Part shown: positions 1 to 41,285 of the stretch, piece after piece
Layout of the letters: the number at the start of each line of letters is the position of its first letter
Position numbering within the stretch: position 1 is the first letter of the stretch
Origin: Gemmatimonadota bacterium
Lineage (GTDB): Bacteria; Gemmatimonadota; Gemmatimonadetes; Longimicrobiales; RSA9
Length of the DNA stretch: 41,285 nucleotides
Direction of reading: 5' to 3'
Assembly (NCBI GenBank): GCA_017881445.1
Contig: JADGQX010000009.1
Location: 1-41,285, forward strand
Notes under the pieces: model-generated
Database searches by the model: none
What the model was told of the DNA's origin: nothing
The model's input: the letters and a program-made list of their open reading frames with translations, nothing else
Position numbers and translations under genes: made by a program

Positions 1-795
1 GAAATGGTCGGGAGTCGCCAGCGGATTGCCGGCGGCGTCGTACACACGAAGGAAGGAGAAATCCAGGTCGTAGCGCGGGTAGCTGAAATTGTCGGGATCG
101 CCGCCGAAGAAGCCCATCTGCTCCTCGGGCGCGGCCACCAGGCGCACGTCCGTGTATCGGCGGAAGACGTAGGCCGAGTAGCGGCCACCCTGGTACAGCG
201 CTACGACCTGCGCCACGACGGCGTCGGCGCCGCCGGCGGCGGCGTAGCTTTGCTTCAGCCGGCGCCGGATGGCGTCGAAGGCGCGTTCCCGCGCCTGCGG
301 GCGCGCGCTGTCGTCCGGGGCGGCGTCCAGGGCGTGGAAGACCTCGTCACTCACGTCGTCGACGGCGATGAGCTGATCGACGTAGTAGCTCGGGATCCGG
401 CGCTCGTCGGCCAGGGTAGCGGCCTTGAAGCCGGTGTCGAGGAAGTGCTCTCCCTCCTTCTGCACGGCCAGGATGGAGCCGCGGGCGCAGTGGTGGTTGG
501 TGACCACCAGGCCATTGGGCGAGACGAAGGACGCGGAGCAGCCCGGGATACGCAGCGCCGCCAGCCGCGCCCGGGCGAACCAGGCACTGTCCGCGCGGAA
601 GCCGTAGCTCTCGCTGAAGTACTTCGCCGGCGGATACTCGAACGTCCACATCCGGCCCGCGTCGAAGGGCCCCGCGCGCACGGTGTCCGTACCCCCCTGG
701 CCGCGGACGGGGGCAGGCGCCGCGAGGGCGGCCAGCAGCGCGAAGGCGAGGGCGGCGGCGGGGGAGGCGGTCCGGCCGTATCTGGAAACGAGCAT
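1..795 (-). CDS. S46 family serine peptidase (DPP7/DPP11-like), N-terminal part
   Basis: This is the N-terminal 265 residues of an S46 dipeptidyl-peptidase; the C-terminus lies beyond position 1. A signal peptide covers about residues 1-33 (hydrophobic core AALAFALLAALAAPAP), so export to the periplasm is expected. The family catalytic-histidine segment is present as VTNHHCA (residues 98-104), preceded by GCSASFVSPNG. The strongly conserved FGGDPDNFSYPRYDLDF block spans residues 230-246. The catalytic Ser lies in the missing part. S46 enzymes release dipeptides from the N-terminus of oligopeptides and feed amino-acid catabolism. The ATG at 795 has a GGAG seven bases upstream. The gene is divergent from larE. 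Specificity (DPP7 versus DPP11) cannot be judged here. Confidence 0.9.
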   Translation of the reverse strand, partial: MLVSRYGRTASPAAALAFALLAALAAPAPVRGQGGTDTVRAGPFDAGRMWTFEYPPAKYFSESYGFRADSAWFARARLAALRIPGCSASFVSPNGLVVTNHHCARGSILAVQKEGEHFLDTGFKAATLADERRIPSYYVDQLIAVDDVSDEVFHALDAAPDDSARPQARERAFDAIRRRLKQSYAAAGGADAVVAQVVALYQGGRYSAYVFRRYTDVRLVAAPEEQMGFFGGDPDNFSYPRYDLDFSFLRVYDAAGNPLATPDHF

Positions 796-846
796 TGCGG
801 ACTCCAGGGATTCTGCGTGTTGGCGCGGGCGATGCACGGCCACGGT

Positions 847-876
847 ACTGTAGCATCGCGGCGGCCCGGGGTCCAA
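847..876 (-). promoter_or_regulatory. Possible promoter of the S46 peptidase gene
   Basis: Read on the minus strand, TTGGAC is followed after 18 bases by TACAGT, about 50 bases before the start codon at 795. The -35 match is weak. A perfect 8-bp hairpin (878-896) lies just upstream of it. Confidence 0.35.
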
Positions 877-906
877 GCCGGGCGCGTCGCCCGGCCCGTG
901 CGCGGC

Positions 907-935
907 TTGTTGCGCCCGGCGGCGAGGCATAGCTT
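907..935 (+). promoter_or_regulatory. Possible promoter of larE
   Basis: TTGTTG (907-912), a 17-base spacer and TAGCTT (930-935) lie about 50 bases before the larE ATG. The -10 region and its flank (TAGCTTTCG) are identical to those of the rimP promoter candidate, which raises confidence in both. Confidence 0.4.
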
Positions 936-983
936 TCGCGGCCGATCGGCGCGGTGCCCGAAGGGAGAAGGGTCTTGGAAGCG

Positions 984-1850
984 ATGGCGATGGACGGCGG
1001 CGGGCCTACCCCCGTGGACGAGGCCGTGCTGGCGCGCAAGCGGGCGGCGCTGCAGGCGATCCTGTGCGAGTGCGGGACGGTCGTGGTGGGCTACTCGGGG
1101 GGCGTGGACTCGGTGTTCCTGGCCAAGGCCGCGCTGGACGATCTGGGCGCGGGGGCGGTGCTGGCGGTCACGGGCCGGAGCGAGTCGTACCCGGAGGTGC
1201 AGCGGCAGACCGCACTGGAGTGCGTGCGCCGGCTGGGCATCCCCCACCTGGAGATCGACACCTACGAGATGGGCGATGCAGCCTATCTCGCGAACCCGAG
1301 CAACCGCTGCTACTTCTGCAAGACGGAGCTGTGGGACAGGCTGGGGGCGGTGGCGCGGGAGCGTGGCTTCCACGCGGTGCTGGACGGCTCCAACGCGGAC
1401 GACGCCGGCGACTGGCGGCCGGGGCTGCGCGCGGCCCGGGAGCACCGCGTGCGCTCGCCGCTGCTGGAGGCGGGGCTGACCAAGGCGGAGATCCGCGTGC
1501 TCTCCCGCCGCCTGGGGCTGCCGACCTGGGACCAGCCCGCGGCGCCCTGTCTTTCCAGCCGGCTGCCGTACGGGCTGCCGGTCACGGTCGAGCGGCTGAG
1601 GCAGGTGGAGCGGGCGGAGGAGCTTCTGCGCGCCCGGGGACTGCGTGAGTTCCGCGTGCGTCACCACGGCGACGTCGCCCGGATCGAGGCCGGCCCTGTC
1701 GAGACGGCCCGCGTTCTCCACGAGGCCGGCGCCATCGCGCGGGAGCTGAGCGCACTGGGCTTCCAGCGCGTGCTGCTGGACGCGGAGGGCTACCGCCGCG
1801 GCGCGCTGAACGAAGGGCTGGGGCTGGTCCGGCTGGGAGGCGCCGCGTGA
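984..1850 (+). CDS. larE: LarE-type ATP-dependent sacrificial sulfur transferase
   Basis: The 288-residue protein is a PP-loop ATP pyrophosphatase of the LarE family. This family donates sulfur during synthesis of the nickel-pincer cofactor of lactate racemase and related enzymes. The PP-loop SGGVDS lies at residues 38-43, the family motif NRCYFCK at 107-113, and PCLSSRLPYG at 188-197. The last holds Cys189, which I take to correspond to the sacrificial cysteine. The length fits the family. I chose ATG 984 over GTG 954: 984 follows a purine-rich AAGGGAGAAGG stretch and begins close to the conserved part. No larA, larB or larC is visible nearby, so the recipient is unknown. The stop overlaps the next start (GTGA). 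Confidence 0.9.
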   Translation: MAMDGGGPTPVDEAVLARKRAALQAILCECGTVVVGYSGGVDSVFLAKAALDDLGAGAVLAVTGRSESYPEVQRQTALECVRRLGIPHLEIDTYEMGDAAYLANPSNRCYFCKTELWDRLGAVARERGFHAVLDGSNADDAGDWRPGLRAAREHRVRSPLLEAGLTKAEIRVLSRRLGLPTWDQPAAPCLSSRLPYGLPVTVERLRQVERAEELLRARGLREFRVRHHGDVARIEAGPVETARVLHEAGAIARELSALGFQRVLLDAEGYRRGALNEGLGLVRLGGAA

Positions 1851-2053
1851 CCGAGGCCGAGCGGCTGGACGCCGCGCAGGCGATCCTCGCCCGGGAGGGG
1901 ATTCCGGCGCTGGTGACCATCGCGGGGCACGCGCGAGACGTGGCGGCGGTCAGCGCGGCCCCGGAGCACCTGGCGCGGCTGGCCGAGCTGGCGCCCGAGG
2001 TCAAGGCGCTAGGCTTCCGCTACCTCGCCCTGGAGCTGCAGGCCGGGGAATGA
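1847..2053 (+). CDS. Small protein resembling a free-standing LarE C-terminal domain
   Basis: This 68-residue protein overlaps larE by 4 bases (GTGA) and thpR by 4 bases (ATGA), so it is almost certainly translated. I do not know a named family for it. By eye it matches residues about 209-269 of the upstream LarE: ER....A...L...G, then DVA...A.P, then ARL.ELA.E.KALGF. Both end with a hydrophobic strand and Gly. This suggests duplication of the LarE C-terminal region without the PP-loop domain. It might bind a partner or regulate LarE, but no catalytic residue is seen. The homology is my own hand alignment and should be treated as a hypothesis. Confidence 0.7.
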   Translation: MTEAERLDAAQAILAREGIPALVTIAGHARDVAAVSAAPEHLARLAELAPEVKALGFRYLALELQAGE

Positions 2054-2682
2054 GACTCTTCCTGGCACTCAACCTGCCACCTGCCGAACGCGAGCGCATC
2101 CGGCGCGCGACCGCGCCGCTGCGGGCCGCGGTACTGCCCGTGCGCTGGGTGGAAACGGACGCGCTCCACCTCACGCTGAAGTTCCTGGGCGAAGTGGCGG
2201 ATGCCCAAGCGGCGGACGTGCAGGCGGCGGCCGCCCGGGTGGCCGGGGAGTTCCCGGACTTCGACTACGAGCTGCGCGGCCTGGGCGGCTTCCCCAACCT
2301 GCGCGTTCCCCGCGTGGTCTGGGTAGGAGTGCAGGCGCCGCCGGCACTGCCCCGGCTGGCGGTCGCCCTGGACCAGGCCATGGCCGAGCTCGGCTTTCCC
2401 CGCGAGGAGCGGCCATTCTCGGCCCACCTGACGCTGGGCCGCGCCGAGCGGGGGGCGGGGGCGGGGGCGGGCGCCTTCGGCAAGCTGGCGGCCCTTGCCG
2501 CCGAATTCGACTACGCCGCGCGCATCGAGGCGCATAGCGTGGATCTCATGCGAAGTCATCTGTCACCGCGGGGGGCGCGCTACGAGCGCATTGCGGCGGC
2601 GCCGCTGGGCGCTGGCCCGGCTGCGGGCGCCGCGGCCGCACCTCGATCGAGTGCGGGCCCACCGGGCGGGGAGGGGAAATGA
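2050..2682 (+). CDS. thpR: RNA 2',3'-cyclic phosphodiesterase (2H superfamily)
   Basis: A 210-residue 2H phosphoesterase (LigT/ThpR family). Both HxTx signatures are present: HLTL at residues 40-43 (in HLTLKFLG) and HLTL at 126-129 (in HLTLGR). They supply the two histidines that act on 2',3'-cyclic phosphate ends of RNA. The N-terminus MRLFLALNLP is typical. The C-terminal 40 residues are Ala/Gly/Pro-rich and likely disordered. It overlaps its neighbours at both ends (ATGA), so it is cotranscribed with larE and the following membrane-protein gene. Confidence 0.92.
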   Translation: MRLFLALNLPPAERERIRRATAPLRAAVLPVRWVETDALHLTLKFLGEVADAQAADVQAAAARVAGEFPDFDYELRGLGGFPNLRVPRVVWVGVQAPPALPRLAVALDQAMAELGFPREERPFSAHLTLGRAERGAGAGAGAFGKLAALAAEFDYAARIEAHSVDLMRSHLSPRGARYERIAAAPLGAGPAAGAAAAPRSSAGPPGGEGK

Positions 2683-3362
2683 TCCTGCTGTTCGGTTGCA
2701 TGCGACGCATTTTTTCGCTGGTCATCCTGCTGGTGCTGGCGCTGGTCGCGTGGCACTACCGCGACGCGCTCCAGGCCAAGTGGCACGAGCTGAGGGGCGC
2801 GCCGGCGGACACGGGATCCGTCAGCGCCGATGCGGCGCGCACGGGTGAGGAGAAACTGCGCGCGCTGGAGTTGCCCTATCCGCCGGCGCGCACCGCCCTC
2901 TCGGGCGCGGAGCTGCAGGCGCTGCTGCGGACGCGCTTCGCCGGCGTGCTGCCGCGCTGGGTGGACTCGGCCCGGATCCGTCTGGAGGGCGACCGCGTGC
3001 GGTTGAGCGGGCGCGTGCCGGTGGACCACCTGCCCCAGATCCGGTCGCTGGGCGAGGTGGCGGGACTGCTGCCGGACACGGCCGAAGTGGCGGTGAACGG
3101 GCAGGTGATCCCGCTGAGCCACGGTCGCGTGGCGTTGGCGGTGGACCAGGTCACCGCCGCGCACATCCCGCTTCCGCGCCGACTGATTCCCGAGGTACTG
3201 GGCGGGCTGAGGAAGGGCGGCGCGGACGTGCCCGTGGACGCGTTGCCGCTGCCTCTGCCGCACTCGATCACGTCGGCCTACGTCCGGGCCGACTCGCTGA
3301 TCCTGATAACTTCCGCACCGCCTGCCGGCGCCGCTCCTGCCGCCGCCCCCCGACGGAGGTGA
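2679..3362 (+). CDS. Membrane-anchored hypothetical protein
   Basis: I do not recognise this 227-residue protein. One hydrophobic segment (about residues 10-26) directly after MRR suggests a signal anchor, with the rest outside the membrane. The region at about residues 65-200 is an alpha/beta module with repeated amphipathic strands (SARIRLEGDRVRLSGRV and AEVAVNGQVIPL). The C-terminus is an Ala/Pro/Arg tail. The ATG at 2679 overlaps the thpR stop and has a strong GGAGGGG ribosome site, so I prefer it to the internal ATG at 2700. It sits immediately before a sigma-54 response regulator with a 3-base gap, so the two share an operon. Confidence 0.75.
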   Translation: MILLFGCMRRIFSLVILLVLALVAWHYRDALQAKWHELRGAPADTGSVSADAARTGEEKLRALELPYPPARTALSGAELQALLRTRFAGVLPRWVDSARIRLEGDRVRLSGRVPVDHLPQIRSLGEVAGLLPDTAEVAVNGQVIPLSHGRVALAVDQVTAAHIPLPRRLIPEVLGGLRKGGADVPVDALPLPLPHSITSAYVRADSLILITSAPPAGAAPAAAPRRR

Positions 3363-3365
3363 GCC

Positions 3366-4727
3366 GTGGCTCGAATCCTGGTGGTCGATGACGAAGAGGG
3401 GATCCGCAAGATCCTGCAGCAGGTGCTCTCCTACGAGGGCCACGACGTGCGCACCGCCTCCGGCGGCGGCGAGGCCTTCACGGTCTTCCCGGAGTTCCGC
3501 CCCGAGCTGACCTTCCTGGACGTGAAGATGGCGCGCATGGACGGTCTCGAAGTGCTGGACCGGCTGCGCGAGACCGACCCCACCGCGCTGGTGGTGATGA
3601 TCAGCGGGCACGGCAGCATCGAAACCGCGGTGGAGGCGACGCGGCGCGGCGCGTACGACTTCCTGGAGAAGCCGCTCGACACCGACCGGCTGCTGCTCAC
3701 GATCCGCAACGCGCTGCAGACGCGCGGGCTGGTCGAGGAGAACGTCCGGCTGCGGGGCCAGGTCGAGACCCGCTACGAGATGGTGGGCAACTCGTTCGCG
3801 ATCCGCGGGCTGCTGGACCGGGTCGAGAAAGTGGGCCCCACGGACGCGCGGGTGCTGATCACGGGCGAGAACGGCACGGGCAAGGAGCTCGTCGCCCGGG
3901 CGCTGCACCGGGTCTCGCCGCGGGCGGAGCAGCGCTTCGTGGAGGTCAACTGCGCGGCCATTCCGTCGGAGCTCATCGAGAGCGAGCTCTTCGGCCACGT
4001 GAAGGGCTCGTTCACGGGGGCCGTGACGGACCGGGCGGGCAAGTTCGAGCAGGCGAGCGGCGGCACGCTGTTCCTGGACGAGATCGGCGACATGTCGCTG
4101 GCCGCGCAGGCCAAGGTGCTGCGCGCGCTGCAGGAGGGGATCGTCACGCGCGTCGGGGGCGAGCGGCCGATCCGCGTGGACGTGCGGGTCATCGCGGCCA
4201 CGAACAAGGAAGTGGAGAAGGAGATCGCCACCGGCCGGTTCAGGGAGGATCTCTACTTCCGGCTGAACGTGGTGCCGATCCACGTGCCGCCGCTGCGGGA
4301 GCGGCGTGAGGACATCCCCATGCTGGTGCGGCACTTCATGGACAAGGCGATCGAGGAGCAGCGCCTGCCGCCGCGCGGGTTCGCGCCCCCGGCGGTGGAT
4401 CGCCTGGCGCACATGGACTGGCCCGGCAACATCCGGGAGCTGCGCAACACGGTCGAGCGGCTGCTGATCCTGGCCCGCGGCAACGAGGTGACCGCCGGTG
4501 ACGTGGAGCGGCTGGTCGCCGGCGCGCAGCCGGCGGCTTCCGCCCCCGGCGACATGCTGGCCGCGTCCAGCTTCGCCGAGTTCAAGGAGCGGGCCGAGCG
4601 GGCCTACATCGTGGCCAAGCTGCGCGAGCACGACTGGAACGTGAGCGAGACCGCCCGTGCGGTGGACATGCCCCGCTCCAACCTCTACAAGAAGATCGAG
4701 CGGTACGGGCTACTGCGGGAGGACTAG
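3366..4727 (+). CDS. Sigma-54-dependent NtrC-family response regulator
   Basis: A 453-residue enhancer-binding protein with three domains. The receiver (about 1-120) has acidic DD8-9, phospho-acceptor Asp52 and Lys102. The AAA+ sigma-54 activation domain (about 137-375) has Walker A GENGTGKE (167-174) and Walker B TLFLDEIGD (234-242). The Fis-type helix-turn-helix (last 45 residues) ends NLYKKIERYGL. It should activate RpoN-dependent promoters when phosphorylated. The sigma-54 contact loop reads GSFTGA (214-219) rather than the usual GAFTGA. The start is GTG with GGAGG seven bases upstream. No cognate histidine kinase is adjacent. The targets are unknown. Confidence 0.93.
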   Translation: MARILVVDDEEGIRKILQQVLSYEGHDVRTASGGGEAFTVFPEFRPELTFLDVKMARMDGLEVLDRLRETDPTALVVMISGHGSIETAVEATRRGAYDFLEKPLDTDRLLLTIRNALQTRGLVEENVRLRGQVETRYEMVGNSFAIRGLLDRVEKVGPTDARVLITGENGTGKELVARALHRVSPRAEQRFVEVNCAAIPSELIESELFGHVKGSFTGAVTDRAGKFEQASGGTLFLDEIGDMSLAAQAKVLRALQEGIVTRVGGERPIRVDVRVIAATNKEVEKEIATGRFREDLYFRLNVVPIHVPPLRERREDIPMLVRHFMDKAIEEQRLPPRGFAPPAVDRLAHMDWPGNIRELRNTVERLLILARGNEVTAGDVERLVAGAQPAASAPGDMLAASSFAEFKERAERAYIVAKLREHDWNVSETARAVDMPRSNLYKKIERYGLLRED

Positions 4728-4868
4728 TCGCTCCCGCGCGGCCACGCCTCAGCCCGGTAGCCGGCCGGCGGGGCATGTTCAACAGACGCCAGCCTGTCGG
4801 AGCTGGGATCGACCGGCGTGCGGGTCGGCTGCTCGTCGCGGCCGGCCGGCGCATCGGCGGGAGGAATC

Positions 4869-5600
4869 ATGCCGCTACCAGCCGCGCCCACGCTCCGACA
4901 GACATTGTTGTGGGGTGGCCTCGGCTTCGCGGCGGTCGCCCTCGCCGGCTCCATGACCGCCATTCACGTGACGGGCATGCGCCGGGCGGAGCTGGAGCGA
5001 AGCACGGAGGCGGTGTTCCAGGAGGAGCAGATCGCCAACCGGATCGTCGCCGCCGTGAACCGGCAGGTGCTCGACGCCATGTTCTACTTGCGCGACCCAC
5101 GCCCGGAAACCCTCGAGGCGTTCCGCCGCGAGAGTGGCGCTGCCTACGACAACCTGACCCTCTACCTGTTCCGCGATCTAACCCTACCGGAGCGGATTCA
5201 GGTGGAGACCATGAAGGAGCGGCACCAGCTGGTGGAGGTCACGGCGCAGACGGCGTTCGACCTGGCGGCACAGGGCCGCGCCGCGGACGCCGAGGTGCGG
5301 GTGCAGCTGCTGCAAGCCCGCGTCGCCGACCTGCAAAGCTCGGTGTTCCGGGCGGCCACCGGGCAGGAGCTGACCTATGGCGCCGTCCTGGCCTACGACG
5401 CGGTGGCACTGGTGGCCGAAGGACTCCGGCGGGGCGCGCGCAACCGGGACGAGCTGCAGCGCTTCCTGGCGCATCTGCGTCGTCCCGGTTTCCCGGGAGT
5501 CGGCGGCGCCGTCTTCTTCGACGGCCGCGGCGACGCGGATCGCCCCTATCTGCTCGCCGAGGTCCTGGCCGACAGCGTGCGGGCGATCCAGCCGCGCTGA
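4869..5600 (+). CDS. Membrane/helical-bundle protein fused to a periplasmic-binding-protein C-terminal segment
   Basis: This 243-residue protein has an unusual make-up. Residues 12-33 form a transmembrane helix. Residues 34-165 are long amphipathic helices like the four-helix-bundle sensors of chemoreceptors and kinases. Residues 168-232 closely resemble the last part of a branched-chain amino-acid binding protein (Peripla_BP_6): an AYDAV..L..GLRR helix, then a FPGVGGAVFFDGRGDADRPYL segment. The larger N-terminal part of that fold is missing. I chose ATG 4869 because GGAGGAA lies just upstream; the frame is open further upstream, but without such a site. It may be a sensor that lost its output domain, or a repurposed fragment. 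Function unknown. Confidence 0.75.
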   Translation: MPLPAAPTLRQTLLWGGLGFAAVALAGSMTAIHVTGMRRAELERSTEAVFQEEQIANRIVAAVNRQVLDAMFYLRDPRPETLEAFRRESGAAYDNLTLYLFRDLTLPERIQVETMKERHQLVEVTAQTAFDLAAQGRAADAEVRVQLLQARVADLQSSVFRAATGQELTYGAVLAYDAVALVAEGLRRGARNRDELQRFLAHLRRPGFPGVGGAVFFDGRGDADRPYLLAEVLADSVRAIQPR

Positions 5601-5610
5601 CCGCCGCCGG

Positions 5611-5635
5611 GCGCCGGGGTTGCCGCCCCCGGCGC
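5611..5635 (+). terminator. GC-rich hairpin downstream of the fusion gene
   Basis: Perfect 9-bp inverted repeat GCGCCGGGG / CCCCGGCGC with a 7-base loop, starting 10 bases after the stop codon. There is no T-run, so termination would be inefficient or factor-assisted. Confidence 0.5.
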
Positions 5636-5696
5636 GCCTCCCCAGAATCCTCGACGCGATCTGCGCTCACCCCAGAGCCCCGCCGGAGGCGCTCAC

Positions 5697-7199
5697 ATGG
5701 CCGAGACGTTCCTGAACTTCATTGCGGGCGAATGGCGTGAGCCGTCCACCGGCCAGTACCACGAGAACCGCAATCCCGCCGATACGGAGGACGTGATCGG
5801 CCTTTTCCCCCGCTCGGGTCGCGAGGACGTCGAGCGGGCCGTGGCCTCCGCCCGGGAGGGTTTCGAGCGCTGGAAGCGCACGCCGGCACCCGCCCGCGGC
5901 GACGTGCTGCGCCGGGCGGGCGACCTGATGACGGAGCACAAGGAGGAGATCGCGCGCATCATGACGCGCGAGATGGGAAAGGTCCTGACGGAGACGCGTG
6001 GCGACGTGCAGGAAGGGATCGACACCGCCTACTACGCCGCGTCGGAGGGACGTCGCCTGTTCGGCCACACGGTGCCCAGCGAGCTGCGGGACAAGTGGGC
6101 GATGAGCTACCGCCGGCCCATCGGCATCTGCGGCCTGATCACGCCCTTCAACTTCCCGATGGCCATCCCCACCTGGAAGATGTTCCCGGCGCTCACCTGC
6201 GGGAACTCGGTCATTTTCAAGCCGGCCGAGGACGTGCCGCACACCGCCCACATGCTGGTGGAGCTGCTGCTGGAGGCCGGGCTGCCGCCCGACGTGATCC
6301 AGCTCGTGCACGGCCGCGGCAGCGACGTGGGCAACGTCATGGTGGAGCACCCCGAGATCCCCGTCATCTCCTTCACGGGCTCCACGGACACCGGCGCGCG
6401 CATCGGCGAGGTATGCGGCCGCATGCACAAGCGGCTCTCGCTGGAGATGGGCGGGAAGAACGCCCAGATCGTCATGCCCGACGCCGACCTGGATCTGGCG
6501 CTGGACGGCGTGCTCTGGGGCGCCTTCGGCACCACCGGCCAGCGCTGCACCGCCACCAGCCGGCTGCTGCTGCATGACGACATCCACGCCGCCTTCCTCG
6601 ACCGCCTCGCCCAGCGCGTACGCGCGCTGCGCCTCGGGCCCGGGCTCGAGCAGGGCACCGACGTGGGCCCCCTCATCAACCGCGCGGCGCTGGAGAAGGT
6701 GGAGGAGTACGTCGCCGTCGCCCGGGCCGAGGGCGACGAGGTCGTGGTCGGCGGCCAGCGCGCGAGCGGCGCAGCCCTCACCCGCGGCTTCTTCCACGAG
6801 CCCACCATCCTCGCCGGTGTCCGCGCCGGCAGCCGCCTGGCCTGCGAGGAGGTGTTCGGTCCCGTGCTCAGCGTGATCCGCGTCGCCGACCTGGACGAGG
6901 CCATCCGCGTCAACAACGAGGTGGCCTACGGCCTCTCCAGCTCCATCTACACGCGGGACGTGCGCAGCGCGTTCCGGGCGATCAACGAGCTGGACAACGG
7001 CATCACCTACGTCAACGCGCCCACCATTGGCGCGGAGGCCCACCTTCCCTTCGGCGGCGTCAAGCAGACCGGGAACGGTCACCGGGAAGGCGGTTGGGAG
7101 GTGTACGAGTTCTACTCGGAGACGAAGGTCGCATACGTCGACTACTCGGGGAAGCTGCAGCGAGCGCAGATCGATAACTACGCGGGGTCGCCGAGCTGA
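5697..7199 (+). CDS. NAD(P)-dependent aldehyde dehydrogenase
   Basis: A 500-residue aldehyde dehydrogenase of full family length. It would oxidise an aldehyde to the carboxylate with NAD(P)+. Catalytic Cys284 lies in GTTGQRCTATSR, general base Glu250 in LEMGGKN, oxyanion Asn152 in TPFNFPM, and the cofactor loop at FTGST (226-230). The C-terminal PFGGVKQTGNGHREGG and the YVDYSGKLQRAQID tail place it among semialdehyde or betaine-type dehydrogenases, but the substrate cannot be fixed from sequence. A GGAGG site precedes the ATG. It appears to be monocistronic, between hairpins at 5611-5635 and 7203-7238. Confidence 0.93.
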   Translation: MAETFLNFIAGEWREPSTGQYHENRNPADTEDVIGLFPRSGREDVERAVASAREGFERWKRTPAPARGDVLRRAGDLMTEHKEEIARIMTREMGKVLTETRGDVQEGIDTAYYAASEGRRLFGHTVPSELRDKWAMSYRRPIGICGLITPFNFPMAIPTWKMFPALTCGNSVIFKPAEDVPHTAHMLVELLLEAGLPPDVIQLVHGRGSDVGNVMVEHPEIPVISFTGSTDTGARIGEVCGRMHKRLSLEMGGKNAQIVMPDADLDLALDGVLWGAFGTTGQRCTATSRLLLHDDIHAAFLDRLAQRVRALRLGPGLEQGTDVGPLINRAALEKVEEYVAVARAEGDEVVVGGQRASGAALTRGFFHEPTILAGVRAGSRLACEEVFGPVLSVIRVADLDEAIRVNNEVAYGLSSSIYTRDVRSAFRAINELDNGITYVNAPTIGAEAHLPFGGVKQTGNGHREGGWEVYEFYSETKVAYVDYSGKLQRAQIDNYAGSPS

Positions 7200-7202
7200 T
7201 CG

Positions 7203-7238
7203 CCGGGCGGACCGGTCGGAGCGGCCGGTCCGGCCCGG
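7203..7238 (+). terminator. Hairpin terminator candidate after the aldehyde dehydrogenase
   Basis: Arms 7203-7215 and 7225-7238 pair over 13 bp with one bulged base and a 9-base loop, starting 4 bases after the stop. No T-run follows. The rest of the 290-bp gap to lepB holds a duplicated CCGGATGGCC (7312-7321 and 7325-7334) and further short hairpins, but no gene that I can support. Confidence 0.5.
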
Positions 7239-7437
7239 CGGGCACGCTCCAGCGGGATGGCCACGGGGCTAGCGCGTCCTGCCAGTGCGAGTTATTGTCA
7301 CTTTGCCATCTCCGGATGGCCTCCCCGGATGGCCCTGGCTAGCGCCTGCGTGACAGGCTTTGACGATTTCGCCGTGACGTGCCCGCCCGCGCCCATGCCC
7401 CGCGATTTCTCGGGGTAAGGACGCGCCCGGGCCTGTT

Positions 7438-7460
7438 TGCCCGACCCGGTCGGGCATTTT
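7438..7460 (+). terminator. Inverted repeat with T-run upstream of lepB
   Basis: TGCCCGACC (7438-7446) and GGTCGGGCA (7448-7456) are perfect reverse complements around one central base, and TTTT follows. It may be an intrinsic terminator protecting lepB from readthrough. Being a near-perfect palindrome that abuts the TTGACT at 7459, it could also be an operator. Confidence 0.5.
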
Positions 7461-7488
7461 GACTGTCGGATCGACGGGAAGCTAGCAT
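7459..7488 (+). promoter_or_regulatory. Possible lepB promoter
   Basis: TTGACT (7459-7464), 18 bases, then TAGCAT (7483-7488). If real, transcription starts near 7495, inside the longest lepB reading frame. That would favour a lepB start downstream of 7490. Confidence 0.4.
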
Positions 7489-7489
7489 C

Positions 7490-8269
7490 GTGGAGTCTGT
7501 GGTCCAGCCGGACCCCCGCCGGAGCAGCAGCGAGCCGGTGACCGAAGAGTACCAGGCGAAGCCCACCGCCTCCCCAGCCCCCCTGTCCGCCGCCCGGTGG
7601 ACGTGGGAGTGGGCGAAGTCCATCCTCGTCGCGTTTTCCCTCTTCATTCTCATCCGTACGTTCCTTGTGGAGGCGTTCCGCATCCCAACGGGGAGCATGG
7701 AGAACACCCTGCTGGTCGGCGACTTCCTCCTTGTCAACAAAGCCGTGTACGGCGCGGAGATTCCCGGGACCGGTGTCCGGCTGCCGGCGTTCGAACAGCC
7801 ACGCCGCGGTGACATTGTCGTCTTCGTTCCGCCCCACGAGCCGGACAAGAACTATGTGAAGCGCCTCGTCGGCCTCCCCGGCGACGAGCTGGAGATGCGG
7901 CACAAGGTCCTGATCCGAAATGGCAAGCCGCTGTTCGAGCCGTACGTCATCTTCACGGACCAGAACAACGACCTCTACGTTCCGAGCATGATGTGCCAGG
8001 TGAACTACCTGGCCAGCGGAGTCGACCGGACGAGCTACAAGCCGTCCCGCGACAACTGGGGGCCCCTCGTCGTGCCGCCGGGGAAGTACTTCTTCCTGGG
8101 CGACAACCGCGACGACTCCGAGGACTCGCGCTACTGGTGTATGGCCGACCGCGGCGCGATAAGGGGTGAGCCCCTGTTCATTTATTATTCGTTCGACCCG
8201 GGCACGGTGCAGCCGGTTCCGTGGCTGTTGGACGTGCGCTGGCAGCGGATCGGCAGCACCATCCACTGA
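7490..8269 (+). CDS. lepB: Signal peptidase I
   Basis: A 259-residue type I signal peptidase, which removes signal peptides from exported proteins on the outer face of the inner membrane. One transmembrane helix (about 42-60) precedes box B, RIPTGSMENTLL, with catalytic Ser69. The catalytic Lys124 is in YVKRLVGLPGDE, and box E is GDNRDDSEDSRYW (204-216). The start is uncertain. GTG 7490 gives the longest form, but a candidate -10 box ends two bases before it. GTG 7538, with GGAG upstream, would remove 16 non-conserved residues. A TAGATT at about 8332 lies between lepB and the sigma gene, but no good -35 is visible there. Confidence 0.92.
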   Translation: MESVVQPDPRRSSSEPVTEEYQAKPTASPAPLSAARWTWEWAKSILVAFSLFILIRTFLVEAFRIPTGSMENTLLVGDFLLVNKAVYGAEIPGTGVRLPAFEQPRRGDIVVFVPPHEPDKNYVKRLVGLPGDELEMRHKVLIRNGKPLFEPYVIFTDQNNDLYVPSMMCQVNYLASGVDRTSYKPSRDNWGPLVVPPGKYFFLGDNRDDSEDSRYWCMADRGAIRGEPLFIYYSFDPGTVQPVPWLLDVRWQRIGSTIH

Positions 8270-8365
8270 CGGCGTCCTCACCCTTCGCCTCTTTTGCACT
8301 GGCAGTCAGGGCGCGTGTGGCGCCCCTTCATAGATTCGCGGGCCACGTAGCTCTGGAGCACGGCC

Positions 8366-9226
8366 ATGAGCTTCACGAGTAGCCACAAAGGCACGTACGA
8401 CGAGAGCTCCCTTGACCAGTACCTCAAGGAGATCAGCGCCTATCCGCTGCTGACCCGGGAGGACGAGGTCGAGCTGGCCGGGAGGATTCGCCAGGAGGAC
8501 GAGGCTGCGTTGGACAAGCTCGTTCGCTCCAACCTGCGCTTCGTCGTGTCGGTGGCCAAGAAATACCAGAACCAGGGCGTCGCTCTCGGCGATCTCATCA
8601 ACGAGGGCAACCTCGGCCTCATCCGCGCCGCCCACAAATTCGACGAGACCAAGGGGATCAAGTTCATCTCCTACGCAGTCTGGTGGATTCGCCAGGCGAT
8701 CCTGCAGGCCCTCGCCGAGCAGAGCCGCATCGTGCGCGTGCCTCTCAACCGCGCCGGCGCGCTCCATCGCATCGGCAAGCGCAGCTCGGTCCTGCTCCAG
8801 GAGCTCGGCCGCGAGCCGACGGTGGACGAGATCGCCGGCGAGCTCGACATCTCGCACGAGGAGGTCGAGCGCACCCTGGCCATCTCCCAGACCCACCTGT
8901 CCCTGGACGCACCGCTCTCCCCCGGAGAAGACAACCGGCTGCTCGATTACCTCGCCGACCAGTTCGCCACCGGCGCCGACGACGACACCTACGACAAGGC
9001 GCTCTCCATCACCATCGAGGAGGCGCTCGGCACGCTCAAGGAGCGTGAGGGCAAGGTGCTCCGCCTCTACTTCGGCCTGGACGGCCAGGACCCCATGACG
9101 CTGGAGGAGATCGGCTCGCTCCTGGGCATCACCCGGGAGCGCGTCCGCCAGATCAAGGAAAAGGCCCTCGTCCGGCTGCGCCACGCCTCCCGCGCCCGCT
9201 TCCTGGAGACGTTCATGAGCACGTAG
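8366..9226 (+). CDS. rpoD: Primary-type RNA polymerase sigma factor (RpoD/SigA)
   Basis: A 286-residue sigma-70 factor that carries regions 1.2 to 4 but has no region 1.1 and no long non-conserved insert. Region 1.2 is at about residues 14-45 (DQYLKEISAYPLLTREDE). Region 2 (about 48-118) includes GDLINEGNLGLIRAAHKFD and the -10-binding FISYAVWWIRQAI. Region 3 covers about 120-200. Region 4 (about 220-280) has the -35-binding helix-turn-helix LEEIGSLLGITRERVRQI. The short form is the same as that known for the primary sigma of Bacteroidetes. I infer it is the housekeeping sigma here, but a group 2 paralogue cannot be excluded. A strong terminator follows. Confidence 0.9.
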   Translation: MSFTSSHKGTYDESSLDQYLKEISAYPLLTREDEVELAGRIRQEDEAALDKLVRSNLRFVVSVAKKYQNQGVALGDLINEGNLGLIRAAHKFDETKGIKFISYAVWWIRQAILQALAEQSRIVRVPLNRAGALHRIGKRSSVLLQELGREPTVDEIAGELDISHEEVERTLAISQTHLSLDAPLSPGEDNRLLDYLADQFATGADDDTYDKALSITIEEALGTLKEREGKVLRLYFGLDGQDPMTLEEIGSLLGITRERVRQIKEKALVRLRHASRARFLETFMST

Positions 9227-9364
9227 GGGAGGCGAGGCGGAGACTGCGAGGCAGGTACGGCGAGGCTAAAAGGCTGAGAGGCAGTGAGGGCGCCCGGGCG
9301 CGGCAACGTGCCCGGGCGCTTCCGTTCGAGGGGGGGCAGCACGAGCAAGAGGGAGGCGAGGCGG
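9227..9364 (+). repeat. 14-bp direct repeat flanking the sigma-factor terminator
   Basis: GGGAGGCGAGGCGG occurs at 9227-9240, immediately after the sigma-factor stop, and again at 9351-9364. Between them are further GCGAGGC-like units and the terminator hairpin. No gene is seen in 9227-9518. Confidence 0.7.
9290..9325 (+). terminator. Terminator of the sigma-factor gene
   Basis: Perfect 10-bp arms GCGCCCGGGC (9290-9299) and GCCCGGGCGC (9310-9319) with a 10-base loop, followed by TTCCGTT. Confidence 0.7.
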
Positions 9365-9447
9365 GGAGCTCCGGCGCCTGGCGGGCGCCTCGTGTGCGGC
9401 GGGAGTCCTTCCCCATGCCCATGCTCGCCCTCGTGCTTTTCCTCGGG

Positions 9448-9476
9448 TTGACACGGGCAGGACGTTTCCCTATTCT
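9448..9476 (+). promoter_or_regulatory. Strong sigma-70-type promoter of the rplM operon
   Basis: Consensus -35 TTGACA (9448-9453), a 17-base spacer and TATTCT (9471-9476). The expected transcription start near 9483 leaves a leader of about 36 bases before the rplM ATG. This is one of the two best promoters in the window. Confidence 0.8.
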
Positions 9477-9518
9477 TCAAAGCTGTTTCCGCTGTCGCGG
9501 CTAATCATCAGGGTACGC

Positions 9519-9947
9519 ATGAAGACCTACACGCCAAAACTTGCCGAGATCGAGCGCCGCTGGTGGGTGGTCGACGCCAAGGGCAAGGTGCTGGGCCGGC
9601 TCGCGAGCGAAGTGGCGCAGATCCTTCGCGGCAAGCACAAGCCGATGTTCACGCCGCACCTGGACACGGGCGACTTCGTGGTCGTCGTGAACGCGGACAA
9701 GGTGCAGGTCACCGGCAACAAGCTGGACGGGAAGACGTATTTCCGGTACAGCGGGTACATTGGTCACGAGAAGCACATTCCCCTGCGCAAGATGCAGGAG
9801 GAGCACCCGGAGCGGGTGATCGAGCTGGCGGTGAAGGGGATGCTGCCGAAGAACAACCTGGGCCGGCTGATCCGGAAGAAGCTGAAGATTTACGCGGGAC
9901 CGACGCATCCGCACGAGGCACAGCAGCCGCAGCCACTGGAGATCTGA
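9519..9947 (+). CDS. rplM: 50S ribosomal protein L13
   Basis: At 142 residues this is the full family length. The N-terminal [29 protein letters not shown] and the central [12 protein letters not shown] are hallmarks of bacterial L13, an early-assembly protein of the large subunit. A strong promoter lies 43 bases upstream. rpsI follows after 2 bases, the usual L13-S9 pair. Confidence 0.98.
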
Positions 9948-9949
9948 GG

Positions 9950-10348
9950 ATGGCCGAAACGCTTGAGCAGTACCACGGGCTGGGCCGACGGAAGACGAGC
10001 GTGGCGCGCGTCTGGCTTCGTCCGGGTACGGGGAAGTTCGAGATCAACGGACGGAGCCTCGGCTCGTACTTGCCGCGGTTGTCGCTGCAACAGCACGTGC
10101 AGGAGGTGCTGGTGGCGACGCAGCAGCAGGGTCGCTTCGACGTGAAGTGCAACGTGGACGGCGGCGGGACGACGGGTCAGGCGGGGGCGATCCGCATGGG
10201 GTTGTCGCGGGCGCTGCTGCAGGTGGACCCGGAGCTGCGGCGTACGCTGCGGGAGAAGGGGATGCTGACGCGGGACGCTCGGGAGGTCGAGCGGAAGAAG
10301 CCGGGACGTCCCGGCGCGCGCAAGCGGTTCCAGTTCTCCAAGCGCTGA
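9950..10348 (+). CDS. rpsI: 30S ribosomal protein S9
   Basis: A 132-residue S9. It has [19 protein letters not shown] at residues 8-26, [14 protein letters not shown] in the middle and the basic tail [17 protein letters not shown], whose last Arg reaches the P-site tRNA in known ribosomes. The ATG (9950) lies 2 bases after the rplM stop; the GAGG that serves it overlaps that stop. The two are cotranscribed, and rpsB follows after a structured gap. Confidence 0.98.
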
Positions 10349-10359
10349 GCGCCTGGAGC

Positions 10360-10482
10360 GGCGCCGTCCTCCGGGGCGGCGTCGTCGCATGCGGGGCACC
10401 CGGCCCCGTGGCCGTACGCGCGGCCGAAGCCGGGGAATACGCACACCGCCGGACGCGCCGACGGGGTCCCCGCTAGACGGGG
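10360..10482 (+). promoter_or_regulatory. Structured leader before rpsB (three hairpins)
   Basis: The 193-base gap between rpsI and rpsB contains three stable helices: 10360-10383 (10 bp with two wobbles), 10404-10435 (two stacked 5-bp helices around an asymmetric internal loop) and 10468-10482 (5 bp, loop CTAGA). None has a T-run. It could be an S2-responsive leader, since rpsB-tsf is autoregulated in other bacteria, or simply a processing or weak termination region after rpsI. No promoter of good quality is visible in it. Confidence 0.4.
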
Positions 10483-10541
10483 CGGATGGCGCGGGGGAAG
10501 GCGGTGGAGGCAAAACCCGAGAAACGGACGAGCAGGACGGA

Positions 10542-11435
10542 ATGGTCGAGACCCAGGTCAAGGAGCTTCTGGAGGCCGGTGTCCACTTCGGGCACCAGGC
10601 GAGCCGCTGGAACCCGAAGATGCGCAAGTTCATCTTCGCGGAGCGCAACGGCATCCATATCATCGATCTGCAGAAGACGCTGAAGGCGCTGGAGGCGGCG
10701 CGGCAGGTGGTACGCGAGGTCACCCTGGAGGGTGAGCGCGTGCTGTTCGTCTGCACGAAGCGGCAGCTGCGGCTGGTGATCGAGTCGGAGGCGCAGCGGG
10801 CGGGAGCGTTCTTCGTGACCGAGCGCTGGCTGGGTGGGATGCTGACGAACTTCGCGACGATCAAGAAGCAGATCCGGCGGCTGAAGGACCTGGAGCGGGG
10901 GATCGAGGAAGGCTCGTACGAGTTCTACACGAAGAAGGAGCAGCTCATGCTCCAGCGGGAGCGTGACAAGCTGAACAAGTACCTGAACGGCGTGAAGGAC
11001 ATGGCGCGCCTGCCGGGTGTGCTCTTCGTGGTGGACGCGAAGAAGGAGACCATCGCGGTCAAGGAAGCGAACAACCTGGGCATTCCGGTGATCGCGATCA
11101 CGGACACGAACGCGGACCCGGACGTGATCGATTTCCCGATTCCGGGCAACGATGACGCGATCCGCTCGGTGGCGGTGATCACGGGCTCGATCTCGGATGC
11201 GGTGGAGCAGGCGCGGCGTGAGCTGCCGCCGGAGACGCGTCGCCGGGCGGACGAGGCCGAGGCGGTGACGTACTCCACCGAGACGGGGACGACGCAGGAA
11301 GCGGCCGGCGACGATCGGAAGCGGCGTCGCCCGCGGCGGAAGCGGAAGCCGCGGCCGGAGGCGATCGCCGGGCTGCGCGTCGGAGCCGAGGGCGCAGAGG
11401 TGCCGGCGCCGGCCCCGGAGACGGAGCAGGCGTAG
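10542..11435 (+). CDS. rpsB: 30S ribosomal protein S2
   Basis: A 297-residue S2. The conserved start [20 protein letters not shown] and the IVIDAKKE-like [31 protein letters not shown] block are clear. A charged C-terminal extension of about 60 residues includes [14 protein letters not shown]. That makes it longer than the roughly 240-residue E. coli protein. The frame is open 51 codons upstream, but homology begins at ATG 10542, which has AGGA upstream, so I start it there. S2 binds late in small-subunit assembly and recruits S1 in many bacteria. Confidence 0.97.
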
Positions 11436-11473
11436 CCCGCCGCCCGGGCTTCGGAACGCTCAGCGCATGGAGA

Positions 11474-11515
11474 GGCGCTGCAGCGCTGCAGCCCTGCAGC
11501 CTGCGGCGCCTTTTT
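11474..11515 (+). terminator. Intrinsic terminator/attenuator between rpsB and tsf
   Basis: A 10-bp stem (11474-11483 with 11501-11510, one wobble) is followed directly by TTTTT. Its loop is CTGCAG-rich. It would end or reduce rpsB transcripts before tsf, so tsf is either expressed by readthrough or from a promoter that I do not see. Confidence 0.75.
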
Positions 11516-11588
11516 CGTGGGTGGTCCGGGCGACGACGTGGAGGGGCGGGATCCGGCGGACCGCGGGTTCCGGGCCAGGCAATCATTT

Positions 11589-11624
11589 TCGGATTCGGAT
11601 GCGGAGTCGGATTCGGATTCGGTT
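11589..11624 (+). repeat. Six-unit hexamer repeat (TCGGAT) in the tsf leader
   Basis: Six consecutive 6-base units with consensus TCGGAT (units 3 and 6 diverge) end 21 bases before the tsf ATG. It is probably slippage-derived, and one of several hexamer arrays in this window. Confidence 0.75.
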
Positions 11625-11645
11625 CAACACCCTGGAGAGGGACTC

Positions 11646-12245
11646 ATGGCGATCAGCGCAAGCGATGTGAAGGAGCTCCGCGAGCGGACCGGCGCGGGCA
11701 TGATGGAGTGCAAGAGGGCGCTGGAGGAGGCGAAGGGCGAGATGGAGACGGCCATCGACATCCTGCGGGCCAAAGGTGCGGCCAAGGCGGCGAAGCGGGC
11801 GGACCGCGAGACGCGCGAGGGTGCCATAGGCAGCTACATCCACATGGGCGGCAAGATCGGCGTGCTGGTGGAGCTGAACTGCGAGACGGACTTCGTGGCG
11901 CGGACAGAGGATTTCCGCGGGCTGGTGAAGGACATCGCCATGCACATCGCGGCGGCGAATCCGCTGGCGGTGGCGCCGGAGGACATCCCGGCGGAGCTCG
12001 TGGAACGGGAGCGGGCGGTGTTCGTGGAGCAGGTGAAGAACGAGGGCAAGCCGGAAAAGATCTGGGACAAGATCATCGAGGGCAAGCTGCGCAAGTTCTA
12101 TCAGGACAACGCGCTGGTGGACCAGATCTACGTGAAGGACCCGGAGGGCAAGCAGACGGTGGGGCAGTTGATCACGCAGGTCTCCGCCAAGACGGGCGAG
12201 CGGATGCAGATCCGCCGCTTCGTCCGCTTCGCGCTGGGCGAGTAA
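11646..12245 (+). CDS. tsf: Translation elongation factor Ts
   Basis: This 199-residue EF-Ts is a nucleotide exchange factor that reloads EF-Tu with GTP. The N-terminal UBA-like motif ([22 protein letters not shown]) is followed by the core [26 protein letters not shown]. It is the short form with one dimerisation-domain repeat, as in several non-proteobacterial phyla, whereas E. coli has about 283 residues. The ATG at 11646 has GGAGAGGGAC upstream. The open frame before it corresponds to the hexamer repeat and is not part of the protein. Confidence 0.96.
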
Positions 12246-12254
12246 GTGCTCCGA

Positions 12255-12286
12255 CGCCCGCTCCGGAAGGCCGGGGCGGGCGCTTT
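12255..12286 (+). terminator. Hairpin after tsf
   Basis: A 12-bp stem CGCCCGCTCCGG / CCGGGGCGGGCG (one G-T wobble) with loop AAGG, followed by CTTTCG. pyrH starts 67 bases later, so this may attenuate rather than fully terminate. Confidence 0.6.
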
Positions 12287-12352
12287 CGCGTGGGGGTGCC
12301 GTGGCGCCGAGGGCGCCGGGCCGCCGCCGCACGGCAACCAGCGGAGGAGATC

Positions 12353-13072
12353 GTGACCACGGACGAGTTGAAGTACCGCAGGGTGCTGCTGAAGCTGAGC
12401 GGCGAAGCGCTGGCGGGGGAGCAGGGGTTCGGCATCGCGCCGCCCGTAGTGGAGCGCCTGGCGGACGAGGTCAAGCACGTGCAGGAGCTGGGTGTGGCGC
12501 TGGGGCTGGTGATCGGCGGGGGCAACATCGTGCGCGGCTCGCAAGCCAGCCAGCAGGGGATCGACCGCGTGAGCGCGGACTACATGGGCATGCTGGCGAC
12601 GGTGATCAACGCGCTGGCGCTGCAGGACATGCTGGAGCGCAAGGGCGTGGACACGCGGGTCATGAGCGCGATCCGAATGGAGGCGCTAGCGGAGCCCTAC
12701 ATCCGGCGCCGGGCGCTGCGGCACCTGGAAAAGGGTCGGGTGGTGATCTTCGCGGGCGGGACGGGCAACCCCTACTTCTCGACCGACACGGCGGCGGTGC
12801 TGCGGGGCGTGGAGATGCACGCCGACGTGATCATGAAGGCGACGAAGGTGGAGGGCGTGTACACGGCGGATCCGCACAAGGACCCGACGGCGACGTTCCT
12901 GTCGGAGGTCTCCTACATGGAGGCGCTGACGCAGGAGCTGGGGGTCATGGATGCGGCGGCGATCTCGCTGTGCAAGGAGAACAACCTTCCCATCGTGGTG
13001 CTGAACATCCAGCGAGCGGGAGCGGTGGCTGCGGTGCTGCGCGGGGAACGGGTGGGTACGCTGGTCTCCTGA
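12353..13072 (+). CDS. pyrH: UMP kinase
   Basis: A 239-residue bacterial UMP kinase of the amino-acid-kinase fold, which phosphorylates UMP to UDP for nucleotide synthesis. The N-terminal [13 protein letters not shown], the glycine loop [12 protein letters not shown] and the [13 protein letters not shown] segment are diagnostic. The GTG start at 12353 is preceded by GGAGGAGATC. It follows tsf, the common tsf-pyrH-frr order. Confidence 0.97.
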
Positions 13073-13126
13073 CTGGACGCGCCTTATTATCCGACTCTCT
13101 GCAACGGCCGACAACGGGGAGGCACG

Positions 13127-13678
13127 ATGCCGTCGATCTCTCAAGCGCGCGAGCACATGGACAAGGCGCTCGACGCCATGCGGCGGGAGTTCACCACGGT
13201 GCGGACGGGGAAGGCCTCGCCGGCACTGCTGGACACGGTTCGGGTGGATGCCTACGGCTCCAAGATGCCGCTGAACCAGGTGGCCAACGTCAGTGCGCCG
13301 GAGCCGCGGCTGCTGATCGTGCAGCCGTGGGACAAGGGGCTGATGACTGCGGTGGAGAAGGCGATCAAGTCGGCGGAGCTGGGGCTGAACCCGTCCAGCG
13401 ACGGCAACATCCTACGGGTGCCGATCCCGGCGCTGACGGAGGAGCGGCGTAAGGAGATGGTGAAGACGCTGCACAGGATGGCGGAGGAGGGTCGGGTCGC
13501 GGTCCGGCACGCGCGGCAGGAGGCCAACAAGGACCTCAAGCGGCGCGAAACGGAAGGTGAGATCAGCGAGGACGACGCGCGCCGCGAGATGGAGCAGGTG
13601 CAGAAGCTGACGGACGACTACATCCACAAAGTCGAGCAGCTGGTGAAGGCGAGAGAAGCCGAAGTGATGGAGGTCTGA
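13127..13678 (+). CDS. frr: Ribosome recycling factor
   Basis: A 183-residue ribosome recycling factor that splits post-termination ribosomes together with EF-G. Conserved segments are EFTTVRTGKASPALLD near residues 22-37, LNPSSDGNILRVPIPALTEERR in the middle and a C-terminal helix. GGGGAGG precedes the ATG. uppS starts 8 bases downstream. Confidence 0.98.
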   Translation: MPSISQAREHMDKALDAMRREFTTVRTGKASPALLDTVRVDAYGSKMPLNQVANVSAPEPRLLIVQPWDKGLMTAVEKAIKSAELGLNPSSDGNILRVPIPALTEERRKEMVKTLHRMAEEGRVAVRHARQEANKDLKRRETEGEISEDDARREMEQVQKLTDDYIHKVEQLVKAREAEVMEV

Positions 13679-13686
13679 GCGCGCGG

Positions 13687-14430
13687 ATGTCGTCGGAGCT
13701 TCTCCAGCAGATTCGCGAGGGCGGCCGCGTGCCGGGGCACGTGGCCGTCATCATGGATGGCAACGGCCGCTGGGCGAAGGGTCGGGGCCTACCGCGCTAC
13801 CGTGGCCACGCCGCGGGCATGGACTCGGTGCGGGAGGTGATCGAGGGCGCGATCGAGGCAGGCGTGCGGGTGCTGACGCTGTTCGCGTTCTCGCAGGAGA
13901 ACTGGAACCGACCGGAGCGCGAGGTCAACGCGCTCATGAAGCTGCTGCAGCTGTACGTCACGCGGGAGCGCAACGAGCTGGTGCGCCAGGGCGTGGAAGT
14001 GCACGTGCACGGCGACACGGACCGGCTGGCGGCGGGGCCGCGTCGGGCGATCGAGGCGATCCAGGCCGCGACGGTCGGCGGTCAGGTGCTGCACCTGAAC
14101 CTGATGATCAGCTACGGCGGGCGCGCGGAGCTGGTGCGTGCGGCGCGCCGGCTGGCGGAGCGGGTGCGCGCCGGCGAGCTGGACCCCGGCGACATCGACG
14201 AAACGGCGCTCGCGGACGAGCTGTACACCGCCGGGCTGCCCGACCCCGACCTGCTGATCCGCACCTCCGGCGAGCAGCGCGTGAGCAACTTCATGCTGTG
14301 GCAGGTGGCCTACACCGAGCTGTACATCACACCGCTGCTCTGGCCGGAGTTCCGCCGGGAGCATCTCTTCGAAGCGATCTGCGATTACCAGGGGCGGGAG
14401 CGCCGCTTCGGCCGGGTCACCGCCGTCTGA
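13687..14430 (+). CDS. uppS: Isoprenyl transferase (undecaprenyl diphosphate synthase)
   Basis: A 247-residue cis-prenyltransferase that makes the C55 lipid carrier for peptidoglycan and other surface polymers. The diphosphate-binding Asp24 sits in VAVIMDGNGRWA, and the catalytic FAFSQENWNRP segment and C-terminal DLLIRTSGEQRVSNFMLWQ are present. It lies between frr and cdsA (1-base gap), so translation and lipid-envelope genes share one transcript. Confidence 0.97.
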   Translation: MSSELLQQIREGGRVPGHVAVIMDGNGRWAKGRGLPRYRGHAAGMDSVREVIEGAIEAGVRVLTLFAFSQENWNRPEREVNALMKLLQLYVTRERNELVRQGVEVHVHGDTDRLAAGPRRAIEAIQAATVGGQVLHLNLMISYGGRAELVRAARRLAERVRAGELDPGDIDETALADELYTAGLPDPDLLIRTSGEQRVSNFMLWQVAYTELYITPLLWPEFRREHLFEAICDYQGRERRFGRVTAV

Positions 14431-14431
14431 C

Positions 14432-15361
14432 ATGGCGGCAAGCAACCTGGCCCAGCGCGTGGCCGTGGCGGCCGTGGGGATCCCGGTTGCCGTGGCCCTG
14501 GTGTATGCCGGCGGCTGGGCGCTGGGCGCGCTGCTGGCGCTGGCCGCCGCGGGCGCGGCGCTGGAGCTGTACCGCATGTCCGCCCTGCAGGGGGCGCGGC
14601 CCTTCGCGCTACCCGGCGCGGTGCTGGCCGCGGGGCTGGTGCTGATGGCCGTGGTTCGTCCGGCCCCGGCGGCGGCCGCGCCGGGGCAGTGGGCGCTGGT
14701 CATTGCGGCCACCCTGGCGTTCTCGGCCGCGGCCATCTGGTCGCGGGGCGTGGACGAGCTGCCCCTCGAGGCTGTCGCGGTCACGCTGGCGGGCGCGCTG
14801 CTCACGGGCGGGACGCTGGCCTACGGACTGTTCCTGCGGGAGATGCCTGTGCCGAGGCTGATCGACGTCGCCGGCCTGGCCGGTGGGGCGAATCCGCTCG
14901 CGCGGCACCCGTGGGCCGGTCCGGCGCTGGTCTTCTTCCCGGTGGCACTCACCTGGGTCAACGACGCGGCCGCCTTCTTCGCGGGGCGGGCCTGGGGCCG
15001 CCGCAAGCTGATTCCCGGGGTCAGCCCGGGGAAGACGGTGGTGGGCGCCGTGGCCGGCTTCGTGGCCGCGGTGGTGGCCGGCGGCTTGTGCGCGGCCTAC
15101 GTGTTCGGAGGCTGGCTGGGGATTCCGTTCCCCGTGCTGGCGGGTGCGGTCGGTGCGGCGCTGGTCTCGGTGGCGGCGCAGGTGGGCGACCTTGTGGAAT
15201 CGCTGTTCAAGCGGGAGGCCGGCGTGAAGGACTCCGGGAAGCTGCTGCCGGGACATGGCGGCATCTTCGACCGGGTGGACGCCCTGCTCTTTACCATCCC
15301 ACTGGCCTACTGGTTCCTGCGCGTGGCCATGCCGCTGCTGGGAGGTCCGGGGTGGCGCTAG
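14432..15361 (+). CDS. cdsA: Phosphatidate cytidylyltransferase
   Basis: This 309-residue multi-pass membrane enzyme makes CDP-diacylglycerol from phosphatidate and CTP. It has about eight hydrophobic segments. The C-terminal CDS signature is intact: SLFKREAGVKDSGKLLPGHGGIFDRVDALLF (split here as SLFKREAGVKDSGK and LLPGHGGIFDRVDAL). NDAAAFFAGRAWGRRK in the middle is also conserved. The gene overlaps dxr by 10 bases. Confidence 0.96.
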   Translation: MAASNLAQRVAVAAVGIPVAVALVYAGGWALGALLALAAAGAALELYRMSALQGARPFALPGAVLAAGLVLMAVVRPAPAAAAPGQWALVIAATLAFSAAAIWSRGVDELPLEAVAVTLAGALLTGGTLAYGLFLREMPVPRLIDVAGLAGGANPLARHPWAGPALVFFPVALTWVNDAAAFFAGRAWGRRKLIPGVSPGKTVVGAVAGFVAAVVAGGLCAAYVFGGWLGIPFPVLAGAVGAALVSVAAQVGDLVESLFKREAGVKDSGKLLPGHGGIFDRVDALLFTIPLAYWFLRVAMPLLGGPGWR

Positions 15362-16500
15362 GCGTCGCGATCCTGGGCTCGACCGGGTCCATCGGTCGCA
15401 GCGCCCTGGCCGTGCTGGAACGCCACCGCGACCGGTTCCGCGTGGTTGCGCTGGCGGCGCACCGCAATGCGGAGCTGCTGGCGGAGCAGGCGGCGCGACA
15501 CGGAGCGGGGCTGGCGGTGCTGGCGGAGGCGCAGGTCGCGCGACCGGGCGGGTACAGCGGCGAGTGGGGGTGCGGCCGCGATGCGCTGCTGGCCGCGGCC
15601 CGGCACCCGGATGCGGACATCGTACTGAACGCGGTGGTGGGCGCGGCCGGGCTCGAGGCCACCCTGGCCGCCCTGGAAGCGGGCAAGCGGCTGGCGCTGG
15701 CCAACAAGGAGTCGCTGGTCGCGGGCGGGCCGCTGGTGCTGGAGGCGCTCCGGCGCGGCGGCGGCGAGCTGGTCCCCATCGACAGCGAGCACAGCGCCAT
15801 CCTGCAGTGCCTGGGCAGCGTGCGGGGCGCCGACGTGCGCCGCCTCATCCTGACCGCCTCCGGCGGGCCTTTCCGTGGCTGGACCGTGGCCGCCCTCGAC
15901 CGCGCCACCCCCGCCGCCGCGCTGCGGCACCCGACCTGGTCCATGGGCCCCAAGATCACGGTGGACTCCGCCACGCTGGCCAACAAGGCGCTGGAGGTGA
16001 TCGAAGCGCATTTTCTTTTCGCCGTCGCCTACGATGCCATCGAGGTGGTCGTGCACCCGCAGTCCATCATCCACTCGATGGTGGAGTTCGCCGATGGGTC
16101 GGTCATGGCGCAGATGGGGTTCCCCACCATGGAGCTGCCGATCCTCTACGCCCTCACCTATCCGGAGCGGGTGCCGGACGACGGCATCCCGGCCTGGAAC
16201 CCCGTGGCGGCGCGCGAGCTTACGTTCGAGGCCGTGGACGTGGTGGGCTTTCCGATGCTGGGGCTGGGTGTGCAGGCGGGGCGCGCGGGGGGGACTGCGC
16301 CCGCTATCTTCAACGCGGCCAACGAGATCGCAGTAGCGGGCTTCCTGGCCGGAAACTTGCCTTTCCGCGCGATTCCGACGGTGGTCGAGGCCGCGCTGGC
16401 GGAGCAGCCGGTCGTACCGGTGGACTCCCTCGACACCGTGATGGAGGCGGACCGGCGCGCGCGCGCGGCGGCCCGCGGGAGACTCGATAGACCATGCTGA
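15352..16500 (+). CDS. dxr: 1-deoxy-D-xylulose 5-phosphate reductoisomerase
   Basis: A 382-residue enzyme of the non-mevalonate isoprenoid pathway, converting DXP to MEP with NADPH. The dinucleotide loop GSTGSIG is at residues 9-15. Metal and substrate motifs ALANKESLV, DSEHSA and SMGPKITVDSATLANKALE are all present. The start is GTG 15352, inside the cdsA end. It supplies precursors for uppS two genes upstream. Its end overlaps rseP by 7 bases. Confidence 0.97.
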   Translation: MALGVAILGSTGSIGRSALAVLERHRDRFRVVALAAHRNAELLAEQAARHGAGLAVLAEAQVARPGGYSGEWGCGRDALLAAARHPDADIVLNAVVGAAGLEATLAALEAGKRLALANKESLVAGGPLVLEALRRGGGELVPIDSEHSAILQCLGSVRGADVRRLILTASGGPFRGWTVAALDRATPAAALRHPTWSMGPKITVDSATLANKALEVIEAHFLFAVAYDAIEVVVHPQSIIHSMVEFADGSVMAQMGFPTMELPILYALTYPERVPDDGIPAWNPVAARELTFEAVDVVGFPMLGLGVQAGRAGGTAPAIFNAANEIAVAGFLAGNLPFRAIPTVVEAALAEQPVVPVDSLDTVMEADRRARAAARGRLDRPC

Positions 16501-17885
16501 TCACCATCGCCGCCACGATCGTCGTGCTGGGCGTCCTCATCTTCGTCCACGAGCTGGGCCACTTCCTCACGGCCAAGCTGGTGGACATCGAGGTGCCGCG
16601 CTTCTCCATCGGCTTCGGCCCCCGGATCCTGGGCTTCCGCCGGGGCGAGACGGAGTACGTGCTCTCGCTGCTTCCCCTGGGCGGCTATGTGAAAATGGCC
16701 GGCATGGAGGAGATGGAGGTCATCGAAGGGAAGGACGAGCACCGGCGGGTGGCCGGGGACCTGGTCGATATGGGCGTGCTGGACGCGCCCTCGGAGACGC
16801 GGGGGCCGCGGGACTTCGAGTCGAAGTCGCTGGGCGCGCGCGCGCTGGTGATCTCCGCGGGCGTGATCATGAACATGCTTTTCGCCTTCCTGGTCTTCGC
16901 CGGGGCGGCGCTGGTATGGGGCGTGGAGCCGCCCGGACCGGCGCGCCTGGCCCAGCCGGTTCAGGCCGAGCTGCCGGCGGGGGCGGAGGCGCTGGCGGGC
17001 GTGCGCATGGGCGCCCGGATCGTGGCCGTGGGCGCCACGCGGGTGGAAGACTGGGACCAGGTCGTGAGGGCGATCGCAACCGCACCGGCGGGCGCGACCG
17101 TGGTTCGCTTCGCGGATGCGCCGGCGGTCACCATCACGCTGCCGCGCGAGGAGAAGGAGCGGAAGGCGCTGCTGCGCGTCCTGCAATACGCGCAGGAGCC
17201 GGTCGTGGGCGCCATCATGCAGGGATCGGCCGCCGCCGACGCGGGGATGCGGCCGGGCGACCGGATCGTGTCGGTGGCGGGCGTGGGCGTCCACTACTGG
17301 CAGGACCTGGTCCATACGGTCCAGCAGCGCGCGGGCCAGCCGATCCCGCTGGTGGTGCAGCGCGGGGCGGCCATGATCCCGCTGAGCGCCACGCCCAGGG
17401 CGACGCTGGACACGCTGGCGACGGGGGCCGTCCGCACCGTCGGCCGGCTCGGCATCCTGCCGGTGCTACCCGAGCCCACACGGCCGAGCGTGCCCGGTGC
17501 CCTTGCCTACGGCGCGCGGGAGACCTGGACCGTGGTGGCGCTGGTGGGCGGGTTCCTGAGGGACCTGGTCACCGGGCGACAGTCGCCGCGCAACCTGGGT
17601 GGCCCGATCCTGATCGGTCAGCTCAGCGGACAGGTGGCGCGCGCCGGCCTGGCGCAGTTCCTGAGGTTCATGGCCCTGTTCTCCGTGAACCTGGCCGTGC
17701 TCAACCTGCTGCCGATCCCGGTGCTGGATGGCGGGCACCTGCTCTTCATCGGCATCGAGGCGGTGCGGGGCCGGGCCCTCACGGTGCAGCAGCGCTCGCG
17801 GCTCATGCAGGTCGGCTTCATGCTGGTGGTGGCGCTCATGGTGTGGGCGGTCGCCAACGACGTGCTGCGGTTGTTCGGGGTCTGA
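16494..17885 (+). CDS. rseP: RseP-type site-2 membrane protease
   Basis: A 463-residue intramembrane zinc metalloprotease. HELGH (His19, Glu20, His23) lies in the first transmembrane helix, and the third metal ligand is in NLLPIPVLDGGHL near residue 410. Two PDZ-like parts are visible: LAGVRMGARIVAVG at about 165 and AGMRPGDRIVSVAG at about 250. In other bacteria the enzyme cuts anti-sigma factors and cleaved signal peptides. It ends the long operon, and a large repeat and terminator structure follows. Confidence 0.95.
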   Translation: MLITIAATIVVLGVLIFVHELGHFLTAKLVDIEVPRFSIGFGPRILGFRRGETEYVLSLLPLGGYVKMAGMEEMEVIEGKDEHRRVAGDLVDMGVLDAPSETRGPRDFESKSLGARALVISAGVIMNMLFAFLVFAGAALVWGVEPPGPARLAQPVQAELPAGAEALAGVRMGARIVAVGATRVEDWDQVVRAIATAPAGATVVRFADAPAVTITLPREEKERKALLRVLQYAQEPVVGAIMQGSAAADAGMRPGDRIVSVAGVGVHYWQDLVHTVQQRAGQPIPLVVQRGAAMIPLSATPRATLDTLATGAVRTVGRLGILPVLPEPTRPSVPGALAYGARETWTVVALVGGFLRDLVTGRQSPRNLGGPILIGQLSGQVARAGLAQFLRFMALFSVNLAVLNLLPIPVLDGGHLLFIGIEAVRGRALTVQQRSRLMQVGFMLVVALMVWAVANDVLRLFGV

Positions 17886-17890
17886 AAAGC

Positions 17891-18063
17891 AGGGCGAGGG
17901 CCAGGGCGAAGGCGAGGGCGAGAGGAACGAGGGGCGAGGATTGCTCGCCCCGAAAAGTGGCGGCCGGCGGGGGGAAGGATCCCCCGCCGGCCGTTGCAGT
18001 TTCGCTCCTCGACCCTCTGCCCTCCCGGTCTTTCGCCCTCGCCCTGGCCTTCGCCCTCGCCCT
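17891..18063. repeat. Inverted pair of five-unit hexamer arrays
   Basis: Five AGGGCG-type hexamers at 17891-17920 face five CGCCCT-type hexamers at 18034-18063, in reverse-complement orientation. The 113 bp between them include the bidirectional terminator hairpin. In each array one or two units vary (AGGGCC, AAGGCG), in a different order. The arrays lie just past the two convergent stop codons. Confidence 0.8.
17961..17993. terminator. Bidirectional terminator between rseP and the metallo-hydrolase gene
   Basis: Perfect 13-bp arms (17961-17973 and 17981-17993) with a 7-base loop, between convergent genes. Confidence 0.75.
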
Positions 18064-18067
18064 GCCG

Positions 18068-18892
18068 TTAGAACAGGCTGAGCTGGGTGGGGGAGGCGCG
18101 CAGGCGCATGGCATCGACGGGCATGGGGTCGAGAGGGCGATCCTGCAGCGCCACGGTCAACAAGCCGGTGTAGTGGAGCTGGTCCAACGCCTCGGCGACG
18201 ACGTCGCGGGCAAGGGCTGCGTCGTTGCAGTGCTCGGAGAGGTGGGCGAGCACGACGGCGGCCAGGCCGGGGTGATGCAGCTCGCGGGCGAGCTCGCCGG
18301 AGGCGCGGTTGGAAAGGTGGCCGTGGCTGGAGGCGATGCGCTGCTTGACGGACCAGGGGTAGGGGCCGTTCCAGAGCATGGCCTCGTCGTGGTTGGCCTC
18401 GAGCACCAGGATGTGGCAGCCGGCCAGGGCGGCGCGCACGGCGGCCGTGGGACGCCCCAGATCGGTGGCGATGCCGAGCTTGTCGCCCGTGACGACGTCG
18501 CTCACGGTGACCGCCACGGGATCGGCGGCGTCGTGCACCGTCAGGAAGGGCTGGACCTCGAGGGAGCCGATGCGCAGGGGCCGGGAGGAGTGGTACTCGC
18601 GCACATCCTCCTGGCCCAGCAGGAGGGTGGAGCAGGCGTCGCGGGTGACGGGCGTGAGATAGAGCGCGAGGCCGAAGCGGCGGGCGAGGACACCCATGCC
18701 GCGGGTGTGATCGCCATGCTCGTGGGTGATGAAGATGGCGGCCAGCGACTCGGGCTCGACGCCCACGTCCCGCAGGCGCGTCTCGAGGTCACGGCCGCTG
18801 AAGCCGGCGTCCACCAGCACGCGCACACCGTCGGCGCCCTCGACGAGCGTGGCATTGCCGCCGCTGCCGCTGCCGAGCACCACGACCCTCAC
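18068..18892 (-). CDS. YycJ/WalJ-like MBL-fold metallo-hydrolase
   Basis: A 274-residue metallo-beta-lactamase-fold protein. It has the zinc motif THEHGDH at residues 56-62, the opening VVVLGSGSGGNATLVE, the segment LVLEANHDE and GHLSNRASGELA. This set matches the YycJ/WalJ family, which is thought to act on nucleic acid, although its role is not firmly established. The GTG start at 18892 overlaps the stop of the GlmU-like gene (GTGA), so it is the last gene of a four-gene operon. Confidence 0.88.
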   Translation of the reverse strand: MRVVVLGSGSGGNATLVEGADGVRVLVDAGFSGRDLETRLRDVGVEPESLAAIFITHEHGDHTRGMGVLARRFGLALYLTPVTRDACSTLLLGQEDVREYHSSRPLRIGSLEVQPFLTVHDAADPVAVTVSDVVTGDKLGIATDLGRPTAAVRAALAGCHILVLEANHDEAMLWNGPYPWSVKQRIASSHGHLSNRASGELARELHHPGLAAVVLAHLSEHCNDAALARDVVAEALDQLHYTGLLTVALQDRPLDPMPVDAMRLRASPTQLSLF

Positions 18893-20109
18893 GAGGGGGA
18901 CCTCTCGAGCTTCCAGGCCGCGGTGAGCTGGAGCCGCTCCGGCTCCGTGAGCGCGATCTGGCGCCGCGCCATGGCCGCCGCGGCACCCTCCAGGAACTTC
19001 TCCAGCTCGTACGTCACCAGCTCCTCGCCCGAGCCCCAGCTGAACGCGGGCACGTATCGCGGCGGCAGTGCCGAGCCGTAGATCATGGAGCCGGCGCCGA
19101 TGACGGTGCCGGTGTTGATCAGCGTACCGATCCCGGTCTTCACGTGGTCGCCGATGAAGCAGCCCATCTTGATCTCGCCCGTTCCCCGCATGCCGGAGGG
19201 CGTCCAGATGTCCACCGGCCGGTAGTTGTTCTTCAGGTCGCTGTTCGTCGTCATGGCGCCCAGGTTGACCCAGCGGCCGAGATAGGCGTGGCCGAGAAAG
19301 CCATCGTGCGCCTTGTTGTCGTAGCCCAGCAGCACGCTGGCTTCCACCTGCCCGTGCACCTTGCACAGCGGCCCGATGGTGCAACCCTCGACCTGCCCGC
19401 CCAGCAGCACGCTACCCGGGCCCACGTAGGCCGGGCCGCACAGATGCGTGAACGCGTGCACCACCACGCCGTTGTCCAGCCAGATCGGCCCATGGCGCGT
19501 GTCCAGCACCACCTGCGGGTCGATGCTGACGTTGCGCCCGACTACCAGCGGCGCCTTCCCCAGCACGTGCACGCCCGCCGGCGGGGCAGGCGGCCGGGCC
19601 GGCGGCGCCACGGCCTCGATGTCGCGCGCGAGCTGCGCTTCCGAGAGCGAGACCAGCTCCCACAGCTGCCGGAGCAGCAGGCCGCCCAGCTCGTGGCGGG
19701 CGACGTTCTCCGGGGCGGCGCTCGCGGGGCTGCGCAGGAACTCCGGCGGGGGCGCGGTTCCGGGTGGCGCCACCCAGCCGCAGGGCTCGCCGCCGATGGT
19801 CAGCACCGCGGGGCCCACCGTGGGCAGCGCGGCCGACCAGGCCGGCACCGCCCGGGCGGAAAGGTACACGACCGCAGCGGCGCGGGCCACGACGGGCGGG
19901 GCCAGGACGCGGACGGCGCCGGGCTCGTCGAAGGCGGCCAGGTGCTCGCCGGCGAGGTGGCCGATGCAGCGGGTGCGGAGCACGCGCTCGGCGCGGTGGC
20001 GCTGCAGGAACGCGCCGAAGAGCAGCTCGCCGGCCGGGCGGGTCAGGGTGAACGGCTGGAAGTCGGCCGCGACGGCGTCGTCGAAGAGAACGAGGGCGCG
20101 CTCAGCCAT
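18889..20109 (-). CDS. GlmU-like sugar nucleotidyltransferase with left-handed beta-helix
   Basis: A 406-residue protein of the alternative GlmU type known from Bacteroidetes. The N-terminal domain starts LVLFDDAVAADFQPFTLTRPAGELLFG, as in that family, and lacks the usual nucleotide loop of classical GlmU. From about residue 190 to 350 there are hexapeptide-like repeats of a left-handed beta-helix (VGRNVSIDPQVVLD and IGDHVKTGIGTLINTGTVIGAGS), the acyltransferase fold. It may be this organism's UDP-N-acetylglucosamine enzyme. It overlaps manC by 8 bases. The exact reaction is inferred. Confidence 0.8.
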   Translation of the reverse strand: MAERALVLFDDAVAADFQPFTLTRPAGELLFGAFLQRHRAERVLRTRCIGHLAGEHLAAFDEPGAVRVLAPPVVARAAAVVYLSARAVPAWSAALPTVGPAVLTIGGEPCGWVAPPGTAPPPEFLRSPASAAPENVARHELGGLLLRQLWELVSLSEAQLARDIEAVAPPARPPAPPAGVHVLGKAPLVVGRNVSIDPQVVLDTRHGPIWLDNGVVVHAFTHLCGPAYVGPGSVLLGGQVEGCTIGPLCKVHGQVEASVLLGYDNKAHDGFLGHAYLGRWVNLGAMTTNSDLKNNYRPVDIWTPSGMRGTGEIKMGCFIGDHVKTGIGTLINTGTVIGAGSMIYGSALPPRYVPAFSWGSGEELVTYELEKFLEGAAAAMARRQIALTEPERLQLTAAWKLERSPS

Positions 20110-21217
20110 CGGGACGGGGTCCGGGGTGCCGCAGCCGTTCAGGGAGCTGCTCCAGCAGCCGCTTCAGCTCGGCCGTGCGCTCCCGCGGTGCCACGAGCGT
20201 GATGCCGTTGGCGCGGACGACGACCAGGTCCTGGCCGCCGAAGACGACGACGGCGCCGTCCTCGGCCCAGGCAATGCACCCGGTGGAGTCCACCAGGGTG
20301 GCATCGCCGATGGCGACGTTGCCGCCGGCGTCGGCGGCTCGGGTGCGGGCGACGGCGTCCCAGGCGCCGACATCGTCCCAGTCGAAGTTGGCGCGGGCGA
20401 CGGCGACGCGGTCGCTGCGCTCGAGGAGCCCGACGTCGATGGTGAGGCTGGGCGCCCGCTGGAAGAACTCGTCGACGCGCCTCTCGTCCAGCAGCGGGAG
20501 CAGTGGAGCGATCTCCGGTGTATGGAGTCGCAGTTGCTGGAGCAGGAGCGCGGCGGGCCAGATGAAGATGCCGCTGTTCCAGAGGTAGCCGCCCTCGGCC
20601 AGGTAGCGCTCGGCGGTGGCGCGGTCGGGCTTCTCGATGAAGCGCTCGACCTGGCAGGCGTGCAGCTCGGCGCCGGGCGTGGGGATAGCCGCGCCCTCGC
20701 GGATGTAGCCGTAGCCCGTCTCCGGGCGGGTGGGTGGAATGCCCAGGGTGAAGAGCCGGCCCGTGCGGGCGGAGAGCGCGGCGACGTCGGCCAGCAGCTG
20801 GCGGAAGCGGGCGGCGGGCTCGATGACGTGGTCGGCGTGCAGCGAGATCATGACGGCGCCGGGATCGAGGCGCAGCATCTCGGCGGCAGCCCAGGCGAGG
20901 ACGGGGGCGGTGCCGCGGGCGCGGGGCTCGAGCCAGAGGTTGTCGGGGGAGAGCTCGGGCAGCGCGGCCAGCGTGGGCGCGGCCAGCGAGCGGCCGGTCA
21001 GGATGCGGATGCGCTCGAGGGGTACCATGGGCCGGACGCGGTCCACGGTCTGGGCCAGGAGCGGCCGCTCGCCCGCGAGCGGGAGCAGCTGCTTGGGGCG
21101 CGCGGGCGTGGAGACGGGCCAGAAACGGGAGCCCACGCCTCCGGCCAGGACCACGACCCAGGGAGTGGCGCCCGCAGGGGCGGCGTCAGGAAAGGAAGAG
21201 CTCGTCGATTCGTGCAA
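20102..21217 (-). CDS. manC: Mannose-1-phosphate guanylyltransferase
   Basis: This 371-residue enzyme makes GDP-mannose from GTP and mannose-1-phosphate. The nucleotide loop reads LAGGVGSRFWPVSTPARPKQ (about 24-43). The catalytic and sugar-binding FIEKPD and NSGIFIW motifs are present. There is no C-terminal isomerase domain, so it is the monofunctional form. The only usable start I find is TTG 21217, 32 bases inside the response-regulator gene, so the start is uncertain. GDP-mannose would serve glycan or exopolysaccharide synthesis. Confidence 0.9.
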   Translation of the reverse strand: MHESTSSSFPDAAPAGATPWVVVLAGGVGSRFWPVSTPARPKQLLPLAGERPLLAQTVDRVRPMVPLERIRILTGRSLAAPTLAALPELSPDNLWLEPRARGTAPVLAWAAAEMLRLDPGAVMISLHADHVIEPAARFRQLLADVAALSARTGRLFTLGIPPTRPETGYGYIREGAAIPTPGAELHACQVERFIEKPDRATAERYLAEGGYLWNSGIFIWPAALLLQQLRLHTPEIAPLLPLLDERRVDEFFQRAPSLTIDVGLLERSDRVAVARANFDWDDVGAWDAVARTRAADAGGNVAIGDATLVDSTGCIAWAEDGAVVVFGGQDLVVVRANGITLVAPRERTAELKRLLEQLPERLRHPGPRPDG

Positions 21218-21578
21218 GGAGCTTCTTGGGGCTGAAAGGCTTGGTCAGGAAGTCGGTGGCGCCGAGGGCCGCCGCCTGCGCGCGGTCGGTCTCCTGCCCC
21301 TTGCCGGTGAGCATGATGACCGGGGTCAGGCGGCGATGGGGCAGCTGGCGCAGCTCGGCCAGCACGTCCAGGCCGCTGATCTGCGGCATCATGATGTCGA
21401 GCAGGATGACGTCGATGATGCTCTCCGAGCGAAGCACGGCCAGGGCGCTGTGACCGTCGAGGGCGAGCTCGACATCGTAGGGGCCGTCCTCCAGCTTGAG
21501 CTGGACGATGCGCCCGATGTAGGGCTCGTCGTCGACGACGAGGATGCGGCGTCGTTCGTCGTGCAAACGCTCGGGCAT
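21186..21578 (-). CDS. Single-domain (CheY-like) response regulator
   Basis: A 130-residue receiver domain with no output domain. It has the acidic pair in ILVVDDEP, the phospho-acceptor Asp in VILLDIMMP, a conserved Thr in MLTGKG and Lys in TKPFSPKK. I start it at ATG 21578 (GGTGG upstream) instead of a longer form with 22 unrelated residues. It heads an operon with manC and the GlmU-like gene, so it may tie sugar-nucleotide supply to a signalling pathway, but no kinase is adjacent on that strand. Confidence 0.88.
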   Translation of the reverse strand: MPERLHDERRRILVVDDEPYIGRIVQLKLEDGPYDVELALDGHSALAVLRSESIIDVILLDIMMPQISGLDVLAELRQLPHRRLTPVIMLTGKGQETDRAQAAALGATDFLTKPFSPKKLLARIDELFLS

Positions 21579-21663
21579 CGGCCACCGTATTCGAATGATC
21601 CGGACAATGCGGCCCGGGTGCCATTTTCGTGCCGAGGTCGCCACCGGCTCCTCGCCGGGGCGA

Positions 21664-21693
21664 ATGGTAGAGGCGCGTGAGTGGAAAAGTCAA
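21664..21693 (-). promoter_or_regulatory. Promoter of the response regulator-manC operon
   Basis: On the minus strand, TTGACT (21693-21688), an 18-base spacer and TACCAT (21669-21664). The -35 lies only 18 bp from the -35 of the divergent promoter, so the two may compete or share an operator. Confidence 0.6.
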
Positions 21694-21711
21694 GCGGGAC
21701 AACGGTTGCGC

Positions 21712-21740
21712 TTGACAGTCCCCTGAAGCGCGGGTAATCT
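21712..21740 (+). promoter_or_regulatory. Promoter of the lipoprotein-serS unit
   Basis: Consensus TTGACA (21712-21717), a 17-base spacer and TAATCT (21735-21740), 45 bases before the start codon. Confidence 0.75.
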
Positions 21741-21785
21741 AAGCCGTCCAACGACTTCGGCGGCGCGACCCCTGGGTGAGGTGAC

Positions 21786-22364
21786 ATGGACGCAGTGCGT
21801 AATTCGAGAAATTTGCTGCCGCTGCTGACGCTGGTGACGGCCCTCGCGGCCGTGGGCTGCAACGACACGACGGGACTCAACAACTGGGACGCGACCCCGG
21901 ACACGGTGACGTTGTACTCCGCATCGCGGGCAGAGCTGTCGGGGCTGCAGTCGGGCTTCGATTTCACGTCGCCGCGGGCGGTGATCGTGGAGAGCGTGAG
22001 CACGGCGGAGGGGTTCGACTTCGTGGTGACGGACCAGGGAGGCTCCTTCCTGCTGATGCCCTCGGGGGCGCTGCTGGCGCAGAGCAACCGCGCGGGGCTG
22101 GCCAAGGTGCCGGCGACGGACCTGACGTCGATCCGGCAGGCGCCCTCCGACACCGCGGCATTCGAGCAGAAGGTGGCGGTGCCGGTGCAGCCGGGCGACT
22201 TCCTCGTCGTGCGCTCGCGGCGGGTGAGCTGCCTGCTGTCCACGGCCTCGTACTACGCCAAAATGCAGGTGCTGGCGGTGGACCCCGTCGGGGGTACGCT
22301 CCGGTTCGCGTACGCACGAAATCCGTTCTGCAGCAACCAGTCGCTCGTGCCGCCCGGGAGCTGA
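21786..22364 (+). CDS. Putative lipoprotein of unknown function
   Basis: A 192-residue exported protein with a lipobox: a hydrophobic stretch from residue 10, then AAVG-Cys25, so it is likely lipid-anchored. The mature part has no motif I know. It contains only Cys25 and two further cysteines near residues 156 and 182, which could pair. It looks beta-rich. A strong promoter and a GTGAGGTGAC ribosome site precede it. serS starts 3 bases after the stop, so they are probably cotranscribed. Confidence 0.8.
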   Translation: MDAVRNSRNLLPLLTLVTALAAVGCNDTTGLNNWDATPDTVTLYSASRAELSGLQSGFDFTSPRAVIVESVSTAEGFDFVVTDQGGSFLLMPSGALLAQSNRAGLAKVPATDLTSIRQAPSDTAAFEQKVAVPVQPGDFLVVRSRRVSCLLSTASYYAKMQVLAVDPVGGTLRFAYARNPFCSNQSLVPPGS

Positions 22365-22367
22365 GTC

Positions 22368-23645
22368 ATGCTCGACCTGAAGCGGATCCGGGAGGAGCCG
22401 GAGCTGGTCCGCAGCCGCCTGGCGCTGCGGGCGAAGCCGGAGGTGCTCGAGCTGGTGGAGCGCGTCCTGGCGCTGGACGAGGAGCGCCGCCACGCGATCG
22501 CCGAGGTGGACGACCTGCGTGCGAAGCGCAACCAGGTTTCGCCCGAGGTGGGCCGGCTCAAGCAGGCGGGGCGGCACGAGGAGGCTGAGCCGCTCATCCG
22601 CGAGATGCGCGAGCTGGGCGACCGCATGGAGAGCCTGGAGAAGCGGCGGGCCGAGGCGGAAGAGGCCGTGCGCGCGGTGCTGCTGGAGATCCCCAACCTG
22701 CCCTGGCCGGACGTGCCGCCCGGCGGCGAAGAGGACGCCGTCGTCGTGCACGAGTGGGGCGAGGAGCGCGCCTTCGACTTCGAGCCGCGGCCGCACTGGG
22801 AAATCGGCGAGCGCCTGGGCATCCTGGACCTGCCGCGGGGCGCAAAGGTAGCGGGCAGCGGCTTCCCGTTGTACGTGGGTCTGGGGGCGCGCCTGCAGCG
22901 CTCGCTCATCTCCTTCGCCATGGACCTGCAGTCGCGGGAGCACGGCTACACCGAGCTTTGGCCGCCCTTCCTGATCAACGAGCAGGCGGGTCTGGGGACG
23001 GGCCAGCTGCCCAAGTTCGGCGACGACATGTACTTCGTGCCCGAGGACGGCCTCTACCTTGCCCCCACGGCCGAGGTGCCCGTCACCAACCTGCACGCGG
23101 GCGAGATGCTGGAGGGCGCGCGCCTGCCCATCCGCTACGTGGCCTACACGCCCTGTTTCCGGCGCGAGGCCGGCGCCGCCGGCAAGGACACGCGCGGGCT
23201 GCTGCGGCTGCACCAGTTCGACAAGGTGGAGCTGGTGCGCTTCGAGCGGCCGGAAAACGGCGAGGCCGCGCTGGAGGAGCTGACAGCGCACGCGGAGGAG
23301 GTGCTGCGCCGCCTGGAGCTGCGCTTCCGGCGCATCCTGCTGGCGGGCGGCGACCTGGGCTTCGCCAACGCCAAGACCTACGACCTGGAGGTCTGGGCGC
23401 CGGGTGTCGGGAAGTGGCTGGAGGTCTCCAGCTGCTCCCTCTACACCGACTACCAGGCACGGCGTGCCAACATCCGCTTCCGTCCGGCGCCCAACGAGAG
23501 GCCGGAGTTCGTCTACACCCTGAACGGCTCCAGCCTGGGCTTCGCCCGGACTTACGCGGCGCTGCTGGAAACGCACCAGCAGGCGGATGGCCGCGTCCGC
23601 ATCCCGGAGGCGCTGGCGGGGTACCTGGGCACGGACCGGCTCTGA
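22368..23645 (+). CDS. serS: Seryl-tRNA synthetase
   Basis: A 425-residue class II synthetase. The N-terminal antiparallel coiled coil (about 30-105) binds the long variable arm of tRNA-Ser. Motif 2 is PCFRREAGAAGKDTRGL and motif 3 is SSLGFARTYAALLETHQ. Full family length. The stop is followed by a 213-bp gap with hexamer repeats before the histidine-kinase gene. Confidence 0.97.
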   Translation: MLDLKRIREEPELVRSRLALRAKPEVLELVERVLALDEERRHAIAEVDDLRAKRNQVSPEVGRLKQAGRHEEAEPLIREMRELGDRMESLEKRRAEAEEAVRAVLLEIPNLPWPDVPPGGEEDAVVVHEWGEERAFDFEPRPHWEIGERLGILDLPRGAKVAGSGFPLYVGLGARLQRSLISFAMDLQSREHGYTELWPPFLINEQAGLGTGQLPKFGDDMYFVPEDGLYLAPTAEVPVTNLHAGEMLEGARLPIRYVAYTPCFRREAGAAGKDTRGLLRLHQFDKVELVRFERPENGEAALEELTAHAEEVLRRLELRFRRILLAGGDLGFANAKTYDLEVWAPGVGKWLEVSSCSLYTDYQARRANIRFRPAPNERPEFVYTLNGSSLGFARTYAALLETHQQADGRVRIPEALAGYLGTDRL

Positions 23646-23667
23646 CGGGCCGAGCAGGAGCACGGGT

Positions 23668-23703
23668 ACGTGCATGTGCAGATGCGGTTGCAGGTGCAGG
23701 GCA
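23668..23703 (+). repeat. Hexamer repeat (NNNTGC) after serS
   Basis: Six consecutive 6-base units, most ending TGC (ACGTGC, ATGTGC, AGATGC, GGTTGC, AGGTGC, AGGGCA). A shorter GTGNNN run follows near 23725-23745. The remainder of the gap 23646-23858 shows no gene and no clear promoter. Confidence 0.65.
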
Positions 23704-23858
23704 TACGTGGGAGGTCGCGCGAGCAGGTGGAGGTGAAGGTGCACGCCCGCCCGACTCCAGCCGGGCCCGATGGGGACGTGAGGGTCCTCTTCCGCACGTC
23801 GGGGCGCGCGTGAGACGCGTGTGACGTCGACGGTGCAACGTTCCTTGTGAAAGGCGCG

Positions 23859-25088
23859 ATGATGCGGCGCCACTGGTCCGCGGCGCTCACGATCCTGGCC
23901 ATCGTGGTGTTCGGCTCCTACCTGCTGTACACCGAGATGCTCGTACGGGAGATCCGGGCGGAAGCCCGGGTCCAGACGCGCATCTATGCGGCGGTGCAGC
24001 AGGGGCTGCTCGCGCCAGCGGGCGGGGACGCGGAACTGCTGGCGCTGACGCAGATCCAGGGCGCGTTGCGCGATCTCAAGGCCCCCATGATCGGCATCAA
24101 CCCGGCGGGGCAGCCGTACGCGGCGGAAAACCTGCCGTTCGAGCCGGACCTGCGCACGGCAGCCGGCCAGAAGCAGGTGCTGTTGTACGCAGCGCACCTG
24201 GCGCAGCGGAACCGGGCCGTCGTGGTGCCGGGGATGGGCGAGGTCTACTTCGGATCGCCCCCGCTGGCCGGCTGGCTGCGCTGGGTGCCGTGGCTGCAGG
24301 CGGGCGGGGCGATGATCCTGCTGCTGGTAGCGGTGGCGGTCCTGCAGGCGAACGCGCGGGCGGATCGGGAGCGCATGTGGGCGGCCATGGCGCGCGAGCT
24401 GGCGCACCAGATGGGCACGCCGCTCTCCTCGCTCTCGGGCTGGGTCGAGGTGCTGTCGCTGCCGGAGGAGGAGCGGCACCAGCTCGCGCCCGGCCAGCGG
24501 CTGGCGGAGGCGATCGGCGCGGACGTGGAGAGGCTGGAGCGAGTGGCGCGGCGCTTCGAGCTGATCGGCCGTGCGCCCACGCTGCAGCAGGTGTCCATCG
24601 CGCAGATCATCCAGGACCTGGAGGGCTACCTGCGCCCGCGCCTGCCGCGGCTGAGCGCGGGGGTGGACCTGCGGGTGCGGGTGCACCCGGAGCTGCCGCT
24701 GATCTGGGGCAATGCGGTGCTGCTGGCGTGGGCGGTGGAGAACCTGGTGAAGAACGCGCTGGACGCGCTGGGTGGCCGGGGCGGCCACATCACGGTGAGC
24801 GCGCGGCGCGCGGGGCCGGCGGCGATCCGGCTGCTGGTGGCGGACGATGGCCCCGGCATCGCGCCCGAGGTGCGGGACCGCATCTTCGAGCCGGGTGTCA
24901 GCACCAAGAAGAGCGGCTGGGGCGTGGGGCTGTCGCTGACGCGCCGCATCGTACAGGAGCAGCACGGGGGCACGATCGTGGCCCGGTCGCGGCGGACGGG
25001 CGGAACGGTGTTCGAGATCCGGCTCCCGACGTCGGAGGCGGGGATGCGGCGGCGCCGCCGCTGGCTGAGTCGTCGCGGAGTGGCATGA
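23859..25088 (+). CDS. Sensor histidine kinase
   Basis: A 409-residue kinase with two transmembrane helices (about 7-26 and 140-164) around a periplasmic domain of about 110 residues. The H-box ARELAHQMGTPLSSL contains phospho-acceptor His183. The ATP-binding domain has an N-box (ENLVKNALDALG), G1 (DDGPGIAP), F-box (IFEPGVSTKK) and G2 (GWGVGLSLTRRIV). No PAS or HAMP domain is evident. I chose ATG 23859 because AAGG lies 5 bases upstream; GTG 23847 is possible. No regulator gene is adjacent. The stop overlaps the helicase ATG. Confidence 0.92.
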   Translation: MMRRHWSAALTILAIVVFGSYLLYTEMLVREIRAEARVQTRIYAAVQQGLLAPAGGDAELLALTQIQGALRDLKAPMIGINPAGQPYAAENLPFEPDLRTAAGQKQVLLYAAHLAQRNRAVVVPGMGEVYFGSPPLAGWLRWVPWLQAGGAMILLLVAVAVLQANARADRERMWAAMARELAHQMGTPLSSLSGWVEVLSLPEEERHQLAPGQRLAEAIGADVERLERVARRFELIGRAPTLQQVSIAQIIQDLEGYLRPRLPRLSAGVDLRVRVHPELPLIWGNAVLLAWAVENLVKNALDALGGRGGHITVSARRAGPAAIRLLVADDGPGIAPEVRDRIFEPGVSTKKSGWGVGLSLTRRIVQEQHGGTIVARSRRTGGTVFEIRLPTSEAGMRRRRRWLSRRGVA

Positions 25089-27400
25089 ACGAAGTGAAGC
25101 ACATCGTCGGACTGAACCCCGAACAGCGCGCAGCCGTCGAGCACTTCGAGGGGCCGCTGCTCGTGCTGGCGGGCGCCGGCTCGGGCAAGACGCGCGTCCT
25201 GACCTCACGGGTGGCCCACCTGGTCCAGGAGCACGGGGTGGACCCCTCCTCGATCCTGGCGGTGACATTCACCAACAAGGCGGCCGGGGAGATGCGCGAG
25301 CGCATCCGCCGGCTGCTGGGGCACGAGCCGGCGGGGCTCTGGATCGGCACCTTCCACGCCATCGGGGCTCGCCTGCTGCGCCGGCACGCGCACCGCCTGG
25401 GCTGGACGCCGAGCTACAGCATCTACGACGCGGACCAGGCGCTGCGGGAGGTGAAGCGCGCGCTGGACCGGCTGAACCTGCCGCCCAAGCGCTGGAACCC
25501 CAAGGCGGTGCACGGGGCAATCTCCGCGGCCAAGAACGGGCTGATCACCCCCGAGGAGTACGAGCGGCTGGCGGCGGACGCCTTCTCCCGCGTGGTGGCG
25601 GACATCTACCCCTCGTACCAGGCGGCGCTGAAGGACCAGAACGCCTTCGACTTCGACGACCTGCTGGTGAAGCCCGTGGAGCTGCTGGAGCAGGACGCCT
25701 CGCTGCGGGAGCATTACCGCGAGCGCTTCAAGTTCCTGCTGGTGGACGAGTACCAGGACACGAACCGGGCGCAGTACCGCTTCCTGCAGCTGCTGGCGGA
25801 GGGATGCGGCAACCTGATGGTGGTGGGCGACGACGACCAGTCCATCTACGGCTGGCGCGGCGCCGACATCCGCAACATCCTCGACTTCGAGAAGGACTTC
25901 CCGGACGCGACGGTGGTCCGGCTGGAGCAGAATTACCGCTCCACGGCGCGCATCCTGGATGCGGCCAACCAGGTGATCGCCGAGAACGTGCGGCGCAAAG
26001 GGAAGACGCTGCGCACCGACGCCGGACCGGGCGAGATGTTGACGCGGGTCGAATGCGTGGACGAGCACGACGAGGCGGCGTGGATCGTGGCCGAGATCGA
26101 ATCGCGCATGGCCGGCGACCGCGCCCACGGCCCCCGCGACTTCACGATCCTCTACCGCACCAACGCGCAGTCCCGGGCGCTGGAAGAGGCGCTGCGACGC
26201 GCGGACCTGCCCTATCAGATCATCGGCGGCACGCGCTTCTACGAGCGGCGCGAGATCATGGACGTCCTGGCCTACCTGCGACTGATCGCGAACCCCCGGG
26301 ACGCGGGTGCCTTCGACCGCATCGTCAACTACCCCAAGCGCGGCATCGGCGACACTTCGCTGGGCCGGCTCATGGCCTGGGCGGCGGCGCAGGGGCTGAG
26401 CCCGCTCGAGGCGGCCGGCCGCGCCCGCGAAGTGGAGGGGCTCACCCAGGGCGCCGCGGGCGCCCTGGTCGTCTTCGCCGGGCTGGTCGAGCGCTCCCGG
26501 GGCCTGGCGCTGCACGTGGGCGTGGGCGAGCTGGTGGAGCGGTTGCTGGAGGAGACCGGCTTCCTGGAGGCACTCCGGGAGGAGGGCCCCGAAGGCGCGG
26601 ACCGCATCGACAACGTGCGGGAGCTGGTGTCCGGCGCCCATGAACACGCAGAGGACACGGAGGACACGGAGGAGGGCGCGGAGGGGGCCGTGGTCACGTC
26701 GCTCGACCTCTTCCTGCAGAAGGTCTCGCTGCTCACGGACGTGGACCGCCACGACCCGGACGCCAACGCCGTCACGCTCATGACGCTGCACAACGCCAAG
26801 GGGCTGGAGTTCCCCTTCGTGTTCATCGCGGGGCTGGAGGACGGTCTCTTCCCGCTGGCGCGGGCCTTCGACGAGCCGGACACGCTGGAGGAGGAGCGGC
26901 GCCTTTTCTACGTGGGCATCACGCGGGCGCGGCGGAAGCTGTACCTTTTGCATGCGCGCACGCGCCGCCGGGCGGGCGAGGTGCTGGCGTGCATTCCCTC
27001 GAGCTTCCTGAAGCCGATCAGCCGCGACCTCATGGAGGAGCGGATGACGCCCACGTTGCAGCGGCAGCGCGCGCAGTACGAGCCGCGCTGGAAGAGCTCG
27101 TTCTCGGGCGGCGACGGCGGCTTCCCGGCGCGGCGGGACGCGGGCGTGGGTGGCGCGGGCTCGCGCGCTGCGGGCTCGCGCGCACAGCCCGAGGATGGCG
27201 GCCGGGTCATCGACTTCACCGACTCGCAGGACGCGCCGCGCTTCATCAAGGGGGAGCGGGTACGCCACCCATCCTTCGGGCGCGGCGTCATCCGCGAGCT
27301 GACGGGGCTGGGCCCGGAGACCAAGGCCGTGATCGACTTCGACAGCATCGGTCGCAAGAAGGTGGTTCTGCGCTACGCCAACCTGCAGAAGGAATTGTAG
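25085..27400 (+). CDS. pcrA: UvrD/PcrA-type ATP-dependent DNA helicase
   Basis: This 771-residue SF1A helicase would act in repair and in clearing replication blocks. Walker A AGAGSGKT is at residues 29-36. Other motifs are Ia TFTNKAAGEM, II LLVDEYQDTN (about 219-228), III GDDDQSIYGWRGAD, IV QNYRST, V NAKGLEFPFVF and VI VGITRARRKL. The C-terminal RVRHPSFGRGVIREL tail resembles the PcrA RNA-polymerase-binding Tudor fold. An acidic insert (about 520-536), encoded by 9-base DNA repeats, interrupts the 2B/2A boundary. pcrA versus uvrD naming is a judgement. Confidence 0.93.
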   Translation: MNEVKHIVGLNPEQRAAVEHFEGPLLVLAGAGSGKTRVLTSRVAHLVQEHGVDPSSILAVTFTNKAAGEMRERIRRLLGHEPAGLWIGTFHAIGARLLRRHAHRLGWTPSYSIYDADQALREVKRALDRLNLPPKRWNPKAVHGAISAAKNGLITPEEYERLAADAFSRVVADIYPSYQAALKDQNAFDFDDLLVKPVELLEQDASLREHYRERFKFLLVDEYQDTNRAQYRFLQLLAEGCGNLMVVGDDDQSIYGWRGADIRNILDFEKDFPDATVVRLEQNYRSTARILDAANQVIAENVRRKGKTLRTDAGPGEMLTRVECVDEHDEAAWIVAEIESRMAGDRAHGPRDFTILYRTNAQSRALEEALRRADLPYQIIGGTRFYERREIMDVLAYLRLIANPRDAGAFDRIVNYPKRGIGDTSLGRLMAWAAAQGLSPLEAAGRAREVEGLTQGAAGALVVFAGLVERSRGLALHVGVGELVERLLEETGFLEALREEGPEGADRIDNVRELVSGAHEHAEDTEDTEEGAEGAVVTSLDLFLQKVSLLTDVDRHDPDANAVTLMTLHNAKGLEFPFVFIAGLEDGLFPLARAFDEPDTLEEERRLFYVGITRARRKLYLLHARTRRRAGEVLACIPSSFLKPISRDLMEERMTPTLQRQRAQYEPRWKSSFSGGDGGFPARRDAGVGGAGSRAAGSRAQPEDGGRVIDFTDSQDAPRFIKGERVRHPSFGRGVIRELTGLGPETKAVIDFDSIGRKKVVLRYANLQKEL
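26651..26677 (+). repeat. In-frame 9-bp tandem repeat inside the helicase gene
   Basis: GAGGACACG occurs at 26651-26659 and 26660-26668, and a diverged third unit (GAGGAGGGC) at 26669-26677. The units encode the acidic EDTEDTEEG stretch. The unit length keeps the frame. Confidence 0.75.
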
Positions 27401-27406
27401 GCGACG

Positions 27407-27715
27407 ATGCCCGTCACGAGCGCGGACGTCCTGCACGTGGCTGCGCTGGCCCGGCTGCGGCTCTCGCCGGACGAGGTCGAGCGGCTCGCCGGCGAGCTGA
27501 GCGACATCCTGGGCCACGTGGCGGAGCTGGTGACGGCGGACAGTGCGGGGGGGGGGGCGGAGCCGTTGCCGGCCACGACCTGGCCTGCGCCGCTGCGCAG
27601 CGATGCCGTGCCGGCCGCGGCGCTCGCCATCCCGCCCTCGCAGCTGGCCCCGACCTTCGAGCACGGGTTCTTCACCGTGCCGCGCCTGGGCGCCATGGAG
27701 GCGCCGCCACCATGA
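27407..27715 (+). CDS. gatC: Asp-tRNA(Asn)/Glu-tRNA(Gln) amidotransferase subunit C
   Basis: A 102-residue GatC that wraps around GatA and GatB and stabilises the amidotransferase. Its N-terminal part (VLHVAALARLRLSPDEVERLAGELSDIL) is typical, and the C-terminal FFTVPRLG is the usual end motif. A run of ten G (27547-27556) encodes the Gly-rich middle; any length change there would shift the frame. It overlaps gatA by 4 bases. Confidence 0.95.
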   Translation: MPVTSADVLHVAALARLRLSPDEVERLAGELSDILGHVAELVTADSAGGGAEPLPATTWPAPLRSDAVPAAALAIPPSQLAPTFEHGFFTVPRLGAMEAPPP

Positions 27716-29151
27716 CGACGCACCTACGGCCGCTGGCGGAGATCGCCGCCGCAGTGCGCGATCGGCGCACCACGGCCGTGGAAGTGGTGCGTTCCGCCAT
27801 GACCGGGATCGTGCGCGCCGAGAGCGGGCCCGATCGGCTGAACGCCTTCATCACCTACTCCTACGAGGGCGCGGACGCGGCCGCGGCCGCGGTGGACGCG
27901 GCGGTGACGGGCGGCGGCGGCGACAGCCGGCCGCTGGCGGGCGTCCCCGTCGCCGTGAAGGACAACCTCTGCACGCTGGATCTGCCCACGACCTGCGGCT
28001 CCCGCATGCTGGCGGCCTACCGCTCGCCCTACGAGGCCACCGTGGTGACCCGGCTGCGCGCCGCGGGTGCCATCGTCGCCGGCAAGACCAACCTGGACGA
28101 GTTCGCCATGGGCTCGTCCACGGAGTGCTCCGCCTTCGGCCCGACGCTCAACCCCCACGACCGCACCCGGGTGCCGGGCGGGTCATCGGGCGGCTCGGCC
28201 GCCGCGGTGGCGGCGGGGCTGGTGCCGGCCGCGCTGGGCTCCGAGACGGGCGGCTCGGTGCGCCAGCCCGCGGCCTTCTGCGGCGTGGTCGGCATCAAGC
28301 CGAGCTATGGCCGCGTCAGCCGGAACGGGCTGGTGGCCTTCGCCTCGTCGCTGGACCAGGTGGGGACCATCGGCCGGAGCGTGGCCGACGCCGCGCTGCT
28401 CTTGGAGACGATCGCCGGCCACGACCCGCTGGACGCGACCACGGCGGACCGGCCCGTGCCCTCACTGGCGGCGGAGCTGGACGCGGGGGTCGAGGGGCTG
28501 GTGGTGGGTGTGCCGGGCGAGTATTTCCCGCCGGAGCTGGACCCGCGCATCGCCGCACTCTGCCGGGCGACGCTCGAGCGCCTGCGCAGCGCCGGCGCGG
28601 AGGTGCGCGAGGTGTCGCTGCCTCATACGCGCTACGCCATCCCCACCTACTATGTCCTGGCCCCGGCGGAGGCGTCCAGCAACCTGGCCCGCTTCGACGG
28701 CGTGCGCTACGGGCTGCGGGCGCCCGGCGCCCACTCCACCGAAGCGGTCTACGAGCTGACGCGCGAACTAGGCTTCGGCACCGAGGTCAAGCGGCGGATC
28801 ATGCTGGGCACCTACGTGCTGTCGGCGGGCTACTACGACGCGTACTACGCCCGGGCGCTGCGCGTTCGCTCGCTCATCGAGCGGGACTTCCGGCAGGTCT
28901 TCGATTCCGGCGTGCATGCGCTCTTCACGCCCACGACACCCACGCCCGCGTTCCGGCTGGGGGAGAAGCTGGGCGACCCCTACGCCATGTACCTGTCCGA
29001 CGTGTTCACGGTCACGGCCAACCTGGCGGGGATCCCGGCCATCTCCGTGCCCATTGGCCGCGTGGACGGGCTGCCCGTGGGGGGCCAGATCCTGGCCGAC
29101 CGCTGGGACGAGGCGACCATGATCCGGGTGGCCGCGGCGGTGGAGCGATGA
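27712..29151 (+). CDS. gatA: Asp-tRNA(Asn)/Glu-tRNA(Gln) amidotransferase subunit A
   Basis: A 479-residue amidase-signature enzyme that releases ammonia from glutamine for tRNA-dependent amidation. The catalytic Lys83 (VAVKDN), Ser158 (GGSSGGS) and Ser182 (ETGGSVRQP) triad is complete. With gatC and gatB it forms the heterotrimer that makes Gln-tRNA and/or Asn-tRNA from mischarged precursors. That suggests one or both of the cognate synthetases are absent here. It overlaps gatB by 4 bases. Confidence 0.97.
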   Translation: MTTHLRPLAEIAAAVRDRRTTAVEVVRSAMTGIVRAESGPDRLNAFITYSYEGADAAAAAVDAAVTGGGGDSRPLAGVPVAVKDNLCTLDLPTTCGSRMLAAYRSPYEATVVTRLRAAGAIVAGKTNLDEFAMGSSTECSAFGPTLNPHDRTRVPGGSSGGSAAAVAAGLVPAALGSETGGSVRQPAAFCGVVGIKPSYGRVSRNGLVAFASSLDQVGTIGRSVADAALLLETIAGHDPLDATTADRPVPSLAAELDAGVEGLVVGVPGEYFPPELDPRIAALCRATLERLRSAGAEVREVSLPHTRYAIPTYYVLAPAEASSNLARFDGVRYGLRAPGAHSTEAVYELTRELGFGTEVKRRIMLGTYVLSAGYYDAYYARALRVRSLIERDFRQVFDSGVHALFTPTTPTPAFRLGEKLGDPYAMYLSDVFTVTANLAGIPAISVPIGRVDGLPVGGQILADRWDEATMIRVAAAVER

Positions 29152-30818
29152 GCGGGAACAGAAAGGGCGAAGGCAAGGGCGGCGTGCACGTGCATGAGCA
29201 CGACTCGGGCCCGGGCCCGGAATACCAGGCCGTGATCGGCCTGGAGATCCACGTGCAGCTGCACACCCGCTCCAAGATGTTCTGCGGCAGCTCCGCGGAG
29301 TTCGGTGCCACGCCCAACACGCACGTTTGCCCGGTGTGCCTGGGACTGCCGGGGGCGCTGCCGGTGATCAACGCCCGGGCGGTGGAGCTGGCGCTGCGGG
29401 CGGCGGTGGCCCTCGACTGCACGGTGCACGAGGCCAGCGTTTTCGCGCGCAAGCACTACTTCTACCCGGACCTGCCCAAGGGCTACCAGATCACGCAGTA
29501 CGACCGGCCGCTAGCGACCGGCGGCTGGCTCGATGTGCCGAGCCAGGCGTTGACGGGGGGAAGTGCCGGGACCCCGTCGGCGGAGGGGGAGAGTGGGGGA
29601 GCGGGGGATCCGGCCGACGACCCTGGTAGTCCGAGCGCGCCCCGTCTCCCACTCTCCCACTCTCCCGCTCCCCCACTCGTTCCAGCCCCGGGGCCGGGCG
29701 CCCGTGACACCGAGGCGCGTGCCCCCGGTCGAGTGCGTATCCGCAGGATCCACCTGGAGGAGGACGCGGGCAAGTCGGTGCACGACCGGTTGCCGGGGAA
29801 GACGGCGGTCGACCTGAACCGGGCGGGGGTGCCGCTCATCGAGATCGTGACCGAGCCGGACCTGGGGTCGCCGGAGCACGCCCGCGCCTTCCTCACGCAG
29901 CTGAAGCAGCTGATCGAGTACATCGAGATCAGCGACTGCGACATGGAGAAGGGAAGCCTGCGCGTGGACGCGAACGTGTCCGTCCGCCGCCGGGCCAGCA
30001 CCGGGCTGGGCACGAAGACCGAGGTCAAGAATCTGAACTCGTTCTCGGCCGTGGAGCGTGCCCTGGCGTTCGAGATCCGGCGCCAGGTGGGCGAGCTGGA
30101 GGCGGGGCGGGCGGTGGTGCACGAGACGCTGCTCTGGGATGCGGAGCGAGGGGAGGCGCGGTCGATGCGCTCCAAGGAGGAGAGCGACGACTACCGCTAT
30201 TTCCCCGAGCCGGACCTGCCGCCGCTGGTGCTCCGGCCGGGCGACATCGAGGCCGTGCGCACGGGGCTGCCGGAGCTGCCGGCGGCCCGCGCCCGGCGCT
30301 TCGTCGAGGTCTTCGGCCTGCCCGCCTACGACGCGGCAGTGCTCACGGCGACGCGGGAGATCGCCGACTACTACGAGGCGGCGGCCGCCGCGGCGGGCGA
30401 TGCCAAGGCCGCGAGCAACTGGGTCATGGGCGACGTGCTCGCCCTGGCCCGGCAGCACCGGTGCGGGGTGGCGGCGCTGCGCGTCCAGCCGGGGCACATC
30501 GGCGAGCTTGCGCGGCTGGTGGCGGATGGCACCCTGTCCCGGCCGCTGGCGCGGCAGCTCTTCGAGCAAGCCGCCGACAGCGGCCGCTCGCCGGCGGAGC
30601 TGGCGGCGGAGGAGGGGTTGGGCCAGGTCAGCGATTCCGGGCAGCTGGAGGCGTGGGTTGCCTTCGTGGTCGCCGCCCACCCGCAGGAAGTGTCTCGCTT
30701 CCGCGCCGGCGAGGAGAAGCTGATGGGCTTCTTCATGGGGCAGCTGATGAAGGAGTCCGGAGGCCGGGCCGACCCGCAGCGCTCGGCGGCGCTGCTCCGG
30801 TCGCGGCTGCGCGCCTGA
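29148..30818 (+). CDS. gatB: Asp-tRNA(Asn)/Glu-tRNA(Gln) amidotransferase subunit B, with inserts
   Basis: A 556-residue GatB, about 75 residues longer than usual. The kinase-like core has VIGLEIHVQLHTRSKMFCGSS and CPVCLGLPGALP (zinc cysteines), PDLPKGYQITQYD, RRIHLEEDAGKS and NRAGVPLIEIVTEPD. The YqeY-like tail domain is present (KAASNWVMGD). Two additions are unusual. One is an N-terminal KGEGKGGVHVHEHD segment. The other is a Gly/Ser/Pro-rich insert at about residues 131-194, between the strand ending GGWLDV and RVRIRRIHLEED. Both coincide with simple DNA repeats. The frame is intact, so the protein is probably functional. Confidence 0.95.
   Translation: MSGNRKGEGKGGVHVHEHDSGPGPEYQAVIGLEIHVQLHTRSKMFCGSSAEFGATPNTHVCPVCLGLPGALPVINARAVELALRAAVALDCTVHEASVFARKHYFYPDLPKGYQITQYDRPLATGGWLDVPSQALTGGSAGTPSAEGESGGAGDPADDPGSPSAPRLPLSHSPAPPLVPAPGPGARDTEARAPGRVRIRRIHLEEDAGKSVHDRLPGKTAVDLNRAGVPLIEIVTEPDLGSPEHARAFLTQLKQLIEYIEISDCDMEKGSLRVDANVSVRRRASTGLGTKTEVKNLNSFSAVERALAFEIRRQVGELEAGRAVVHETLLWDAERGEARSMRSKEESDDYRYFPEPDLPPLVLRPGDIEAVRTGLPELPAARARRFVEVFGLPAYDAAVLTATREIADYYEAAAAAAGDAKAASNWVMGDVLALARQHRCGVAALRVQPGHIGELARLVADGTLSRPLARQLFEQAADSGRSPAELAAEEGLGQVSDSGQLEAWVAFVVAAHPQEVSRFRAGEEKLMGFFMGQLMKESGGRADPQRSAALLRSRLRA
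29591..29678. repeat. Inverted repeat and 8-bp tandem repeats inside gatB
   Basis: Perfect 15-bp arms GAGTGGGGGAGCGGG (29591-29605) and CCCGCTCCCCCACTC (29664-29678) enclose 58 bases. The right arm belongs to a tandem array of 8-base units (CTCCCACT twice, CTCCCGCT, CCCCCACT; 29646-29677). All of it is translated within the GatB insert. Confidence 0.8.
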
Positions 30819-30932
30819 GCCTGCGGCTCGTCCCTCGGCCGCGCGGGAGCCGCCCTCCGTGACGTGAGCTCCCCGCGCGGGGTCCGCATCTTGCCCCCAA
30901 CGACCGGGAAAACCGTTCGCTCCCGGTGCCCC

Positions 30933-31220
30933 ATGTTCCTGACCATCCTCGAGTTCGCCGGCGTGACGCTGGGCGTCAAATTCGCGCTGGGGCTCGCGCT
31001 GATCTACTTCCTGTTCCCGGCGGATGGCCGCTGCAGCGCGTGCGACGGCGAGACCGTTCCGCTGCGAGCCGGGCGGGGGCTGCGCACGGTGGGACGGGTG
31101 CTGCGGGTGGAGCGGCGCTGGTGCCTGCACTGCGGCGAGACCATGATGACGCGCCGGGCCGGGAGCCCGCCCGTGCAGCCGGGACCGGTGGAACAGCCGC
31201 AGGAGCGGAACGCGGCCTGA
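30933..31220 (+). CDS. Small membrane protein with a zinc-ribbon-like tail
   Basis: A 95-residue protein that I do not recognise. One transmembrane helix (about 9-28) precedes a CxxC-x26-CxxC pattern (Cys34, 37, 64, 67), typical of a zinc ribbon, then a Pro/Gln-rich end. I start it at ATG 30933. A GTG at 30864 would add 23 residues but overlaps a palindrome (CCCCGCGCGGGG, 30871-30882). Its stop codon lies in a hairpin shared with the convergent gene. Confidence 0.65.
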   Translation: MFLTILEFAGVTLGVKFALGLALIYFLFPADGRCSACDGETVPLRAGRGLRTVGRVLRVERRWCLHCGETMMTRRAGSPPVQPGPVEQPQERNAA

Positions 31221-31234
31221 GGGGTCAGGCCGCG
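31211..31234. terminator. Bidirectional terminator containing both stop codons
   Basis: Perfect 10-bp arms CGCGGCCTGA (31211-31220) and TCAGGCCGCG (31225-31234) with loop GGGG. The left arm ends with the TGA of the plus-strand gene; the right arm begins with the reverse-complement TGA of the minus-strand gene. There is no T-run in either direction. Confidence 0.7.
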
Positions 31235-32208
31235 CCCTCGATCTCGCGAGAGCGGCTGCGCCAGTATCCGAGGTCGGTGGGTGGCAGCGGAAAGAAATCG
31301 TCGGCCAGCTCGTCCAGCAGCGAGCGGTCGCGCCAGGCGCCTTCGCGCAGACCGAGGCGCCTGATCTTTTTCGCCAGCTGCAGGTTGAAATCGCCCACCG
31401 GGTCAAGGGCCGCCGGCAGCGACTCGCGCCGCCGGTTCATGTAATCGACCACGTAGTCGAAGGCGCGGGAGGTGTACTCGGCGATGGTGTCCTCGGCCAG
31501 GTCCCAGCGGGAGTTCTGCAGCACCTGGTCGAAGACGGCGCGCCAGCGGTCGTTGTCCTGGAAGCGGATCATGCCGCGGAAGATCCGGCGATTGGTCTCG
31601 AAGGAGAAGATGGTGCCCGAGAGGACGCTGTCGAAGAGGGTGTCCGCCTCGGTATGGTCGAACTCCATGACCACCTGGCGGGCCCGGGCGGTGTATGGCT
31701 CGCCCAGGTGCACGTCCATGCGGTGCTCCCAGTACGAATGCCCCAGCCCCCGGGTGGTGCTGGTCATCAGGAGCTGCCGTGGGATGAAGAAGTTGTGGGC
31801 GATGGTGTCCGCGGCCAGGTGGCTGAGATAGCCGAGGGCCACGGCGCGCAGGCGCTCGTTGTCGGCCTCCTCGAAGATCTCCTCGCCCACGTGCCAGAAG
31901 TGCGAATGCCGCCCGGCCGGGACGTACTTCTTGCCGAACGAGATGTCGGCGGCGACCGAGCCATAGAGGAAGCTCTGGGGGAATGCCCTGAGCAGCGTAG
32001 CGATCCAGTCGGGCACCATGGCCAGGTTGCTGAGCAGCGTCTCGCCGATGAAGACGTGCGTGGCGGGGCCGAAAGCCCAGGCGTGGCCCGGCAGGAGCAG
32101 CAGCAGCGCGAGCGCGGCCAGGAGCGGCGCGACCAGGCGCGGCCGGAACCGGGAACGCCGCGGCGCCGGGGCCGCGGCAGGCGCGGTCCGGTCCGGTGCC
32201 ACCGCCAC
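31225..32208 (-). CDS. Zinc-dependent phospholipase C-like protein
   Basis: A 327-residue exported protein. An Arg-rich N-terminus and a hydrophobic core (about 25-43, ending GHAWA) form a signal peptide. The mature part resembles the zinc-dependent phospholipase C fold: FGPATHVFIGE at the N-terminus, FLYGSVAADI, HFWHVGEE and the metal motif LGYLSHLAADTIAHNFF. These His/Asp residues would bind zinc. The substrate is not shown. The GTG 32208 start has a poor ribosome site. It is the last gene of the operon that begins with the nitrilase. Confidence 0.8.
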   Translation of the reverse strand: MAVAPDRTAPAAAPAPRRSRFRPRLVAPLLAALALLLLLPGHAWAFGPATHVFIGETLLSNLAMVPDWIATLLRAFPQSFLYGSVAADISFGKKYVPAGRHSHFWHVGEEIFEEADNERLRAVALGYLSHLAADTIAHNFFIPRQLLMTSTTRGLGHSYWEHRMDVHLGEPYTARARQVVMEFDHTEADTLFDSVLSGTIFSFETNRRIFRGMIRFQDNDRWRAVFDQVLQNSRWDLAEDTIAEYTSRAFDYVVDYMNRRRESLPAALDPVGDFNLQLAKKIRRLGLREGAWRDRSLLDELADDFFPLPPTDLGYWRSRSREIEGAA

Positions 32209-32219
32209 GCGGGCGTGGC

Positions 32220-32558
32220 TCAGCGCGGCCTCCGCTGGTGGCCGCGCTTGCCGGCGTGGAGCTGGGCGTGGATTTCCTCGGCGAGCTGGTCGCGGGCGGT
32301 GCCGACCATCTCGGCCAGCTCGCCCCGGAGCTGCTCCAGCGCATCGTGCCCGACGGCGGAAAGCGATTCGACGGCGCCGCCCGCGCCCCGGGCCGCGCGG
32401 CGGGCGCCGCGGCCCAGGCGCTCGCGGCCGTGCCGCGCTCGCTTGAGCAGGAGGGCCGGCAGGGCGGGCTCCGAGCGCAGCAGCAGCGTCGCGCCCACAC
32501 CCAGGATGGCGCCCGCGGCGAAGGCCGCGATCAGCGCTACGGAATCTTTCTCTTCCAT
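32220..32558 (-). CDS. YtxH-like small membrane protein
   Basis: A 112-residue protein. A Gly/Ala-rich transmembrane helix (about 7-28, SVALIAAFAAGAILGVGATLLL) is followed by a basic, then helical, coiled-coil-like tail. This layout matches YtxH-domain proteins, often stress-linked and of unknown function. ATG 32558 is preferred over GTG 32582, because AGGA precedes it at a modest distance. Confidence 0.65.
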   Translation of the reverse strand: MEEKDSVALIAAFAAGAILGVGATLLLRSEPALPALLLKRARHGRERLGRGARRAARGAGGAVESLSAVGHDALEQLRGELAEMVGTARDQLAEEIHAQLHAGKRGHQRRPR

Positions 32559-32582
32559 GGCTCGACTCGTCCTGTCAGTCAC

Positions 32583-33074
32583 TCACCTGGGGGGCGCCGG
32601 GGGTCGTCCCCGGGCGCCCTGGAGCCTCTCGGCCGTCGTATGCACGCCCCGCGCCGTGGCGGCGGCGTCCAGCAGCACCTCCCGCGTCTCCGCCTGCACG
32701 ACGTCCAGCACCGCCCCGAACTCGCGCACGCGCTCCTCCGCCTCCGTGGCCAGGGCCCGGAGCCGCCCGTTCAGCTCCTGGACGGTCTGCAGCACCTCGT
32801 CCACGCGCTCCTTCACGGCGGTGCTCGTTCCCGTGGCGTCCGCGGCGATCCTGCTCGCCGCGCCCAGCAGCGGCTCGGCACGCTGCTCCATGCGCCGGAT
32901 CAGCTTCCGCATCGAGAACAGCAGCATCACCCCCGCGACGCCCAGGGCCAGCACCGTGAGGGTGACCACCGCCATGCCGATGGCCATCACGATCTGTACC
33001 CATATGATGCGGTCGATCTGCGCCTGGAGCGTGCCCGACTGTACGATCGCTACGACCGCGGTCGCGAGCGTCAT
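32583..33074 (-). CDS. DUF948-like membrane/coiled-coil protein
   Basis: A 163-residue protein. A membrane segment (about 24-54) is followed by a long amphipathic helix (55-150) rich in Ala, Glu and Arg, the typical layout of DUF948-like proteins. A GAGGAGAGACAG ribosome site precedes ATG 33074. It lies between the NAD-synthetase-like gene and the YtxH-like gene in one operon. A structural or envelope role is plausible but not shown. Confidence 0.65.
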   Translation of the reverse strand: MTLATAVVAIVQSGTLQAQIDRIIWVQIVMAIGMAVVTLTVLALGVAGVMLLFSMRKLIRRMEQRAEPLLGAASRIAADATGTSTAVKERVDEVLQTVQELNGRLRALATEAEERVREFGAVLDVVQAETREVLLDAAATARGVHTTAERLQGARGRPPAPPR

Positions 33075-33100
33075 CTGTCTCTCCTCCTCCGGTGCACAGC

Positions 33101-33787
33101 TCAAGCGAACAGGTCGATGCCCAGCGTGCGGGCACCCAGCTTGGGCACGAGTCCCATGCGACGGCGGGCGAAGCGGGCGGCGCGGAGCGCCTGCTCCACT
33201 GCCGCGGCGGCGCCCTGCGCCAGTTCCGCCAGCGCTTCCGCCAGCGGGCGCCGCTCGTCGAAGTGGGCGCGCAGCGCCGCGTCCAGCGCTTCCACGCCGC
33301 CGGCCGACTCCGCCAGCGCCCTCGCGGCCGGGGGCAGCGTGTATCCGCCGGCCAGGCGCAGCACGTCGCTGGCGTACAGGTCGCCGAGCGGGAGCAGCGG
33401 CTCGGGCGGGGCGACCGCGCCGAGCAGCAGCGCCGTCTTGTTGGCGGGATGCGCGATCAGGACGAGGCTGCCTCCCACGTCCGCCAGCAGGCGCGCCTCC
33501 AGGCGCCGCGCCTCCTCCGCCAGCGTGGCGGGATCCATGGCGGCGATCTCGCGGCCGGCGGGATGGGGCGCGAAGAGGCGAGGCATGTCCCGGGCGATCG
33601 CGCCGCCCCGGGCCAGCGCCACGGAGCCGGGTCCCAGCGCCGCCGCGCACCAGGCGTGGGCCAGCGTCGCCTCGGGCGAGCCGTCGTCCAGCACGATCAG
33701 TGCCCGGGCGCCGGCGTCGCGGACGGCCTGGCGCACGACGCCCGCGACGATGGTCTCGATGCGCTGGGCGGTGGTGCGGGCGCTCAC
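33101..33787 (-). CDS. Degenerate NAD-synthetase-like protein
   Basis: A 228-residue protein resembling the synthetase domain of NadE but lacking its catalytic signatures. Residues 9-52 align with the NadE start, yet the SGGxDS ATP-pyrophosphatase loop is replaced by DDGSPEAT (34-41). The GTGNKSE motif reads AHPANKTA (112-119), so its acidic metal ligand is gone. The PLGDLYASDVLRLA segment (133-146) and the end RRRMGLVPKLGARTLG still match the family. Its GTG start overlaps the stop of the nitrilase gene and has GGAGG upstream. I infer a pseudo-synthetase that may scaffold or regulate the amidase. The relation to NadE is a hand alignment. Confidence 0.65.
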   Translation of the reverse strand: MSARTTAQRIETIVAGVVRQAVRDAGARALIVLDDGSPEATLAHAWCAAALGPGSVALARGGAIARDMPRLFAPHPAGREIAAMDPATLAEEARRLEARLLADVGGSLVLIAHPANKTALLLGAVAPPEPLLPLGDLYASDVLRLAGGYTLPPAARALAESAGGVEALDAALRAHFDERRPLAEALAELAQGAAAAVEQALRAARFARRRMGLVPKLGARTLGIDLFA

Positions 33788-34632
33788 GGTACCTCCTCCA
33801 GCGCGCGGGCCAGCTCTTCCAGCGTCCAGGCCGGGTCCTCGTCGCGGGCGTGGGCATAGGGCCGGCGGCTGCGCGCCAGCTCCGCCAGCGAGAGCTCGGC
33901 CGCGATGAGCGCTTCCTCGCCCTCGGGCGCGCGGGCGAGAACGTCGCCCGAAGGGCCCACGATGACCGAGCCGCCGGCGAAGGTGGCGCCGCCCTCGACG
34001 CCCGCCCGGTTGGCCAGGGCGACGTAGATGCCATAGAGCTGCGCGGTCGTGCGGGCCATGCGCTCCCAGACCGCGGTGGAGGCGAAGAGCGCGTCGTCCC
34101 CGGCCTGGAGCACGCCTCGCCCCGGTGCGGCGGCCGCGACCAGGAGCAGGTTGATGCCGCGCACGGCCAGCAGGTAGGACAGGGCAGGGTGCCAGAAGTC
34201 CTCGCACACCAGGATGCCCGCGCGCCAGCCGGCGGCCAGGTCACACGCGTCCAGACGCGAGCCCCGGCCGAACCAGCGCATCTCGTCGAACATGCCGTAG
34301 GTGGGCAGATAGCGCTTGCGGTGACGGAAGGTGACGTGCCCGGAGCGGACGAGGACCGCCGCGTTGTAGACCACGCCATCGTCGCCCAGCTCGGGGAGCC
34401 CGACCACCACGCCCGGGAGGTCGGCCAGCGCGGGCGCGAAAGCCGCGGGCTCGCCGGGATGCACCGGCAGCGCGAGCAGGGCGGCGTCGTCCCGCAGGTC
34501 GTAGCCGCTCAGCGACAGCTCCGGCGTGAGGACCAGCTCCGCCCCCGACTCCGTGGCCGCCGCGGCCATGCGCTGCGCGTTCCCGGGCATGTCGCCCAGG
34601 ACCGGAGCGAACTGGTGGATCGCCAGCCGCAT
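33784..34632 (-). CDS. Nitrilase-superfamily amidase (NadE glutaminase-like)
   Basis: A 282-residue carbon-nitrogen hydrolase with the complete Glu38-Lys106-Cys143 triad (TPELSLSGYD, RHRKRYLPTYG, LVCEDFWHP). The KRYLPTYGMFDEMRWF segment is like the glutaminase domain of glutamine-dependent NAD synthetase. In that enzyme it releases ammonia for NAD formation. Here the synthetase-like domain is a separate, degenerate gene immediately downstream, so the acceptor is unknown. An MRLAIHQFAPVLGD start fits the family. Confidence 0.9.
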   Translation of the reverse strand: MRLAIHQFAPVLGDMPGNAQRMAAAATESGAELVLTPELSLSGYDLRDDAALLALPVHPGEPAAFAPALADLPGVVVGLPELGDDGVVYNAAVLVRSGHVTFRHRKRYLPTYGMFDEMRWFGRGSRLDACDLAAGWRAGILVCEDFWHPALSYLLAVRGINLLLVAAAAPGRGVLQAGDDALFASTAVWERMARTTAQLYGIYVALANRAGVEGGATFAGGSVIVGPSGDVLARAPEGEEALIAAELSLAELARSRRPYAHARDEDPAWTLEELARALEEVP

Positions 34633-34943
34633 CGACTCTCCAGGTGGTGGATTCGGCGGTTAAGCTAGGCCTCCGCGCCACGCGAAGCCAGGGTTCGGTG
34701 AGGGGGTCCGCTGGAACATCTCTTGCGCCCTCGGACAACTTCGAGCCCCTCCGGCACGGGTCGCACGCCTCGCCCCGCCGCCGCAGCGGCGCCCGGCGGC
34801 CCCACCATCCCGCCGGGAACGCGCCCTGGCGCGAGCGCCGGCGACCGCTTCCGCTGGGATTTGACGACGCCACGGTCCGAGCATAGCGTTCCCGCGCGGT
34901 GCGTGCTGCGTCGCACGGTTGGAGGGAGACAAGGAGCATGTAC
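34633..34943. other. 311-bp divergent gap between the nitrilase gene and murA
   Basis: No gene is supported here; the reading frames in it are GC-driven. It should hold promoters for both directions. A minus-strand TAGCTT (34667-34662) with TGGCTT 17 bases upstream is a weak candidate for the nitrilase operon. A plus-strand candidate is listed for murA. Confidence 0.6.
34861..34889 (+). promoter_or_regulatory. Possible murA promoter
   Basis: TTGACG (34861-34866), a 17-base spacer and TAGCGT (34884-34889), 54 bases before the chosen murA start. The -10 is a partial match. Confidence 0.45.
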
Positions 34944-36230
34944 ATGCCGAAGTTCATCGTGGAGGGGGGGATCCCCCTTCGCGGCACGATCCGTCCTGCC
35001 GGAAACAAGAACGCGGCGCTGCCCATCCTGGCGGCGTGCCTGCTGACCGATGAGCCCGTCACCCTGGACAACGTGCCCTACATCCGCGACGTGCGGACGC
35101 TGGCGGAGCTGCTGGGAGTCCTGGGAGCGAGCGTGGAGTGGCAGGGAACGAATACGCTGACCATCCATGCGCGGGACGTCCACTCCTCGTCCATCGACGC
35201 CAGCATGGCCGCGCGCATCCGCGCCTCGATCCTGCTGGCCGGGCCGATGCTGGCGCGCACCGGCCGGATGGTCCTGCCGCCGCCCGGCGGCGACGTCATC
35301 GGCCGCCGCCGCGTGGACACGCACTTCCTGGCGCTCGCCAAGCTGGGCGCCGTGGTGGACAGCACCGACGGCTACCACCTGCAGACGACGGGCCTCATCG
35401 GCGCCGATGTCTTCCTGGACGAGCCCAGCGTCACGGCCACCGAGAACGCCGTCATGGCCGCCGTGCTGGCGAAGGGATCCACCCGGCTGCGCAACTCCGC
35501 CGCCGAGCCGCACGTGCAGGACCTCTGTCACATGCTCAACTCGATGGGCGCGCAGATCCGCGGCATTGGCACGGGCACGCTCGACATCGAGGGCGTGGAC
35601 CGGCTCCACGGCACCCGGCACCGCATAGGCAGCGACCACATCGAGGTGGGATCTTTCATCGGCCTGGCCGCGGTCACCCGCGGCGACATCCTGATCCAGG
35701 ATGCCGCCGTCGAGCACCTCGACTCCACGCTGCTCGCCTTCGAGCGCATGGGTATCCACTGCGAGATCCAGGGCAAGGACCTGCACGTTCCCGACAACCA
35801 GGAAATGCTGGTACGCATGGACCTGGGAGGGCACATCCCCAAGGTGGACGACGGCCCCTGGCCCGCGTTCCCGGCGGACCTCACCTCCATTGCACTGGTC
35901 ACGGCGACGCAGTGCCGGGGCACGATCCTGATCTTCGAGAAGATGTTCGAATCGCGCATGTTCTTCGCCGACAAGCTGATCGGCATGGGCGCGCGCATCG
36001 TGCTCTGCGACCCGCACCGCGCGGTCGTGGTGGGGCCGTCCCGCCTGCACGCGGGCGTGGTGGAGAGCCCCGACATCCGCGCCGGCATGGGGCTGCTCAT
36101 CGCCGCGCTGGGCGCAGAAGGCGACAGCCACATCTACAACATCGGCCAGATCGAGCGCGGCTACGAGAAGATCGACGACCGGCTGCGCGCGCTGGGCGCG
36201 CACATCGAGCGCGTGGACTCCCGGGACTAG
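34944..36230 (+). CDS. murA: UDP-N-acetylglucosamine 1-carboxyvinyltransferase, Asp-type active site
   Basis: A 428-residue MurA that starts peptidoglycan synthesis by adding enolpyruvate to UDP-GlcNAc. Lys22-Asn23 lie in AGNKNAALP. The active-site loop reads [15 protein letters not shown]: Asp117 stands where most MurA proteins have the catalytic Cys that fosfomycin alkylates. Cys-to-Asp MurA enzymes are active and fosfomycin-resistant in mycobacteria and chlamydiae, so resistance is expected here. I prefer ATG 34944 (AAGGAG seven bases upstream) to ATG 34938. Genes to 38132 follow with short gaps. Confidence 0.95.
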
Positions 36231-36239
36231 GAGGGCACC

Positions 36240-36674
36240 ATGGCGGAGGAGCGGAAGAGCGACGCCCGGGAAGGCATCAAGGAAGGACTGAAGGCGGGGC
36301 TCGGCATCCTGGGCGCGCTCAAGGAGGCGCTGGAGGAGACGTTCGAGGAGGTCATGAAGGAGCGGGACTTCGGCCCGGACCGCGCCCGCGACGCCTTCAA
36401 GGAAACCGTGAAGCGGGCGCAGGACGCCATGGACGGGGCCAAGGACCGCCTCGACTTCGTTCCCCGCAAGGACTTCGACGCACTGCGCGCCCAGGTGGAC
36501 GCACTGCGGCAGCAGATGGAGCTGCACCTGAGCGCGGCCGTCCACCACTCGCACGGCCCGGTCGATCCGGCGCCCGGCGTGCACGCGCACGGGGACGCCG
36601 CCGACACCGGCGCACCGGGGGCCGCGCCGGGCGACGATCGCTCCCGCTCGATCCCGGCGGACGAGCTGGAGTAG
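36240..36674 (+). CDS. Helical coiled-coil protein (phasin/UbiK-like)
   Basis: A 144-residue highly charged helical protein. Residues 8-70 form amphipathic helices, and the segment FVPRKDFDALRAQVDALRQQ (73-92) recalls the C-terminal coiled coil of UbiK/BMFP proteins. The His/Gly/Ala-rich tail is probably disordered. It has a GGAGG ribosome site 9 bases after the murA stop. The function is unknown; the family resemblance is weak. Confidence 0.7.
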   Translation: MAEERKSDAREGIKEGLKAGLGILGALKEALEETFEEVMKERDFGPDRARDAFKETVKRAQDAMDGAKDRLDFVPRKDFDALRAQVDALRQQMELHLSAAVHHSHGPVDPAPGVHAHGDAADTGAPGAAPGDDRSRSIPADELE

Positions 36675-36679
36675 CGCCC

Positions 36680-37447
36680 GTGGGCGGCGTGGCCAGCGTG
36701 CGGGAAGAGCGGCGTCCCGGCGTGCTGCCGGTCTACGTCCACCCGGGCTGGGCAGCGCACTTCCCCTGGCTGGTCCAGGGCACCACCGCCCGGGGCGAGG
36801 CGGGCACCGCCTTTGATCTCCGCCTCTTCGGCGACACGCCTTCGGGCGAGGTCATCGACCGCTGGCTGCGGCTGCGGCACGAGCTGGGCGTGCCCCGCGC
36901 CGTCCACGCGCGCCAGGTCCACGGCACCGACATCCTGGTTCACGGCGCCGGTCCGACCGGGCTGCTGGTGTCGGAGCGCTTCGACGGCCACGCGACTACG
37001 AGTCCGGGCGTGCTGCTCTCGGTCTCGGTCGCCGACTGCGTCCCCATCTTCCTGGTCGCGCCCGACCCGCGTGTCATCGTCCTGCTGCACGGCGGCTGGC
37101 GGGGCGTGGCCGCCAGCATCCTCGAGCGGGGCGTGGCGCTGCTCCACCACCTGTCCGGCGCACCTGCCGGCGCGCTCTGGCTCCACCTCGGACCCGCCAT
37201 CTGCGGCCAGTGCTACGAGGTCGGTCCCGAGGTCTTCGACGCGCTGCGGCTTCCGGTGCCGTCGGCGCCCAAACCGCTCGACCTGCGCGCCGCACTCGCG
37301 GACCGCGCCCTCGGGCTGGGCATCCCCCCGGACCGGATCTCCATCTCCGGCTTCTGTACCCGGTGCGGTGATTCACCGTTCTTCTCCCACCGGGCCGGCT
37401 GCCGCGAGCGGCAGGTGGGGTTCCTCGCCGTCCTGCCCGGCGCGTGA
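36680..37447 (+). CDS. pgeF: Peptidoglycan editing factor / multicopper-like laccase-domain protein
   Basis: A 255-residue YfiH/PgeF-family protein. The zinc ligands are at His81 (ARQVHG), Cys120 (VADCVPI) and His137 (LLHGGWRG). In E. coli the family removes misincorporated L-Ser from peptidoglycan precursors, which suits the murA neighbourhood. Other members have purine-nucleoside or laccase-like activities, so this role is inferred. GTG 36680, with GGAG seven bases upstream, is chosen over GTG 36689 and 36698. It overlaps the next gene by 4 bases. Confidence 0.9.
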   Translation: MGGVASVREERRPGVLPVYVHPGWAAHFPWLVQGTTARGEAGTAFDLRLFGDTPSGEVIDRWLRLRHELGVPRAVHARQVHGTDILVHGAGPTGLLVSERFDGHATTSPGVLLSVSVADCVPIFLVAPDPRVIVLLHGGWRGVAASILERGVALLHHLSGAPAGALWLHLGPAICGQCYEVGPEVFDALRLPVPSAPKPLDLRAALADRALGLGIPPDRISISGFCTRCGDSPFFSHRAGCRERQVGFLAVLPGA

Positions 37448-37659
37448 GCCCCGCCCCGGACTTCGTGGGTCTCTGCGCCGGCTGCATGCACGCCCGCGTG
37501 GTCGAGAGTCGGCGCGGCTCGCGCTTCTGGCTCTGCGAGCTCTCCCGGATCGACCCGTCGTTCCCCCGCTACCCGCCCCTGCCCGTCCTGGCCTGCCGCG
37601 GCTTTCAACCCGCGCCCGCTCGGGCGGCGCCGGACACCCCGGAAAGGAGCAGCCAATGA
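37444..37659 (+). CDS. Small four-cysteine protein, likely zinc-binding
   Basis: This 71-residue protein overlaps pgeF (GTGA) and the OsmC-like gene (ATGA), so it is translationally coupled to both. Cysteines at 11, 14, 31 and 51 (CAGC, FWLCEL, VLACRGF) suggest one metal site. The segment RGSRFWLCELSRIDPSFPRY looks like a conserved short family that I have seen as hypothetical. I assign no function. Coupling to a redox protein gene hints at a related role. Confidence 0.75.
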   Translation: MSPAPDFVGLCAGCMHARVVESRRGSRFWLCELSRIDPSFPRYPPLPVLACRGFQPAPARAAPDTPERSSQ

Positions 37660-38132
37660 CCGAGCCTCTCTACGTGGCCCGCACCACCATCCGGAAGGTG
37701 AGCGGTGTCCGGCGCCGGGCGCACCTCCCGACCGGCGCCACCGCCGACATGGGGGTCCACGGCCCGATCCGCCGCCACTTCGACATCCAGGACGGGACTC
37801 CCGACCTGCCACTGCCCGTGGACTTCGTCGTCGCCGCCACCGGCGCCTGAATGCTGGGCACCCTGAGCGGCGCGCTGGATGCGCGCGGGATCCGGCTGGA
37901 CGGCGAGCACATCGGCGTGGAAGCGGAGGGCATCAACGAGCTGCGCGACGGCGTCATCGTGCTCACCCGCATCGACAGCCATTACCGGCTGCGCATCCCG
38001 GCGGATGCGCGCGAAAGGGTGGAGCGCGCCCTTGCGCGCCACCAGGAGAAGTGCCCCACGGCCCGCTCGCTGGCCGCCGCCGTGGCCATCGGCTGGAGCG
38101 CGGAGATCGAGGAGACCGCCCCCGGGCCATAA
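37656..38132 (+). CDS. OsmC-family protein, predicted selenoprotein (in-frame TGA = Sec65)
   Basis: The frame runs from ATG 37656 (AAGGAG seven bases upstream) to 37847, meets one TGA (37848-37850) and continues without a shift to a stop at 38132, 158 residues in all. Before the TGA is PLPVDFVVAATGA and after it MLGTLSGALDARGI. Together they form the OsmC helix whose redox cysteine falls exactly at the TGA. The second family cysteine is kept at 133 (EKCPTARSLAAA). OsmC proteins reduce peroxides with this pair. I therefore read TGA as selenocysteine. The alternatives are two separate genes (ATG 37851 directly follows), a nonsense mutation, or a TGC-to-TGA sequencing error. The selA, selB, selC and selD genes are not in the window. 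Confidence 0.75.
37870..37886 (+). promoter_or_regulatory. Candidate bacterial SECIS hairpin
   Basis: GCGCGC (37870-37875), loop TGGAT (37876-37880) and GCGCGC (37881-37886) form a 6-bp GC helix 19 bases after the TGA. The loop has G at its second position, 27 bases after the TGA. Bacterial SECIS elements are stem-loops inside the coding region with a G in the first two loop bases at about 16-37 bases, so it fits. GC-rich hairpins are common here, so this is support rather than proof. Confidence 0.55.
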
Positions 38133-38170
38133 ACTGTTTTACGGCAGGACGTTAGGGGTGAGACTGCTGT

Positions 38171-38191
38171 CCGGGCCCGAGCTCGGCCCGG
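38171..38191 (+). terminator. Hairpin after the OsmC-like gene
   Basis: CCGGGCC (38171-38177) pairs with GGCCCGG (38185-38191) around a 7-base loop, 38 bases after the stop codon. No T-run follows. Confidence 0.4.
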
Positions 38192-38239
38192 GAGCGGGGG
38201 GCGGGACGGCGTGGGGCAAGTAATTGTGCTTGCAGGGGC

Positions 38240-38268
38240 TTGCCTTCCCGCGCATTCCCCATTAGCTT
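38240..38268 (+). promoter_or_regulatory. Possible promoter of the rimP-nusA-infB operon
   Basis: TTGCCT (38240-38245), a 17-base spacer and TAGCTT (38263-38268). The -10 and its TTTCG flank are identical to those of the larE candidate. It lies just upstream of the attenuator. Confidence 0.45.
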
Positions 38269-38302
38269 TCGTGCGTGCCCGGAAAACGGTTGGCGGGCGA
38301 TG

Positions 38303-38329
38303 AAGTGGGGGATGCACCCCCACTTTTTT
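38303..38329 (+). terminator. Intrinsic terminator in the rimP leader (attenuator candidate)
   Basis: A perfect 9-bp stem AAGTGGGGG / CCCCCACTT with loop ATGCA (38303-38325) runs straight into a T-rich tract (T24-T29), 16 bases before the rimP ATG. It lies downstream of the promoter candidate, so it would control the whole rimP-nusA-infB transcript. nusA encodes a termination factor, which suggests autoregulation. Confidence 0.7.
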
Positions 38330-38344
38330 ATTGAGCCCACATTC

Positions 38345-38830
38345 ATGACCGACGCCCTCGATCAGGTGGTGGCAGCGCGAGTCGAGTCGCTCGGCTACGA
38401 GCTCGTGGAGCTCGAGCGGGTCGGGTCGAAGGCGCGCCCGTTACTGCGGGTCCGGATCGACCATCCGGACTCGGAGACCGGGCACGGCATCACGGTGAGC
38501 GATTGCGCGGTCGTGACCCGCTCGCTGGAGCAGGTGCTGGACGGTCGTCCGGATCTCGGAGATCGATACGTTCTGGAGGTGTCGTCTCCCGGGTTGGAGC
38601 GGCCGCTGCTGACGCGGCGGGACTTCGAGCGGTTCGCCGGGCGGCAGGTGTCGCTGAAGGGCACGCGGCCACTGGTGGCGGAGAATCGGCGGCTGGAGGG
38701 CGAGCTTCTGGGTGTGGCGGAGGAGGACGGAGTGGAGCTGGTGCGGCTGCGGCTGGCGCAGGGCGGTGAAGTGGCGGTGCCGCGCAGCGCGATCGCGCGG
38801 GCGCAGCTGATCTTTCGCTGGGGAGACTAG
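38345..38830 (+). CDS. rimP: Ribosome maturation factor RimP
   Basis: A 161-residue RimP needed for 30S subunit maturation. The N-terminal alpha/beta domain (VVAARVESLGYELVELERV and LLRVRIDHP) is followed by SPGLERPLLTRRDFERFAGRQV, the family hallmark, and an SH3-like C-terminal part. The frame is open upstream, but the homology and ATG 38345 agree. It is followed by nusA, as in many bacteria. Confidence 0.95.
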   Translation: MTDALDQVVAARVESLGYELVELERVGSKARPLLRVRIDHPDSETGHGITVSDCAVVTRSLEQVLDGRPDLGDRYVLEVSSPGLERPLLTRRDFERFAGRQVSLKGTRPLVAENRRLEGELLGVAEEDGVELVRLRLAQGGEVAVPRSAIARAQLIFRWGD

Positions 38831-38885
38831 CCGGGCGACAGGCGCCCGGCTGCTCGGCGAGCAGGGGATCTGAGTGGGAAGGGAT

Positions 38886-40304
38886 ATGAACAACACGACG
38901 CAAGTCCTGGCGGCGTTCCGGGAGATGATCGGGAGCAAGAACCTGTCGCGGGCCGACCTGCACGATCTCATCAAGGATGGGATCATGGCGGCGTTGGCGA
39001 GGCGGTTCGGTCCGAACGTCTCGGCGGAGATCACGATCGACGAGGATGTCGGCGACATCAAGATCACCGTGCTGAAGGAAGTGGTGGAAGAGGTCGAGGA
39101 CGCGTCGCGCGAGATCTCGCTGGAGGAGGCGCGCTGGGACGACCCCGACTTCCAGCCCGGTGACGTGCTGGAGATCCCGGTGGACTTCACCGACTTCGGC
39201 CGCAACGCGGTGATGGCGGCGAAGCAGCGGATCATCCAGCGGGTGCGGGAGGGCGAGCGCAACAAGATCCGCGACGAGTACAACAGCAAGGTCGGCGACC
39301 TGCTCTCGGGTGAGGTGCAGCAGGTGGAGCGGGGCAAGATCGTGATCATGCTGAACAAGTCGCGGGACGCCGACGCGATCATCCCCTGGAAGGAGCAGAA
39401 CCCGCGGGAGCGGTTCCGCCAGGGCGAGCCGATGCGCGCGGTGCTGAAGCGCGTGGAGGAGACGCCCAAGGGTCCTCGGCTCATCCTGTCGCGTGCGGCG
39501 CCCGAGTTCGTGGCCGCGCTCTTCAAGCTGGAGGTGCCGGAGATCTTCCAGGGCATCGTCGAGATCAAGGGGATCGCCCGCGAGGTGGGCGGCCGCACCA
39601 AGGTGGCGGTCAGCTCGCGAGACGAGTCCATCGATCCGGTGGGTGCCTGCGTGGGCCTCAAGGGCTCCCGCGTGCAGGCCGTGGTGAGCGAGCTGGGCGG
39701 CGAGCGCATCGACATCGTGCCCTGGCATCCCGACCCGGAGATCTACGCCCGCCGCGCCCTGGCGCCGGCCAAGGTGGCCAAGGTGGTGAGCGACTCGGCG
39801 CGCCGCGTGATCACGGCGATCGTGGACGAGGACCAGCTCTCGCTGGCCATCGGCCGCAACGGGCAGAACGTGCGCCTGGCCAGCCAGCTCATCGGCTGGC
39901 AGCTGGACCTCTACGGCAGCCGCGAGTGGCTCGAGCGCGGCGCCGACGCCGCGCTCTTCGGCGGTGGCCAGCAGGAGGAGGAAGAGGCGGCGGACTTCCC
40001 ACTCAAGGAGCTGGAGCTGTCGCCGGTCGCGCTGGCCGCCCTCGAACATGCGGGGTATAATACTTTTCTGGATATCATCGACATGGAACGCCACGACTTC
40101 GAGCGCATCCCCGGCATCGGTCCGGACGAAGCCGCCGAGGTGCTGCGCTTGATCGAGGCGTTGACGGTCGAGGAGGGCGAGGAGGCGGCGGGCACGGGGC
40201 CCACGGCCGAGGAGATGGAAGAGGCGCGCGGCCTGGCCGCCGAGATCCTCGGTCTGCCCATGGGCTCCCGGGGTGAGGCCAGGACCGACAGCAGTGCCGG
40301 TTGA
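38886..40304 (+). CDS. nusA: Transcription termination/antitermination factor NusA
   Basis: A 472-residue NusA that binds RNA polymerase and nascent RNA. The N-terminal polymerase-binding domain (1-125) is followed by an S1 domain (GDLLSGEVQQVERGKIVIML, about 134-153) and the KH1/KH2 pair (GIAREVGGRTKVAV, CVGLKGSRVQAVVSELGGERIDIV, LAIGRNGQNVRLASQL). At the C-terminus a helix-hairpin-helix segment (FERIPGIGPDEAAEVLRLIEAL) and an acidic tail follow. ATG 38886, with GGGAAGGG upstream, is chosen over GTG 38874. Confidence 0.96.
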   Translation: MNNTTQVLAAFREMIGSKNLSRADLHDLIKDGIMAALARRFGPNVSAEITIDEDVGDIKITVLKEVVEEVEDASREISLEEARWDDPDFQPGDVLEIPVDFTDFGRNAVMAAKQRIIQRVREGERNKIRDEYNSKVGDLLSGEVQQVERGKIVIMLNKSRDADAIIPWKEQNPRERFRQGEPMRAVLKRVEETPKGPRLILSRAAPEFVAALFKLEVPEIFQGIVEIKGIAREVGGRTKVAVSSRDESIDPVGACVGLKGSRVQAVVSELGGERIDIVPWHPDPEIYARRALAPAKVAKVVSDSARRVITAIVDEDQLSLAIGRNGQNVRLASQLIGWQLDLYGSREWLERGADAALFGGGQQEEEEAADFPLKELELSPVALAALEHAGYNTFLDIIDMERHDFERIPGIGPDEAAEVLRLIEALTVEEGEEAAGTGPTAEEMEEARGLAAEILGLPMGSRGEARTDSSAG

Positions 40305-40668
40305 CGGGGCGAATCCGGCTACGGCGGTGCTCCGCCTGCTCGGTCTCGCGGCCCGCGCCGGCGCGATCCTTCCCGGGACCGAGCGGGTGCGGGAGGCGGT
40401 GCGGTCGGGCGGGGCCAGGTTCGTCCTGGTCGCCGGCGACGCCTCCGGCAACACCCGCGACAAGCTGATACCGCTGCTGCAGTCGCGGGGCGTCCCGCAT
40501 GCGCTGGCCTACGACCGCGCCCGGCTGGGTGGCGCGGTCGGCCGGGCGCCGCTGGGCGCCGTGGCGGTGATGGACGCGTCCTTCGCGACGCGGGTCAGGC
40601 AGCTCCTGGCGCAAGCCGGGACCGAGCAGTCCGTCGAAGGGCGGAGGCCGCGAGGCGCCGCCGAATAG
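40294..40668 (+). CDS. L7Ae/YlxQ-like RNA-binding protein
   Basis: A 124-residue protein of the L7Ae/L30e type, found between nusA and infB in many bacteria (YlxQ). Its LLGLAARAGAILPGTERVREAVRSGGARFVLVAGDAS segment (in two parts, LLGLAARAGAILPGT and VREAVRSGGARFVLVAGDAS) binds kink-turn RNA in relatives. It overlaps the nusA end, and I start it at GTG 40294; GTG 40273 is possible but has no ribosome site. Confidence 0.82.
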   Translation: MPVDGANPATAVLRLLGLAARAGAILPGTERVREAVRSGGARFVLVAGDASGNTRDKLIPLLQSRGVPHALAYDRARLGGAVGRAPLGAVAVMDASFATRVRQLLAQAGTEQSVEGRRPRGAAE

Positions 40669-40695
40669 TCGTTCAAGAGGGTGGTGCGACACAGT

Positions 40696-41285
40696 ATGCG
40701 CGTTTTCGAGGTTTCAAAGGAATTCAAGATCCCGCCCGATCAGCTCATGACGCTTCTGCGCGGCATGGGCGTTCAGGTGCGCAGCGAGGCGACCACGGTG
40801 GAGGACTCCGTGGTGGCGAAGCTGCGGGCCAAGCTCGAGCGCGAGCGCCGCCACGGGCACGCCGACGAGGCCGAGGCCGTGGAAGCGGTGATGGAGGACG
40901 CGCAGGTCGCCGGCAAGCGGCGACGCCGGAAGAAGGAGGACCTGCCCCCCGCGCCGGAGCCCGTGGCGGAGGAGGCGGACATCACGGCGAGTGCCATGGC
41001 CGACGCGGCCGAGGCGGCCGCCGAGGGCGGCGCCGGGCTGGTCACTTCCGGCGGCGAGGAGCCGCACCCGGGAATCGTGGTGATGGTGGAGAGCCCCGGC
41101 CCGCTGGCCGAGGTGGCGGAGGAGGAGTCGGAGGCGGAGGCGCCGGAAGCGCCGGCGGAGGAGTCGCCCGAGATCGTGGCCGAGGGCGCGGACGAAGAGG
41201 ACGAGCCGGGGCAGCCCATTCAGGAGCTGGGCGAGCCCGAAGTGGAAGAGCCGATGGCGGCCGGGCCGTCGGCTCCGGCGCGCCC
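40696..41285 (+). CDS. infB: Translation initiation factor IF-2, N-terminal part
   Basis: The first 196 residues of IF-2; the G domain lies beyond the window end. The start RVFEVSKEFKIPPDQLMTLLRGMGVQVRS is the conserved IF2_N module. A long acidic, Ala/Glu/Pro-rich linker follows, as in the variable N-terminal part of bacterial IF-2. ATG 40696 fits the conserved start. IF-2 places initiator tRNA on the 30S subunit. Confidence 0.95.
   Translation, partial: MRVFEVSKEFKIPPDQLMTLLRGMGVQVRSEATTVEDSVVAKLRAKLERERRHGHADEAEAVEAVMEDAQVAGKRRRRKKEDLPPAPEPVAEEADITASAMADAAEAAAEGGAGLVTSGGEEPHPGIVVMVESPGPLAEVAEEESEAEAPEAPAEESPEIVAEGADEEDEPGQPIQELGEPEVEEPMAAGPSAPAR

Follow-up and report, generated by a model that had tools for sequence, protein, structure and literature searches.

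A gene of OsmC/Ohr type in the window analysed here (the whole stretch of DNA, 41,285 nucleotides; see Table 1) is almost certainly a selenoprotein gene, whose in-frame UGA at codon 65 would direct the insertion of selenocysteine (Sec); the position of the codon, the TGA-bearing homologues, the sel genes and tRNA-Sec of the genome and a covarying hairpin all support this reading, which had been put forward in the initial annotation of this DNA. According to the proposed mechanism, SelB loaded with Sec-tRNA-Sec would bind an mRNA hairpin 25 nt downstream of the UGA and deliver Sec at codon 65 in place of termination, the product being a protein of the OsmC/Ohr fold with Sec65 as the peroxidatic and Cys133 as the second redox residue. 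The gene occurs widely in Gemmatimonadota and in some other soil and marine lineages; it would extend a well-studied peroxidase fold by a Sec subfamily and supply a candidate selenium-dependent redox enzyme for largely uncultured bacteria.

Table 1. Position of the relevant features within the window.
Feature	Coordinates	Strand	Remarks and basis
pgeF-type gene, laccase domain PF02578	36716..37447 (start codon approximate)	+	Pfam 144 bits
Small 4-Cys protein gene	37444..37658	+	GTG start; conserved directly upstream of the Sec gene
Putative OsmC-like selenoprotein gene	37656..38132	+	158 residues, predicted Sec at codon 65; TGA-as-Sec translation, PF02566, AlphaFold model, orthologues
Predicted Sec codon TGA, residue 65, peroxidatic-Cys position	37848..37850	+	Conservation in orthologues, alignment with 1ukk
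SECIS-type hairpin	37870..37886	+	Stem 37870-37875 / 37881-37886 (6 bp), apical loop UGGAU 37876-37880
Cys133, second (resolving-type) cysteine, in EKCPTA	38052..38054	+	Alignments, 1ukk

Reading frame, redox positions and predicted fold

The frame opens with ATG, closes with TAA and contains one in-frame TGA only, that of codon 65. The initial annotation had described an OsmC-family frame interrupted by a single TGA, and its coordinates and residue number proved correct; when the TGA is read as Sec, the match to PF02566 (OsmC) runs across it (residues 48–146; E 1.5e-12), the 158-residue product scoring 48.2 bits and thus passing the family cut-off of 27.5 bits. On alignment with the Thermus OsmC protein 1ukk, residue 65 corresponds to the first Cys (AAAHAGC) and Cys133 to the second (EGCPVSRAL), so that the TGA does lie at the first redox Cys and the second Cys is intact, both as originally claimed; Cys133 is, moreover, invariant or nearly invariant across two alignments of relatives. 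The two redox positions of OsmC/Ohr proteins, peroxidatic and resolving, are therefore both represented, by the putative Sec65 and by Cys133, and the Sec motif of the subfamily reads U(M/L)LGT.

The AlphaFold model, built with 54 relatives in the alignment, has a mean pLDDT of 94.6; its best Foldseek matches among the solved structures are all OsmC/Ohr proteins, with a target-normalised TM score up to 0.87 and a sequence identity of 12–21%. Within the predicted fold, the TGA codon falls in the central helix, comprising residues 54–76.

Selenocysteine machinery and the downstream hairpin

The genes whose presence had been proposed as a check of the Sec reading, selA, selB, selC (tRNA-Sec) and selD, are all found in the genome to which the window belongs, which is 99.6% complete: SelA is recovered at 541 bits, SelB at 298 bits (its C-terminal part being lost at a contig end), SelD at 378 bits (L158, G000:C59:3273-4199) and a tRNA-Sec with the anticodon UCA at 71 bits. 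This SelD is, by its own sequence, a selenoprotein, carrying an in-frame TGA in HGSGUACKLG that standard callers would mis-annotate.

The gene with one TGA is present in 30 of 61 genomes of relatives (the window's own included), and its distribution follows that of the machinery; SelA is found in 29 of the 30 genomes with the gene versus 8 of the 31 without it (Fisher p 4e-9, a value which is only indicative as related genomes are not independent), and a full tRNA-Sec in 29 of 30 versus 6 of 31. The two exceptional genomes, one without SelA and one without a full tRNA-Sec, are likely to reflect assembly gaps, since each of them has the other component.

A conserved in-frame TGA cannot by itself distinguish Sec from another residue, and the insertion of Cys by means of unusual tRNA-Sec-like tRNAs has been reported in some bacteria; the TGA might accordingly be an ordinary sense codon, read as Cys, Trp or some other residue owing to a changed code or a suppressor tRNA. 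Such a reading is nevertheless highly improbable, given that TGA acts as a normal stop within the window (that of pgeF at 37445-37447 and that of the small ORF at 37656-37658), that the tRNA identified fits the standard tRNA-Sec model, and that the genome contains the full Sec set, with SelA and a Sec-type SelD among its members.

The incorporation of Sec would rely on the hairpin located 25 nt after the UGA, which has a UGG-type loop and satisfies the constraints published for bacterial SECIS elements (bSECIS), namely a loop of 3–9 nt with G in the first two loop positions and then G or U, at 16–37 nt from the UGA (PMC13188914). The folding of single sequences gave no signal, the stability of the region not exceeding that of shuffles (z -0.2 to -0.9), as could be anticipated for DNA rich in GC, and the hairpin was for this reason analysed on the alignment. 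In 61 distinct sequences all of the 366 pair cells are standard pairs, with compensatory changes in two of the six pairs, compared to only 2 to 68% paired when the partner is shifted by 1–3 columns; RNAalifold independently recovers this stem together with one weak inner pair, while a search of the hairpin in Rfam returned no match. Not a single broken pair occurs in 117 sequences from both clades of the family (see below), the fifth pair alternating between A-U and G-C (10 or more changes) and the fourth between C-G and U-A (3 or more), on a tree in which few branches are well supported and with a sign test that is not significant alone, the pairs being too few.

The trace of this element is apparent in the coding sequence as well; synonymous variation across codons 71–79 amounts to 0.27 of its maximum, whereas the remainder of the gene stands at 0.65–0.68, and the fifth pair couples the silent position of Ala73 to the choice between Val and Ala at residue 76. 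In loci L091 and L093, Ala73/Val76 is replaced by Val73/Ala76, and in L186, L189 and L190, which belong to the second clade, GALEA is replaced by GVLEA; in both groups the partner base has changed too and the stem is kept. In these five loci the protein sequence seems to be under constraint from the hairpin, which offers a clear example from nature of an RNA structure influencing the choice of codon and, apparently, of amino acid (Ala73 and Val/Ala76 as a pair). Compared to bSECIS elements, it has the same small apical loop (G at position 2, then G), a 6-bp stem and a distance of 25 nt from the UGA, with no difference in kind, although its covariation is unusually clear and lies within coding sequence; as judged from the aligned sequences, it is a bacterial SECIS.

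Conservation of the TGA codon

The TGA and the hairpin behind it are kept in more than 100 related bacterial loci. In a collection of named bacterial and archaeal genomes, codon 65 is TGA in all of the best 80 of 469 stretches encoding relatives, and, judging by the record titles, most of these 80 loci are from Gemmatimonadota and some are labelled Acidobacteria, Eisenbacteria or others; within the phylum, a match is found in 119 of 395 genomes, and the TGA is present in all the strong matches among those listed. The weaker phylum matches, checked separately, carry the TGA down to 88 bits, and most of those below this value are ordinary OsmC proteins whose frames are open. In the alignments the protein sequence is conserved on either side of the TGA; the independently assembled genomes with TGA at codon 65 include single-contig ones, and the 30 genomes mentioned above comprise a second clade, 31–37% identical, where the TGA is likewise present.

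The expectation that homologues would have Cys or U aligned at position 65 is borne out: orthologues have the TGA and distant OsmC proteins have Cys, but a Cys orthologue of the subfamily was found neither in the 395 genomes of the phylum nor in plasmids. Since no Cys/Sec pairs were found among close relatives, support for the Sec reading comes from the conserved TGA together with the more distant Cys homologues.

The codon following the TGA is ATG in the window (TGAATG), and 37851-38132 can be called as an ORF of its own; routine callers would indeed, as anticipated, list it separately and split the gene in two. The TGA could on these grounds be thought to end one protein and the adjoining ATG to begin a second one, yielding two half-proteins; this has barely any probability, since only about half of the relatives have ATG as the next codon, the others having CTN, and since the break would split the central helix and leave the link to SelA and tRNA-Sec unexplained. 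An error of sequencing or assembly, or a nonsense mutation recently acquired by an ordinary OsmC gene, would agree with the fact that a single codon alone interrupts the frame, and is of negligible probability in view of the compensatory changes in the hairpin and of the same-codon TGA in all 80 of the independent named records (the best 80 of 469) and in all the listed strong phylum matches, which also uphold the initial view that a random nonsense mutation was unlikely; a chance TGA is excluded because every orthologue examined has TGA at this codon. A pseudogene was considered and rejected along with the error or nonsense mutation, on account of the conserved TGA and of the independently assembled genomes.

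Relationship to known OsmC proteins, predicted activity and gene neighbourhood

An OsmC-like selenoprotein was first reported in 2005 from the Sargasso Sea metagenome (Zhang 2005, PMC1088965), in agreement with what the initial annotation had said about marine metagenomes, and has been listed since with the motif UxxT (PMC2398784). In a search of the literature, OsmC-like selenoproteins were found only as this UxxT family, an earlier description of the present subfamily elsewhere being possible. The fold, the predicted Sec at the first redox Cys, the in-frame UGA and the downstream SECIS are common to the marine protein (and to NF041052, see below) and to the one described here, whereas the motif is UxxT in the former and U(M/L)LGT in the latter. 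The NCBIfam model NF041052 (OsmC_like_Se), which we take to represent the published UxxT or a similar family, has a curated cut-off of 95 bits that is reached neither by the Sec-OsmC protein (23.7 bits) nor by its relatives (20–25 bits), nor in any of 200 genomes of the phylum; an ordinary OsmC protein with Cys, encoded in the window's own genome, scores 64.7 bits, above the Sec-OsmC protein. Because this cut-off is not reached and the motif differs from UxxT, the protein would, on this evidence, constitute a separate Sec subfamily within a known kind, which the existing selenoprotein model misses and whose gene standard annotation cuts in two.

With the OsmC/Ohr thiol peroxidases (1ukk, 2onf, E. 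coli OsmC 1nye, Xylella Ohr) the protein has in common the fold and the two redox positions (65 and 133), but here Sec would replace the peroxidatic Cys and a Val occupies the position of the catalytic Glu. The latter residue is located in Ohr 10 residues before the Cys (Glu51 in Xylella Ohr; PMC5962072); in the alignments its position is taken by Val55, adjoined by the invariant Asp56, and peroxidase activity is for this reason not simply transferable from Ohr. Arg20, invariant in the alignments of relatives, may be the catalytic Arg (cf. Arg19 of Xylella Ohr). We consider it reasonably probable that the protein is a selenium-based peroxidase or reductase acting on an organic hydroperoxide or similar oxidant; in the catalytic cycle envisaged, Sec65 would be oxidised by such a substrate, a Sec65-Cys133 selenylsulfide would then form, and a cellular thiol would re-reduce it.

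The selenoprotein gene is probably the third of a single operon, preceded by pgeF and by the small 4-Cys gene. Adjacent frames overlap here, the GTG start of the small gene with the stop of pgeF, and its TGA stop with the ATG of the OsmC gene. Ahead of the Sec gene, the small 4-Cys gene recurs in 34 and pgeF in 30 of 110 loci, a set that includes some duplicates and some loci ended by contig ends. The small protein has the Cys pattern C-x2-C, C, C and no match in Pfam or NCBIfam, and is possibly a small zinc-binding protein. A conserved neighbourhood with MurA, RimP and NusA was also considered and discarded, being common to only two loci among the 80; the neighbours that do recur are pgeF and the small ORF. 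It may be proposed, tentatively, that the family is a Sec-only OsmC subfamily consisting of two clades, with the motif UxxGT, retention of Sec across its whole range, no Cys orthologue and a link to PgeF and the 4-Cys protein, in which the loss of the Glu would point to a non-classical reaction; if this is true, its chemistry differs from the classical reduction of organic hydroperoxides.

Another OsmC-type group, in which an in-frame TGA takes the place of the first redox Cys (e.g. GLGAUTSMTIALYARR), was observed in loci L173-L179 (genomes G172, G144, G120, G182, G119, G073 and G062), where a similar hairpin, TCGCGC-TGTAT-GCGCGA, follows the TGA; with NF041052 (cut-off 95) one member of the group reaches 58.7 bits, and the group may represent a third type of OsmC selenoprotein or a remote branch of the known type.
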